A stretch of 47,963 nucleotides of DNA, from NCBI GenBank assembly GCA_019232625.1, contig JAFANP010000066.1, positions 1 to 47,963 of the forward strand. The letters are read 5' to 3'. The position numbers and the translations under genes were made by a program. The stretch comes from Alphaproteobacteria bacterium. Its GTDB lineage: Bacteria; Pseudomonadota; Alphaproteobacteria; Sphingomonadales; Sphingomonadaceae. Shown in pieces: positions 1 through 47,963 of the stretch. Numbering within the stretch: the stretch's first letter is position 1; each line of letters starts with the position of its first letter. A model generated the notes under the pieces. The model made no database searches and was not told where the DNA came from. It worked only from the letters and a program-made list of their open reading frames with translations.

Positions 1-89
1 ACCGTCACCGGGGCCGGAGCCGGCGTCGACGGCTGTGCGGGTGCCGGCGCCGCGACGGTGAGGAGGAAGGCCGCGAGCAGGCCGATCAT
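1..89 (-). CDS. Secreted protein, N-terminal fragment (runs off the window)
   Basis: Only the first 29 codons are present. They read as a signal peptide: a short N-terminus (MIGLLAAFLLTVAAPAPAQ) with a hydrophobic core and an APAQ-like cleavage site, then a Pro/Ala/Thr-rich start of the mature chain. The ATG overlaps the stop of the upstream permease gene as ATGA, so translational coupling is likely. This is seen directly in the sequence; the body of the protein is outside the window and its function cannot be told. The frame is too short to stand alone, but the overlap and the signal peptide make it credible. Confidence 0.6.
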   Translation of the reverse strand, partial: MIGLLAAFLLTVAAPAPAQPSTPAPAPVT

Positions 90-1501
90 CGCGCCGCCTC
101 CCGCCCAGCCGTCGAGCGGCTGGCGCCGTAGGCGAAATAGAGGACCAGCCCGACGATATGGGCGCAGAAGAAGTAGATCTCGGTCCGCGAAGGCAGGCTG
201 TAGAAGAGATAGAGGCAGCCGAGGATGCCGAACGGCCCCACCACCCAGGCGAGCGGCGTCGCGAAGCGGCGGGTCGCGTCCGGCGCGCGCCGCCGCATCA
301 CCAGCATGCACGCGCAGACCGCGATGAAGGCGGTGAGCGTGCCGGCATTGGCGAGCGCGGCGAGGTCGGCGAGCGGGATCAGCCCTGCAAGCACCGCGAC
401 GACGAGCGCGGTGAAGATCGTGATCCGCACCGGTGAGCCGCGACCGGTGACCCGCGCCAGCGCTTCCGGCAGCAGCCCGTCGCGCGCCATCACGAAGAAG
501 ATCCGGCTCTGCCCGTAGAAGAAGGCGAGGATCACGGTCGGCAGCGCCACCACCGCGGAGACCGCGAGATATTTCGCCGCCAGCGGCTGGCCGATCTCGC
601 GCAGGATCAAGGCCAGCGGCTCGGGACTGTTGGCGAAGCGGCTGAAGACGAGCGCGCCGATCGCCGCGCCCGCCACCGCCATGTAGATGATCACGCAGGC
701 GAACATCGAGCCGACGATGCCGATCTTGAGATCGCGGCCGGGATTCTTGGTCTCCTCCGCCGCGGTCGCGATCGCATCGAAGCCGTAGAAGGCGAAGAAG
801 ATGATCGCCGCCGCGGCCATGACGCCGCGCTCCACCCCGTCCGGGCCCATCGTCTTGGGAAAGCCGTAGGGCATGAAGGGCTCGAAGCGGGCGGCGTCGA
901 AATAAGGGAGCGTCACCGCGACGAAGACGATGAGGGCGACGATCTTCACCCCCACCAGGATGGCGTTGACGGTCGCGCTCTCGCGGGTCCCGTAGATGAG
1001 CATGCCGGCGACGACGAGGATGATGAAGATGGCGGGGAGGTTGAGGACGCCGCCGAGCTCGGGCCCGTTCACCAGCGCGGCCGGAAGCGCCATGTGGTAG
1101 CTGGCGAGGAAGCCCGAGGCATAGCCCGACCAGCCGACCGCGACGGCGCTCACCACGAGCGAATATTCGAGGATCAGCGCCCAGCCGACGATCCAGGCGA
1201 TGAGCTCGCCGACGACGACGTAGGAATAGGTGTAGGCGCTGCCGGAGGCGGGGATCATCGTCGCCATCTCGGCATAAGCGAGCGCGGCGCAGGCGCAGAT
1301 CAGGCCGGCGATGGCGAAGGAGAGGATGACCGCCGGCCCCGCCTTGGCTGCGCCGACCCCGGTCAAGGTGAGGATTCCGGTGCCGACGATCGCGCCGACG
1401 CCGAGGGCGACGAGGTGCGGCCAGCCGAGGCTGCGGTGGAGCCGGTGCTCGGCGGGCATGTCCTCGTCGGCGACGACCGCCTTGCGTGCGAACAGGTTCA
1501 T
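86..1501 (-). CDS. APC-family amino acid permease (cationic amino acid transporter-like)
   Basis: A 471-residue inner-membrane permease of the amino acid-polyamine-organocation superfamily. The first helix carries the substrate-binding glycine stretch GVGAIVGTGIL near residues 34-44, and about 12 hydrophobic segments follow, with the FFAFYGFDAIATAAEE block typical of CAT/YfnA-type transporters. The start is placed at the ATG before NLFARK; the frame stays open 18 codons further upstream, but that extension is Pro/Gly/Arg-rich and unlike the family. Family knowledge predicts uptake or exchange of amino acids; the substrate cannot be read from sequence. The stop overlaps the start of the secreted protein gene downstream. 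Confidence 0.88.
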   Translation of the reverse strand: MNLFARKAVVADEDMPAEHRLHRSLGWPHLVALGVGAIVGTGILTLTGVGAAKAGPAVILSFAIAGLICACAALAYAEMATMIPASGSAYTYSYVVVGELIAWIVGWALILEYSLVVSAVAVGWSGYASGFLASYHMALPAALVNGPELGGVLNLPAIFIILVVAGMLIYGTRESATVNAILVGVKIVALIVFVAVTLPYFDAARFEPFMPYGFPKTMGPDGVERGVMAAAAIIFFAFYGFDAIATAAEETKNPGRDLKIGIVGSMFACVIIYMAVAGAAIGALVFSRFANSPEPLALILREIGQPLAAKYLAVSAVVALPTVILAFFYGQSRIFFVMARDGLLPEALARVTGRGSPVRITIFTALVVAVLAGLIPLADLAALANAGTLTAFIAVCACMLVMRRRAPDATRRFATPLAWVVGPFGILGCLYLFYSLPSRTEIYFFCAHIVGLVLYFAYGASRSTAGREAAR

Positions 1502-1770
1502 GCGAGCCCCTCCCCGCCCGGAAGGTTCGAAAGGTGTGGAAGGTCGGGCTTCCATGGAAGCGGAAAAATGCGCGCCCGGCGCGAAGCGGGAGCGACGCTG
1601 GGAGCGGCGGCGGCAAGGGCGATTCGCGGTCTCATGGGACGGAGCATGGCAGGCGGCTTCCTATTGTTCCAGCGGCTTTGCCGCGGCGGCGGGCCCGCGT
1701 CCCGGCGCCGCCATTGCGAAGTCGCCCGCCGGGTGCGAAGAAGCGGGCCTTCGACGTGGAAACGACGCCT
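1502..1770. other. Divergent intergenic region, permease / lipoprotein
   Basis: These 269 bases separate two divergently read genes and should hold both promoters. I see no tRNA, riboswitch or clear repeat here. Open frames run through it in several phases because of the high GC content, but none has a credible start or a recognisable product. Confidence 0.4.
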
Positions 1771-2064
1771 ATGAAGCCGCTCCTGCCCGCCCTTCTGCTC
1801 CCGCTCGCCGCGTGCACCGCTCAGGTGTCGCATCCGACGAAGACGCTCGCCGAGCAGCAGGTCGACATCGACTATTGCACCCAGGCGGCGAACCACAAAT
1901 TCTGGATGGATCCGATCGCCGCGCTGCTCAACGCCTATGACTGCCTCGAGGCCAAGGGCTATCAGCGGACCAGGGCGGTGCGCCGCAACGTCGAGAGCGC
2001 GGTCAAGGGTCCCAACCGCCCCGCCGCCCGCCCCGCCGAGCCCTGCCGCGTCCCCTGCACCTGA
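1771..2064 (+). CDS. Small lipoprotein, function unknown
   Basis: A 97-residue protein that opens with MKPLLPALLLPLAAC: two charged or polar residues, a hydrophobic run and a lipobox (LAAC, Cys15), so it should be exported and lipid-anchored. The mature part (TLAEQQVDIDYCTQAA..., with AYDCLEAKGY) contains four further cysteines, two of them in the C-terminal CRVPC. The frame is open upstream, but the ATG at the signal peptide is the natural start. Short lipoproteins of this kind are common in sphingomonads; I do not recognise a function. It is followed by a palindromic repeat and converges on mscL. Confidence 0.7.
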   Translation: MKPLLPALLLPLAACTAQVSHPTKTLAEQQVDIDYCTQAANHKFWMDPIAALLNAYDCLEAKGYQRTRAVRRNVESAVKGPNRPAARPAEPCRVPCT

Positions 2065-2087
2065 AGTCCGGCCCGCCCCCGGGGAAA

Positions 2088-2148
2088 GGGGACACGGACT
2101 TTTTGGAAAGGGGGACGCGTACTTTTTCGTGAAAAGGTACGTGTCCCC
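2088..2148. repeat. REP-like palindrome (GGGGACGCGTACTTTTT / AAAAGGTACGTGTCCCC)
   Basis: Bases 2111-2148 form a near-perfect inverted repeat. The arms start GGGGACGCGTACTTTTTC and end GAAAAGGTACGTGTCCCC, with two G-T wobbles and almost no loop. A degenerate half copy, GGGGACACGGACTTTTTGG, precedes it at 2088-2106. It lies between the convergent lipoprotein and mscL genes and could also act as a bidirectional transcript end. The GGGGAC...GTCCCC ends resemble the other repeat family at 35.3 and 42.6 kb. Confidence 0.75.
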
Positions 2149-2197
2149 ATTCGCGAGCTGAGGCTCTCGCTCATCCCCCGGAAATCTTCGGCGATCG

Positions 2198-2620
2198 CTA
2201 CGGGCGGCGGCGGAGCTCGTCGCGGATTTCGCGGAGGAGCAGGACCTCGTCGGAGGGTCCGGCCGGCGCGGCCTCCGCCGGCGGCATCAGCCGCGTCGCC
2301 CATCTGACCAGCAGGTAGATGATGAAGGCGAGGATCAGGAAGTTGACGACCGCCGTCACGAAGGCGCCGTAGCCCAGCATCGGCACCCCGGCCGCCTTAA
2401 GCGCGGCATAGCTCATCGGCCCGTGATAGCCGTCCGGCACCGGCCCGAGCAGGACGAAATAGTCCGAGAAGTCGAGCCCGCCGAGCAGCTTGCCGACGAC
2501 GGGCATGATGACGTCGTCGGTGAGCGAGGCGACGATCGCCGCGAAGGCCGCGCCGATGATGACGGCGACGGCGAGATCGAGCACGTTGCCGCGCGCGATG
2601 AAGGCTTTGAATCCGGACAT
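2198..2620 (-). CDS. mscL: Large-conductance mechanosensitive channel
   Basis: A 140-residue MscL subunit that opens a wide inner-membrane pore when membrane tension rises after hypo-osmotic shock. The amphipathic N-terminus and pore helix read FKAFIARGNVLDLAVAVIIG, followed by the periplasmic loop (YFVLLGPVPDG...), a second transmembrane helix (FVTAVVNFLILAFIIYLLVR) and the C-terminal helical bundle ending LREIRDELRRRP. Length and domain order match the family. The ATG at MSGFK was chosen over a long upstream extension that is arginine-rich and without homology. It is monocistronic, between a palindromic repeat and the J-domain gene. Confidence 0.97.
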   Translation of the reverse strand: MSGFKAFIARGNVLDLAVAVIIGAAFAAIVASLTDDVIMPVVGKLLGGLDFSDYFVLLGPVPDGYHGPMSYAALKAAGVPMLGYGAFVTAVVNFLILAFIIYLLVRWATRLMPPAEAAPAGPSDEVLLLREIRDELRRRP

Positions 2621-2705
2621 GGCCACCCTCCCCTTGTCGCGGCGACTATCCGCTATCGGGGCGCCGAAGTCGAGCCGGGGGCGCAACGAACGCGCCCCGC
2701 CGCGA

Positions 2706-3434
2706 TCAGTAGATGTAGCCCTGGCGCTCCAGGAAGTCCTTCTCCCGCGCCGTGCGGGCGGCCGGGGGGCGGCGCCGCGCCGGCTTGGCCGTGCCGCGCG
2801 TCCAGGCGGGGCGGCGGGCGGGCGCCCGGACCGCCGGACTCGCCGCATTATCGGGAGCGAGGGCCGGCGCGGGAATGGTCGAAAGCGGCTCGGCCTGCGG
2901 CGCGGCTTCGACCTTGGGCGGCGCCGCCGCCGGGCGCTGCGGCGCATAGGCCTCGGCGCGGATTTCGGCGAGCTCCGCCTCGCTCAGCGCCTCGCCCGGC
3001 TTGAACGGCTGGGTGCGAAGGTCCGGCTCGGCGAGCAAGGCGGCGCGCGCGGCCTCCGCCGTGTCGAGCGGCCCCACCTTCCCCTTGCTCGCCATCAGCG
3101 CGATCATGCCCGCGAGCACCATCGCGACGAGCCAGCCGCCCCAGCCGAAGAAGTTCGTTCGCCGCGGCGCCGGCGGCGGCACGTAGCTGGCGAGCTGCAC
3201 GTTCTGCTGGCGGATCCATTCCTTCTGGTCGTAGTCGGCGCGGCGCGAGGCCTCGCGCAGCACCGCATAGGCCTGGTTGATGTCGGCCGCGCTCGGCCCT
3301 CCGGCCGGCGCCGGCGCGCCGCCCTGGTCGGGATGATATTTCTTCATCAAGGCGCGATAGGCGGCCTCGATCACCACCGACTCCGCGTCGGGGGCGACGC
3401 CGAGCGTCTGGTAATAGGTACGGGCGGAGGCCAT
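2706..3434 (-). CDS. J-domain protein with a membrane anchor
   Basis: A 242-residue protein with an N-terminal DnaJ domain (residues about 5-70: YYQTLGV, then the HPD tripeptide at 34-36 and YAVLREASRRADYD). The HPD motif means it should stimulate an Hsp70 ATPase. After a proline-rich linker comes one membrane segment (WLVAMVLAGMIALMAS, about 100-115), then a long Ala/Pro/Arg-rich tail ending in a basic RQGYIY. There is no G/F region or zinc finger, so this is a class C J protein rather than DnaJ itself. The J domain sits before the span, probably on the cytoplasmic side. The client is unknown. Confidence 0.88.
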   Translation of the reverse strand: MASARTYYQTLGVAPDAESVVIEAAYRALMKKYHPDQGGAPAPAGGPSAADINQAYAVLREASRRADYDQKEWIRQQNVQLASYVPPPAPRRTNFFGWGGWLVAMVLAGMIALMASKGKVGPLDTAEAARAALLAEPDLRTQPFKPGEALSEAELAEIRAEAYAPQRPAAAPPKVEAAPQAEPLSTIPAPALAPDNAASPAVRAPARRPAWTRGTAKPARRRPPAARTAREKDFLERQGYIY

Positions 3435-3539
3435 TCCCCCTTGTCTGGCCGATAAGGCGCGGAATTTCCAGCCTGCCCGCGTTGCCGCCCCGAGCCGAAG
3501 TTGGTAGGCCGGCCTATCGGCAGCGAGGAGGATCTGGCC

Positions 3540-3947
3540 ATGCGGGACGTCGGTTTGCCAGAGCGCTGGGCGCCCGCGCTGCTCAGCCTGCTGCGCTTCG
3601 TGGCCGGCCTCATCTTCCTCGAACATGGCGCGCAGAAGCTTCTCGGCTTTCCGCCCTCGCCCATGCCGCAGCCGGCGCCGATGACTCTCTTCTGGTTCGG
3701 CGGCATCCTCGAGCTGGTCGGCGGCACGCTCGTCGCGCTCGGCCTCTTCACCCGCCCGGTCGCCTTCCTGCTCTCGGGCGAGATGGCGATCGCCTATTGG
3801 ATGTTCCACGCCCCGCAATCGCCCTACCCCGCCGTCAACATGGGCGATGCGGCGATCCTCTATTGCTTCGTCTTCCTCTATCTCGCCGCCGCCGGGCCCG
3901 GGCCGTGGAGCCTCGACGCGACGATGCGCCGCGGCCGCCGGCGGTGA
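3540..3947 (+). CDS. DoxX family membrane protein
   Basis: A roughly 135-residue protein with four hydrophobic segments, matching the DoxX family: RFVAGLIFLEHGAQKLLGF in helix 1, then FWFGGILELVGGTLVALGLFTRPVAF and a C-terminal span (AAILYCFVFLYLAAAGPGPWSLD). Family members are inner-membrane proteins linked loosely to redox stress or quinone handling; the exact reaction is not settled. The ATG at 3540 follows a good AGGAGG ribosome binding site; an in-frame TTG at 3501 is less likely. It is divergent from the J-domain gene. Confidence 0.9.
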   Translation: MRDVGLPERWAPALLSLLRFVAGLIFLEHGAQKLLGFPPSPMPQPAPMTLFWFGGILELVGGTLVALGLFTRPVAFLLSGEMAIAYWMFHAPQSPYPAVNMGDAAILYCFVFLYLAAAGPGPWSLDATMRRGRRR

Positions 3948-3984
3948 ACGCGCTGGCGGAGTACGAAGGAACCCCATCGCTCAC

Positions 3985-4115
3985 CCGCTCATCCTGAGTA
4001 GGGGCCCTGAGCGACGCCGCAGGCGGCGTCGAAGTGGCCCGTATCGAAGGACCAATCGGTGCGGTCCCTCGATAACGCCGCTTCGCCAGGCTCAGCGGCT
4101 ACTCAGGATGAGCGG
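3985..4115. repeat. Inverted repeat with CCGCTCATCCTGAGTA arms
   Basis: Sixteen-base perfect arms, CCGCTCATCCTGAGTA at 3985-4000 and its complement at 4100-4115, enclose smaller palindromes (GACGCCGCAGGCGGCGTC and GAAG/CTTC blocks). The element fills the gap between the convergent DoxX and cell wall hydrolase genes. A half copy (CCGCTCATCCTGA) occurs at 46109-46121, so this is a dispersed repeat family rather than a one-off terminator. Confidence 0.75.
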
Positions 4116-4145
4116 CTAGAGCGATCGGAGTCCCGCGACGGGCGC

Positions 4146-5135
4146 CTAGCGGACCGCGACCGGGGCGGAGTCGCCTGAGGAAGGCGCGGCGTCGGGCGCC
4201 GCCTCGGCGGCAGGCTCGGCGGCCGCCGGCGGGCTGCCGCGGTGGACCCGGACGTCGGACGCGGAGGCGAGGACGCCGCCGGAGCGGTGGATCCGCACCG
4301 CGCTGCCGTCGTCGCCGGTGACGAGGTGCATCGCCGGCTCGGCGCCGCGATGGACCGAGACGCCGGCGGCGATCTCGACTCGGCCTTCCGGCGCGGGAGC
4401 CTCGGCTTCGGCTTCGCCCGCCGCCGACTGCGCCAGCGCCTCGGCGCCCACATAGGGGCGGCGGAACGAGCGGGGATCGCCCCACTCGCCGTGCCAGCGG
4501 TAGAAGATGTGCGAGCCGATCGTCACCGCCTTGGCCATCGCCGCCGCCCACCACGGGCGGATGGCGGTGGTGTGATAGTGGGTGGCGAGGCCGACCGGGG
4601 CGTAGACATAGCCCGCCAGCGCCTGCTCGGCGATGCGCTGGGCGCGCTCCCAGGCGCCGCGCTCGCGGGCATGGGCGAGCGAGCCGTCGCAGGTGAAGCT
4701 GAACTGGCAGCCGGTGGTGCGGTTGGAGCCCTGGTAGACCACGCCGCAGACGGTCTTGGGAAAGGCGGGGTGGCGGACGCGGTTGAGGACGACCTGCGCC
4801 ACGGCGCGCTGGCCGCCTTCGCTCTCCGAGCGCGCCTCGTAATAGACGGCGGCGGTGAGGCAATTGAGGGCGGACTGGACGTCCCCTCCCGACGCGCCGC
4901 CGATGTCGAACGGCCGCGCGGGCGAGCCGACCGCGATCTCCTCGGCGAGCTTCTCCGGCGGCGGCGGCTCTTCGGTGGCGAGCGGCAGAGACAGACTTTG
5001 GAACCCCGGGGCGGCGTAGCTGCCGCTCGCGGCCGCGCGCGTGCCGGCGGAGGCGAGCGGGCTTACGGTGCCCGCCGCGGGGACGCAGGACGCGCCGAGC
5101 AGCAGGATCGGCCAGCCCAGAACAGCCTTGTGCAT
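4146..5135 (-). CDS. Cell wall hydrolase, SleB-like (Hydrolase_2)
   Basis: A 329-residue exported peptidoglycan hydrolase. An N-terminal hydrophobic leader (VLGWPILLLGASCVPAAG) is followed by a low-complexity linker and the SleB-type catalytic domain at about residues 83-220, with the catalytic glutamate in AAVYYEARSE (Glu100) and the family blocks QRAVAQVVLNRVRHPAFP, GCQFSFTCDG and ATHYHTTAIRP. These enzymes cleave glycan strands as lytic transglycosylases. The C-terminal tail of about 100 residues is unusual: it repeats a short [VI]HR[GS] motif (SVHRGAEPA, RIHRSGG, RVHRGSPP). The cysteine at 17 is not in a proper lipobox. Confidence 0.9.
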   Translation of the reverse strand: MHKAVLGWPILLLGASCVPAAGTVSPLASAGTRAAASGSYAAPGFQSLSLPLATEEPPPPEKLAEEIAVGSPARPFDIGGASGGDVQSALNCLTAAVYYEARSESEGGQRAVAQVVLNRVRHPAFPKTVCGVVYQGSNRTTGCQFSFTCDGSLAHARERGAWERAQRIAEQALAGYVYAPVGLATHYHTTAIRPWWAAAMAKAVTIGSHIFYRWHGEWGDPRSFRRPYVGAEALAQSAAGEAEAEAPAPEGRVEIAAGVSVHRGAEPAMHLVTGDDGSAVRIHRSGGVLASASDVRVHRGSPPAAAEPAAEAAPDAAPSSGDSAPVAVR

Positions 5136-5283
5136 GGATACGCGCCCCGTCCTTGGAAAGCGCCGGTCTAGGGGCGAGACGTTAGAAGTCGGTTAACCGT
5201 GGCCCTTCCCAGGGCCGGCCAACTGGACATGAGGGCCGCGAGCCGCCAAAGGAGCCGGGCTTTCAACCGCGCCCGAGGATGGA

Positions 5284-6474
5284 ATGTCCGACCCCAAGAT
5301 CGCCCGTTTCGACTGGGCGGATCCCTTCGCGCTCGACGCGCAGCTCAGCGACGAGGAGAGGCTCGTCCGGGACACCGCTCATGCTTACGCCCAGGAGCGG
5401 CTGCTGCCGCGGGTGACGAGCGCCTTCCTCGACGAGCGCTTCGACCGCGAGATCATGACCGAGATGGGCGAGCTCGGCCTGCTCGGCGCGACCATTCCGC
5501 CGCGCTACGGCGGCGCCGGGCTCAACTACGTCAGCTACGGCCTCGTCGCGCGGGAGGTCGAGCGGGTCGACAGCGGCTATCGCTCCGCCATGTCGGTCCA
5601 GTCCTCGCTCGTCATGCACCCGATCCACGCCTACGGGTCCGACGCGCAGCGGGAGAAATACCTTCCGAAGCTCGCCACCGGCGAGTGGGTCGGCTGCTTC
5701 GGGCTGACCGAGCCGGACGCGGGCTCGGACCCGGGCAGCATGCGCACCCGCGCGGCGCGGATCGACGGCGGCTTCCGGCTCAGCGGCTCCAAGATGTGGA
5801 TCACCAACGCGCCGATCGCCGACGTCTTCGTCGTCTGGGCCAAGTCCGACGCGCATGAGGGGCGGATACGCGGCTTCGTCCTCGAGAAGGGCATGGCCGG
5901 CCTCGCCGCGCCCAAGATCGGCGAGAAGCTGTCGCTGCGCGCCTCGATCACCGGCGAGATCGTCATGGACGGGGTCGAGGTGCCGGAGGAGAATCTGCTG
6001 CCCGGGGTGGAGGGGCTGAAGGGCCCGTTCGGCTGCCTCAACCGCGCCCGCTACGGCATCGCCTGGGGGGCGATGGGCGCGGCCGAGGCCTGCTACGAGG
6101 CGGCGCGCCGCTACACGCTTGAGCGCAAGCAGTTCGGCCGCCCGCTCGCCGCCACCCAGCTCGTCCAGATGAAGCTTGCCAACATGGCGACCGAGATCGG
6201 CCTCGGCCTGCAGGCGGCGCTGCGCGTCGGCCGGCGGATGGACGAGGGCGAGCTGATCCCCGAGGCGATCAGCCTCATCAAGCGCAACAATGTCGGCAAG
6301 GCGCTCGACATCGCCCGGGTGGCGCGGGACATGCACGGCGGCAACGGCATCTCGGCCGAGTTCCACGTCATGCGCCACTCGAACAATCTCGAGACGGTGA
6401 ACACCTACGAGGGCACGCACGACGTCCACGGCCTGATCCTCGGGCGGGCGATCACCGGGATCTCGGCTTTTTGA
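5284..6474 (+). CDS. gcdH: Glutaryl-CoA dehydrogenase
   Basis: A 396-residue acyl-CoA dehydrogenase of the glutaryl-CoA type, which oxidises and decarboxylates glutaryl-CoA to crotonyl-CoA using FAD and electron-transfer flavoprotein, late in lysine and tryptophan breakdown. Visible signatures are [34 protein letters not shown] (FAD and substrate loop), [15 protein letters not shown], and the C-terminal [20 protein letters not shown], in which Glu376 is the expected catalytic base. Length matches the family. The ATG follows a GAGGATGGA ribosome binding site. The next gene, a class III CoA-transferase, plausibly makes its substrate. Confidence 0.95.
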
Positions 6475-6475
6475 T

Positions 6476-6585
6476 CCCCCCTCCCTGCACGCAGGGAGGG
6501 GACGGGGGTGGGTGCGCCTCCGGAAAAGCATCGCCCTCCATCGACATACCCACCCCCAGCCCCTCCCTGCGTGCAGGGAGGGGAG
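6476..6585. repeat. Paired CCCCTCCCTGC hairpins between gcdH and the CoA-transferase gene
   Basis: Two hairpins, each CCCCTCCCTGC followed by GCAGGGAGGGG, face each other and also pair over their flanks (GGGGGTGGGT against ACCCACCCCC). The element fills nearly the whole gap and ends only a few bases before the CoA-transferase ATG, whose ribosome binding site (GGGGAGG) is the end of the second hairpin. Folding of the RNA could therefore influence its translation. Similar blocks occur at 25.6 and 47.9 kb. Confidence 0.75.
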
Positions 6586-6591
6586 GCGATC

Positions 6592-7710
6592 ATGGATAAA
6601 CCCCTTGCCGGCGTGAAGGTGCTGGAGTTGGCTCGGATCCTGGCCGGGCCGTGGGCGGGCCAGCTGCTCGCCGATCTCGGCGCGGACGTGATCAAGATCG
6701 AGCGGCCGGGCACCGGCGACGATACCCGGCAATGGGGGCCGCCCTTCGCCGCCGACGGCGCGGCGGCCTATTTCCACGCCTGCAACCGCGGCAAGAAGTC
6801 GGTCGCGCTCGATCTCGCCGCGCCGGAGGGTCAGGAGGCGGTGCGGCGCCTCGCCGCCGAGGCGGACGTCCTCATCGAGAATTTCAAGGTGGGCGGCCTC
6901 GCCCGCTACGGGCTCGACTATAGCGCCTTGTCGGCGCTCAACCCCGGCCTCGTCTATTGCTCGATCACCGGCTTCGGCCAGGACGGCCCCTATGCGCTCC
7001 GGGCGGGCTACGACTTCGTCGTTCAGGCGATGGGCGGCGCGATGTCGCTCACCGGCGAGCCGGACGGGGCGCCGCAGAAGTCGGGCGTCGCCTATGCCGA
7101 CCTGTTCACCGGCCTTTATGCGAGCGTCGCCATCCTCGCGGCGCTGAGGGCGCGGGACCGGAGCGGCCGCGGCGCCCATCTCGACCTCGCCCTGCTCGAC
7201 ACCCAGGTGGCGGTGCTCGCCAACCAGGCGCTGAGCTGGATGGTTTCGGGCGAGGTGCCGCACCGGATGGGCAACGGCCATGCCGCGCTCGTCCCCTACC
7301 AGGCGTTCGGGGCGGCGGACGGCGAGTTGATCGTGGCGGTGGGCAACGACCGCCAGTTCGAGCGGCTGTGCGGCGTGCTCGGCCTCCCCGATCTGGCGCG
7401 CGATCCCCGCTTCGCGACCAATCCGGCGCGGGTGGAGCACCGTGCCGCGCTCCTGCCGCTGATCGAGACGGCGATCGCGCCGCGGGCCTGCGGCGAGCTT
7501 TCCGAGGCGCTGGAGGCGGCGGGGATTCCGGCGGGGCCGGTCAACGCGGTCGACGCCGTCTTCGCCGACCCGCAGGTCGTCCATCGCGGCCTGAGGCTCG
7601 ACGGCGGGGTGCCCGGGCTCGCCTCGCCGATCGTCATCGACGGCCGGCGGCAGGCGGCGGCGGCCGGCGGCCCCGCCTTGGGCGCCGGCCCGGGGCGCTT
7701 CGAAGACTGA
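6592..7710 (+). CDS. CaiB/BaiF class III CoA-transferase
   Basis: A 372-residue family III CoA-transferase, which moves CoA between carboxylic acids through an aspartyl-CoA thioester. Visible are the N-terminal PLAGVKVLELARILAGPWAGQLLADLGADVIKIE block, RGKKSVALDLAAPEG, and the catalytic aspartate in SGVAYADLFTG (Asp170). It is somewhat shorter than the roughly 400-residue norm but complete. Its place directly after gcdH suggests it activates glutarate, as the mammalian SUGCT enzyme does; that is inference. The ATG sits at the edge of the upstream hairpin repeat. Confidence 0.9.
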   Translation: MDKPLAGVKVLELARILAGPWAGQLLADLGADVIKIERPGTGDDTRQWGPPFAADGAAAYFHACNRGKKSVALDLAAPEGQEAVRRLAAEADVLIENFKVGGLARYGLDYSALSALNPGLVYCSITGFGQDGPYALRAGYDFVVQAMGGAMSLTGEPDGAPQKSGVAYADLFTGLYASVAILAALRARDRSGRGAHLDLALLDTQVAVLANQALSWMVSGEVPHRMGNGHAALVPYQAFGAADGELIVAVGNDRQFERLCGVLGLPDLARDPRFATNPARVEHRAALLPLIETAIAPRACGELSEALEAAGIPAGPVNAVDAVFADPQVVHRGLRLDGGVPGLASPIVIDGRRQAAAAGGPALGAGPGRFED

Positions 7711-7775
7711 TCCGGGTTGTTGTCACGGGGGCCTGCTGGCGTCATGATCCTCAGGTAGTTGAGGAGGAAGGCTTT

Positions 7776-8180
7776 CTGCTGACCCAATACGGCGTGGTCC
7801 CCTGGCGGCGCGGCGCCGACGGCGCGGCCGAAGTGCTGCTCATCACGTCGCGGGAGACGCGGCGGTGGGTGGTGCCGCGGGGGAACCCGATCGCCGGGCT
7901 TCGACCCCACGAGGCGGCGGCGCAGGAGGCCTATGAGGAAGCGGGCATACGCGGCCCGGTCGAGACCCGGACGCTCGGCACCTATCGCTACGACAAGCGG
8001 CGGCGCGACGGCAGCCTGCTCCCCGCCGAGGTCCACCTCTACCGGATGCTGGTCGCCGAGGAGGCCTCCGCCTGGCCCGAGCGCGGCCAGCGCGAGCGGC
8101 GCTGGTTCGCGCCGGAGGCCGCGGCCGCGGCGGTGGACGAGCCGGAGCTCGCCGCGCTGATCCGAGCGGCGGCGGAATGA
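7776..8180 (+). CDS. NUDIX hydrolase, diphosphoinositol-phosphatase-like
   Basis: A NUDIX protein of about 134 residues that cleaves nucleoside-diphosphate-linked or similar substrates. The NUDIX box runs GNPIAGLRPHEAAAQEAYEE followed by AGI; the catalytic EE pair is present, the usual Arg before it is Gln, and the spacing resembles the DIPP/MutT-like branch. The start is odd: a strong AGGAGG at 7762-7767 is followed at 8 bases by CTG and then a second CTG, with no ATG, GTG or TTG in frame at a suitable distance. A GTG at 7794 is 26 bases away and would cut the first strand. I place the start provisionally at CTG 7776. Confidence 0.8.
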   Translation: MLTQYGVVPWRRGADGAAEVLLITSRETRRWVVPRGNPIAGLRPHEAAAQEAYEEAGIRGPVETRTLGTYRYDKRRRDGSLLPAEVHLYRMLVAEEASAWPERGQRERRWFAPEAAAAAVDEPELAALIRAAAE

Positions 8181-8261
8181 CGAAAAGCCGGGCGGGCCTC
8201 ACAACGCTTTGCACCGCGCGCGACGGCCTGTAGAGGGCGGCGATCCGCAAGGGGGGCCGCG

Positions 8262-8909
8262 ATGCCGTTCAAGTTCTTCCAGTCGATCCTGCCGAGGGAG
8301 GCGCCCTTCTTCGACATGTTCGAGCGTCATTCGGAGACCCTGGTCGGCGGCGCCGAGGTGATGAGCCGGATGTTCGCCAGGGAAGAGGCGATCCAGGAAG
8401 CCTGCCGGCAGATCTCGACGTTCGAGGAGCAGGCCGACCAGGTCACCCGCGAGGTGCTCCACGCCGTCCGCCGCACCTTCATCACCCCGTTCGACCGGAG
8501 CGCCATCACCGACCTCATCTCCTCGATGGACGATGCCATCGACGAGATGCAGAAGACGGCCAAGGCGATCACCCAGTTCGACGTCGATCATTTCGAACCC
8601 GAGATGCGGGACATGGCGGCGCTTGCGGAGCAGGGCGCGAGGCTCGTTCGCGAGGCGATGCCGCTGCTGCGCAAGGTCGCCAGCAACCACGCCAAGCTCG
8701 ACCAGATCACCGAGCAGATCGTCCACCTCGAGGAGGAGGCCGACAATCTCCACGATTCCGGGATGAAGGCGCTCTACCAGCGGCATCGCGAGGGCAATGC
8801 GATGGGCTATATCGTCGGCCGCGAGATCTACAGCCACCTGGAAAAGGTCGTCGACCGGCTTGAGGACGTGGCCAACGAGATTTCCGGCATCGTCATCGAC
8901 CACGCCTGA
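8262..8909 (+). CDS. DUF47 / PhoU-like phosphate transport accessory protein
   Basis: A 215-residue, almost wholly helical protein of the DUF47 family, distantly related to PhoU. Acidic and amphipathic helices carry repeated E/D clusters (STFEEQADQVTREV, TDLISSMDDAIDEM, VHLEEEADNLHD) that in PhoU bind metals. It lies 12 bases upstream of the PiT phosphate transporter, the standard arrangement for this family, and probably controls that transporter at the inner face of the membrane. The ATG follows AAGGGGGG. Confidence 0.93.
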   Translation: MPFKFFQSILPREAPFFDMFERHSETLVGGAEVMSRMFAREEAIQEACRQISTFEEQADQVTREVLHAVRRTFITPFDRSAITDLISSMDDAIDEMQKTAKAITQFDVDHFEPEMRDMAALAEQGARLVREAMPLLRKVASNHAKLDQITEQIVHLEEEADNLHDSGMKALYQRHREGNAMGYIVGREIYSHLEKVVDRLEDVANEISGIVIDHA

Positions 8910-8921
8910 GGAGCGGCGACC

Positions 8922-9935
8922 ATGCACGAGCTGGCCCTGCCGCTGTTAGTCGGCCTCATCCTCGTCGCCTTGGCGTTCGACTATCTGAACGGGCTCCACG
9001 ATGCCGCCAACTCGATCGCCACCGTGGTCGCGACCCGCCTGCTCAGCCCGGTTCAGGCGGTCGCCTTCGCCGCCTTCTTCAACTTCGCCGCCTATTTCCT
9101 CTCGCTCGCCGTCCCGAGCTTGCACAAGGTCGCGGACACGATCGGCAAGGGGTTGATCGACAAGGATCTGATCACGCCGGCCGTGGTGTTCGGAGCGCTC
9201 GTCGGAGCGATGTTCTGGAACGTCGTCACCTGGCTGAAGGGCATCCCGTCCTCCTCCAGCCACGCCCTCGTCGGCGGCCTGGTCGGCGCCGGGGTCGCCC
9301 ATGCCGGCCTGACCGGGGTGCAGTGGACGGGCCTCAACAAGACGCTGATCGCCATCGTCCTCTCGCCGATGCTCGGCATGATCCTGGCGATGCTGATCAT
9401 GCTCGCGACCAGCTGGGCCGCGGTCGGCGCGACGGCGCGGGGCGCGGAGCGAAGCTTCCGTGCGCTCCACCTCGTCTCCTCGGCCGCCTACTCGATCGGC
9501 CACGGCCTCAACGACGCCCAGAAGACGATGGGGATCATCACCGTGCTCCTCTATTCGACCGGGCATCTCTCCGGACAATTCCACGTGCCCCACTGGGTGG
9601 CGATCAGCTGCTACGTCGCGATCGGCCTCGGCACCCTGACCGGCGGCTGGCGGATCATCGAGACGATGGGGTCGCGCATCACCAAGCTGTCGCAGCACCA
9701 GGGCTTCAGCGCCTCGACCGGGGGCTCGGTGATGCTGTTCGCCGCCTCCTGGCTGGGCATCCCCGTCTCCACCACCCACACGATCACCGGCTGCATCGTC
9801 GGCGCGGGGGTGGCGCGGCGGGTGTCGGCGGTGCGGTGGGGGGTCGCCAAGGACGTCGTCCTCGCCTGGATCATCACCATCCCCGCCTCGGCGGCGGTCG
9901 GCGCCGCCTTCTACCTGCTCACGACCTTGTTCTGA
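8922..9935 (+). CDS. pit: PiT-family inorganic phosphate transporter
   Basis: A 337-residue low-affinity phosphate permease, which moves metal-phosphate or phosphate with protons or sodium. Both PHO4 signature regions are present: DYLNGLHDAANSIATVVATR near residues 22-41 and GLNDAQKTMGIITVLLYS in the second half, along with SSSHALVGGLVGAG and PVSTTHTITGCIVGAG. About ten membrane spans can be counted. It forms an operon with the DUF47 gene just upstream. Its last 25 bases overlap the 3' end of the convergent GNAT gene. Confidence 0.95.
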   Translation: MHELALPLLVGLILVALAFDYLNGLHDAANSIATVVATRLLSPVQAVAFAAFFNFAAYFLSLAVPSLHKVADTIGKGLIDKDLITPAVVFGALVGAMFWNVVTWLKGIPSSSSHALVGGLVGAGVAHAGLTGVQWTGLNKTLIAIVLSPMLGMILAMLIMLATSWAAVGATARGAERSFRALHLVSSAAYSIGHGLNDAQKTMGIITVLLYSTGHLSGQFHVPHWVAISCYVAIGLGTLTGGWRIIETMGSRITKLSQHQGFSASTGGSVMLFAASWLGIPVSTTHTITGCIVGAGVARRVSAVRWGVAKDVVLAWIITIPASAAVGAAFYLLTTLF

Positions 9936-10480
9936 TCCGCGGCCGGAGCGCGCCGGAAGAGGAGGATCGGCTCGCCCTTGTAGAGCGCCTCCTCGCGCGA
10001 GGCGAAGCCGATCCGCTCGGCGACCCGGATCGAGGGCGCGTTGGCGTGGCTGATGATGGCGGGGATCTCCCGCCCGGCCAGCGCCTCGTCCGCCCAGGCG
10101 AGCGCGCGGCGGCCCGCCTCGGCGGCATAGCCCTGCCCGTGCGCGTGGGGCGCGAAGATCCAGCCCATCTCAGGCAGCCCCTCGATCGAGGGCCGCATGT
10201 CGCGCTTGAAGTCGGCGAAGCCGATCTGGCCGAGATAGAGGCCGTCCGCCTTCCGCTCGACCAGCCAATAGCCGTAGCCGAGCAGCGCCCACAGGCCCGG
10301 CGCGGCGAGCATCTTGCGCCAGGTTTCCTCGCGGCTGAACGGCTTGCCGCCGAGATGGGTGACGACGCCCGGGTCGGCCATCGCCGCCGCCTGCGCGTCG
10401 AGGTCGCCGGCGCTGTAGGCGCGCAGGCGAAGCCGCTCGGTCTCGAGCGTCGGAGCCGCCCGCACGAGGATGGCGTTCAT
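9911..10480 (-). CDS. GNAT-family N-acetyltransferase (RimJ/RimL-like)
   Basis: A 189-residue acetyltransferase of the GNAT superfamily. It starts LETERLRLRAYSAGDLDA, has the central acceptor-binding region (LGQIGFADF), the acetyl-CoA pyrophosphate loop region EMGWIFAPHAHGQGYAAEAGRRALAWADE (with GQGYA as the R/Q-x-x-G-x-A motif), and the NAPSIRVAERIGFA motif B. The layout is that of the Acetyltransf_3 group, which includes ribosomal-protein acetylases; the target here is unknown. It reads toward the phosphate transporter, overlaps it by 25 bases, and is followed upstream by rpmE on the same strand. Confidence 0.9.
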   Translation of the reverse strand: MNAILVRAAPTLETERLRLRAYSAGDLDAQAAAMADPGVVTHLGGKPFSREETWRKMLAAPGLWALLGYGYWLVERKADGLYLGQIGFADFKRDMRPSIEGLPEMGWIFAPHAHGQGYAAEAGRRALAWADEALAGREIPAIISHANAPSIRVAERIGFASREEALYKGEPILLFRRAPAADQNKVVSR

Positions 10481-10499
10481 GCCGGGAGGACGGCGGCGC

Positions 10500-10733
10500 T
10501 TACTTCTTGCCGCCGAGGGTGAGGCCGCCGAACCGCTTGTTGAACCGCGCGACCTGGCCGCCCGTGTCGAGGACCCGGGCGTTGCCGCCGGTCCAGGCCG
10601 GGTGGACCTTGGGATCGATGTCGAGCTGGAGCGTGTCGCCCTCCTTGCCCCAGGTGGAGCGGGTCTCGAACGTGGTGCCGTCGGTCATCTGCACCTTGAT
10701 CATGTGGTAATCGGGATGGGCGCCGGTCTTCAT
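10500..10733 (-). CDS. rpmE: 50S ribosomal protein bL31
   Basis: A 77-residue bL31: [23 protein letters not shown], then HPAWTGG and [15 protein letters not shown]. It bridges the large and small ribosomal subunits. No CXXC zinc ligands are present, so this is the cysteine-free form. The ATG lies just after an AGGA motif. A 9-bp hairpin in its leader and a back-to-back promoter shared with the riboswitch transcript are listed separately. The GNAT gene follows 19 bases downstream and may be co-transcribed. Confidence 0.95.
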
Positions 10734-10748
10734 CTTGGATTTTCCTGA

Positions 10749-10772
10749 GCTGGTCGGCTGGTTCCGACCAGC
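10749..10772 (-). promoter_or_regulatory. Hairpin in the rpmE leader
   Basis: A perfect 9-bp inverted repeat (GCTGGTCGG / CCGACCAGC, 6-base loop) sits in the presumed 52-base leader of rpmE and ends 15 bases before its ATG, next to the AGGA ribosome binding site. Ribosomal protein genes often bind their own leader RNA, and bL31 autoregulation is known in other bacteria. The hairpin is seen directly; its role is inferred. Confidence 0.45.
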
Positions 10773-10790
10773 CTCGAAAGGAGAGCGGCG

Positions 10791-10841
10791 CCCATAGCCG
10801 CAAGGGCCGGAATTGACAAGCCGTGCTGCGGCGCAATAGGC
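10791..10841. promoter_or_regulatory. Divergent promoters of rpmE and the riboswitch RNA, sharing a -35
   Basis: On the plus strand TTGACA at 10813-10818, a 16- or 17-base spacer and AATAGG/ATAGGC would start RNA near 10848, at the edge of the riboswitch. On the minus strand TTGTCA at 10819-10814, a 17-base spacer and TATGGG would start rpmE RNA near 10785. The two -35 boxes are the two strands of one TTGACAA palindrome, so polymerase should be able to occupy only one direction at a time. Predicted by eye only. Confidence 0.5.
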
Positions 10842-10849
10842 AGGCGGCA

Positions 10850-10990
10850 GCGAAGGTGCCGCCGGAGACGGCGGCTTAAAAGGCAAGCCGGTGAGAGGCC
10901 GGCGCTGTGCCCGCAACTGTAAGCGGCGGCGGCTCCCCCCGGAGCCCGTGCGCCGCGAGCCAGAAAACTGCCTCCGCGACGTCGTCCGCA
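10850..10990 (+). ncRNA. Cobalamin riboswitch
   Basis: Conserved blocks of the adenosylcobalamin-binding riboswitch appear in order: GGTGCCGCC at 10855, an AAAAGGCAAGCCGGTGAGAG segment followed by GCCGGCGCTGTGCCCGCAAC, then TGTAAGCGG, and the B12 box GAGCCAGAAAACTGCCTCCG at 10957. It precedes btuB on the same strand, with about 80 GC-rich bases between the box and the ribosome binding site as the expression platform. By analogy with other B12 riboswitches it should reduce btuB expression when cobalamin is plentiful. Exact ends are approximate. Confidence 0.92.
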
Positions 10991-11087
10991 TCCGGCCGGG
11001 TCCAGCCTGCGATGCGTGGCACCGGCGGTGCGCGCGCGCCCCCGGTCCCTCCGTGACGGCAGTCCATGTCGTGAAGGAGGTACGCCG

Positions 11088-12986
11088 ATGACCGTTCCCG
11101 CTCCCCTTTTCCTTCTCCTCGCCGCCGCCGCGGCGCCCCCGCCCGAGCCGGCGCCTTCGGCCGGCCAGGCCGAGATCGTCGTCACCGGCCGCGACGACGC
11201 TGAGCCCGACCCGATGCTCACCGCCTCGGCCCCGGTCACGACGAGGCCGGGAATGGCGGAGGCGGTCGGCCTTCCGATGGTGACGGACGTGCTCCGCGTG
11301 ATCGCCGGCGCCGCGGTCTCTACGGCCGGGCCGCGGGGCAGTCAGACCCAGGTGCGGCTGCGCGGCGCGGAGGCGAACCACACCTTGCTCGTCGTCGACG
11401 GCATCCGCTTCAACGATCCCGCGGCCGGGAACGAGGCGCGGTTCGAGCTGCTCGCGACCGACCTGCTCGACCGGATCGACCTCGTCCTCGGCCCCGATTC
11501 CGCCCGCTGGGGGTCGGAGGCGATCGGCGGAGTCCTCACCGCCGAGACCCGCGACGCGCCCGACCGCGGCGCCGGTTTCCGCGGGCGCGGCGAATATGGC
11601 AGCCTCGACAGCGGCCGCGCCTCAGCCTGGGCCGGGCTCGGCACCGGCAAGGTCCGCCTCTCGGCGACGGGCGCGTGGATGGCGAGCGACGGCATCGACG
11701 CCTTCGGCCAGGGCGGCGAGCGCGACGGCTTCGACAATCGCTCGGCGGCGGCGAAGCTGGTCTTCGAGCCGGCCGAGACGGTGGAGGTCGGCGCGGTCGG
11801 CCACTGGATCGAAGGGCGCAGCGCCTATGACGGCTTCGATCCGGTGACCTTCCGGCGCGCCGACACGCTCGACGAGACGGCCAACCGCATCGGGGCGGTG
11901 CGCGGCTGGGTCCGCGGGGAGAAAAGCGGCTGGACGCTGAAGGCCGACGCGAGCCTGCTCTCGAGCGTCAACCGCAACCTCCTCGACGACGGGCCGCTCA
12001 ACAGCACCTTCGGGCGCCGCTTCACCGCAGGCGCCTCGCTCTCCAAGGCGGTGGGGGGCCACGTCCTCACCGGCGCGGTGGAGCGTCAGGCGGAGCGGTT
12101 CCGCGCCCGCGATCAGGTCTACGGCGGCGCGACGGACCAGGACCGGACCCGGGCGCTCACCGCCTTTCTGGGCGAGTGGCGCGCCAAGTGGAACGCCGTG
12201 CTCACCACGGATATCGCCGTCCGCCACGACCGGTTCAGCGCCTTCGCCGACGCGACCACACTCCGGGCCGGAATCACGGTCGAGCCGGTGGCGGGGCTCG
12301 GCCTCCTCGCCGGCTTCGCCGAGGGGATCGCTCAGCCGACCTTCTACGATCTCTACGGCTTCTTCCCCAACGCCTTCCTCGGCAATCCGGCGCTGAAGCC
12401 GGAACGCTCGACCCAGTGGCAAGGCGGGGTCACCTATCGGTGGCGCGGCAACGATGTCGGCGTCTACGCCTATGAGGCCAAGCTGCGCGACGAGATCGTC
12501 GACGTGTTCGACCCGGCGACCTTCCGCTCGACGACGGCGAACGCCACCGGAACGAGCCGGCGCCGCGGCGTCGAGGCCTATGCGAGCCTGCGCCTCGCCC
12601 GCGCCGCCATTCTGCGCCTCAGCTACGCCTTTCTCGACGCGCGGGAGCAGCAGGTGGCCGGCGGCCTCGCCGTCAAGGAGGTGCGGCGGCCGCGCCACAG
12701 CGCCGGCCTCGCCGGCTATGGCGAGGCCGGCCGGCTGTCCTGGGGGGCGACGCTCGCCTGGTCGGGACCGCGGCTCGACACGGATTTCGACTCCTTCCCG
12801 GCCCGCACCGTGAGGCTCAACGCTTACTGGCTGGGCTCGGCGCAGCTTGGGTGGCGCGTCTCAAAAAGGATCGAGGCCTATGTGAGGGCGGAGAACGCCT
12901 TCGATACGGACTATCGGGAGGTGGTCGGCTACGCCACGCCGGGAAGGACGGTCTATGCGGGCCTTCGCCTGCGCCTCGGCGATTAG
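11088..12986 (+). CDS. btuB: TonB-dependent vitamin B12 receptor
   Basis: A 632-residue outer-membrane receptor for cobalamin. A signal peptide (about 1-20) is followed by a TonB box, EIVVTG, then the plug domain ([51 protein letters not shown]) and a beta barrel with alternating aromatic strands. The chain ends LRLRLGD rather than in the usual aromatic residue. The ATG follows AAGGAGG at a good distance; the frame is open upstream through the riboswitch but has no signal peptide there. Assignment as BtuB rests mainly on the riboswitch and the btuFCD genes downstream; a related siderophore receptor is less likely. Confidence 0.9.
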
Positions 12987-13758
12987 CCTCGGCCTCCTGC
13001 TGGCGCCCGCCGCCTCCCTGGCGGCCTCCCCGCCGCGGCGGGTCGCGTCGCTGAACCTGTGCACCGACGAGCTGCTCATGCTGCTCGCCGAGCCGCGGCA
13101 GATCGCCTCGGTCACCCATCTCGGCCAGAACCCGGCGGAGACGCCGTTGTGGCGCCAGGGGCGTGCCTATCCGCGCAACGACGGCAGCCTGGCCGCGGTC
13201 GCCGCGCTGCGGCCCGACCTTGTCCTCACCATGGGCGGAGGCGCGCGCGACCGGGTCGGCCTGGCCGCGCGGCTCGGTATCCCGACGGTCGACCTTCCCT
13301 ACCCGCAGAGCCTGGGCGACATCGAGGCCGCGGTCGCCCGGGTCTCCGCCGCGCTCGGCCATCCGGAGCGCGGCCGGGCGGTCCTGGCGCGGCTGGCCGC
13401 GCTGAAGGCCGCCGCGCCCGCCCGCGCACTGGATGCGATCTGGCTGGGCGGCGGCGGCCGGACCGTCGGCGCGAGCGGGCTGGAGGCGCAGTGGATGCGC
13501 CTCGCCGGCCTCGCCCAACGCCCCCTCGCCGGCGACCGGGTCTCGCTGGAGACCTTGCTCGTCGGGCCGCCGGCGGTGCTGCTGCGAAGCGACTATCGCA
13601 GCGGCCAATATTCGGCCGGCCAGCGCTGGCTGCGCCACCCGCTCGCGGCGCGGGCGCGGGCCGGGCGGACGCTCGTCACCGACGGGCGGCTATGGACGTG
13701 CATGGGGCCGCTCATGATCGGCGAGATCGCGCGGCTGCGCAATGGGCTCGGCCGGTGA
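12955..13758 (+). CDS. btuF: Cobalamin ABC transporter periplasmic binding protein
   Basis: A 267-residue periplasmic substrate-binding protein of the BtuF/FecB type. The signal peptide reads [20 protein letters not shown]; the mature chain starts PPRRVASLNLCTDELLMLLA, with the family blocks SVTHLGQNP and LAAVAALRPDLVLT. It would take cobalamin from BtuB and deliver it to BtuCD. Its first 32 bases overlap the end of btuB in another frame, and its TGA overlaps the GTG of btuC, so the whole set is translationally coupled. Confidence 0.9.
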   Translation: MRAFACASAISLGLLLAPAASLAASPPRRVASLNLCTDELLMLLAEPRQIASVTHLGQNPAETPLWRQGRAYPRNDGSLAAVAALRPDLVLTMGGGARDRVGLAARLGIPTVDLPYPQSLGDIEAAVARVSAALGHPERGRAVLARLAALKAAAPARALDAIWLGGGGRTVGASGLEAQWMRLAGLAQRPLAGDRVSLETLLVGPPAVLLRSDYRSGQYSAGQRWLRHPLAARARAGRTLVTDGRLWTCMGPLMIGEIARLRNGLGR

Positions 13759-14729
13759 GCGGCGACGCTCGGATCCCCCTTCCGCTCCTCGCCGGGGCGG
13801 CCTTGCTGTTCCTGCTCTCCCTCGCTCTGCCCTGGACGAGCCTCGACGCGCTCTTCGCTCGAGATCCGTCCCTCGGCTGGGCGGTGCTCGTCCAGCTTCG
13901 GCTGCCGCGGGCGGTGCTGGCGCTCGTCTACGGAGCGACCCTCGGCGCCTCCGGCGCGGCCGCCCAGGCGCTGTTCGCCAACCCCCTCGCCTCCCCCGAC
14001 CTCACCGGCACGACCAGCGGCGCGGCGCTGGGGGCCGTGGTCACCGCCTACCTCCTCGCCTTGACCTCGCCGCTGGCGTTGGCGCTCGGCGCGGTGGCGG
14101 GCGCGTTCGGAGCGCTCTTCCTGCTCCTCGCTCTGGCCGGGCCGCGGGCGGAGACGGCGACGTTGCTCCTCGCGGGTCTCGCGATCAGCGCGCTGGCGGG
14201 GGCGCTGACCACGCTGGCGCTGGCGCTCGCCCCCTCCCCCTTCGCCTTCTACGACGCCTATGAATGGCTGATGGGCTCGCTGGTCGACCGCAGCCTCGCC
14301 CAGGCGGCGTTCGCGGCGGTGCCCGCTTTTGCCGTCGTCCTGCTCCTCGCCCGCCTGCGCCCCGCGCTCGACAGCCTGACCTTGGGCGAGGAGGTGGCGG
14401 AAGCGTTCGGCCACGACATCGCGCGCCTGCGGCTGTGGATCGTCTGCCTCACCGCGCTCGGCGTCGGCGCCTGCGTCGCGATCTGCGGGGCGATCGGCTT
14501 CGTCGGCCTCGTCGCGCCGATCTTCGCCCGGCGGCTGACCCGCGGCCATCCCGGCCGGGCGGTGCTGCCCGCCGCGCTGATCGGCGGTGCGCTGCTGCTC
14601 GCGGCTGACCTCGTCACCCGCCTCGCGCCGCTCGGCCGGACGCTGCCGATCGGGGTGGTCACCGCCCTCCTCGGCGCGCCCTTCTTCCTCTCGCTGGTGG
14701 TCGGCATGCGCTGGAGGCTCGGCCGGTGA
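13755..14729 (+). CDS. btuC: Cobalamin ABC transporter permease
   Basis: A 324-residue FecCD-family permease with about ten membrane spans. Family motifs include RLPRAVLALVYGATLGASGAAAQALFANPLASPDL, GSLVDRS and ICGAIGFVGLVAPIFARRL near the cytoplasmic coupling helix. The GTG start is set by GTGA overlap with the btuF stop; there is no suitable ATG near it. It pairs with BtuD to import cobalamin across the inner membrane. The gene ends in a second GTGA overlap with btuD. Confidence 0.93.
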   Translation: MSGDARIPLPLLAGAALLFLLSLALPWTSLDALFARDPSLGWAVLVQLRLPRAVLALVYGATLGASGAAAQALFANPLASPDLTGTTSGAALGAVVTAYLLALTSPLALALGAVAGAFGALFLLLALAGPRAETATLLLAGLAISALAGALTTLALALAPSPFAFYDAYEWLMGSLVDRSLAQAAFAAVPAFAVVLLLARLRPALDSLTLGEEVAEAFGHDIARLRLWIVCLTALGVGACVAICGAIGFVGLVAPIFARRLTRGHPGRAVLPAALIGGALLLAADLVTRLAPLGRTLPIGVVTALLGAPFFLSLVVGMRWRLGR

Positions 14730-15442
14730 GCGCGCTCCTCGAGGCGGCGGGCCTCGCCTTGCCCGGCCGGCTGGAGTCGACCGGCCTGCGGGCGGAAGGC
14801 CCCGGCCTCCTCTGCCTGGTGGGGCCGAACGGCAGCGGCAAGACGAGCCTGCTCCACGCCCTCGCCGGGATCGGCCGGCCGCAAGGCACCGTCCGCATCG
14901 CCGGCGAAGCGCCCGAGGCGCTGGCGCCGGCGGCGCGCCGGCACCTGCTCGCCTATCTGCCGGCGTCGCGCGACATCGCCTGGCCGGTTTCGGCGCGCGA
15001 CCTGGTCGCGCTTGGGGGCGATCCCGAGGCGCCGCTCGCCGCGCTCGGCCTCGCCGGCCTGGCGGAACGGCGCGTCGACCGCCTGTCGACGGGGGAGCGG
15101 AGCCGAGTCCTCATCGCCCGCGCCCTCGCGCAGCGCCCGAAGCTGCTGCTCCTCGACGAGCCGGCCGCGAATCTCGATCCGGCGTGGCAGCTCAAGCTGA
15201 TGGACCTGCTGCGCCGCGAGGCGGAGACGGCCTTGGTCGTCGCCGCGATGCACGACCTCGATCTGGCCGGGCGCTTCGCCGACCGGCTGATCGTGATGGC
15301 GGGGGGGCGGATCGCCGAGGACGGCGAGCCTCGGGCGCTGCTCGCGGGGCCGCGCCTCGCCGAGGTGTTCGGGGTGGAGCGCGGCGCCGGCGGGCGCTGG
15401 CAGCTGGTCAGTCCGAAGGGGGATCCGCGATCATCGCGGTGA
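14726..15442 (+). CDS. btuD: Cobalamin ABC transporter ATP-binding protein
   Basis: A 238-residue ABC ATPase: Walker [10 protein letters not shown] (about 33-41), signature [15 protein letters not shown], Walker [14 protein letters not shown] and the switch histidine in AAMHD. The GTG start overlaps the btuC stop. It powers cobalamin import with BtuC. The Q-loop region ([14 protein letters not shown]) lacks an obvious glutamine, which is unusual but seen in some BtuD-like proteins. Its last 35 bases overlap the convergent fabZ gene. Confidence 0.92.
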
Positions 15443-15884
15443 AGCTCGTCTCGGCGGCGACCTTCCCGTCGATCAGCACCTTGCCGGCGAACTTGCACAC
15501 CGTGCCGCGGTCCTGGACGAGGTTCACCTCGATGCGCAGCAGGACGCCGGGCTCGACCGGGCGGCGGAACTTCGCGTTGTCGATGGCCATGAAGTAGACG
15601 AGCTTGCCCGAGCCGGCGAGATCGAGGGACTCGACCGCCAGCACGCCCGAGGCCTGCGCCATCGCCTCGACGAGCAGCACGCCCGGCATGATCGGGCGGC
15701 CGGGGAAATGGCCCTGGAAGAAGGGCTCGTTGATCGTCACCGCCTTGATCGCCACGATCCGCTTGTGCGGGACGAGCTCCTCGACGCGGTCGATCAGCAG
15801 GAAGGGGTAGCGGTGCGGCAAGGCCGCCATGACCCGCCGGACGTCCAGCGGGCCGATGGCGGCCTCCGTTTCGCTTTCGCTCAC
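15408..15884 (-). CDS. fabZ: 3-hydroxyacyl-ACP dehydratase
   Basis: A 158-residue FabZ, which removes water from 3-hydroxyacyl-ACP in fatty-acid elongation. The hot-dog core has [33 protein letters not shown] with the catalytic His59 and Glu73, and [11 protein letters not shown]. The GTG start is fixed by overlap with the skp stop (GTGA). In Escherichia coli lpxD lies between skp and fabZ and lpxA follows; here skp abuts fabZ directly and fabZ is the last gene of the cluster. Confidence 0.95.
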
Positions 15885-16501
15885 CGGCCCTGCGGCTGCG
15901 GCTGCGCCGGCGCGGCCGACGCGGGCAGCGGGGTGACGCTGACGCTCGGCAGGGCGGCGTTGAGGGCGGTCAGCACCTCGGTCGTCACGTCGAGGCCGTT
16001 GGCATGGGCGAGCGTCGCATCCTGGTCGACGGCCAGATTGGCGCCGTGCGTCGTCATCACCTGGTTGATGATCGGGTTCATCCGCTCGCTGATCTGCCGG
16101 GCGACGTTGGCGCGGGTCGACTGGATGTTCTGCTCGAGCCGCTGAAGCTCCTGGTTGGCGGTGTTCTGCCGCGTCTGGAGCGCGTTGACGCGGTTCTGGA
16201 GCGCCGTCTGCGCGGTGTTGCGCGCCGGGCCGGCGGGCTGGTTCTGGAGCTGGTTCGCGGCCGTCTCGATCGACTGGGCCTCGGTCTGAAGCGGCTGGCC
16301 GAGGGCCTGCGCGCGCTGCTGCGCGGACGTGATCATGCCCTGGAGCTGCGTCGAGGCCGCCCGGCAGGCGTTGCACTCGGAATAGATCCGGGCGGTGTCG
16401 ACGACGACGATGGTCGCGGCCGGGGTGCGCTGCGCCATGGCGGCGCCGGGAAGGGTGAGCGAAAGGGCGGCGATCGCCGCGCCGAAAGCGTATCTGGTCA
16501 T
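15881..16501 (-). CDS. skp: OmpH/Skp-family periplasmic chaperone
   Basis: A 206-residue exported protein with a signal peptide ([24 protein letters not shown]), the beta-core strand [16 protein letters not shown], a long Gln/Asn/Ala-rich coiled coil (about 50-150) and a C-terminal [16 protein letters not shown] segment followed by a Pro/Ala/Gln tail. Skp trimers hold unfolded outer-membrane proteins on their way to BamA. It follows bamA with an ATGA overlap and overlaps fabZ. The two cysteines at SECNAC are unusual for the family. Confidence 0.9.
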
Positions 16502-19131
16502 CAGAATGCAGTTCCTACGTTGAAGGTGAGAAGCTTGGTGTCATCCCCGGGCACTTTGGTAAGCGCCTTCGCTATATCGATCCTGAACGGGCCGAAAGGC
16601 GAGTTCCAGTTCACGCCGAAGCCGACCGCGATGCGGGGCTTGGGCGTGTCGCCGAGATAGCGTTCGATGAAGCCGCCCGACTGCTCGGTGTCGGTCGGGC
16701 AGGCCTGGGTCGGAAGCACGATCTGGCGGGTCGCCGAGGTGCCGGTCTTGGGATCGCAGATCTTGATGCTCTGGGTGATCGGGTCCCTGAGGCCGAACAC
16801 CGCGCCGGCGTCGACGAACAGGGACGGCCGCAGGCCCAGCTCGCGGATGCTGGAGCTCACCGGGATCTCCACCTCGGCGCGCGCCTGGTAATAGGCGCGG
16901 CCGCCGAGCGCGTCGTCGGCGAGGAGGTTCTTGCGGCCCTCGATCGGCTGGCCCTTGTCGTCGAAGCGCAGGCGCAGCACGCGCGGGCCGATGCCGCGAA
17001 TGTCGAAGCCCCGCATCTGCGGCTCGCCGAGGTAGAAGCGGTCGATCAGGCGCACCGGGTCCTGGCCCGGACCCGGATCCTTCTCCAGGCTGTGGATGTA
17101 GCCGCCCTCGGCCGAGAGGGAGAGGATGAAGTTGCCGCGCAGGCGCCAGTAGCGCGCCGCGTTGATGCGGGTCCTCAGATATTTGACGTCGCCGCCCAGG
17201 CCTGCGAAATCCTGGCTGAGCGCGCCGCGCAGGCCGCGGGTCGGTCGGACTCGGTTGTCGGTGCTGTCGTAGACCAGCGAATAGCCGATCGACGAGGTCA
17301 GTCGGTTGCCGAGCGCGTCGCACAGATAGCGGCCGGCCAGCAGCGGGTCGCAGGCGGCGGGAAGCGGCCCGGCGCCGTCCGGATCGGCGAAGAACAGGCC
17401 GCGGTCGAGCTCGACCTGGTCGTAGTTCAGACCGTAGCGGCCCTGCACCGACATGAACTCGGTGAGCGGCACGCCGGTGCGGATCTGGCCGCCCGTCGTC
17501 ACCTGCTTGTAGGTGGTGTTGCGGTTGCTGTTGACGAAGTTGAAGCTCGAATAGTCGCGCCGGTAGAGGTCGACGCCGAGCGCGATGTTGCGGTCGAACA
17601 GATAGGGCTCGGTGAAGCCCAGCTCGACCGACTTGGAATAGGTCGAATAGTTGACCGAGGCGCGCAGCTCCTGCCCCTTGCCCATGAAGTTGCGCTGGGT
17701 GATGGCGAGGTTGACGAGGAAGCGCTCGAGGCTGGAGAAGCCGGCCGAGATCTGCAGCTCGCCGGTGGGCTTCTCCTCGAGGTTGACGCCGAGGATGACG
17801 CGGTCCGGCGTGCTGCCCTGGGTCTGCTCGACCTCGAGCGTGTCCTGGAAGAAGCCGAGCGACTTGATTCGGTCGCGCGAGCGCTTGACTCGGACGCTGT
17901 TGAACGGATCGCCCTCGGCGAGGCGGAACTCGCGGCGCACGACCTTGTCGCGGGTGATCGTGTTGCCGTTGATGTCGATGCGCTCGACGTACACGCGCGG
18001 CGATTCCCCGACGTTGAAGACGACCGACATCGTCCTCTTGTCCTTGTCGCGGGTGAAGTCGGGCTGCACGTCGGCGAAGGCGTAGCCGAACAGGCCGGCG
18101 CTCTCGTTGAGCGAGGTGACCGTGTCCTCGACCAGCTTGGCGTTGTACCAGTCGCCGTTCTTCATCGGCAGCAGGCGCGACAGGTCCTCGCCCTTGAAGT
18201 CGCGGATCGCGCTCTGCACCTTGACGTCGCCGAACTTGTAGCGCTGGCCTTCCTCGACGACGTAGGTGATGATGAAGTCGCGTCGGTCGGGGGTCAGCTC
18301 GGCGACCGCGGAGACCACCCTGAAGTCGGCATAGCCGTGGGTCAGGTAGAACATCCTCAGCTTCTGCTGGTCGTAGGCGAGGCGGTCGGGGTCGTAGACG
18401 GCGCCCGAGCCGAGGAAGCTGAACAGGCTCGACTGCTTCGTCACCATCTCGCCGCGCAGCTCGTGGTCCGAGAATTGTTCGTTGCCAATGATGTTTATGG
18501 CCCGGATACGAGACTGCGGCCCCTCACTGATCTCGAAAACGACGTCGACGCGGTTCTGCTCGAGCTGGACGATCTTGGGCTCCACCCGCGCGGCGAAACG
18601 GCCCTGGCGGCGGTAGAGCTCGATGATCCGGGCGACGTCGGCGCGGGCCTTGGAGCGGGTGAAGATCTGGCGCGGCGCGAGCTTGATCTCGGGATTGATC
18701 TTCTCGGCCTTGAGCCGCTTGTTGCCTTCCAGCACGATGCGGTTGATGACCGGGTTCTCGCGCACCTGGACGACGATGTTGCCGGTGTCGCCGCCGAGGA
18801 TCTGAACGTCGGCGAACAGCTCGGTCTCGTAGAGCTGGCGGATCGCCTGGTCGAGCTTCTCCCGATCGTAGGGCTGGCCGACGCGCAGGTTCATGTAGGA
18901 AAGGACGGTTTCGGGCTCGAGCCGCTGGTTGCCGGTGACGGCGAGCGTGCGGACGGTGCCGCTGCCCGGCAGGGGCGCCGGCGCGGGCGCATCCGCGGCG
19001 GGCAGAGGCGCGGGAGCCGGAGCGGGGACCGTCTGGGCGGCGGCGGGGGCCGCGAGGCCGCCGATGACGGTGCCGACGAGCAGCGCCGAGCAGAGCCGCC
19101 GGCGGTTGGAAATCGAATTTTTGGGTGTCAC
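16501..19131 (-). CDS. bamA: Outer-membrane protein assembly factor BamA
   Basis: An 876-residue Omp85 protein that folds and inserts beta-barrel proteins in the outer membrane. A signal peptide ([20 protein letters not shown]...AQ) and a Pro/Ala linker precede five POTRA domains (about 60-430), then a 16-stranded barrel with the VRGF-like [12 protein letters not shown] of loop 6 and a C-terminal LTFNVGTAF. The start is GTG at 19131, with a GGCGGGGACGC stretch upstream. It lies 76 bases after rseP and overlaps skp. It is longer than the E. coli protein (810) mostly through the linker and loops. Confidence 0.96.
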
Positions 19132-19207
19132 GCGTCCCCGCCCTTAAGGTTGTAGCCGGCGATAGCCGGTCCCGATCCCTGTCGCCCCCTGCCCTGCCCG
19201 ATCATGC

Positions 19208-20344
19208 TCACCCGATCAAGCCGCCAAGCTTCGACCAGAGGCCCAAAGAGCCGAGGTCGTTGAAGGTCACGAAGATCATCAGCGCGAGCAAGGCCGCCAG
19301 GCCGGTCCGGAACGCCCACTCCTGGGCCTGGGGACCCAAGGGTTTCCGGCGTACGGCTTCGATCGCGTAGAAGAGCAGATGGCCTCCGTCCAGCATGGGG
19401 ATTGGCAAGAGGTTGATGAATCCCAGATTAATTGAGATGACCGCGATGTAGTAGACGAACCGCGGCCAGCCGAGCGTCGCCTGCTCTCCCGAGAATTTGG
19501 CGATCTTGAGCGGCCCGCCGAGATCCTTGACCGAGCGCTTACCGGCGAGGATCTGGCCGACGCCCTCGACGGTGGTCGAGATCACCCGCTGCGTCTCGCG
19601 GACCGCGCCGGCGACCGCCTGGGGAACCGAGACGTCGCGCACCGCCGGCCGGCCGCCGAGGATGCCGAGACGGCCGATCGTCGCCTTGTTGCCGAACTTG
19701 TCCTTCTCCTCGACCGCCTTGATACGCGCCGACACCTCGATCGGCCGGCCGTCGCGGACGATGCCGATGCGCAGCGTCTCGCCCGGCCTCAACAGCACGA
19801 TCGGGAGGATGTCCTCGTAGCGGCCGATGCTGCGGCCGGCGATGCTGGCGATACGGTCGCCGCGGCGCAGCCCCGCTTCCTGGGCGGCGGAGCCCGCCTC
19901 GACCCGCTCGATGAGCGGCGGCGTCGCCGGGTCGCCCAGGGCGACGATGAAGCCGGTGAAGACGATCACGGCGAAGAGCAGGTTGGTGAAAGGCCCCGCC
20001 GCGACGATCAGGAAGCGCTGCCAGACGGGCTTGGCCTGGAAGGTGCGGTTGCGCTCGTCGGCCGGGAGGGCCAGCCATTCGGGCGAGGGCTGGCCGGCGG
20101 CGTTCATGTCGCCGGCGAACTTGACGTAGCCGCCGAGCGGCAGCCAGCCCACCTTCCAGCGCGTGCCGCGCCGGTCGGTCCAGCCGAACATCTCCCGCCC
20201 GAAGCCGATCGAGAAGGCGTCCGCCTTCACCCCGAAGGCGCGCCCGACCAGGTAATGGCCCATTTCGTGGATGAAGATGAGCGGCCCGATGACGAGCAGG
20301 AACGCGAGCACGGTCCAGAAGAAGCCGGGATTTCCGGAGGTCAA
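19208..20344 (-). CDS. rseP: Site-2 intramembrane zinc protease RseP
   Basis: A 378-residue inner-membrane metalloprotease. It has the zinc motif HEMGH at residues 26-30, the third ligand region LLPIPMLDGGHL near the C-terminus, a PDZ domain (IERVEAGSAAQEAGLRRGDRIASIAG) and four or so membrane spans. It cuts membrane-bound anti-sigma factors and leftover signal peptides. I place the start at TTG 20344, which overlaps the dxr stop as TTGA and follows a GGGAAGG site; the frame is open further up but has no start with a membrane-protein N-terminus. Confidence 0.94.
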   Translation of the reverse strand: MTSGNPGFFWTVLAFLLVIGPLIFIHEMGHYLVGRAFGVKADAFSIGFGREMFGWTDRRGTRWKVGWLPLGGYVKFAGDMNAAGQPSPEWLALPADERNRTFQAKPVWQRFLIVAAGPFTNLLFAVIVFTGFIVALGDPATPPLIERVEAGSAAQEAGLRRGDRIASIAGRSIGRYEDILPIVLLRPGETLRIGIVRDGRPIEVSARIKAVEEKDKFGNKATIGRLGILGGRPAVRDVSVPQAVAGAVRETQRVISTTVEGVGQILAGKRSVKDLGGPLKIAKFSGEQATLGWPRFVYYIAVISINLGFINLLPIPMLDGGHLLFYAIEAVRRKPLGPQAQEWAFRTGLAALLALMIFVTFNDLGSLGLWSKLGGLIG

Positions 20345-21507
20345 GTCTCGTACCTTCCCATGATTTCGGCCGCGGCGGCGCGGGCCAGCCGGTCCGTCTC
20401 CAGCACGTCCTCGAGGGTCGAAGGCGCCGGGGGATCGCAACGGTGCAGCGTATCGGCCGCGATTGAGGCGATATCGAGGAAAGCGATCCGTCCGTCAAGA
20501 AAAGCGGCGACGGCTATCTCGTTGGCGGCGTTCAGGATTGCCGGCTTGGCCCCGCCCGCCTCAAGCGCCGCTCGGGCGATGGCGAGGGCCGGGAAGCGGG
20601 CTTCGTCGGGCGCCTCGAAGGCCAGCGAGCCGGTGCGGACCAGGTCGAGCCGCTCGCACGGCGTCTCCATCCGCTCGGGCCAGGCGAGCGCGTAGGCGAT
20701 CGGCACGCGCATGTCGGGCGCGCCGAGCTGGGCGAGCACCGAGCCGTCGCGATATTCGACCAGGCTGTGCACCACCGACTGGGGATGGATGACGATCTCG
20801 AACCCCGCGGCGGGCAGCGGGAAGAGGTGGAAGGCCTCGATCAGCTCCAGCCCCTTGTTCATCAGGGTCGCCGAATCGACCGAGATCTTGGCGCCCATCG
20901 ACCAATTGGGGTGGGCGACCGCCTGGCGGGGCGTGACGTGCCGCATCTCCTCGATCGACAGGCTGCGGAACGGCCCGCCGCTCGCCGTCAGGATGATGCG
21001 CCGCACCGTCTCCGGCCGGGCGCGGTCGAAGCACTGGAAGATGGCGTTGTGCTCCGAATCGACCGGAAGCAGAGTCGCCCCGCTCCGCTGGGCCGCCTCG
21101 ATCATGATGCCGCCGGCGGAGACCAGCGCCTCCTTGTTGGCGAGCGCCACCGTTCCGCCGGTCTCGAGCGCCGTCATCGTGGGCGCCAGGCCGGCGACGC
21201 CGACGATGGCGGCCATCGTCCAGTCGGCGCCCTCCGCCGCCGCCGCCAGCACCGCGTCGCGGCCCGCGGCCGTCTCGACTCCGCTGCCGGCGAGGCGCTC
21301 GCGAAGCGGGCCGAGCCGCGCAGCGTTGGCGATGACGGCGCGCCGCGCCCCCACCCGGCGCGCGGCCTCGGCGAGCCCGTCGACGTCGTCGTTGGCGGTG
21401 AGGGCGAGCACGTCGAACCGCTCGCGGTTGCGCGCGATGAGATCGAGGGTCGAGCCCCCGACGGAGCCGGTCGCCCCGAGGATCGTGACGGTGCGGCGCG
21501 CGGTCAC
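20341..21507 (-). CDS. dxr: 1-deoxy-D-xylulose 5-phosphate reductoisomerase
   Basis: A 388-residue enzyme of the MEP isoprenoid pathway that turns DXP into 2-C-methyl-D-erythritol 4-phosphate with NADPH. It shows the NADPH loop TILGATGSVGGSTLDLI, ALANKEALVSAG, the metal and substrate site LPVDSEHNAIFQC, and the flexible-loop region HPNWSMGAKISVDSATLMNKGLE. The GTG start is set by overlap with the cdsA stop. It feeds the isoprenoid that UppS elongates two genes upstream. Confidence 0.95.
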   Translation of the reverse strand: MTARRTVTILGATGSVGGSTLDLIARNRERFDVLALTANDDVDGLAEAARRVGARRAVIANAARLGPLRERLAGSGVETAAGRDAVLAAAAEGADWTMAAIVGVAGLAPTMTALETGGTVALANKEALVSAGGIMIEAAQRSGATLLPVDSEHNAIFQCFDRARPETVRRIILTASGGPFRSLSIEEMRHVTPRQAVAHPNWSMGAKISVDSATLMNKGLELIEAFHLFPLPAAGFEIVIHPQSVVHSLVEYRDGSVLAQLGAPDMRVPIAYALAWPERMETPCERLDLVRTGSLAFEAPDEARFPALAIARAALEAGGAKPAILNAANEIAVAAFLDGRIAFLDIASIAADTLHRCDPPAPSTLEDVLETDRLARAAAAEIMGRYET

Positions 21508-22346
21508 TGGCCGAGCGTCACCCAGAGCAGGAGGAAGGTCGCGGCGGCGACGGGCAGCAGGCCGTCGAGCCGGTCGAGCACTCCGCCATGGCCGGGGATG
21601 AGCCGGCCGCTGTCCTTGACGCCGAAGCGGCGCTTGAGCCCGCTCTCGTAAAGGTCGCCGAGCTGGGCGAGGAGGCCCATCAGCGCGCCGACCCAGGTGA
21701 AGGGCGAGCCGAGATCCGCGAAGATTGCCCAGGCGGCGCCGACCGCCCCCGCGCCGGCCATGCCGCCGAGCAGGCCCGCCCAGGTCTTGTTGGGGCTGAT
21801 CCGCGGCGCGAGCTTGGGCCCGCCTATCGCGCGGCCGGCGAAATAGGCGAAGATGTCGGTCGCCCAGGTGACCAGCATCGCCCAGAGCACGAAATAGACC
21901 GACGCCCATTCGAGCGCGATCAGCGCCAGCGCCGGCAGAGTCACGTAGAGGAAGCCCGTGAGGAACGGCAGGCGCCGCGCCGCGAGGGCGAGGAGGAGGC
22001 CGAGCGCGGCCAGCCCGGCGAAGCCGAGCCAGGCGGGGTCGAGGCACTGGCGGGCGAGCGCGACGCCGACATCGTCGACGTAGCAGAGCTGCTCCTCGGG
22101 AAAGAGCAGCCCGGCGGCGGCGAGGAGCGCGGCCGCAGCGGCCAGCATCGCCGCATAGGTCCACGGGCGCGCGAGGCCGTGAAGGTCGCCCCATTCGAGC
22201 AGCATCGCCGCCGCCGCCGCGGCGGCCAGGGCGTTGAACCACCAGCCGCCGAGATAGATGGCGGCGCAGGCGAGAGCGACCATGACCACGGCCGCGGCGA
22301 AGCGCGTGCCGAGGTCAGAGGCCGCCTTGGGCGCCGGCTCGCTCAT
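21504..22346 (-). CDS. cdsA: Phosphatidate cytidylyltransferase
   Basis: A 280-residue inner-membrane enzyme that makes CDP-diacylglycerol from phosphatidate and CTP. Seven or eight hydrophobic segments are followed by the CDP-DAG synthase signature near the C-terminus: ISPNKTWAGLLGG, LGDLYESGLKRRFGVKDSGRLIPGHGGVLDRLDGLL. The ATG overlaps the uppS stop (ATGA). Its product is used by PssA, encoded at 27 kb in the same window. Confidence 0.95.
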   Translation of the reverse strand: MSEPAPKAASDLGTRFAAAVVMVALACAAIYLGGWWFNALAAAAAAAMLLEWGDLHGLARPWTYAAMLAAAAALLAAAGLLFPEEQLCYVDDVGVALARQCLDPAWLGFAGLAALGLLLALAARRLPFLTGFLYVTLPALALIALEWASVYFVLWAMLVTWATDIFAYFAGRAIGGPKLAPRISPNKTWAGLLGGMAGAGAVGAAWAIFADLGSPFTWVGALMGLLAQLGDLYESGLKRRFGVKDSGRLIPGHGGVLDRLDGLLPVAAATFLLLWVTLGQ

Positions 22347-23098
22347 CGCCCGCCGAACCGCCGCTGACGGCCGGCGAAGGCGGCGAGCGCGCCGCGAAAC
22401 GCCTCCTCGTCGAAATCGGGCCACAAGGTGTCGACGAACAGCAGCTCCGCATAGGCGGCCTGCCAGAGGAGGAAGTTGGAGAGGCGATGCTCGCCCGACG
22501 TGCGGATGAGGAGGTCGAGCGGCGGAAGCCCGGCCGTGTCGAGCTCCGCCTCGATCGCGGCATCGTCGATGCTCGCGGGCGCCAGCGTCCCCGCCGCCGC
22601 CCGCGCCGCCAGCCGCTGCGCCGCCCGCACCAGCTCGCCGCGCCCGCCATAATTGAGGGCAACCGCGAGGGTCATCCGGCCATTGCCCGCCGTGCGCTCG
22701 ACCGCCTGGTCCACCATTTTCGCAACGTCCGCCCGGAACGCCTTGTGATCGCCCAGGATCTTGAGGCGAATGCCCTCCTTGTGAAGGGCATTGAGCTCGG
22801 CGCCGATGTAGAAGCGCAAGAGTCCCATCAGGTCGTTGATCTCGGCCTCGGGCCGGCGCCAATTCTCCGACGAGAAGGCGTAGAGGGTGAGGCATTCCAC
22901 CCCCGCCTCCCCCGCCGCCCGAAGCACCTTGCGCGCCGCTTCCGCGCCCTGGCGGTGGCCGGCGACGCGTGGAAGGCCGCGGGCCTGCGCCCAGCGGCCG
23001 TTGCCGTCCATGATCACGGCCACATGCCGCGGCACCGCTCCGCCGTCCTCCGCGACGGCCTCGGGCCCGGGCCGGGCTTTGGCCGGTCGGAAGATCAC
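22343..23098 (-). CDS. uppS: Undecaprenyl diphosphate synthase
   Basis: A 251-residue cis-prenyltransferase that builds the C55 lipid carrier for cell-wall precursors. It has the diagnostic [17 protein letters not shown] (catalytic Asp31), [10 protein letters not shown], and the C-terminal [19 protein letters not shown] and [12 protein letters not shown]. The GTG start is given by a GTGA overlap with the frr stop. Length is normal. Confidence 0.95.
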
Positions 23099-23652
23099 TT
23101 CTGGAGGATTTCCTTCTCCTTGGCCGCGGCGGTGGCGTCGATCTCCTTGATCGTCTCGTCGGTCAGCTTCTGAACCTCGGTCTCGCGACGCTTGCGCTCG
23201 TCCTCGGCGATCTCGTGCTTCTTCTCGTCGGCCTTGAGGCTCTCCATGCCGTCGCGGCGGACGTTGCGCACCGCGATCTTCGCCTTCTCGGCATATTGGC
23301 CGACGAGCTTCGCCAGCTCCTTGCGCCGTTCCTCGGTGAGGTCGGGAATCGGCAAACGCAGCGTGGTGCCGTCGGTGATCGGGTTGAGGCCGAGCCCGGC
23401 CGAGCGGATCGCCTTCTCGACGGCGCCGACGTTGGAGCGGTCCCATACCTGGACGGAGAGCATGCGCGGCTCCGGCGCGGAGATGGAGGCGACCTGGTTG
23501 ATCGGCATGTGCGCGCCGTAGACCTCGACGGTGACCGGCTCGATCAGGCTGGTCGAGGCGCGGCCGGTGCGAAGGCCGCCGAGATCGTGCTTCAGCGCCT
23601 CCACCGCGCCGTGCATGCGCCGCTGGATATCGCCCTTGTCATAGGCTGGCAT
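23095..23652 (-). CDS. frr: Ribosome recycling factor
   Basis: A 185-residue RRF, which splits post-termination ribosomes together with EF-G. The three-helix bundle is clear ([26 protein letters not shown]..., then [30 protein letters not shown]), along with the beta-rich head [20 protein letters not shown]. The ATG lies three bases after the pyrH stop. Order pyrH-frr is conserved in most bacteria. Confidence 0.97.
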
Positions 23653-23655
23653 CGC

Positions 23656-24378
23656 TCACTCCTCGTTGCTGACGATCGTCGCCCGGCCCTCGCCGCTCAG
23701 GACCCGGGCCAGATTGCCCTGCTGGCGGATGTTGAAGACGACGATCGGGATGTCGTTGTCGCGGCACAAGGCGACGGCGCTCGCGTCCATCACCTTGAGG
23801 TCGTGGGTGAGGACGGTCTGGAAGCTGACCTTCTCGTAGCGGCGGGCGCCTTCCACCTTCTTGGGGTCGGCATCGTAGACGCCGTCGACGCTGGTGCCCT
23901 TGAGCAGCGCATCGCATCCCATCTCGGCGGCTCTCAACGCCGCCGCGGTATCCGTTGTGAAATAAGGATTTCCCGTCCCGGCGGCGAAGATCACCACCCG
24001 CCCCTTCTCCATGTGGCGGACGGCGCGGCGGCGGATATAGGGCTCCGAGACGGTCGCCATCGGAATGGCGGAGAGGACTCGGGTGTCGACTCCGATCTTC
24101 TCCAGCGCGTTCTGCATGGCGAGGGCGTTCATCACCGTCGCCAGCATGCCCATATAGTCGGCGGTCGAGCGGTCGAAGCCCTTGGCGGCGCCGGCGAGGC
24201 CGCGGAAGATGTTGCCGCCGCCGACCACCAGGCAGAGCGCGTGCCCCGCGTCCCGTGCCGCCTTGATCTCCTCGGCCATGCGCGAGGTCGTCTCCGGATC
24301 GATTCCGAACTGCCCCTCGCCCATCAGCGCCTCGCCGGATAGCTTGAGGAGAATGCGGTCGAAGCGCGGGCGCGTCAT
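23656..24378 (-). CDS. pyrH: UMP kinase
   Basis: A 240-residue amino-acid-kinase-fold enzyme that phosphorylates UMP to UDP. It has [31 protein letters not shown] (phosphate binding), [20 protein letters not shown] and [20 protein letters not shown]. Length and motifs match. It is separated from tsf by 233 bases that contain a hairpin repeat, so it may have its own promoter. Confidence 0.97.
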
Positions 24379-24611
24379 GGGGCGTGGAGTCCGTCTGTGG
24401 CGTCGGCGGGAAGAGCGGTCCGCACCTTAGTCACGGCGCCGCGGCGAGAAAAGCCCTCGCCTTCGTGAGAGTCTCGTCCTCCCCGTGCGCCCAGCGCAGG
24501 GAGAGGGGGTCATGCGAACCTCGGTGGAGGGGCTTCGCCGGCTCGGCGAGCCCCTCCACCGGATTTCGGCCGGCCCCTCCCCACCGCCGCGCGACGGGGA
24601 CGACTGGGCCG
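24379..24611. repeat. Gap between tsf and pyrH with a 38-base hairpin
   Basis: Bases 24523-24560 form a strong hairpin: GGTGGAGGGG and CCCCTCCACC arms, extended by TCGCCG / CGGCGA, with a short loop. The GGTGGAGGGG core recurs at 40.9 and 42.5 kb, so this is a dispersed intergenic repeat. It lies between two genes read the same way and could attenuate or protect the rpsB-tsf transcript. Nothing else is evident in this stretch. Confidence 0.65.
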
Positions 24612-25559
24612 TTACGCCACGGGCTCGGGCTTGGCGCCGACTCCGGAAGCCGCCGCGACCTCGGCCGCGAAGTCGCTCTCCTTGCGCTCGATGCCCTCGC
24701 CAAGCTGGAAGCGGACGAAGCCCGCGACCTGGATCGGGGCGCCCACCTGCTTGGCGTGGCCGGCGACGACGTCCTCGACCTTGGTCTTGTTGTCCATGAC
24801 GAACAGCTGCGAGAGGAAGGCCATCTCCTTGCGGAACTTGGCGATGGCGCCTTCCACCATCTTCTCGACGATGTTCTCGGGCTTGCCGCTTTCCTTCGCC
24901 TTCTCGGACGCGATCGAGCGCTCGCGCTCGACCAGGTCGGCATCGAGATCCTCGCCGCGCAGCGCCAGCGGGTTGGCCGCGGCGATGTGCATGGCGAGCT
25001 GCTTGCCGAGCGCCTCGAGCGCCGCCTTTTCCCCGGTCGATTCGAGCGCCACGAGCACGCCGATCTTGCCGAGCCCGGCCGAGACCGCATTGTGGACGTA
25101 GGAGACGACCACGCCGTCGCCGACCTCGAGGATGGCGGCCCGGCGCAGCGCCTGGTTCTCGCCGATCGTCGCGATGTTGGAGGTGAGCTTCTCCTCGACG
25201 GTGCCGCCGGCCGGCCAGGCGGCGCCGTTCAGCGCGGCGACGTCGCTTCCGGTGTCGAGCGCGAGCTGCGACACGGTGCGGACGAACTCCTGGAACTGCT
25301 CGTTCTTGGCGACGAAGTCGGTCTCGGAATTGACTTCGACGACCGCGCCCTTGGTGCCGCGGACGGCGACGCCGACCAGGCCTTCGGCGGCCTGGCGGCC
25401 CGCCTTCTTGGCGGCGGCGGCGAGGCCCTTGGTGCGCAGCCAGTCGATGGCGGCTTCCATGTCGCCCTGGGTCTCGCCCAGCGCCTTCTTGCAATCCATC
25501 ATGCCGGCGCCGGTGCGCTCGCGCAGTTCCTTGACGGTCGCGGCCGTGATCTCAGCCAT
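24612..25559 (-). CDS. tsf: Translation elongation factor Ts
   Basis: A 315-residue EF-Ts, the nucleotide exchange factor for EF-Tu. The N-terminal UBA-like region ([20 protein letters not shown]) and the core motif [13 protein letters not shown] are both present, followed by the two-domain core and [14 protein letters not shown] start at the ATG before AEITAA; an ATG two codons upstream is only three bases from the AAGG ribosome binding site. It is downstream of rpsB across a palindromic repeat. Confidence 0.96.
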
Positions 25560-25576
25560 GTCCATATCCTTCTTGA

Positions 25577-25682
25577 CCCCCCTCCCGCTGTCGGGAGGGG
25601 CTGGGGGTGGGAATGTCGGGGAGGTGGGGGCGCGACAGGCGCCTGCCCACCCCTTAATCCCCTCCCGCGGGCGGGAGGGGAG
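25577..25682. repeat. Palindromic repeat between rpsB and tsf
   Basis: Two hairpins (CCCCTCCCG...CGGGAGGGG) stand in inverted orientation, with GGGGGTGGG facing CCCACCCC between them. The design is the same as at 6.5 kb and 47.9 kb. It separates two co-directional genes that are usually co-transcribed, so it may set the ratio of S2 to EF-Ts by partial termination or RNA stability; that is inference. Confidence 0.7.
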
Positions 25683-25687
25683 GTAGA

Positions 25688-26446
25688 TCAGGCGTCGGCG
25701 AGCGCCGCTTCGGCCGGCGGGGCGTCCATCGCGCCGATGTCCTCGCCGCGCGAGGAAGCGCCGCCCGACTTGCCGGCGAGCACCGCGTCCGCCACCGCGT
25801 CGCAATAGAGGCGGATGGCGCGGCTGGCGTCGTCGTTGCCGGGCACCGGGAAGGCGATGCCCTGCGGGCTGACGTTGGAATCGAGGATCGCGATCACCGG
25901 GATGCCGAGCACGTTGGCTTCCTTGATCGCCAGCTCTTCCTTGTTGGCGTCGATCACGAACATGATGTCCGGAAGGCCGCCCATGTCGCGGATGCCGCCG
26001 AGCGACAGCTCGAACTTGTCGCGCTCGCGGGTGAGCTGGAGGACCTCCTTCTTGGTGAGGCCGGTCGTGTCGCCCGAAAGCTGCTCCTCGAGGCTCTTGA
26101 AGCGCTTGATCGAGCCGGAGATCGTCTTCCAGTTGGTCAGCATGCCGCCGAGCCAGCGATGGTTGACGTAATGCTGGCCGGATCGGCGCGCCGCCTCGGC
26201 GATCGGCTCCTGGGCCTGGCGCTTGGTGCCGACGAACAGCACCTTGCCGCCCTGGGCGACGGTCTGGCGGACGAAGTCGAGCGCGCGCGCGAACAGCGGC
26301 ACGGTCTGGCTGAGGTCGATGATGTGGACGCCGTTGCGCTCCCCGAAGATGTAGGGCTTCATCTTCGGATTCCAGCGGTGGGTCTGGTGGCCGAAATGCG
26401 CTCCGGCCTCGAGCAATTGCTGCATGGTGACGTCGGTGGACGCCAT
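25688..26446 (-). CDS. rpsB: 30S ribosomal protein uS2
   Basis: A 252-residue S2: [66 protein letters not shown] and the C-terminal [14 protein letters not shown]. It helps bind S1 and mRNA on the small subunit. The ATG follows a GGAAGGAG site. A structured leader is listed separately. It heads the envelope and translation cluster. Confidence 0.97.
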
Positions 26447-26472
26447 GGTCTTTCTCCTTCCGGTTATGCCTC

Positions 26473-26535
26473 TGCAGGGCCGTGAGACCCGCCGTCGCTC
26501 AAGGCTCGGGCGGGCACCGGTATGATGACCCTGCA
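26473..26535 (-). promoter_or_regulatory. Structured rpsB leader (nested stems)
   Basis: In the 5' leader of rpsB, TGCAGGG (minus strand from 26535) pairs with CCCTGCA (26479-26473), enclosing a second stem CCCGCC / GGCGGG (26514-26509 with 26493-26488). The fold ends 26 bases before the ATG, close to the GGAAGGAG site. Autoregulation of rpsB by S2 through leader RNA is known in enterobacteria; whether this fold does that here is inference. A weak TTGATT-17-TAGGTG promoter at 26579-26551 would place the RNA start just upstream of it. Confidence 0.4.
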
Positions 26536-26582
26536 TGTGGGATGGCCGCGCACCTAGTCCGCCTCGCCGTCGAAATCAAGGC

Positions 26583-26613
26583 TTGACGAAGCGAACAGAA
26601 CATGAACATATTG
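26583..26613 (+). promoter_or_regulatory. LexA-type (SOS) promoter
   Basis: TTGACG at 26583-26588 serves as -35 and CATATT at 26607-26612 as -10, with 18 bases between. The spacer contains GAACAGAACATGAAC (26593-26607), that is GAAC-N7-GAAC, the complement of the GTTC-N7-GTTC LexA box used by alphaproteobacteria. LexA bound there would cover the promoter. The small membrane protein gene starts 74 bases after the -10. Confidence 0.65.
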
Positions 26614-26662
26614 TCGAAACAAGGCGATATGGATCAAAACCCGCGGCACAGCGTTCTGGGCC

Positions 26663-26671
26663 TGTGGATAA
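26663..26671 (-). promoter_or_regulatory. Perfect DnaA box (TTATCCACA on the minus strand)
   Basis: TGTGGATAA is the exact complement of the consensus DnaA box TTATCCACA. It lies in the leader of the small membrane protein gene, three bases before its AAGGGG ribosome binding site. A single box does not make an origin; it would suit DnaA-dependent control of this transcript. A nine-base match can arise by chance, so this is suggestive only. Confidence 0.4.
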
Positions 26672-26686
26672 TCAAGGGGATAAGTC

Positions 26687-26932
26687 GTGACGTACCTGGC
26701 CGCGGCGATATTTTTCACTCTCGTGCTGCTTGCCTCGATGGTTGCCCTTCACATGGAGGTGCGGCGTCACTGGGTGCAGATCGTGCTGGCGCTGCGCGGC
26801 GAGTGGCACGGCGTTCCCCACTACCGGATCGCGCCGGTGCGGCGGGTCCCCACGGTCAGGCCGTCGGTTCGCCCGGCGCCGACCCCGGCGGTGTCGATCT
26901 ACGAGCGGCTCCACCAGCTCGCAGCCTCCTGA
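26687..26932 (+). CDS. Small single-span membrane protein, probably LexA-regulated
   Basis: An 81-residue protein of unknown function. Residues about 3-22 (YLAAAIFFTLVLLASMVALH) form one membrane helix; the rest is basic and Pro/Arg-rich ([19 protein letters not shown]), then a short possible helix ([11 protein letters not shown]). The GTG start follows AAGGGG at 7 bases. The upstream region holds a LexA-type promoter and a DnaA box. The 3' end overlaps the convergent pssA gene by 77 bases. SOS-induced small membrane proteins that block division (SidA, DidA) are known in Caulobacter; this protein is longer and I cannot claim homology, only a similar design. Confidence 0.7.
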   Translation: MTYLAAAIFFTLVLLASMVALHMEVRRHWVQIVLALRGEWHGVPHYRIAPVRRVPTVRPSVRPAPTPAVSIYERLHQLAAS

Positions 26933-27674
26933 CCCGCGCATAGCTCGCGACGCTGAACGGGATCGAGGCGACGTAGAGGATCGCCGCAACGCTCAGCGTC
27001 TCCAGCGGCGCGACCGCAAGCGCCCCGCCGATCATCGCAACCGCCACGATCGCCTCCAGCCGGACGTTCCGGCGCAGCCTGAACGACGTCCAGGAGAAGG
27101 TTGCAAGGCTCGATATGGCGAGGAAGGCGACGAACGCCGCCCAGGGGGCGACCAGCCGGTAATCGTGCGTCCAGGTCCATTGCCGGTCGCTCGCCAGCCA
27201 CAGATAGAGGGGCAGCAGCATCAGCCCCGCCCCGGCGGGCGCCGGCACGCCGGTGAGAAAGCCCGCCGACTTGTGCGGCTGGTCCTCCGCGTCGATGCGG
27301 GCGTTGAACCGCGCGAGGCGCAGCGCCATGCAGACGGCGTAAGCGAGCGAAAACAGCCAGCCATAGCCCCGCGGCCAATATTGCAGGCTCCACAGGTACA
27401 TGATCACCGCCGGCGAGACCCCGAAGGCGATGTTGTCGGAGAGCGAGTCGAGCTCGGCGCCGAAGCGACTGGCGCCCTTCAGCATTCGGGCGATTCGACC
27501 GTCCATGCCGTCCAGCACCGCGGCGACGACGATCGCGGCGATCGCCTTTTCCCATTCCTCGCCGATCGCGAAGCGTATACCGGTAAGGCCCGAGCAGAGG
27601 GCGAGCGCGGTCACCGCATTGGGGACGACGGCGCGGAGCGGGATGCCGCGTCGCTCCCGCTCCTTTCCTCTCAC
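26856..27674 (-). CDS. pssA: CDP-diacylglycerol-serine O-phosphatidyltransferase
   Basis: A 272-residue inner-membrane enzyme that makes phosphatidylserine from CDP-diacylglycerol and serine. The CDP-alcohol phosphotransferase motif is complete: [20 protein letters not shown] then LSD, with Asp58, Gly59, Ala62, Arg63, Gly72, Asp76 and Asp80. Six to eight membrane spans follow. The ATG overlaps the psd stop, so psd-pssA form one unit leading to phosphatidylethanolamine. The 3' end is overlapped by the small membrane protein gene on the other strand. Confidence 0.95.
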
Positions 27675-28408
27675 TGGGCTACGCCCTCCAGCACCGCCGC
27701 CTCGCCGAGCTTGGCGATCACCGTCTCTCCGGCGATCGTGCGCTGGCCCAGCAGGATCCGCGACGCCGTGCCGGCCGGCAGGTAGACGTCGACCCGGCTG
27801 CCGAAGCGGATCAGGCCGACGCGCTGGCCGGCGGTGACATAGTCGCCCGCCTTGACCCAGGGGACGATCCGCCGGGCGACGAGGCCGGCGATCTGGGTGA
27901 AGCCGATCCGCGTGCCGTCCGACGCCTCGACCAGGAAATGCTGCCGTTCATTGTCCTCGCTCGCCTTGTCGAGATCGGCGTTCAGGAACTTGCCGGCGAT
28001 ATAGACCACCCGCTTGATCTCCCCCGCCACGGGGGCCCGGTTGATGTGGACGTCGAAGACCGACATGAAGATCGACACGCGGGTCATCGGCGCTTCGCCC
28101 AGCCCGTCCTCCCCCGCCAGCTCGCGGGGCGGCGGCACCGAGGCGATCATCGTCACCATGCCGTCGGCCGGGGCGATGATCAGCCCCTCCCCCTTGGGCG
28201 TGGTGCGGATCGGGTCGCGGAAGAAGGCGGCCACCCAGAGGCTGACGCCCGCCATGATCCAGCCCAGCCAGTCCCAGTCGATGAGGAACCAGAAGACGAG
28301 CGCGATGGCGACCGCGACGACGACGAACTTGCGTCCCTCGGGGTGGACCGCCGGCATGCGGTAACGGACGTTGGTGGTGACGAGGTCCGACTTTTCGAGC
28401 GAGGTCAT
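27671..28408 (-). CDS. psd: Phosphatidylserine decarboxylase (short form)
   Basis: A 245-residue decarboxylase that turns phosphatidylserine into phosphatidylethanolamine. Two N-terminal membrane segments ([33 protein letters not shown]) precede the catalytic part: [26 protein letters not shown] and the self-cleavage site [12 protein letters not shown], whose serine becomes the pyruvoyl group. The size and the GS cleavage motif are those of the short, archaeal-type Psd common in alphaproteobacteria. It is first in the psd-pssA pair. Confidence 0.95.
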
Positions 28409-28516
28409 GACCCCGCCTCTATCTGCCTTGCCGACCCGATACAATCGCAACCGCCCGGGGGGAAATCGGGCGGCATCGTACTGGAGCGGCGCAGGTCCGC
28501 GTGTTAGGGCGCGCCG

Positions 28517-29425
28517 ATGTCGAGCGCTGCCCCCCAGGTGACGATCATCCTTCCCACCTACAATTGGAGCGCGGTGCTGCCTTTCTCCATCGCCAGCGCG
28601 CTCGGCCAGAGCTTCCAGGATTTCGAGCTGATCGTGGTCGGCGACGGCTGCACCGACGATTCCGCCGAGGTGGTGGCGTCGATCGGCGATCCCCGGGTGC
28701 AGTGGGTGAACCTCGCCGCCAATGCCGGGCATCAATCCGGGCCGAACAACGAGGGGCTCCGCCGGGCCCGCGGCGCGCTGGTCGCCTATCTCGGCCATGA
28801 CGACCTCTGGCTGCCCCACCATCTCGCCTGCCTCGTCGCGGCCGTCGACTCGGGCGCGGACATGGCGTTCGGCTTCGTCAGGATGGTGCCGGCCGAGCCG
28901 AAGCTTCAGCGCGCCGCGCTCGCCGAACGCTATCTTCCGGGGATGTGGATCGCCCCGACCGCGACCGTCCACCGCCGCGCCCTGACGGAGCGGCTGGGGG
29001 GCTGGCGCAGCTACCGCGACCTCGCCGTCGATCCGGAGACCGAGCTGTGGAGCCGCTTCCACGCCGCCGGCGCGCGCATCGCGCCCGTCAAGCGGCTGAC
29101 GGCGGTGAAGTTTCCGGCCGCCGCCCGCCGCGGGGTCTATCGCGAGCGGCCGAGCCACGAGCAGGCGGCCTGGCTCGCCCGGATCCGCGGGGAGCCAGCG
29201 CTCGAGGCTGTGGAGCTCGCCCGCGCGGCGTCGGAAATGGCGACGGCCGCGCGCGAGCAGCCGTTCCGGACGCTCGTCGGGCAGGTGCTGCGGCGCGGCA
29301 CCCGCGGCATGGCCCGGCGGCTGGGGTGGCGCGAGGCGAGGCGGGAGCCGGGCGAGGCCGTCACCCGGCGGCGCGCCTTGAAAGGGCTGGAGCCCATCCC
29401 GAACATGCCGGGAGAGCCAGGATGA
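28517..29425 (+). CDS. Family 2 glycosyltransferase
   Basis: A 302-residue GT-A fold glycosyltransferase, soluble or peripheral. It starts [20 protein letters not shown], has [17 protein letters not shown] for the nucleotide-sugar site, and a DxD-like GHDDLW near residues 93-98. There is no membrane segment, so it should add sugar to a lipid or peptide acceptor on the cytoplasmic side. The C-terminal 60 residues are Arg/Ala-rich and without a known motif. The stop overlaps the ATG of the cupin gene, which points to a shared surface-glycan role. Confidence 0.88.
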
Positions 29426-29970
29426 TCGAAGGCGCCATCAGGGACGGTGCGCTCAATACGCCCGAGTGGCAGATGCTGCGCTCGCCGATCGAGGGCGTCC
29501 ACGTGCGCGAGGTGCTGCACGTGCCGCGCGACCACGGCATCGTCACCGAGATGTACCGGCCGGAATGGGACCCTAGCGGCCTGCCCGTCGTCCACGCCTA
29601 CCAGTCCCGCCTCTTCCCAGGCGCGATCGGGGCGTGGAGCTGCCATGCCGTCAACATCGACCGGCTGTTCGTCAACCAGGGGCACGTCAAGCTCGTCCTC
29701 TACGACGGGCGCGAGGACAGCCCCACCTACGGCCGCGTCAACGAATATCATGTGGGGGACGCGCGGCCGACCTTCGTCGTCCTGCCGCCGGGCGTATGGC
29801 ACGGGCTTCAGAATCTCGGCAGCGGCGACGCGCTGATGATCAACTTCCCCTCGAACGCCTACGATTACGACGCGCCCGACCATTACCGTCTGCCGATGGA
29901 CACCGACGCCATCCCTTATCGCTGGGGCGGAACGGGCGCCGCGCGGCTGCGCAAGGACGCGCGGGGCTGA
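29422..29970 (+). CDS. RmlC-like cupin (dTDP-4-dehydrorhamnose 3,5-epimerase related)
   Basis: A 182-residue cupin with the general layout of dTDP-4-dehydrorhamnose 3,5-epimerases: an N-terminal [20 protein letters not shown] strand pair, [21 protein letters not shown], then [27 protein letters not shown]. The typical KGVVRGLHxQ histidine segment is replaced by GAIGAWSCH, so true epimerase activity is uncertain. It starts inside the glycosyltransferase stop (ATGA). No rmlA, rmlB or rmlD is nearby. I infer a part in sugar modification for a cell-surface glycan. Confidence 0.8.
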
Positions 29971-29996
29971 GCGGACGCGCGGCGCGCGAAGGGCCG

Positions 29997-30025
29997 TTGA
30001 TCGGCGCTCCGCCACCCCCTATGCC
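29997..30025 (+). promoter_or_regulatory. Likely icd promoter
   Basis: TTGATC at 29997-30002, a 17-base spacer and TATGCC at 30020-30025 lie 39 bases before the icd ATG. The -35 is close to consensus and the -10 is weak. Read by eye only. Confidence 0.35.
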
Positions 30026-30064
30026 GCGCCGCAATCCCATTTCAGCCGAGGAAAGCCCCGCCGC

Positions 30065-31291
30065 ATGGCCAAGATCAAGGTGACCAACCCCGTCGTCGAG
30101 CTCGACGGCGACGAGATGACCCGCATCATCTGGCAGTGGATCCGCGAGCGGCTGATCCTGCCCTATCTCGACGTCGACCTCATCTATTTCGACCTCGGCA
30201 TGGAGAATCGCGATGCGACGGACGACCGGGTGACGATCGAATCGGCCGAGGCGATCAAGAAGCACGGCGTCGGCGTCAAATGCGCCACCATCACCCCCGA
30301 CGAGGCGCGGGTCGAGGAATTCGGCCTCAAGAAGATGTGGAAGTCGCCCAACGGCACGATCCGCAACATCCTCGGCGGAGTCGTCTTCCGCGAGCCGATC
30401 GTCATCGAGAACGTCCCGCGCCTCATCCCCGGCTGGACCGACCCGATCGTCGTCGGCCGCCACGCCTTCGGCGACCAGTATAAGGCGACCGATTTCCTCA
30501 TTCCCGGCAAGGGCAAGCTGACCATCAAGTGGGTGGGCGAGGACGGCCGGGAGATCGAGCACGAGGTGTTCGACTTCCCCGGCTCCGGGGTCGCCATGGG
30601 CATGTACAATCTCGACGAATCGATCCGCGACTTCGCCCATGCCTGCTTCAACTACGGCCTGCAGCGGCAATGGCCGGTCTACCTCTCCACCAAGAACACC
30701 ATCCTCAAGGCCTATGACGGCCGCTTCAAGGATATCTTCCAGGAGATTTTCGACAGCGAATACAAGGGGAAGTTCGCCGAGGCCGGCATCGAGTATCAGC
30801 ACCGCCTGATCGACGACATGGTCGCGTCCGCGCTGAAATGGAGCGGCAAGTTCGTCTGGGCCTGCAAGAATTACGACGGCGACGTCCAGTCCGACCAGGT
30901 CGCCCAGGGTTTCGGATCGCTCGGGCTGATGACCTCCATCCTGATGTCTCCGGATGGCAAGACGGTGGAGGCGGAGGCCGCGCACGGCACCGTCACCCGC
31001 CACTATCGCATGCACCAGCAGGGCAAGGCGACCTCGACCAACCCCATCGCCTCGATCTTCGCCTGGACGGGCGGCCTCAAGTTCCGCGGCCGCTTCGACG
31101 GCACGCCGGAGGTGACCCGCTTCGCCGAGACGCTGGAGCGCGTATGCATCGAGACGGTGGAGCAGGGCCAGATGACCAAGGACCTCGCCATCCTCATCGG
31201 CCCCGAGCAGAGCTGGATGACCACCGAGCAGTTCTTCGAAGCGATACGGACGAACCTGGAAAAGGCGATGTCGGCGGCCGAGCCCGCCTAG
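30065..31291 (+). CDS. icd: NADP-dependent isocitrate dehydrogenase
   Basis: A 408-residue citric-acid-cycle enzyme of the homodimeric, eukaryote-like type, which oxidises isocitrate to 2-oxoglutarate. Motifs: [18 protein letters not shown], the substrate site [19 protein letters not shown], the metal site [19 protein letters not shown], and [20 protein letters not shown] for NADP. Length is normal. Its TAG stop shares the sequence CTAG with the stop of the convergent Vps62-like gene. Confidence 0.97.
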
Positions 31292-31908
31292 GCGCGACGC
31301 GGATCCTGCAATTCCGGGGACGATTGGATCAGCATGGCCAGGTTCAACCCGGTGTCGCCGGCATATTCGTCGCTGAGCACGGTCGTCGGGAGCCACTGGC
31401 CCGGTTGCAGCGGCGTTTGGCTGAAGGGGATGCTCAGATCGCCATTGTGGCTCGTCCAATGCTGGCCGCGGTCGCTCCAATATTCGAGCGACCCTGTCGG
31501 CTGGCAGAGGCTCTGGGCTAGGCACCAGTAATTCTCGGCAATCGGCGGAGCATCCGTGTTGCCCATCGCCACGCCGAGCGCCACGAAGCCCTGCGGTGCG
31601 ATCGGCCAGTAATAGGCGATGGACGAAGGGTTGCCCGATCCATGGTCGTCGAGGATCCAGACGAAGTCCGTGGGATGGGCCAGCAGATCTTCCTGCCCAG
31701 GCAGCGGAGCGATCAACTGGAGCTTGTCGCTCCATCCGGGCTGATAATCCCGAACCATATAATCGCCGCAGGGTCGAAAATCGTCCGTTCGCCGGCCCGC
31801 GAAGGTAAAGAAGGTGCTGCCGTCCACCTGCGAATACCACAAGGCATAGAAATCCTGGTCGTCGGCAGCCGTGACCGAGAAGGGCAAAGCAGGTTCGCGT
31901 TCGGACAT
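31288..31908 (-). CDS. Vps62-like (DUF946-type) protein
   Basis: A 206-residue soluble protein with no signal peptide. The stretch [55 protein letters not shown] and [10 protein letters not shown] resembles the repeat unit of the Vps62/DUF946 family, known mainly from fungi, plants and some bacteria. In this family the aromatic W-P-x-x-P-x-GF/YVALG motif is the hallmark. No biochemical role is established. The DNA is visibly less GC-rich than its neighbours, which suggests recent transfer. The ATG follows AGGAGACG at a good distance. Assignment rests on motif memory and needs a profile search. Confidence 0.65.
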
Positions 31909-32043
31909 AATCGTCTCCTGGAGTGGGGCCGCCTTCAGCCGCCGCCGCACGATAGAGAAAAATCGCGCCGTGGTAATGGAGTGATCCGCCCGGCGACCAT
32001 GCCGCCCGCAGCCGGCCGTGACGCACCCGGTCGTCGGCCATGG

Positions 32044-32071
32044 CTGACATTGGCGCGCGATCCGGCATAAA
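32044..32071 (+). promoter_or_regulatory. Promoter of the antiporter gene, apparently leaderless
   Basis: CTGACA at 32044-32049, a 16-base spacer and CATAAA at 32066-32071. Transcription would begin about 7 bases later, at the ATG (32078) itself, and the AAAGGCGGG just before the ATG is too close for a normal ribosome binding site. Confidence 0.4.
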
Positions 32072-32077
32072 GGCGGG

Positions 32078-33886
32078 ATGGCTCCCGGATTCGAGAACTC
32101 CGCGCTCAGCGACGCGCTCGTCATCCTCGGCGCCGCGGGCATCGTCATCCCCGCCTTCGCCCGTCTTCGGGTGAGCCCGGTGATCGGCTTCATCCTCGTC
32201 GGCATGCTGGCCGGGCCGGCGGGGCTCGGCGCGCTCGTCGGCAGCCAGCCCTGGCTCGGCTTCGTCACCATCTCCAACCCCCACGCCATCGAGCCGTTCG
32301 CCGAGTTCGGCATCATCCTCCTCCTCTTCTCGATCGGCCTCGAGCTCTCCTTCCGCCGCCTTTGGGGCATGCGGCGGCAGGTGTTCGGCCTCGGCGCCTC
32401 CGAGCTGCTGCTCTCCGCCGCGCTCATCGCCCTCGCGCTTCACCTCATGGGCCAGAGCTGGGGCGGCGCCGCCGGCCTCGGCCTCGCCCTCGCCTTGTCC
32501 TCGACGGCGCTGGTCCTGCCGCTGGTCGGAGCGGCGACTCCGGTCGGCCGCTCCGCCCTCGCCATGCTGCTGTTCGAGGATCTCGCCATCGTGCCGATCA
32601 TCTTCTTCCTCGGCGCGCTGGCGCCGCAGGGCGGAGCCGGCTGGGCGGACCTGCTGCGCACCTTCCTCATCGGCGCAGCGCTGGTCGCGGCGATGATGCT
32701 GCTCGGCCGCCTGCTCCTGCCGCGCCTGTTCGCTCAGGCGGCGCGGACGAAGAGCCCGGAGCTGTTCCTCTCGGCGAGCCTGCTGGTCGTGATCGTCGCC
32801 AGCCTCGCCACCGGCGCCGCCGGCCTCTCCCCGATCGTCGGCGCGATCGTCGCCGGCCTTCTCATCGCCGAGACCGACTATCGCAGCGAGGTGGAGGTCA
32901 TCACCGCGCCGTTCCGGGGCCTCGCCCTCGGCGTGTTCCTGATCACCGTCGGCATGTCGCTCGACCTGCGGCTCATCCTGCGCAACTGGGAGGGGCTCGC
33001 CGCCGCGCTCGCCGGCGTCGTCCTGGTCAAGGCGCTGGTCACCGGCGGGCTGCTGCGCCTTTCAGCCGAGCGCAAGGCGGTGGCGGCGGAAGCGGGCCTG
33101 CTCATGGCGTCCCCTTCCGAGACCACCCTCGTCGTGCTCGCCGCCGCCGCGTCCGCCGGCCTGATCACCGCCGAGACCGCGGCCTTCTGGACCATCGTCA
33201 CCGCGCTCGGCCTCACCGTCACGCCGCTGCTCGCCCGTATCGGCCGCGCCGCCGCCCGGCGCGCCGACGGCGGCGATGCGGATTCCTCGGTCGCCGTCGG
33301 CACCGGCGAGGCGGCGCCGGACGTGGTGATCATCGGCTTCGGCCGCGTCGGCCGGCTCGTCGCCGAGATGCTGGCCAATCACGGCCGCTCCTATGTCGCG
33401 GTCGATTCCGGGGTCGACAACGTCGCCGCCTGCCGCCGCGAAGGCTTTCCCGTGATCTTCGGCGACGTCGCCCGGCCGGAATTGATGGACCGGCTGAACC
33501 TCGGCCATGCCAGCGCCCTCGTCCTCACCATGGACGATCCGGTGCTCACCGTGCGGCTGACCAAGAAGGTCCGCGCCTGGTGCCCCGGCCTCACCATCGT
33601 CGCCCGCGCCCGCGACGCCTCGCACGCCGCCGAGCTCTACAAGGCCGGCGCGTCCGACGCCGTGCCCGAGACGCTCGAAAGCTCGCTGCAGCTTTCCGAG
33701 GCGGTGCTCGTCGACCTCGGCATCGCCATGGGTCCGGTCATCGCCTCGATCCACGAGAAGCGCGCCCAGCTCAGGCAGGAGATCATGGAGCAGGGCCAGC
33801 TCAGCCACGCCCCGGCGCTGAAGCCCACCCGGCGCCTGCGCGACGCCAAGCCGCAAGCCCCCGCCCCGCCTCCGGCCTCGTCGTGA
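32078..33886 (+). CDS. KefB-type cation/proton antiporter (CPA2) with RCK domain
   Basis: A 602-residue protein with a CPA2 membrane domain of about 12 spans (1-390) and a TrkA-N/RCK domain (about 408-525). Membrane motifs include FILVGMLAGPAGL, EFGIILLLFSIGLELSF, LALALSSTALVLPLV and the ion-binding LLFEDLAIVPIIF. The RCK part has the NAD-binding loop VVIIGFGRVGRLVAEML followed by an acidic residue in YVAVDSG. By family it exchanges potassium or sodium for protons and is gated by nucleotide or thiol ligands. No KefF-like partner is adjacent. Confidence 0.92.
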   Translation: MAPGFENSALSDALVILGAAGIVIPAFARLRVSPVIGFILVGMLAGPAGLGALVGSQPWLGFVTISNPHAIEPFAEFGIILLLFSIGLELSFRRLWGMRRQVFGLGASELLLSAALIALALHLMGQSWGGAAGLGLALALSSTALVLPLVGAATPVGRSALAMLLFEDLAIVPIIFFLGALAPQGGAGWADLLRTFLIGAALVAAMMLLGRLLLPRLFAQAARTKSPELFLSASLLVVIVASLATGAAGLSPIVGAIVAGLLIAETDYRSEVEVITAPFRGLALGVFLITVGMSLDLRLILRNWEGLAAALAGVVLVKALVTGGLLRLSAERKAVAAEAGLLMASPSETTLVVLAAAASAGLITAETAAFWTIVTALGLTVTPLLARIGRAAARRADGGDADSSVAVGTGEAAPDVVIIGFGRVGRLVAEMLANHGRSYVAVDSGVDNVAACRREGFPVIFGDVARPELMDRLNLGHASALVLTMDDPVLTVRLTKKVRAWCPGLTIVARARDASHAAELYKAGASDAVPETLESSLQLSEAVLVDLGIAMGPVIASIHEKRAQLRQEIMEQGQLSHAPALKPTRRLRDAKPQAPAPPPASS

Positions 33887-34015
33887 CCCCGATCCGGGCT
33901 TCGCTCCTCGCTCCCTGAAGCGGATGGCTCCCCGGCCCGCCGAGCCGCCGCGCATCCCCCGTGACAAGCGGCCCGCCGCCTGCTAGTCGTTCCCTCTCCG
34001 TTCCTGGAGGAGGCG

Positions 34016-35263
34016 ATGGCGAAGAGATCGGGCAGCGCGGACCTTCCGCTCCACGGCGGCCGGGTGCCGGCGTGGCTGGGGGAGCGCATGACCCGGCTCG
34101 GCACCGTCATCGCCGAGGCGATCGTCCACCATGAAGGGCGCGACGCCCTCCTCGCGCGCCTCGCCCACCCCTTCTGGTTTCAGTCGTTCGGCGCCGTGAT
34201 GGGGATGGACTGGCATTCGTCGGGCATCACCACCAGCGTGATCGGCGCCCTGAAGCGCGGCCTCAACCCGCGCGCCGGCGAGCTCGGCCTCCGCGTCTGC
34301 GGCGGGCGGGGCAAGCATTCGCGCGCGACTCCGGCCGAGCTTTCCGCGGCCGGCGAGGCGGCGGGGTTCGACGGCGCCGCGCTGGCCCGCGCCAGCCGCC
34401 TCGTCGCCAAGGTGGACAGCGCGGCGGTGCAAGACGGCTTCGACCTCTATCTTCACGGCTTCGTCGTCGCCGACGACGGCAAATGGGCGGTGATCCAGCA
34501 GGGCATGAACGGCGAGCGCCGCACCGCCCGCCGATACCACTGGCTTTCCGAGGGCCTCACCAGCTTCGTCGATTCGCCCCATGCGGCGATCGAGGGGCGG
34601 CGCCAGGGCACGATCCTCAACCTCGCCGACCGCCGCGCCGGCGCGTCGCGCGCCGCCCAGCTCGATCTGCTCACCGCGCTCGGTCCGGACCGGCTCGCCC
34701 GCGAGGCCGCCTCGGTCGAGCGCGTGCCGGCGCCGGCGCCCGCCGAGCCGACGCTCCCGCATCTGTCGCTGCCCGACCGTCACGACGTCCGCGCCGGCGA
34801 CGTCGTCCTGCGCCGCCTCCACGCGACCCTGGCCGCCGCCGCCGAGGCGGGGCCGAAGGACTTTCCGGAGCTGCTCCTCGTCCCGGGAGTGGGCGCCCGC
34901 ACCGTCCGCTCGCTGGCGATGGTCGCCGAGGTGATCCACGGCGCCCCCGCCCGCTTCGCCGACCCGGCCCGCTTCTCCCTCGCCCATGGCGGCAAGGACC
35001 GTCATCCCTTCCCGGTGCCGCTCAAGGTCTACGACAAGACGATCGGCGTGCTGAGGTCGGCGGTGGAGCAGGCGAAGCTCGGCCGCGACGAGAAGCTCTC
35101 CGCCATCCGCCGCCTCGACGAGCAGGCCCGGCGGCTGGAGGCCCACGTCTCCGGCCCCTCCCTAGGCGCCGTGCTGGCGGAGGAACGGGCGCGAAGCCAC
35201 GAATATGGCGGCCGCAGCGTCTTCGGCTGGGAGCCGCCCGCCACCGGACAAAGCGCCGCCTGA
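34016..35263 (+). CDS. DUF763 domain-containing protein
   Basis: A 415-residue protein of the DUF763 family, found in archaea and scattered bacteria and without known function. The N-terminus ADLPLHGGRVPAWLGERMTRL is the family hallmark, followed by FQSFGAVMGMDWHSSGITTS, RVCGGRGKHSRATPAEL and MNGERRTARRYHWLS. A helix-hairpin-helix-like segment, LLLVPGVGARTVRSLAMVAEV, near residue 290 suggests nucleic-acid binding. The C-terminal third is charged and helical. The ATG follows GGAGGAGG. It is followed directly by a tandem REP-like repeat. Confidence 0.85.
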   Translation: MAKRSGSADLPLHGGRVPAWLGERMTRLGTVIAEAIVHHEGRDALLARLAHPFWFQSFGAVMGMDWHSSGITTSVIGALKRGLNPRAGELGLRVCGGRGKHSRATPAELSAAGEAAGFDGAALARASRLVAKVDSAAVQDGFDLYLHGFVVADDGKWAVIQQGMNGERRTARRYHWLSEGLTSFVDSPHAAIEGRRQGTILNLADRRAGASRAAQLDLLTALGPDRLAREAASVERVPAPAPAEPTLPHLSLPDRHDVRAGDVVLRRLHATLAAAAEAGPKDFPELLLVPGVGARTVRSLAMVAEVIHGAPARFADPARFSLAHGGKDRHPFPVPLKVYDKTIGVLRSAVEQAKLGRDEKLSAIRRLDEQARRLEAHVSGPSLGAVLAEERARSHEYGGRSVFGWEPPATGQSAA

Positions 35264-35265
35264 AG

Positions 35266-35418
35266 GGGGACAGTTACCGACCTCCTCCGCCTCGCCGAAC
35301 CCGCGCGGGCCGGCGTGGTCGGTAACTGTCCCCATCGGCGGAGGAGAAACGGGGACAGTTACCGACCCCCTCCGCCTCCTCGAACCCGCGCAAGCCGGCG
35401 CGGTCGGTAACTGTCCCC
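35266..35418. repeat. Tandem GGGGACAGTTACCGACC hairpins
   Basis: Four copies of a 17-base motif in alternating orientation: GGGGACAGTTACCGACC at 35266 and 35351, its complement at 35317 and 35402. They make two long hairpins, and the whole 85-base unit is duplicated, with similar loops (CCTCCGCCTC...CGAACCCGCGC). Three more copies lie at 42548-42648. This is the layout of REP/BIME elements. It fills the gap between the convergent DUF763 and alaS genes. No transposase-like gene is nearby. Confidence 0.85.
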
Positions 35419-35433
35419 ATCCGGGAGGACGGG

Positions 35434-38094
35434 CTACGCCGCGACGGTCTCGCTCTCCAGCGCGGCCTTTACCGCCGCCAGCGCCTCGCCCGCCTTAGCT
35501 CCGTCCGGCCCGCCGCCCTGCGCCATGTCGGGCCGCCCGCCTCCACCCTGGCCGCCGACTGCCTCGACCGCCTTTCGGACCAAGTCTACGGCGTTGCGGC
35601 TTCCGACGAGATCGTCGGTGACCCCGACCGCGACCGTCGCGCGGCCGTCATTGACTGCGACCAACGCGACGACGCCCGAGCCGACCCGCTGCTTCGCCTC
35701 GTCGACGAGGCCGCGCAGCGCCTTGGGGTCGATCCCCTCCAGCACCTGGCCGATGAAGCCGTGGCCGCCGACCTGCTCGGGTCCCGCCGCTTCCGTCCTG
35801 CCGCCGCCACTCAAGGCCAGCGCCTTCTTGGCTTCGGCGAGCTCGCGTTCCAGCCGCCGGCGGTCCTCGATGAGCGAGGCGACCCGCGCCGGCACCTCGT
35901 CGGGCGACGCCTTGAGCGCCGCGGCGGCCTCCTTGAGGCGGTTCTCGCGCTCGGTCAGCCACTGGCGGGCCGCCTCGCCGGTCAGCGCCTCGATGCGGCG
36001 CACGCCCGCGGCGACGGCGCTCTCGGCGACGATCTTGAACAGCTGGATGTCGCCCAGCGCGCCGACATGGGTGCCGCCGCACAATTCGACCGAATAGCTC
36101 GAATCGTCGCCGCGGCCCATCGACAGGACGCGGACCTCGTCGCCATATTTCTCGCCGAACAGCGCCATGGCGCCGGCCGAGATCGCCTCGTCGGGAGTCA
36201 TCAGCCGGGTGGTGACGGCGTCGTTCTCGCGGATGTGGCGGTTCACCTCCTCCTCGACGGCGGCGATGTCCTCGCCGGTCAGCGCCTTGGGGTGCGAGAA
36301 GTCGAAGCGCAGCCGGTCGGGCGCCACCAGGCTGCCCTTCTGGGTGACGTGGCCGCCGAGCCTGTGGCGCAGCGCAGCGTGGAGCAGGTGGGTGGCGCTG
36401 TGGTTGGCGCGCACGCGGCCGCGGCGATCGGCGTCGACGGCGAGATGGACGGCGTCGCCGAGCGCGACCGACCCCGAGAGGATGGTGGCGCGGTGCGCGT
36501 GAAGGCGGCCGAGCGGCTTCGATGTGTCCTCAACTTCCGCGTGCAAGCCCTTGTCGTTGCTGATGAAGCCCGTGTCCCCCATCTGGCCGCCGCTCTCGCC
36601 GTAAAAGGGCGTCTGGTTGGTGAGGACGAACACCTTGTCGCCCGTCTCGGCGCGCGCGACTCGGGCGCCGTCCCTGACGATCGCCACCACCTGCCCCTCG
36701 CCCTCGTGGCCGGCATAGCCGGTGAACTCGGTCGAGCCATGCTCCTCGGCGATGTCGAACCAGATCTCGTCCGACGCCTTCTCGCCCGACCCCTTCCACG
36801 CCGCCCGGGCCTGGGCCTTCTGCTCGGCCATGGCTGAATCGAAGCCGGCGCGGTCGACGCCGAAGCCCTGCGCCCGCAGCGCATCCTCGGTGAGATCGTA
36901 GGGGAAGCCGAACGTGTCGTAGAGTCGGAAGGCGACCTCGCCCGGCAGGGTGTCGCCCGGCTTCATCGATCCGGTCGCCTCGTCGAGGAGGCGCAAGCCC
37001 TTGTCGAGCGTCTGGCGGAAGCGGGTCTCCTCCAGCTTGAGGGTCTCCTCGATCAGCGGCTGGGCGCGGACCAGCTCGGGATAGGCGGCGCCCATCTCGG
37101 CGACCAGCGACGGCACCAGGCGGTGCATGAGCGGCTCGCCGGCGCCGAGCAGGTGGGCGTGGCGCATCGCCCGGCGCATGATGCGGCGCAGCACGTAGCC
37201 CCGGCCCTCGTTCGCCGGGAGCACGCCGTCGGCGACCAGGAAGCCGGAGGCGCGGAGGTGGTCGGCGATCACCCTGTGGCTCGCCTTGGTGTCGGCGTCG
37301 ACGCCCTTGCGGGTGAGCTCGGACGAGGCGGCGATCAGCGCCTTGAACGTGTCCGTGTCGTAATTGTCGTGGACGCCCTGCATGACGGCGGCGATCCGCT
37401 CCAGCCCCATGCCGGTATCGATCGACGGCCGCGGCAGCTCGCGGACGATCTCGTTGTCCTCCTGCTCGTACTGCATGAAGACGAGGTTCCAGATCTCGGT
37501 GAACCGGTCGCCGTCCTCGTCCGGGGAGCCGGGAGGGCCGCCCGGTATGTGGTCGCCGTGATCGTAGAATATCTCCGAGCAGGGGCCGCACGGGCCGCTG
37601 TCCCCCATCGCCCAGAAATTGTCCTTGGTGGGAATGCGGACGATCCGGCTCTCCGGCAGTCCCGCGATCCGCCGCCACAGGTCATAGGCTTCGTCGTCGG
37701 TGTGGTAGACGGTGGCGGTCAGCCGCTCCGGCGAGATGCCCCATTCCTTGGTGATGAGGTTCCAGGCGAGCGAGATCGCCCGCTCCTTGAAATAGTCTCC
37801 GAACGAGAAGTTGCCGAGCATCTCGAAGAAGGTGTGGTGGCGGGCGGTGTAGCCGACATTGTCGAGATCGTTGTGCTTGCCGCCGGCGCGGACGCATTTC
37901 TGCGAGGAGGTGGCGGTCGAATAGGGCCGGGTCTCGAGGCCGGTGAAGACGTTCTTGAACGGCACCATGCCGGCGTTGACGAACATCAGGGTCGGATCGT
38001 TCTGCGGCACGAGCGGCGCCGAGGGAACGATGCGATGGCCCTCTCGCCCGAAATAATCGAGGAAGCCGCGCCTCAGGTCGTTGGTCGAAGTCAT
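35434..38094 (-). CDS. alaS: Alanyl-tRNA synthetase
   Basis: An 886-residue class II synthetase that charges tRNA-Ala. It shows [34 protein letters not shown], motif 2 region [20 protein letters not shown], the editing-site histidines [17 protein letters not shown] further on, and a Gly-rich C-terminal C-Ala domain ([16 protein letters not shown]). Length is normal. The chosen ATG lies 7 bases past a promoter-like TACATC; an earlier in-frame ATG would add 12 unrelated residues. Confidence 0.97.
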
Positions 38095-38101
38095 GCCGTC
38101 G

Positions 38102-38130
38102 GATGTAGGCGAGCGCCGGGAGGCGGGCAA
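38102..38130 (-). promoter_or_regulatory. alaS promoter, apparently leaderless
   Basis: On the minus strand TTGCCC (38130-38125), a 17-base spacer and TACATC (38107-38102). RNA should start about 7 bases on, at or next to the alaS ATG (38094). No Shine-Dalgarno sequence is visible before the ATG. The promoter abuts the stop of the upstream gene on the same strand, so alaS probably has its own transcript. Confidence 0.45.
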
Positions 38131-38727
38131 CTATTGCGTTGCAGCATTCTCCTGGGCGGGGGCCGGCGCGGAGGCCGGGGTCGCGGCGGGGACCGGTGCG
38201 TCCCGCGCCGCCATCTCGCGCGCCTCGTCCTCGGTGACGGGGTAGCTCGCATAGCGCACGATCCGCTCCCGCGCCGGGTCGGGCGCGGGCGCCGCCTCCT
38301 CCGGCGCGGCTTGCGCCTCGACGGCGCGGCGCGGCTCCGGCCAGCGGGTGACGGCATCGACCATCGGATCGTGGCGCGGCACATATTCCACCGGGAAGTC
38401 GGGCGCCGGCATGTTGGCGCAGCCGATACACTGGACGATCAGCGGCTCGGCATGGGTGAAGTCGCCGGCCGGGGCGAGGCCGACCGGCGTCCGGTTGCCG
38501 GCGAGGTCGGCATGGAAGGAGGTTTCCGGCTCGGCGAAGTAAGCCGGGTTGATCTCGCCGATCGCCGAGCGGCCGAGCCCGAGCCCGAGCGCGGCGCCCG
38601 CGACCGTCAGGCCGCCGACGAGGGAGAGGGTGAGCGTGTTCGGCACGCCGCTACAACCACCGGACCGGCCCGCCCGTTCCCTCGACGCTTCGCCGCGCCG
38701 GGGCGTGCGGGCGACGAAATCCGCCAT
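38131..38727 (-). CDS. Hypothetical protein with one membrane segment
   Basis: Up to 198 residues. A basic N-terminus is followed by one hydrophobic helix (LTLSLVGGLTVAGAALGLGL) and then a soluble part with IVQCIGCANMPAPDFPVEYV, where a CxxC pair could bind metal or form a disulfide, and FPVEYVPRHDPMVDAV. The tail is Ala/Pro/Glu-rich. The start is uncertain: ATG at 38727 has a ribosome binding site too close, while GTG at 38646 would begin right before the hydrophobic helix. I do not recognise the family. It lies just upstream of alaS on the same strand. Confidence 0.6.
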   Translation of the reverse strand: MADFVARTPRRGEASRERAGRSGGCSGVPNTLTLSLVGGLTVAGAALGLGLGRSAIGEINPAYFAEPETSFHADLAGNRTPVGLAPAGDFTHAEPLIVQCIGCANMPAPDFPVEYVPRHDPMVDAVTRWPEPRRAVEAQAAPEEAAPAPDPARERIVRYASYPVTEDEAREMAARDAPVPAATPASAPAPAQENAATQ

Positions 38728-38829
38728 TCCCCCTTGCGATTCGCCCCGGATGGGTGAAGGCTCCGATTTTCCTTGAGGCGCGGCGCTGCGTCTTCTCGCG
38801 GGGCCGCGCGGCGGACGGAGGAGACGATC

Positions 38830-40854
38830 ATGCCTGGCAGATCAGACGGCACGCGCGCCATCGCGCTGGTGGGCCCCGGCGGAACTGGCAAGACCAGCCT
38901 CGCCGAGGCCCTTCTCTTTGCGGCCGGCGCCGTCGACCGGCAGGGCAGCGTCGACGCCGGCACGAGCACAGGCGATTCGAGCGCCGAGGCCCGCGCCCGC
39001 GGCGGCTCGACCGAGCTCAACCTTACCGCCTTCGACTTCATGGGCGACCGCTTCGCCGTCGTCGACACGCCCGGCTCGGTCGGCTTCTGCGCCGACGGGG
39101 CCTTCGCCATCGCCGCCGCCGACCTCGCCGTCGTCGTCGTCGATCCCGAGCCGGACCGCGCCATCCTCGCCGAGCCGGCGCTGCGCCAGCTCGAGGCGCT
39201 CGGCGTTCCCCACCTCATCTTCGTCAACAAGATCGACCAGGCCCGCGGCGGCATACGCGACCTGCTCGAGGCGCTGCAGCCGATGAGCGCCTCGCCCCTC
39301 GTCGCCCGCCAGATCCCGATACGCGCCAAGGAAGCGGGAGGCGAGAAGATCACCGGCTTCGTCGACCTCGGCCTGGAGCGCGCCTTCCGCTACGTCCCCG
39401 GCAAGCCCTCCGAGCCGATCGACATTCCCGCCGACCTTGCCGACCGCGAGGCGGCCGACCGCTTCCACATGCTCGAGCAGCTCGCCGACCATGACGACCA
39501 GCTGCTCGAGCAGCTGCTGATGGATGAGACGCCCGACCGCGCCACCGTATTCGCCGACCTCGCCCGCGAGACTCGCGAGAATCTCGTCGTGCCGGTGCTG
39601 TTCGGCTCCGCCCAGAACGGCTTCGGGGTGCGGCGGCTGATGAAGGCCCTGCGCCACGACGCGCCCCCGCCCGACGCCGCCGCGACCCGGCTCGGCGCGA
39701 AGACCGGATGCGCCTTCGTCTTCAAGATCTCGCACGGCGGTACGATGGGCCGGCTGGCCTTCGCGCGGGTGTTCGGCGGCACCCTCGCCGAGGGCACGGA
39801 GCTCAAGAGCGAGAGCGGCACCGTGCGCGTCGGCACCCTCTTTTCGGTGCAGGGGGAGAAGACGGCGAAGCTCGCCAAGGCCGGGGTCGGCGACGTCGTC
39901 GCCATCGCCAAGGCCGAGGGGGTCGGCGCCGGCCAGTGGCTCGGCGCCTCGGGCAAGGCGCCGTCGCTCGACCTGCCCGCCTCCAACTACGCGCTCGCCA
40001 TCGCCACGCAGGACCGCAAGGACGACGTGCGTCTCTCCACCGCCCTCCACAAATTGTGCGAGGAGGATCCCTCGCTGAGCTGGGAGCAGGACGAGGCGCT
40101 GCACGAGACGCGGCTCAAGGGCATAAGCGACGAGCATCTCAAGGTGACTCTCGCCAAGCTCAAGCGCCGCTACGGCGTGGCGGTCAATGCCAAGCCGCCG
40201 ACGATCGGCTTCAAGGAATCGATCCGGAAGCCCGTCACCCAGCGCGGCCGCCACAAGAAGCAGTCGGGCGGCCACGGCCAGTTCGGCGACGTGGTCATCG
40301 AGGTGAAGCCCCTGCCCCGCGGCCAGGGCTTCCAGTTCGACGAGCGGATCCACGGCGGCGCGGTGCCGCGGCAATATATCCCCGCGGTCGAGGCGGGCGT
40401 GAAGGACGCGATGGAGAAGGGGCCGCTCGGCTTCCCGGTCGTCGACGTCGCCGTCACCCTCGTCGACGGCAGCTACCACACGGTGGACAGCTCCGAGCTC
40501 GCCTTCCGCACCGCCGGCCGGATCGGCATGAGCGAGGCGCTGGGCGAGGCCTCGCCCCATTTGCTCGAGCCCGTGCACAAGGTGAGGGTGACGACGCCCG
40601 CTTACGCCACCTCGCGCGTCACCTCGGCGATCGCCAGCCGGCGCGGCCAGATGCTCGGAATGGACAGCCGCCCCGGCTGGTCGCGCTGGGAGCTGGTCGA
40701 GGCGCTGGTGCCCGAGGCCGAGCTGCAGGGCCTCGACGCCGAGCTGCGCTCGGTCAGCCAGGGCCTCGCCACCTACGAGGCGGAGTTCGACCATCTCGCC
40801 GAGTTGAACGGCACCCTCGCCGACAAGGTGGTGCGGGAGCTGGAGCCGGCGTAG
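38830..40854 (+). CDS. EF-G paralogue lacking the catalytic histidine
   Basis: A 674-residue translation-factor GTPase with all five EF-G domains. G1 is GPGGTGKT at 15-22 and G4 is NKID. Switch I is degenerate (ARGGSTELN instead of ERGITI) and G3 reads DTPGSVGF, so Ser83 stands where EF-G has the histidine needed for GTP hydrolysis. The C-terminal domains look intact (KKQSGGHGQFGDVVIEVKP, RRGQMLGMDSR). It resembles the EF-G-like proteins found beside canonical EF-G in many bacteria. It probably binds GTP but hydrolyses it poorly; the role is unknown. The ATG was chosen over a 19-codon extension. Confidence 0.88.
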   Translation: MPGRSDGTRAIALVGPGGTGKTSLAEALLFAAGAVDRQGSVDAGTSTGDSSAEARARGGSTELNLTAFDFMGDRFAVVDTPGSVGFCADGAFAIAAADLAVVVVDPEPDRAILAEPALRQLEALGVPHLIFVNKIDQARGGIRDLLEALQPMSASPLVARQIPIRAKEAGGEKITGFVDLGLERAFRYVPGKPSEPIDIPADLADREAADRFHMLEQLADHDDQLLEQLLMDETPDRATVFADLARETRENLVVPVLFGSAQNGFGVRRLMKALRHDAPPPDAAATRLGAKTGCAFVFKISHGGTMGRLAFARVFGGTLAEGTELKSESGTVRVGTLFSVQGEKTAKLAKAGVGDVVAIAKAEGVGAGQWLGASGKAPSLDLPASNYALAIATQDRKDDVRLSTALHKLCEEDPSLSWEQDEALHETRLKGISDEHLKVTLAKLKRRYGVAVNAKPPTIGFKESIRKPVTQRGRHKKQSGGHGQFGDVVIEVKPLPRGQGFQFDERIHGGAVPRQYIPAVEAGVKDAMEKGPLGFPVVDVAVTLVDGSYHTVDSSELAFRTAGRIGMSEALGEASPHLLEPVHKVRVTTPAYATSRVTSAIASRRGQMLGMDSRPGWSRWELVEALVPEAELQGLDAELRSVSQGLATYEAEFDHLAELNGTLADKVVRELEPA

Positions 40855-40882
40855 GCAACCGTTCCTCCCAGTCGCCTCAGGC

Positions 40883-40977
40883 GATGGGGAGGGGGACCGC
40901 ACGAAATGCGGTGGAGGGGCTGTCCTGAGTCCGCAAGGCCCCTCCACGATGCTTCGCATGGTTCCCCTCCCCATCCC
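40883..40977. repeat. Palindromic intergenic repeat (GGTGGAGGGG family)
   Basis: Inverted arms GGGGAGGGGGACC and GGTTCCCCTCCCC enclose GCACGAAATGC and GATGCTTCGCATGG hairpins and GGTGGAGGGGC / GGCCCCTCCACG. A block with the same CCTCCACCGCA...TTCGTGCGGT core is at 42.5 kb in the other orientation. It lies between the EF-G paralogue and the symporter, both read rightward. Confidence 0.65.
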
Positions 40978-41066
40978 CTTCGCGGACAGGGAGGATTGTC
41001 GAGGCGACCTTGACCCCGCCCCGCCAATCGGCTTCCCCTCCCCACGACACAAGGGGAACGCCGAGC

Positions 41067-42383
41067 ATGGCCAAGCGCCTGACCTATTTCATCCTTGCCG
41101 GCCTCGTGCTCGGCATCGCCGTCGGCTGGGCGGTCAACGCCGCGGTGGGCGACGAGACGGCGGCGCAGCAGGCGCAGCTCAAGACGATCGCGGGCTATTT
41201 CTCCATCCTCACCACCGTCTTCCTCCACCTCATCAAGATGATCATCGCCCCGCTGGTGCTCTCCACCATGGTCGTCGGCATCGCCCATATGGGCGACACC
41301 ACGGCGCTCGGCCGGGTGGGGCTGAAGGCGTTCGGCTGGTTCGTCTGCGCCAGCCTCGTCTCGCTCACCCTCGGCCTCGTCCTCGTCAACGCGCTCCAGC
41401 CCGGCGTCGGCCTTGCGCTCCCCATTCCTCCCGCCGACGCGGCGAGCGGCGTCGACCGCTCCGCCTTCGATCTCGCCAAGTTCATCGCCCACATCTTCCC
41501 CGAATCGATGGTCAAGGCGATGGCTGAGAACGACATCCTGCAGATCGTCGTCGCCGCCCTCTTCCTCGGCGTCGCACTCACCGCGGTCGGGGAGCCGGCG
41601 CGGCCGCTCGTCCGCGCGCTCGAGGGCCTGGTCAAGGTGATGCTTCAGATCACCGACTATGTGATGCGCTTCGCCCCCGTCGCCGTTTTCGCCGCGGTGA
41701 CCGCCAGCATCGCCGAGCGCGGACCGTCCATCCTGGGCACCTACGGCTATTTCATGGGCAGCTTCTATCTCGGCCTGGTCATCCTCTGGGCGCTGCTGAT
41801 CGGCATCTGCTTCCTCGTCGTCGGCGGGCGGACGAGGCGGTTGGTGCGGTACATACGCGACCCGATCGTGCTCGCTTTCTCCACCGCCTCATCCGAGGCC
41901 GCCTTCCCGCGCACGCTCGAGGCGCTGGACCGCTTCGGCGTCCCCCCGCGCATCGCCAGCTTCGTGCTGCCGCTCGGCTATTCGTTCAACCTCGACGGCT
42001 CGATGATGTACATGACCTTCGCGTCGATCTTCATCGCCCAGGCCTATGGGATCGATCTCAGCGTCACCCAGGAGATCCTCATGCTCCTGACGCTGATGAT
42101 CACGTCGAAGGGGGTGGCCGGGGTGCCCCGCGCCAGCCTCGTCGTCATCACCGCCACCCTCTCCCAGTTCAAGATCCCCGAGGCGGGGATCCTGATGATC
42201 CTCGCCGTCGATCATTTCCTCGACATGGGCCGCTCAGCCACCAACGTCGTCGGCAACGCCGTCGCGAGCGCGGTCGTCGCCAAGTGGGAGGGCCGCCTCG
42301 ACCCGCCCGAGCCGGTCGACGTCGAGCCCCCCCACGCGCCGAGCCACCGCCCGGCTCCGGCGTCCGGCGACGAACGCTTCTAG
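41067..42383 (+). CDS. Dicarboxylate/amino acid:cation symporter (SDF family)
   Basis: A 438-residue secondary transporter of the GltP/DctA family. It has the glutamate-transporter fold: early helices (YFSILTTVFLHLIKMIIAPL), hairpin 1 with the serine-rich FSTASSEAAFPRTLEAL, the helix 7 motif FNLDGSMMYMTF (usually N-x-D-G-T), hairpin 2 TSKGVAGVPRASLVV and helix 8 ILAVDHFLDMGRSATNVVGN. It should import C4-dicarboxylates or acidic amino acids with sodium or protons. The change to DGS in the cation-binding motif is notable. The ATG follows AAGGGGA. Confidence 0.93.
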   Translation: MAKRLTYFILAGLVLGIAVGWAVNAAVGDETAAQQAQLKTIAGYFSILTTVFLHLIKMIIAPLVLSTMVVGIAHMGDTTALGRVGLKAFGWFVCASLVSLTLGLVLVNALQPGVGLALPIPPADAASGVDRSAFDLAKFIAHIFPESMVKAMAENDILQIVVAALFLGVALTAVGEPARPLVRALEGLVKVMLQITDYVMRFAPVAVFAAVTASIAERGPSILGTYGYFMGSFYLGLVILWALLIGICFLVVGGRTRRLVRYIRDPIVLAFSTASSEAAFPRTLEALDRFGVPPRIASFVLPLGYSFNLDGSMMYMTFASIFIAQAYGIDLSVTQEILMLLTLMITSKGVAGVPRASLVVITATLSQFKIPEAGILMILAVDHFLDMGRSATNVVGNAVASAVVAKWEGRLDPPEPVDVEPPHAPSHRPAPASGDERF

Positions 42384-42675
42384 GCCGGCGGCGCTCGCCG
42401 AAGCCCCCTCGTCTCAAATCCTCCCCTTCAAGGGGAGGTGGCAGCCCGAAGGGCTGACGGAGGGGTGCCGGCGTCCGCGGAGAGGCTGATACCCCTCCAC
42501 CGCACTTCGTGCGGTCCCCCTCCCCCTTTCGGGGGAGGATTTCAGGGGGTCGGTAACTGTCCCCCTTTCACCCGCCGAATGGGGACAGTTACCGACCGCA
42601 GGGGCCCGCGCGAGTCCGATGAGGCCGAGGGGGTCGGTAACTGTCCCCGGTCCCCGTCCCCCATCCCCTTCCCCC
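42384..42675. repeat. Composite repeat region after the symporter gene
   Basis: This 292-base gap is made almost wholly of repeats. Bases 42419-42541 hold CCTCCCCTTCAAGGGGAGG, AGCCCGAAGGGCT, CCGCACTTCGTGCGG and CCCCCTTTCGGGGG palindromes. Bases 42548-42564, 42581-42597 and 42632-42648 hold three copies of the GGGGACAGTTACCGACC element. I see no gene. It separates the symporter from the convergent M24 peptidase gene. Confidence 0.75.
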
Positions 42676-43932
42676 CTACCCCAGCGGCCGGTCGATCGAG
42701 GTCGGGGGGGTGGAGAACCAGCGCGGCCCCGTCTCGGTCATGTGGAAGCAATCCTCCAGGCGGATGCCGAACCGGCCCGGAATGTAGATGCCCGGCTCGT
42801 CGGAGAAGCACATGCCCGGGGCGAGCGGCGTCGTCTCGCCGTGGACGAGGTTCACCGGCTCGTGGCCTTCCAGGCCGATGCCGTGGCCGGTGCGGTGCGA
42901 CGTTCCGGGAAGCTTGTAGCGCGGGCCGTAGCCCCAGGCTTCGTACTGGCGGCGCACCGCGTCGTCGACGCTGCCGGCGGGCGCGCCGGGCCGGGCGGCG
43001 GCGAAGGCGATCTCCTGGCCGCGGCGGACCTGGTCCCAGACCCTGCGCTGCTCCTTGGTCGGCTCGCCGAACACCAGGGTGCGCGAGACGTCGGACTGGT
43101 AGCCGTGGACGGTGCAGCCGCAGTCCATCAGCACCACCTCCCCTTCCCGCACCTGCTGCGGCTTGCCGCTGCCGTGCGGATAGGCGCTCGCCTCGCCGAG
43201 CAGGACGAGCGCGAATTCCGGGCTGCCGCCGAGCGCTTCGGTGGCGGCGTTCATGATCGCGCCGATGTCGCCGGGAGTCATTCCCTTCTCGATCCGCGGC
43301 ACGGTGTGGCGATAGGCGGCGATGGTGACGTCGGTCGCCTTCTGCATCAGCGCGATCTCGGCGGCCGTCTTGATCATCCGGCAGCCGCGGGTGACGGGCG
43401 CGGCGTTGCGGACGGCGACGGCGGGGAGCGCGCGGCGCAGGCCGTCGACGGCGAAGAAGCGCACCGTCTCCTCGATGCCCACCGGCCGCGCCGCCAGCCG
43501 GCGCTGGCGCAGCACGGCGGCGACCAGCTTCAGCGGGTCCTCGTCCTCCTCCCAGGTGCGCACCTCCGCGGGCACGGAGAGGCTCTCGCGCACCGACGGC
43601 GCCTCGAAGAAGGGGGTGACGATCACCGGCTCGCCGTCCGCCGGGATGATCGCGGCGGTCAGCCGCTCGCTGCGGTGCCAGCGCACGCCGGTGAAATAAT
43701 CGAGCGAGGCGCCGGGCTCGACCAGGATCGCGCCGTAGCCGAGGCGGCGCATCAGCCCCTGCGCCTTGGCGAGGCGGCGGAGCCGTTCCTCGCGGCCGAT
43801 CGGCGCCGCGTCGCCGGTGATCGGGCGCAGCGCCGGCTCGGCCGCGAGTGCGGCGCGGGGAAGCGCGGCGGCGGCGCCGGCGGCGAGGGCGCCGAGCCCG
43901 AAGGCGCGGCGGCTGAGCTCAGGCATAGGCAT
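42676..43932 (-). CDS. Tat-exported Xaa-Pro peptidase (M24 family)
   Basis: A 418-residue metallopeptidase of the aminopeptidase P/prolidase type. The N-terminus has a twin-arginine signal (SRRAFGLGALAAGAAAALPR, then AALA), so the protein is exported folded. The creatinase-like N-domain is followed by the pita-bread domain with all five metal ligands visible: two aspartates in MDCGCTVHGYQSDVSRT, a histidine in HRTGHGIGLEGHE, and glutamates in FSDEPGIYIPG and IRLEDCF. It would split dipeptides or peptides with proline in second place in the periplasm. The start overlaps the end of the GST gene. Confidence 0.92.
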   Translation of the reverse strand: MPMPELSRRAFGLGALAAGAAAALPRAALAAEPALRPITGDAAPIGREERLRRLAKAQGLMRRLGYGAILVEPGASLDYFTGVRWHRSERLTAAIIPADGEPVIVTPFFEAPSVRESLSVPAEVRTWEEDEDPLKLVAAVLRQRRLAARPVGIEETVRFFAVDGLRRALPAVAVRNAAPVTRGCRMIKTAAEIALMQKATDVTIAAYRHTVPRIEKGMTPGDIGAIMNAATEALGGSPEFALVLLGEASAYPHGSGKPQQVREGEVVLMDCGCTVHGYQSDVSRTLVFGEPTKEQRRVWDQVRRGQEIAFAAARPGAPAGSVDDAVRRQYEAWGYGPRYKLPGTSHRTGHGIGLEGHEPVNLVHGETTPLAPGMCFSDEPGIYIPGRFGIRLEDCFHMTETGPRWFSTPPTSIDRPLG

Positions 43933-44542
43933 AGGGGCCGCCTTTCTGGAGCGCCGCGGCATAAGCCGGGCGGGCGTGGATGCGCTCGAGCCAGTCGGTG
44001 AGGTTGGCACGGCCGGAGTCGAGACCGCCGCGATGGCGCGACGCCTCGAGCGGGAAGCTCATCATCACGTCGGCGGCGGTGAACCGGTCGCCGGCGAACC
44101 AGTCGCGCGTCGCAAGCTCGCCCTCCAGCCAGTCGAGATGGGCGTCGAGCATGCGCTGGATCGGCGCGCGGGCCGGACGGCCGAGCAGGCCGAGCCTGTT
44201 GACGACCAGCAAGGCGAGCAGCGGCGGCATCATCGAGCCTTCCGCATAATGGAGGAAGTGGCGGTAGCGCAGCACGTCGTCGCGGCGGGCCGGCGGCCCC
44301 AGCCGGCCTCCGGCTTTCTCGACCAGATATTCGACGATGGCGCCGGTCTCGGCCACGATGCGGCCGTCGTCCTCGATCACCGGCGACTTGCCGAGCGGGT
44401 GGACGCGCTTCAGCTCGGGCGGCGCGAGCATCGTCCTGCGGTCGCGCGCATAGCGGCGGACCTCATAGGGGAGCCCAAGCTCCTCGAGCAGCCAGAGGAC
44501 ACGCTGCGACCGGCTGTTCTCGAGGTGGTGGACGATGATCAT
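43919..44542 (-). CDS. Glutathione S-transferase family protein
   Basis: A 207-residue GST. The thioredoxin-like N-domain reads IIVHHLENSRSQRVLWLLEELGLPYE, with the glutathione contacts HPLGKSPVIEDDG and VAETGAIVEYL; the helical C-domain includes WFAGDRFTAADVMMSFPLEA. The serine in NSRSQ probably activates glutathione. I start at the ATG before IIVHH, spaced 6 bases from AGGGG; another ATG lies two codons upstream. It runs into the M24 peptidase gene with overlap, so the two are co-transcribed. Confidence 0.9.
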   Translation of the reverse strand: MIIVHHLENSRSQRVLWLLEELGLPYEVRRYARDRRTMLAPPELKRVHPLGKSPVIEDDGRIVAETGAIVEYLVEKAGGRLGPPARRDDVLRYRHFLHYAEGSMMPPLLALLVVNRLGLLGRPARAPIQRMLDAHLDWLEGELATRDWFAGDRFTAADVMMSFPLEASRHRGGLDSGRANLTDWLERIHARPAYAAALQKGGPYAYA

Positions 44543-44657
44543 CCCCATCCCCTAACGGAGCTTTTTGAGGGCGGGAACCGGAACTTGTCGCCGCGCCCGG
44601 CGTCGCCCCGGCTCTCCCTTCCCGCTCGACCTTCAGCCACGCCTGGACCGCCGCCGA

Positions 44658-45935
44658 ATGAACGACCGACCGCCGCCGAGTGCGCCTTCCGCCTGGAGCG
44701 GCCCCTCCATGGGCGAGTTCATCGCCCTGATGGCGGCGCTGATGGCCTCGAACGCGCTCGCCATCGACGCCATGCTGCCGGCGCTGCCGGCCATCGGCGA
44801 TTCGCTCGGCGTCGATGCGGAGAACAGGCGCCAGCTGGTCATCACCTTCTACCTGCTCGGCTTCGGCACCGCCCAGATCGCCTACGGCCCGCTCTCCGAC
44901 CGGTTCGGCCGCAAGCGACTGCTGCTCGGCGGCCTCGTCCTCTACGGGCTGTTCGCGACCCTCGCGGGGCTCGCCGCGAGCTTCCCGCTGCTGCTCGCGG
45001 CTCGGACCATGCAGGGCGTGGCGGCGGCGGCGACGCGGGTGCTGACCGTGTCGGTGATCCGCGACCGCTATCACGGCCCCGCCATGGCGCGGGTCATGTC
45101 GCTGGTCATGATCGTCTTCATGATCGTTCCGATCCTCGCCCCCTTCTTCGGCCAGGCGGTGCTTGCGGTGGCGAGCTGGCGCCACATCTTCATCGGCCTC
45201 GGCGTCTACGGCGTGCTGCTCGCCGGCTGGACCCTGCTGCGCCTGCCCGAGACGCTCGCGCCCGACCGGCGGCGTCCCCTCTCCTTCGCGGCGATCGCCG
45301 ATGCGGTGGCGACGACGTTTAGGATCCGCCAGTCGATCGGCAACACGGCGGCGACGACCCTGGGGATCGGCGCCCTCTTCTCGTTCATCAACTCGGTCCA
45401 GCAGATCGTCTTCGACGTCTTCGCGCGGCCGCACATGCTGCCGGTGGTGTTCGCCTTCATCGCCGGCCCGATGGCGCTCAGCTCCTGGATCAACTCGCGG
45501 CTGGTGATGCGCTTCGGCTCGCGCCGCCTGCTGCTGATCGCGCTCACCGCCTTCACCTCGATGGCGGCGCTGCACCTGACGGTCGCAGCCTCGTTCGGCG
45601 AGACGATCTGGAGCTTCATCCTCCTCCAGGCGCTCACCATGGGCTGCTTCGGACTGATCGGCGCCAATGCCGGCGCGCTGGCGATGGAGCCGCTCGGCCA
45701 TATCGCCGGCACCGCCTCGTCGCTTCAGGGTGTGATCACCACGGTCGGAGGGGCGCTGATCGGCTTCGCGGTCGGTCAGAGCTTCGACGGCACCACCATC
45801 CCCTTCCTGATCGGCTTCACCGGCTGCGGCGCCTCCGGCCTCGCCGTCGCCACCTGGGCCAACCGCAACCCGAGCCGCGATTCGCGCGACCTCGCCGAGG
45901 TCGAGGTCCAGGAGACGGCGACGCGCCCGGGCTGA
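44658..45935 (+). CDS. MFS drug exporter, Bcr/CflA type
   Basis: A 425-residue major facilitator with 12 spans. The first half has MASNALAIDAMLPALPAI, the loop 2-3 motif YGPLSDRFGRKRLLLGG and ARTMQGVAAAATRVLTVSVIRD (motif C region in SWRHIF...), the layout of the Bcr/CflA multidrug group. It probably expels antibiotics or metabolites in exchange for protons. The ATG at NDRPPP is taken as start; a ribosome binding site is not obvious. It is divergent from the GST gene. Confidence 0.9.
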   Translation: MNDRPPPSAPSAWSGPSMGEFIALMAALMASNALAIDAMLPALPAIGDSLGVDAENRRQLVITFYLLGFGTAQIAYGPLSDRFGRKRLLLGGLVLYGLFATLAGLAASFPLLLAARTMQGVAAAATRVLTVSVIRDRYHGPAMARVMSLVMIVFMIVPILAPFFGQAVLAVASWRHIFIGLGVYGVLLAGWTLLRLPETLAPDRRRPLSFAAIADAVATTFRIRQSIGNTAATTLGIGALFSFINSVQQIVFDVFARPHMLPVVFAFIAGPMALSSWINSRLVMRFGSRRLLLIALTAFTSMAALHLTVAASFGETIWSFILLQALTMGCFGLIGANAGALAMEPLGHIAGTASSLQGVITTVGGALIGFAVGQSFDGTTIPFLIGFTGCGASGLAVATWANRNPSRDSRDLAEVEVQETATRPG

Positions 45936-45989
45936 GGCGGGCGACAAGGCTTGGCCTTCCGAGCAGCGGGTATTGAGCTGGGCCCATCC

Positions 45990-46121
45990 CCGTTCGGGCT
46001 GAGCCTGTCGAAGCCCTCCCTTTTCCCTTACCGGAACAAGAAGAAAGGCCCTTCGACAAGCTCAGGGCGAACGGTGGGAGGATTCAACCTGAACGTCGAA
46101 CGCCTTACCCGCTCATCCTGA
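45990..46121. repeat. Palindromic repeats with CTTCGACA...CTCAG arms
   Basis: CCGTTCGGGCTGAGCCTGTC... at 45990-46013 pairs with CTTCGACAAGCTCAGGGCGA... at 46051-46074, a 24-base imperfect inverted repeat with a 37-base loop. This is the CTTCGACAGGCTCAG element familiar from many sphingomonad genomes. Next to it, CCGCTCATCCTGA at 46109-46121 is a half copy of the repeat at 4.0 kb. Both lie between the convergent exporter and thiolase genes. Confidence 0.8.
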
Positions 46122-46171
46122 GGAGCCGCTGACCCCGGCAAACGGGGTGTCGACGGACGCGCCGCCCTCCT

Positions 46172-47377
<1,206 letters not shown>

Positions 47378-47404
47378 CCCGCGCCCATAACCGAACGCCC
47401 CTTC

Positions 47405-47827
47405 TCAGGCCACCTCCCCGCCGACGCTGCGCGAGAAGCCGGTGAACTCCGCGATTGCGCGCCCGTCCTCGGTGCGCACCGAGACGTCGTAGACTCCGGA
47501 GCGGCCGGCGAGGCTCCGCTCCCGCGCTTCCGCGACCAGCACGTCGCCCTCCCGCGCCGGAGCGAGGAAGACGATCGAGGCCTGGGCGGCGACCGTCCTC
47601 AGGTTGCGGCTGTTGCAGGCGTAGGCGAAGGCGCTGTCGGCGAGCGCGAAGATCATCCCGCCATGGGCGGTGCCGTGGCCGTTCAGCATATCGGCGCGGA
47701 TGCGCATAGCGACGCGGGCATAGCCTTCGCGAGCTTCCTCGAGCTCGAGGTTCCAGGCGGGGCCGGTGCCTTCCGCGGCGAGCATCGCGCGGGCAACCTG
47801 GTCAGCGAGTTGGTCGGAAGCGGTCAC
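47405..47827 (-). CDS. paaI: PaaI-type hydroxyphenylacetyl-CoA thioesterase
   Basis: A 140-residue hot-dog thioesterase. It has the PaaI signature MRIRADMLNGHGTAHGGMIFALADSAFAYACNSRN, with the catalytic Asp in ALADSAF and HGG turn, then VAAQASIVFLAPAREGDVLVAEA and SGVYDVSVRTEDG. It frees CoA from dead-end ring-hydroxylated phenylacetyl-CoA forms. The start is GTG, next to the palindromic repeat. It lies 27 bases upstream of the thiolase gene on the same strand. Confidence 0.9.
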   Translation of the reverse strand: MTASDQLADQVARAMLAAEGTGPAWNLELEEAREGYARVAMRIRADMLNGHGTAHGGMIFALADSAFAYACNSRNLRTVAAQASIVFLAPAREGDVLVAEARERSLAGRSGVYDVSVRTEDGRAIAEFTGFSRSVGGEVA

Positions 47828-47844
47828 GCCGGAGCCCGTAGCAG

Positions 47845-47954
47845 CCCCTCTCCCCTTGTGGGAGAGGGGTTGGGGAGAGGGGTGCGGCGCTTCGCGCCGC
47901 GCGCTCCGAAGGAGCGCGCCCCTCACCCCAGCCCTCTCCCACAAGGGGAGAGGG
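47845..47954. repeat. Large inverted repeat upstream of paaI
   Basis: CCCTCTCCCCTTGTGGGAGA... at the left pairs with ...TCTCCCACAAGGGGAGAGGG at the right, with GGGGTTGGGG facing CCCCAGCC and an inner GGCGCTTCGCGCC / GCGCTCCGAAGGAGCGC pair. Each arm is itself a hairpin. It has the same design as the elements at 6.5 and 25.6 kb. It lies where the paaI promoter would be expected, so it may be transcribed as part of an upstream leader. Confidence 0.75.
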
Positions 47955-47963
47955 AGTGGTACG

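Follow-up and report, generated by a model that had tools for sequence, protein, structure and literature searches.

A small membrane protein behind a LexA-type box in the Sphingomonadaceae: probably an undescribed DNA-damage response protein and perhaps a brake on cell division

Introduction

Among the closest described counterparts of the locus reported here are the small division inhibitors of Caulobacter: SidA, a protein of 29 aa, is described as an SOS division inhibitor of Caulobacter crescentus and acts on FtsW, while DidA is described as SOS-independent, activated by DriD and acting on FtsN (PMC4211646). The consensus of Caulobacter LexA has been given as GTTCN7GTTC (PMC12700426). Contact with FtsW has also been reported for YneA, through its transmembrane (TM) domain (PMC13396833), and for the SOS gene uvrB of Escherichia coli dual control by LexA and DnaA has been reported (PMC6015884). 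The SOS-controlled small membrane protein is as such a kind already known; the division brakes of the SOS response nevertheless vary by lineage and are hard to find, being tiny and fast evolving.

In the current study we analysed a stretch of 47,963 nucleotides of sphingomonad DNA (contig JAFANP010000066.1 of assembly GCA_019232625.1), referred to below as the window, in which a first-pass annotation had proposed an SOS-induced small membrane protein behind a LexA-type promoter. Our analysis suggests that the product of this gene is probably a protein of the DNA-damage response that has not been described before, and that it may act as a brake on cell division.

Results

Organisation of the locus

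The elements on which the first-pass annotation relied, namely a TTGACG hexamer, a GAAC-N7-GAAC box and a CATATT hexamer ahead of a gene for an 81-residue single-span membrane protein, are all present (Table 1). The two hexamers are separated by a spacer of 18 bases, and the box, which was said to lie wholly within it, does so with the exception of its last base, shared with the -10-like element. The coding frame comprises 81 codons from a GTG start at 26687 to a stop at 26930-26932, and many relatives in the genus carry GGGG-containing stretches resembling AAGGGG before the start. Its distal part is overlapped by the 3' end of pssA, the window copy of which scores 94.8 bits against TIGR00473, under the cut-off of 107.

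Table 1. Features of the locus, in window coordinates
Feature	Position	Strand	Basis or remark
-35-like hexamer TTGACG	26583..26588	+	sequence read
LexA-type box GAACAGAACATGAAC (GAAC-N7-GAAC)	26593..26607	+	sequence; exact box upstream of family orthologues
-10-like hexamer CATATT	26607..26612	+	first base is the last base of the LexA-type box
DnaA-box-like TTATCCACA (TGTGGATAA on +)	26663..26671	-	24 nt upstream of start
Shine-Dalgarno-like AAGGGG	26674..26679	+	
CDS, 81 aa, single-span membrane protein with basic tail	26687..26932	+	family member
rpsB (S2), divergent neighbour	25688..26449	-	TIGR01011; context, outside the unit
pssA, convergent neighbour	26856..27674	-	ORF; best match TIGR00473 pssA; context

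LexA-type boxes in the window and in the genome

Three exact GAAC-N7-GAAC matches occur in the window where 0.81 are expected, a number that was reached in 7 of 100 shuffles; the box count within the window is not significant and alone proves nothing. The other two matches lie at 12539-12553 and 33989-34003. In the whole genome, 76 boxes stand against 29 of the reversed pattern, an excess which suggests that the genome likely has a real LexA-box regulon. Stretches carrying all 73 boxes outside the window were taken and the nearby genes inspected for 28 of them, and the genes found behind these boxes include lexA, uvrA, a TIGR03916 radical-SAM repair gene, an S24-domain gene and an ImuA-like gene, the last with 61 bits, under the NCBIfam cut-off of 150. 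Many other boxes of the genome fall within coding frames, as judged by the criterion of our script and as the chance level predicts.

Four genes of the same genome (L060:988-2001, L061:12793-13557, L080:229-1017 and L090:1-1062) have a box at or just upstream of their start. Their products, which matched nothing in NCBIfam and, above cut-off, nothing in Pfam, have N-termini that are alike by eye and that we take to be helix-turn-helix-like, and these genes may possibly form an undescribed SOS gene group. A box with the sequence GAACTTAACAGGAAC (L079:974-988) lies upstream of a proteasome-family gene, by eye probably hslV.

Conservation of the box upstream of orthologues

A protein search of 26 genomes of the genus returned 19 places in 16 genomes, and an exact box in the orientation of the gene lies approximately 90-100 nt upstream of the matched start in 16 of the 19 places. 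Those without an exact box are L015 and the divergent paralogues L018 and L019. The former (L015:1501-1692) has no LexA box and retains the DnaA-box-like leader site; the paralogues (L018:1501-1650 and L019:1501-1647) belong to two members of the genus with 6.1-Mb genomes, sit away from rpsB and pssA and end in RRKAA. Scanning the genome contigs with the single protein found no relative.

A profile search of 249 family genomes matched 46 of them at 47 places, with a single match in 45 of the 46. The box is present in all 30 of the 47 places that were given as loci (the window being one of the 30) and in nine of ten sampled from the other 17, the tenth being a matched frame that stops after three codons. 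Because the protein evolves fast, the profile search alone underestimates its distribution, and the family was counted by synteny instead.

To this end, rpsB was located in 109 of 109 Sphingomonadaceae genomes representing 91 genera, the window's included. pssA lies within 1.1 kb in 83 of these (one of them, L045, was reached via pssA and has its rpsB elsewhere). The TM ORF was picked by a Kyte-Doolittle mean over 19 residues of at least 1.6 (1.5 for loci beside pssA without a near rpsB), so that the presence of a short protein with a single TM segment in 83 of the 83 is partly a matter of construction; a second candidate ORF was found in only one. An exact box lies within 260 nt upstream of the ORF in 79 of the 83, more than one being present in 15 of these 79 promoters, and the other four have one-mismatch versions only. 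Control patterns in the same 83 regions gave far smaller numbers: 3 for the reversed motif, 1 for the opposite orientation, 4 for an inverted repeat, and 9, 8, 2 and 1 for spacings of 5, 6, 8 and 9, respectively. Among the remaining 26 genomes, three have a box and ORF near rpsB, and a search for pssA in 22 of the last 23 found it in 21, beside which 18 have an exact box and ORF (for two of the 18, L259 and L261, the start assigned by the script falls at or inside the box, so the real start must be internal).

By this synteny count, 100 of the 109 family genomes carry, in exact form and ahead of a small transmembrane ORF, the GAAC/GTTC-N7 direct repeat that marks the alphaproteobacterial LexA regulon. 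Together with the genus places, this bears out the conservation upstream of orthologues on which the first-pass annotation had made its proposal depend. Nine genomes have no exact, correctly oriented box: four have one-mismatch versions only, some of which are expected by chance, one carries its only box in the opposite orientation, two have neither a box nor a convincing ORF beside pssA, one gave no pssA match, and in the last the ORF near rpsB has no box ahead of it.

The promoter

In 64 of the 79 family promoters, TTGAC occurs no more than 16 nt ahead of the box, as against 0.87% of 6928 control windows. When the 79 promoters are aligned on the box, A has a frequency of 0.97 at +15, T of 0.57 at +16 and A of 0.53 at +17; the bases after the box (A, then mostly T and A) thus merge with the -10 element, an arrangement in which bound LexA should occlude the polymerase directly. 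The conservation of the box upstream of orthologues strongly supports the SOS-promoter reading, and the gene is almost certainly under LexA/SOS control, with regard to both LexA binding and induction.

It could be argued that the box serves the divergent rpsB gene and that the small ORF is incidental, given that 129-516 nt separate it from the start of rpsB across the 79 promoters (the distance for L045 being nominal, with rpsB outside the locus). The TTGAC element, however, is directed at the small ORF. Moreover, there is no box in that orientation at 22 of 26 rpsB loci without a near pssA (260 nt upstream being covered in L113), whereas a box and ORF lie beside pssA in 18 of 21 genomes lacking the near rpsB-pssA pairing. 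Outside the family, 138 genomes of the class have rpsB; in the 36 loci examined, which come from 35 of these genomes, neither strand held a box in the sequence up to 900 nt upstream of rpsB (less at contig ends). An operator for rpsB is on these grounds strongly disfavoured and was rejected.

Neighbouring genes and range of the unit

Named sphingomonad loci were reached through pssA and number 67. Box and ORF occur together in 41 of them, a box without the ORF in 22 and the ORF without an exact box in that orientation in three, while one is too short to judge. Carriers of both elements include Sphingomonas deserti, Sphingosinicella terrae, Sphingopyxis granuli, Sphingobium limneticum, Croceicoccus bisphenolivorans, Sphingorhabdus soli and Pacificimonas pallii. 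The Sphingopyxis granuli locus is that of strain NBRC 100800 (L329), in which the ORF adjoins pssA. The 22 loci with a box beside pssA and no TM ORF represent an apparent counter-example. Five of them were inspected: in four, an RmuC-family gene (Pfam) follows pssA with the box just upstream of it, and in the fifth, L345, an RmuC-like frame begins about 420 nt further on. The GTTC-N7-GTTC sequences that precede the RmuC-family gene in Sphingorhabdus-type genomes lie at L312:2293-2307, L331:2275-2289, L346:2281-2295 and L365:2266-2280. The notion that boxes beside pssA without a TM ORF are those of lexA was rejected, there being no lexA match among the 24 loci listed.

Twelve of the 22 Sphingorhabdus-type genomes were then chosen, of which 11 gave an rpsB match and ten had upstream sequence, and a box and small ORF were found near rpsB in nine of these ten loci, at a distance of 350-750 nt from its start, so that adjacency to pssA is not needed. 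In the reverse situation, where rpsB is not in the locus, box and ORF lie beside pssA (18 of 21). Box and ORF form the unit, which persists when either neighbour changes. Beyond the family, 16 loci from other Sphingomonadales families (pssA being present in 44 genomes of the order outside the family) had no box next to pssA, and neither had 13 named loci outside the sphingomonads.

These arrangements also bear on the proposal that the gene is SOS-induced and regulates the synthesis of the envelope or of lipids, with pssA as one possible target, acting either through its protein or through convergent, overlapping transcription. Such a role would fit with the ORF having pssA as its neighbour in 83 of 109 genomes, as well as in 18 of 21 with rpsB elsewhere, and with an ORF end beyond the matched pssA end in 73 of 83. 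In the Sphingorhabdus-type loci, however, it is rmuC that follows pssA in four of the five inspected while box and ORF are kept near rpsB, and the dN/dS below 1 described below shows that a protein product is under selection. A regulator of envelope or lipid synthesis is an improbable explanation of the locus, though one that we retain.

DnaA-box-like sites in the leader

The leader was defined as the sequence between the box and the start codon, and TTATCCACA was scored in either orientation in 79 leaders amounting to 6.3 kb. Exact copies number 21, in 19 of the 79 leaders, whereas the adjacent intergenic DNA (16.3 kb) and the coding DNA (19.8 kb) hold none; with up to one mismatch there are 48 sites in 41 leaders, and a single site in each of the two control sets. 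At two mismatches the contrast fades, with 12.0 sites per kb in leaders, 3.4 in adjacent intergenic DNA and 0.7 in coding DNA. Of the 79 leaders, 38 have no DnaA-like site even when one mismatch is allowed, and none was found in nine Sphingorhabdus-type promoters, while in the genus set 11 of 17 have an exact site and 14 of 17 one within a single mismatch. The sequence is not enriched genome-wide, given that nine exact copies in the 3.6-Mb genome, the window site among them, compare with 12 of the reversed control.

These are called DnaA-box-like for their likeness to TTATNCACA, the DnaA consensus; the window has a site of this type near the promoter (26663-26671). In the window's genus, the site keeps mostly one orientation and lies just before the ribosome-binding site, as might be expected if the element were an RNA or translation signal. 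In other genera, however, its orientation is mostly the opposite, at 33-77 nt from the start, and two leaders carry both orientations. Such variation between genera is more in keeping with a protein that binds DNA than with a signal in the RNA. Binding of the leader site by DnaA itself is somewhat more likely than not; an RNA or translation signal, or a site for another protein, is a less favoured possibility, albeit one of some weight.

The protein

Non-synonymous to synonymous ratios (dN/dS, NG86) range from 0.16 to 0.67 in 48 of 48 pairs drawn from four close groups (19 genomes in all), one pair being nearly identical and uninformative. Ratios below 1 throughout indicate a protein that is translated and under selection, and the conserved C-terminus likewise supports translation. 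The 83 family ORFs encode 52-111 aa, with a median of 81. Beside the pssA 3' end in L264 and L265, candidate members of only 38 and 35 aa, near the size of SidA, lie behind a box.

The design common to the family is a helix followed by a basic tail and a terminal Ala-Ala. AlphaFold2 predicted for the window protein a helix at residues 2-37 (means of 10-residue blocks, 87-98), followed by a tail of low confidence and, at residues 70-80, another helix of low confidence; across six sequences it returned one confident helix at 2-37 and a low-confidence tail. Net charge of the tail is positive in 81 of 83, with a median of +7, and by the positive-inside rule a basic tail marks the cytoplasmic side of the membrane. 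The tail is therefore expected, with good confidence, to be cytoplasmic and within reach of ClpXP.

A C-terminal Ala-Ala is a ClpXP-type degradation signal. It ends 74 of the 83 family ORFs, though not the window protein, which ends in LAAS; in the genome that contains the window, 10 of 103 coding-like ORFs end in this way. Its presence in most members suggests a degron, and proteolysis by way of the C-terminal Ala-Ala is somewhat more likely than not.

Mean column identity in the genus set is 41%, and in view of this high divergence a conserved partner surface is not evident. The earlier statement that the protein belongs to no known family holds: four scans of Pfam, NCBIfam and PHROGs with the window protein or the 19-member alignment gave no match at E < 0.01, the best single-member library match having E = 0.011. 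LysM was absent among the Pfam matches of the 19 genus members at E values up to 1.

Discussion

Taking promoter, leader and protein together, the following sequence of events may be envisaged. LexA bound to GAAC-N7-GAAC would cover the promoter spacer and repress the gene until DNA damage leads to LexA cleavage and frees the TTGAC-type promoter. The product would insert by its one N-terminal helix, probably N-out/C-in, with the basic, proline-containing tail in the cytoplasm, where its most likely partner would be a membrane component of the late divisome (the FtsW/FtsI/FtsN layer), such that septation would be delayed until repair is done. Once LexA recovers, the Ala-Ala-ended protein would be cleared quickly, and the DnaA-box-like site downstream of the promoter may provide a second input from the replication initiator.

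A division checkpoint is our leading guess because small damage-induced membrane proteins of known function in other lineages act on septal wall synthesis, and because the gene combines a fixed location and one match in almost every matched genome with a likely turnover signal. The best reading of the data is that of a LexA-controlled, possibly DnaA-tuned, short-lived membrane checkpoint protein with a SidA-like action, to which we would give an even chance; division arrest by a small membrane protein is, as a single component, likewise evenly balanced. The complete picture, in which one family-wide checkpoint protein is LexA-induced, DnaA-gated in many genera, divisome-acting and cleared through an Ala-Ala degron, is put forward tentatively and may well prove wrong in one or other of its parts.

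A small protein with one TM segment, a cationic tail and an SOS promoter could also be pictured as a toxin or depolariser that slows metabolism or favours persistence without blocking septation, in the manner of TisB or DinQ, the latter being described as an SOS-regulated, toxic, single-TM inner-membrane peptide (PMC3567139). The gene is nevertheless present in nearly all family genomes in a fixed neighbourhood, unlike a patchy toxin-antitoxin locus, and both the median length of 81 aa and the conserved end of the tail argue against a toxic peptide, which renders this alternative unlikely.

Beyond the first-pass annotation, the DnaA-box-like site, the Ala-Ala end and the family-wide distribution are new here, as read from sequence comparison. 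Among the literature matches listed, which covered few subscription papers, there was no sphingomonad SOS division inhibitor and no account of the locus, nor any sequence family, family-wide locus, Ala-Ala tail or layout of LexA and DnaA-like sites corresponding to the one described. In Sphingopyxis granuli TFA, SOS genes are reported to be induced in anoxia, and the small membrane gene has no mention in the available part of that account (PMC6472365). With its fixed position and conserved operator, the gene represents a candidate SOS division brake for most of a large bacterial family. The DnaA site, if working, would make a single small effector answer to DNA damage as well as to the initiation of replication; if the whole proposal is true, a single small gene reads both DNA damage and replication state and times division.

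With regard to known systems, the pairing of LexA and DnaA in uvrB concerns a repair gene, whereas in the sphingomonads it is only predicted and falls on a small membrane protein. SulA shares the SOS-induced division block and is soluble, in contrast to the sphingomonad membrane protein, while TisB is an SOS-induced single-TM peptide of an E. coli locus with an antisense RNA. SulA is furthermore described as acting on FtsZ and as not widely conserved beyond the gammaproteobacteria (PMC4211646). DinQ is likewise an SOS-induced single-TM peptide, described from an E. coli locus with an antisense RNA (PMC3567139), in contrast to a near-constant family gene in a fixed neighbourhood. YneA, ChiZ, SosA and DivS are described as SOS- or damage-induced small single-TM division inhibitors, and are in this respect alike; YneA, however, has a LysM domain, for which the sphingomonad family has no match, and the sphingomonad tail is predicted from its charge to be cytoplasmic and not outside, unlike that of the YneA group.

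It is plausible that the protein belongs to the class of division-stopping peptides represented by SidA and DidA. DidA, described as a protein of 71 aa with a single predicted TM segment and short flanking domains, is close to it in size; DidA is SOS-independent, whereas the conserved LexA-type box of the sphingomonad gene speaks against DidA-like control. SidA resembles it in being LexA-controlled, very small, inner-membrane and alphaproteobacterial (PMC4211646), and differs in that its 29 aa compare with a sphingomonad family that has a median length of 81 aa, a long basic tail that terminates in Ala-Ala in most members, and leaders of the DnaA-box-like type.
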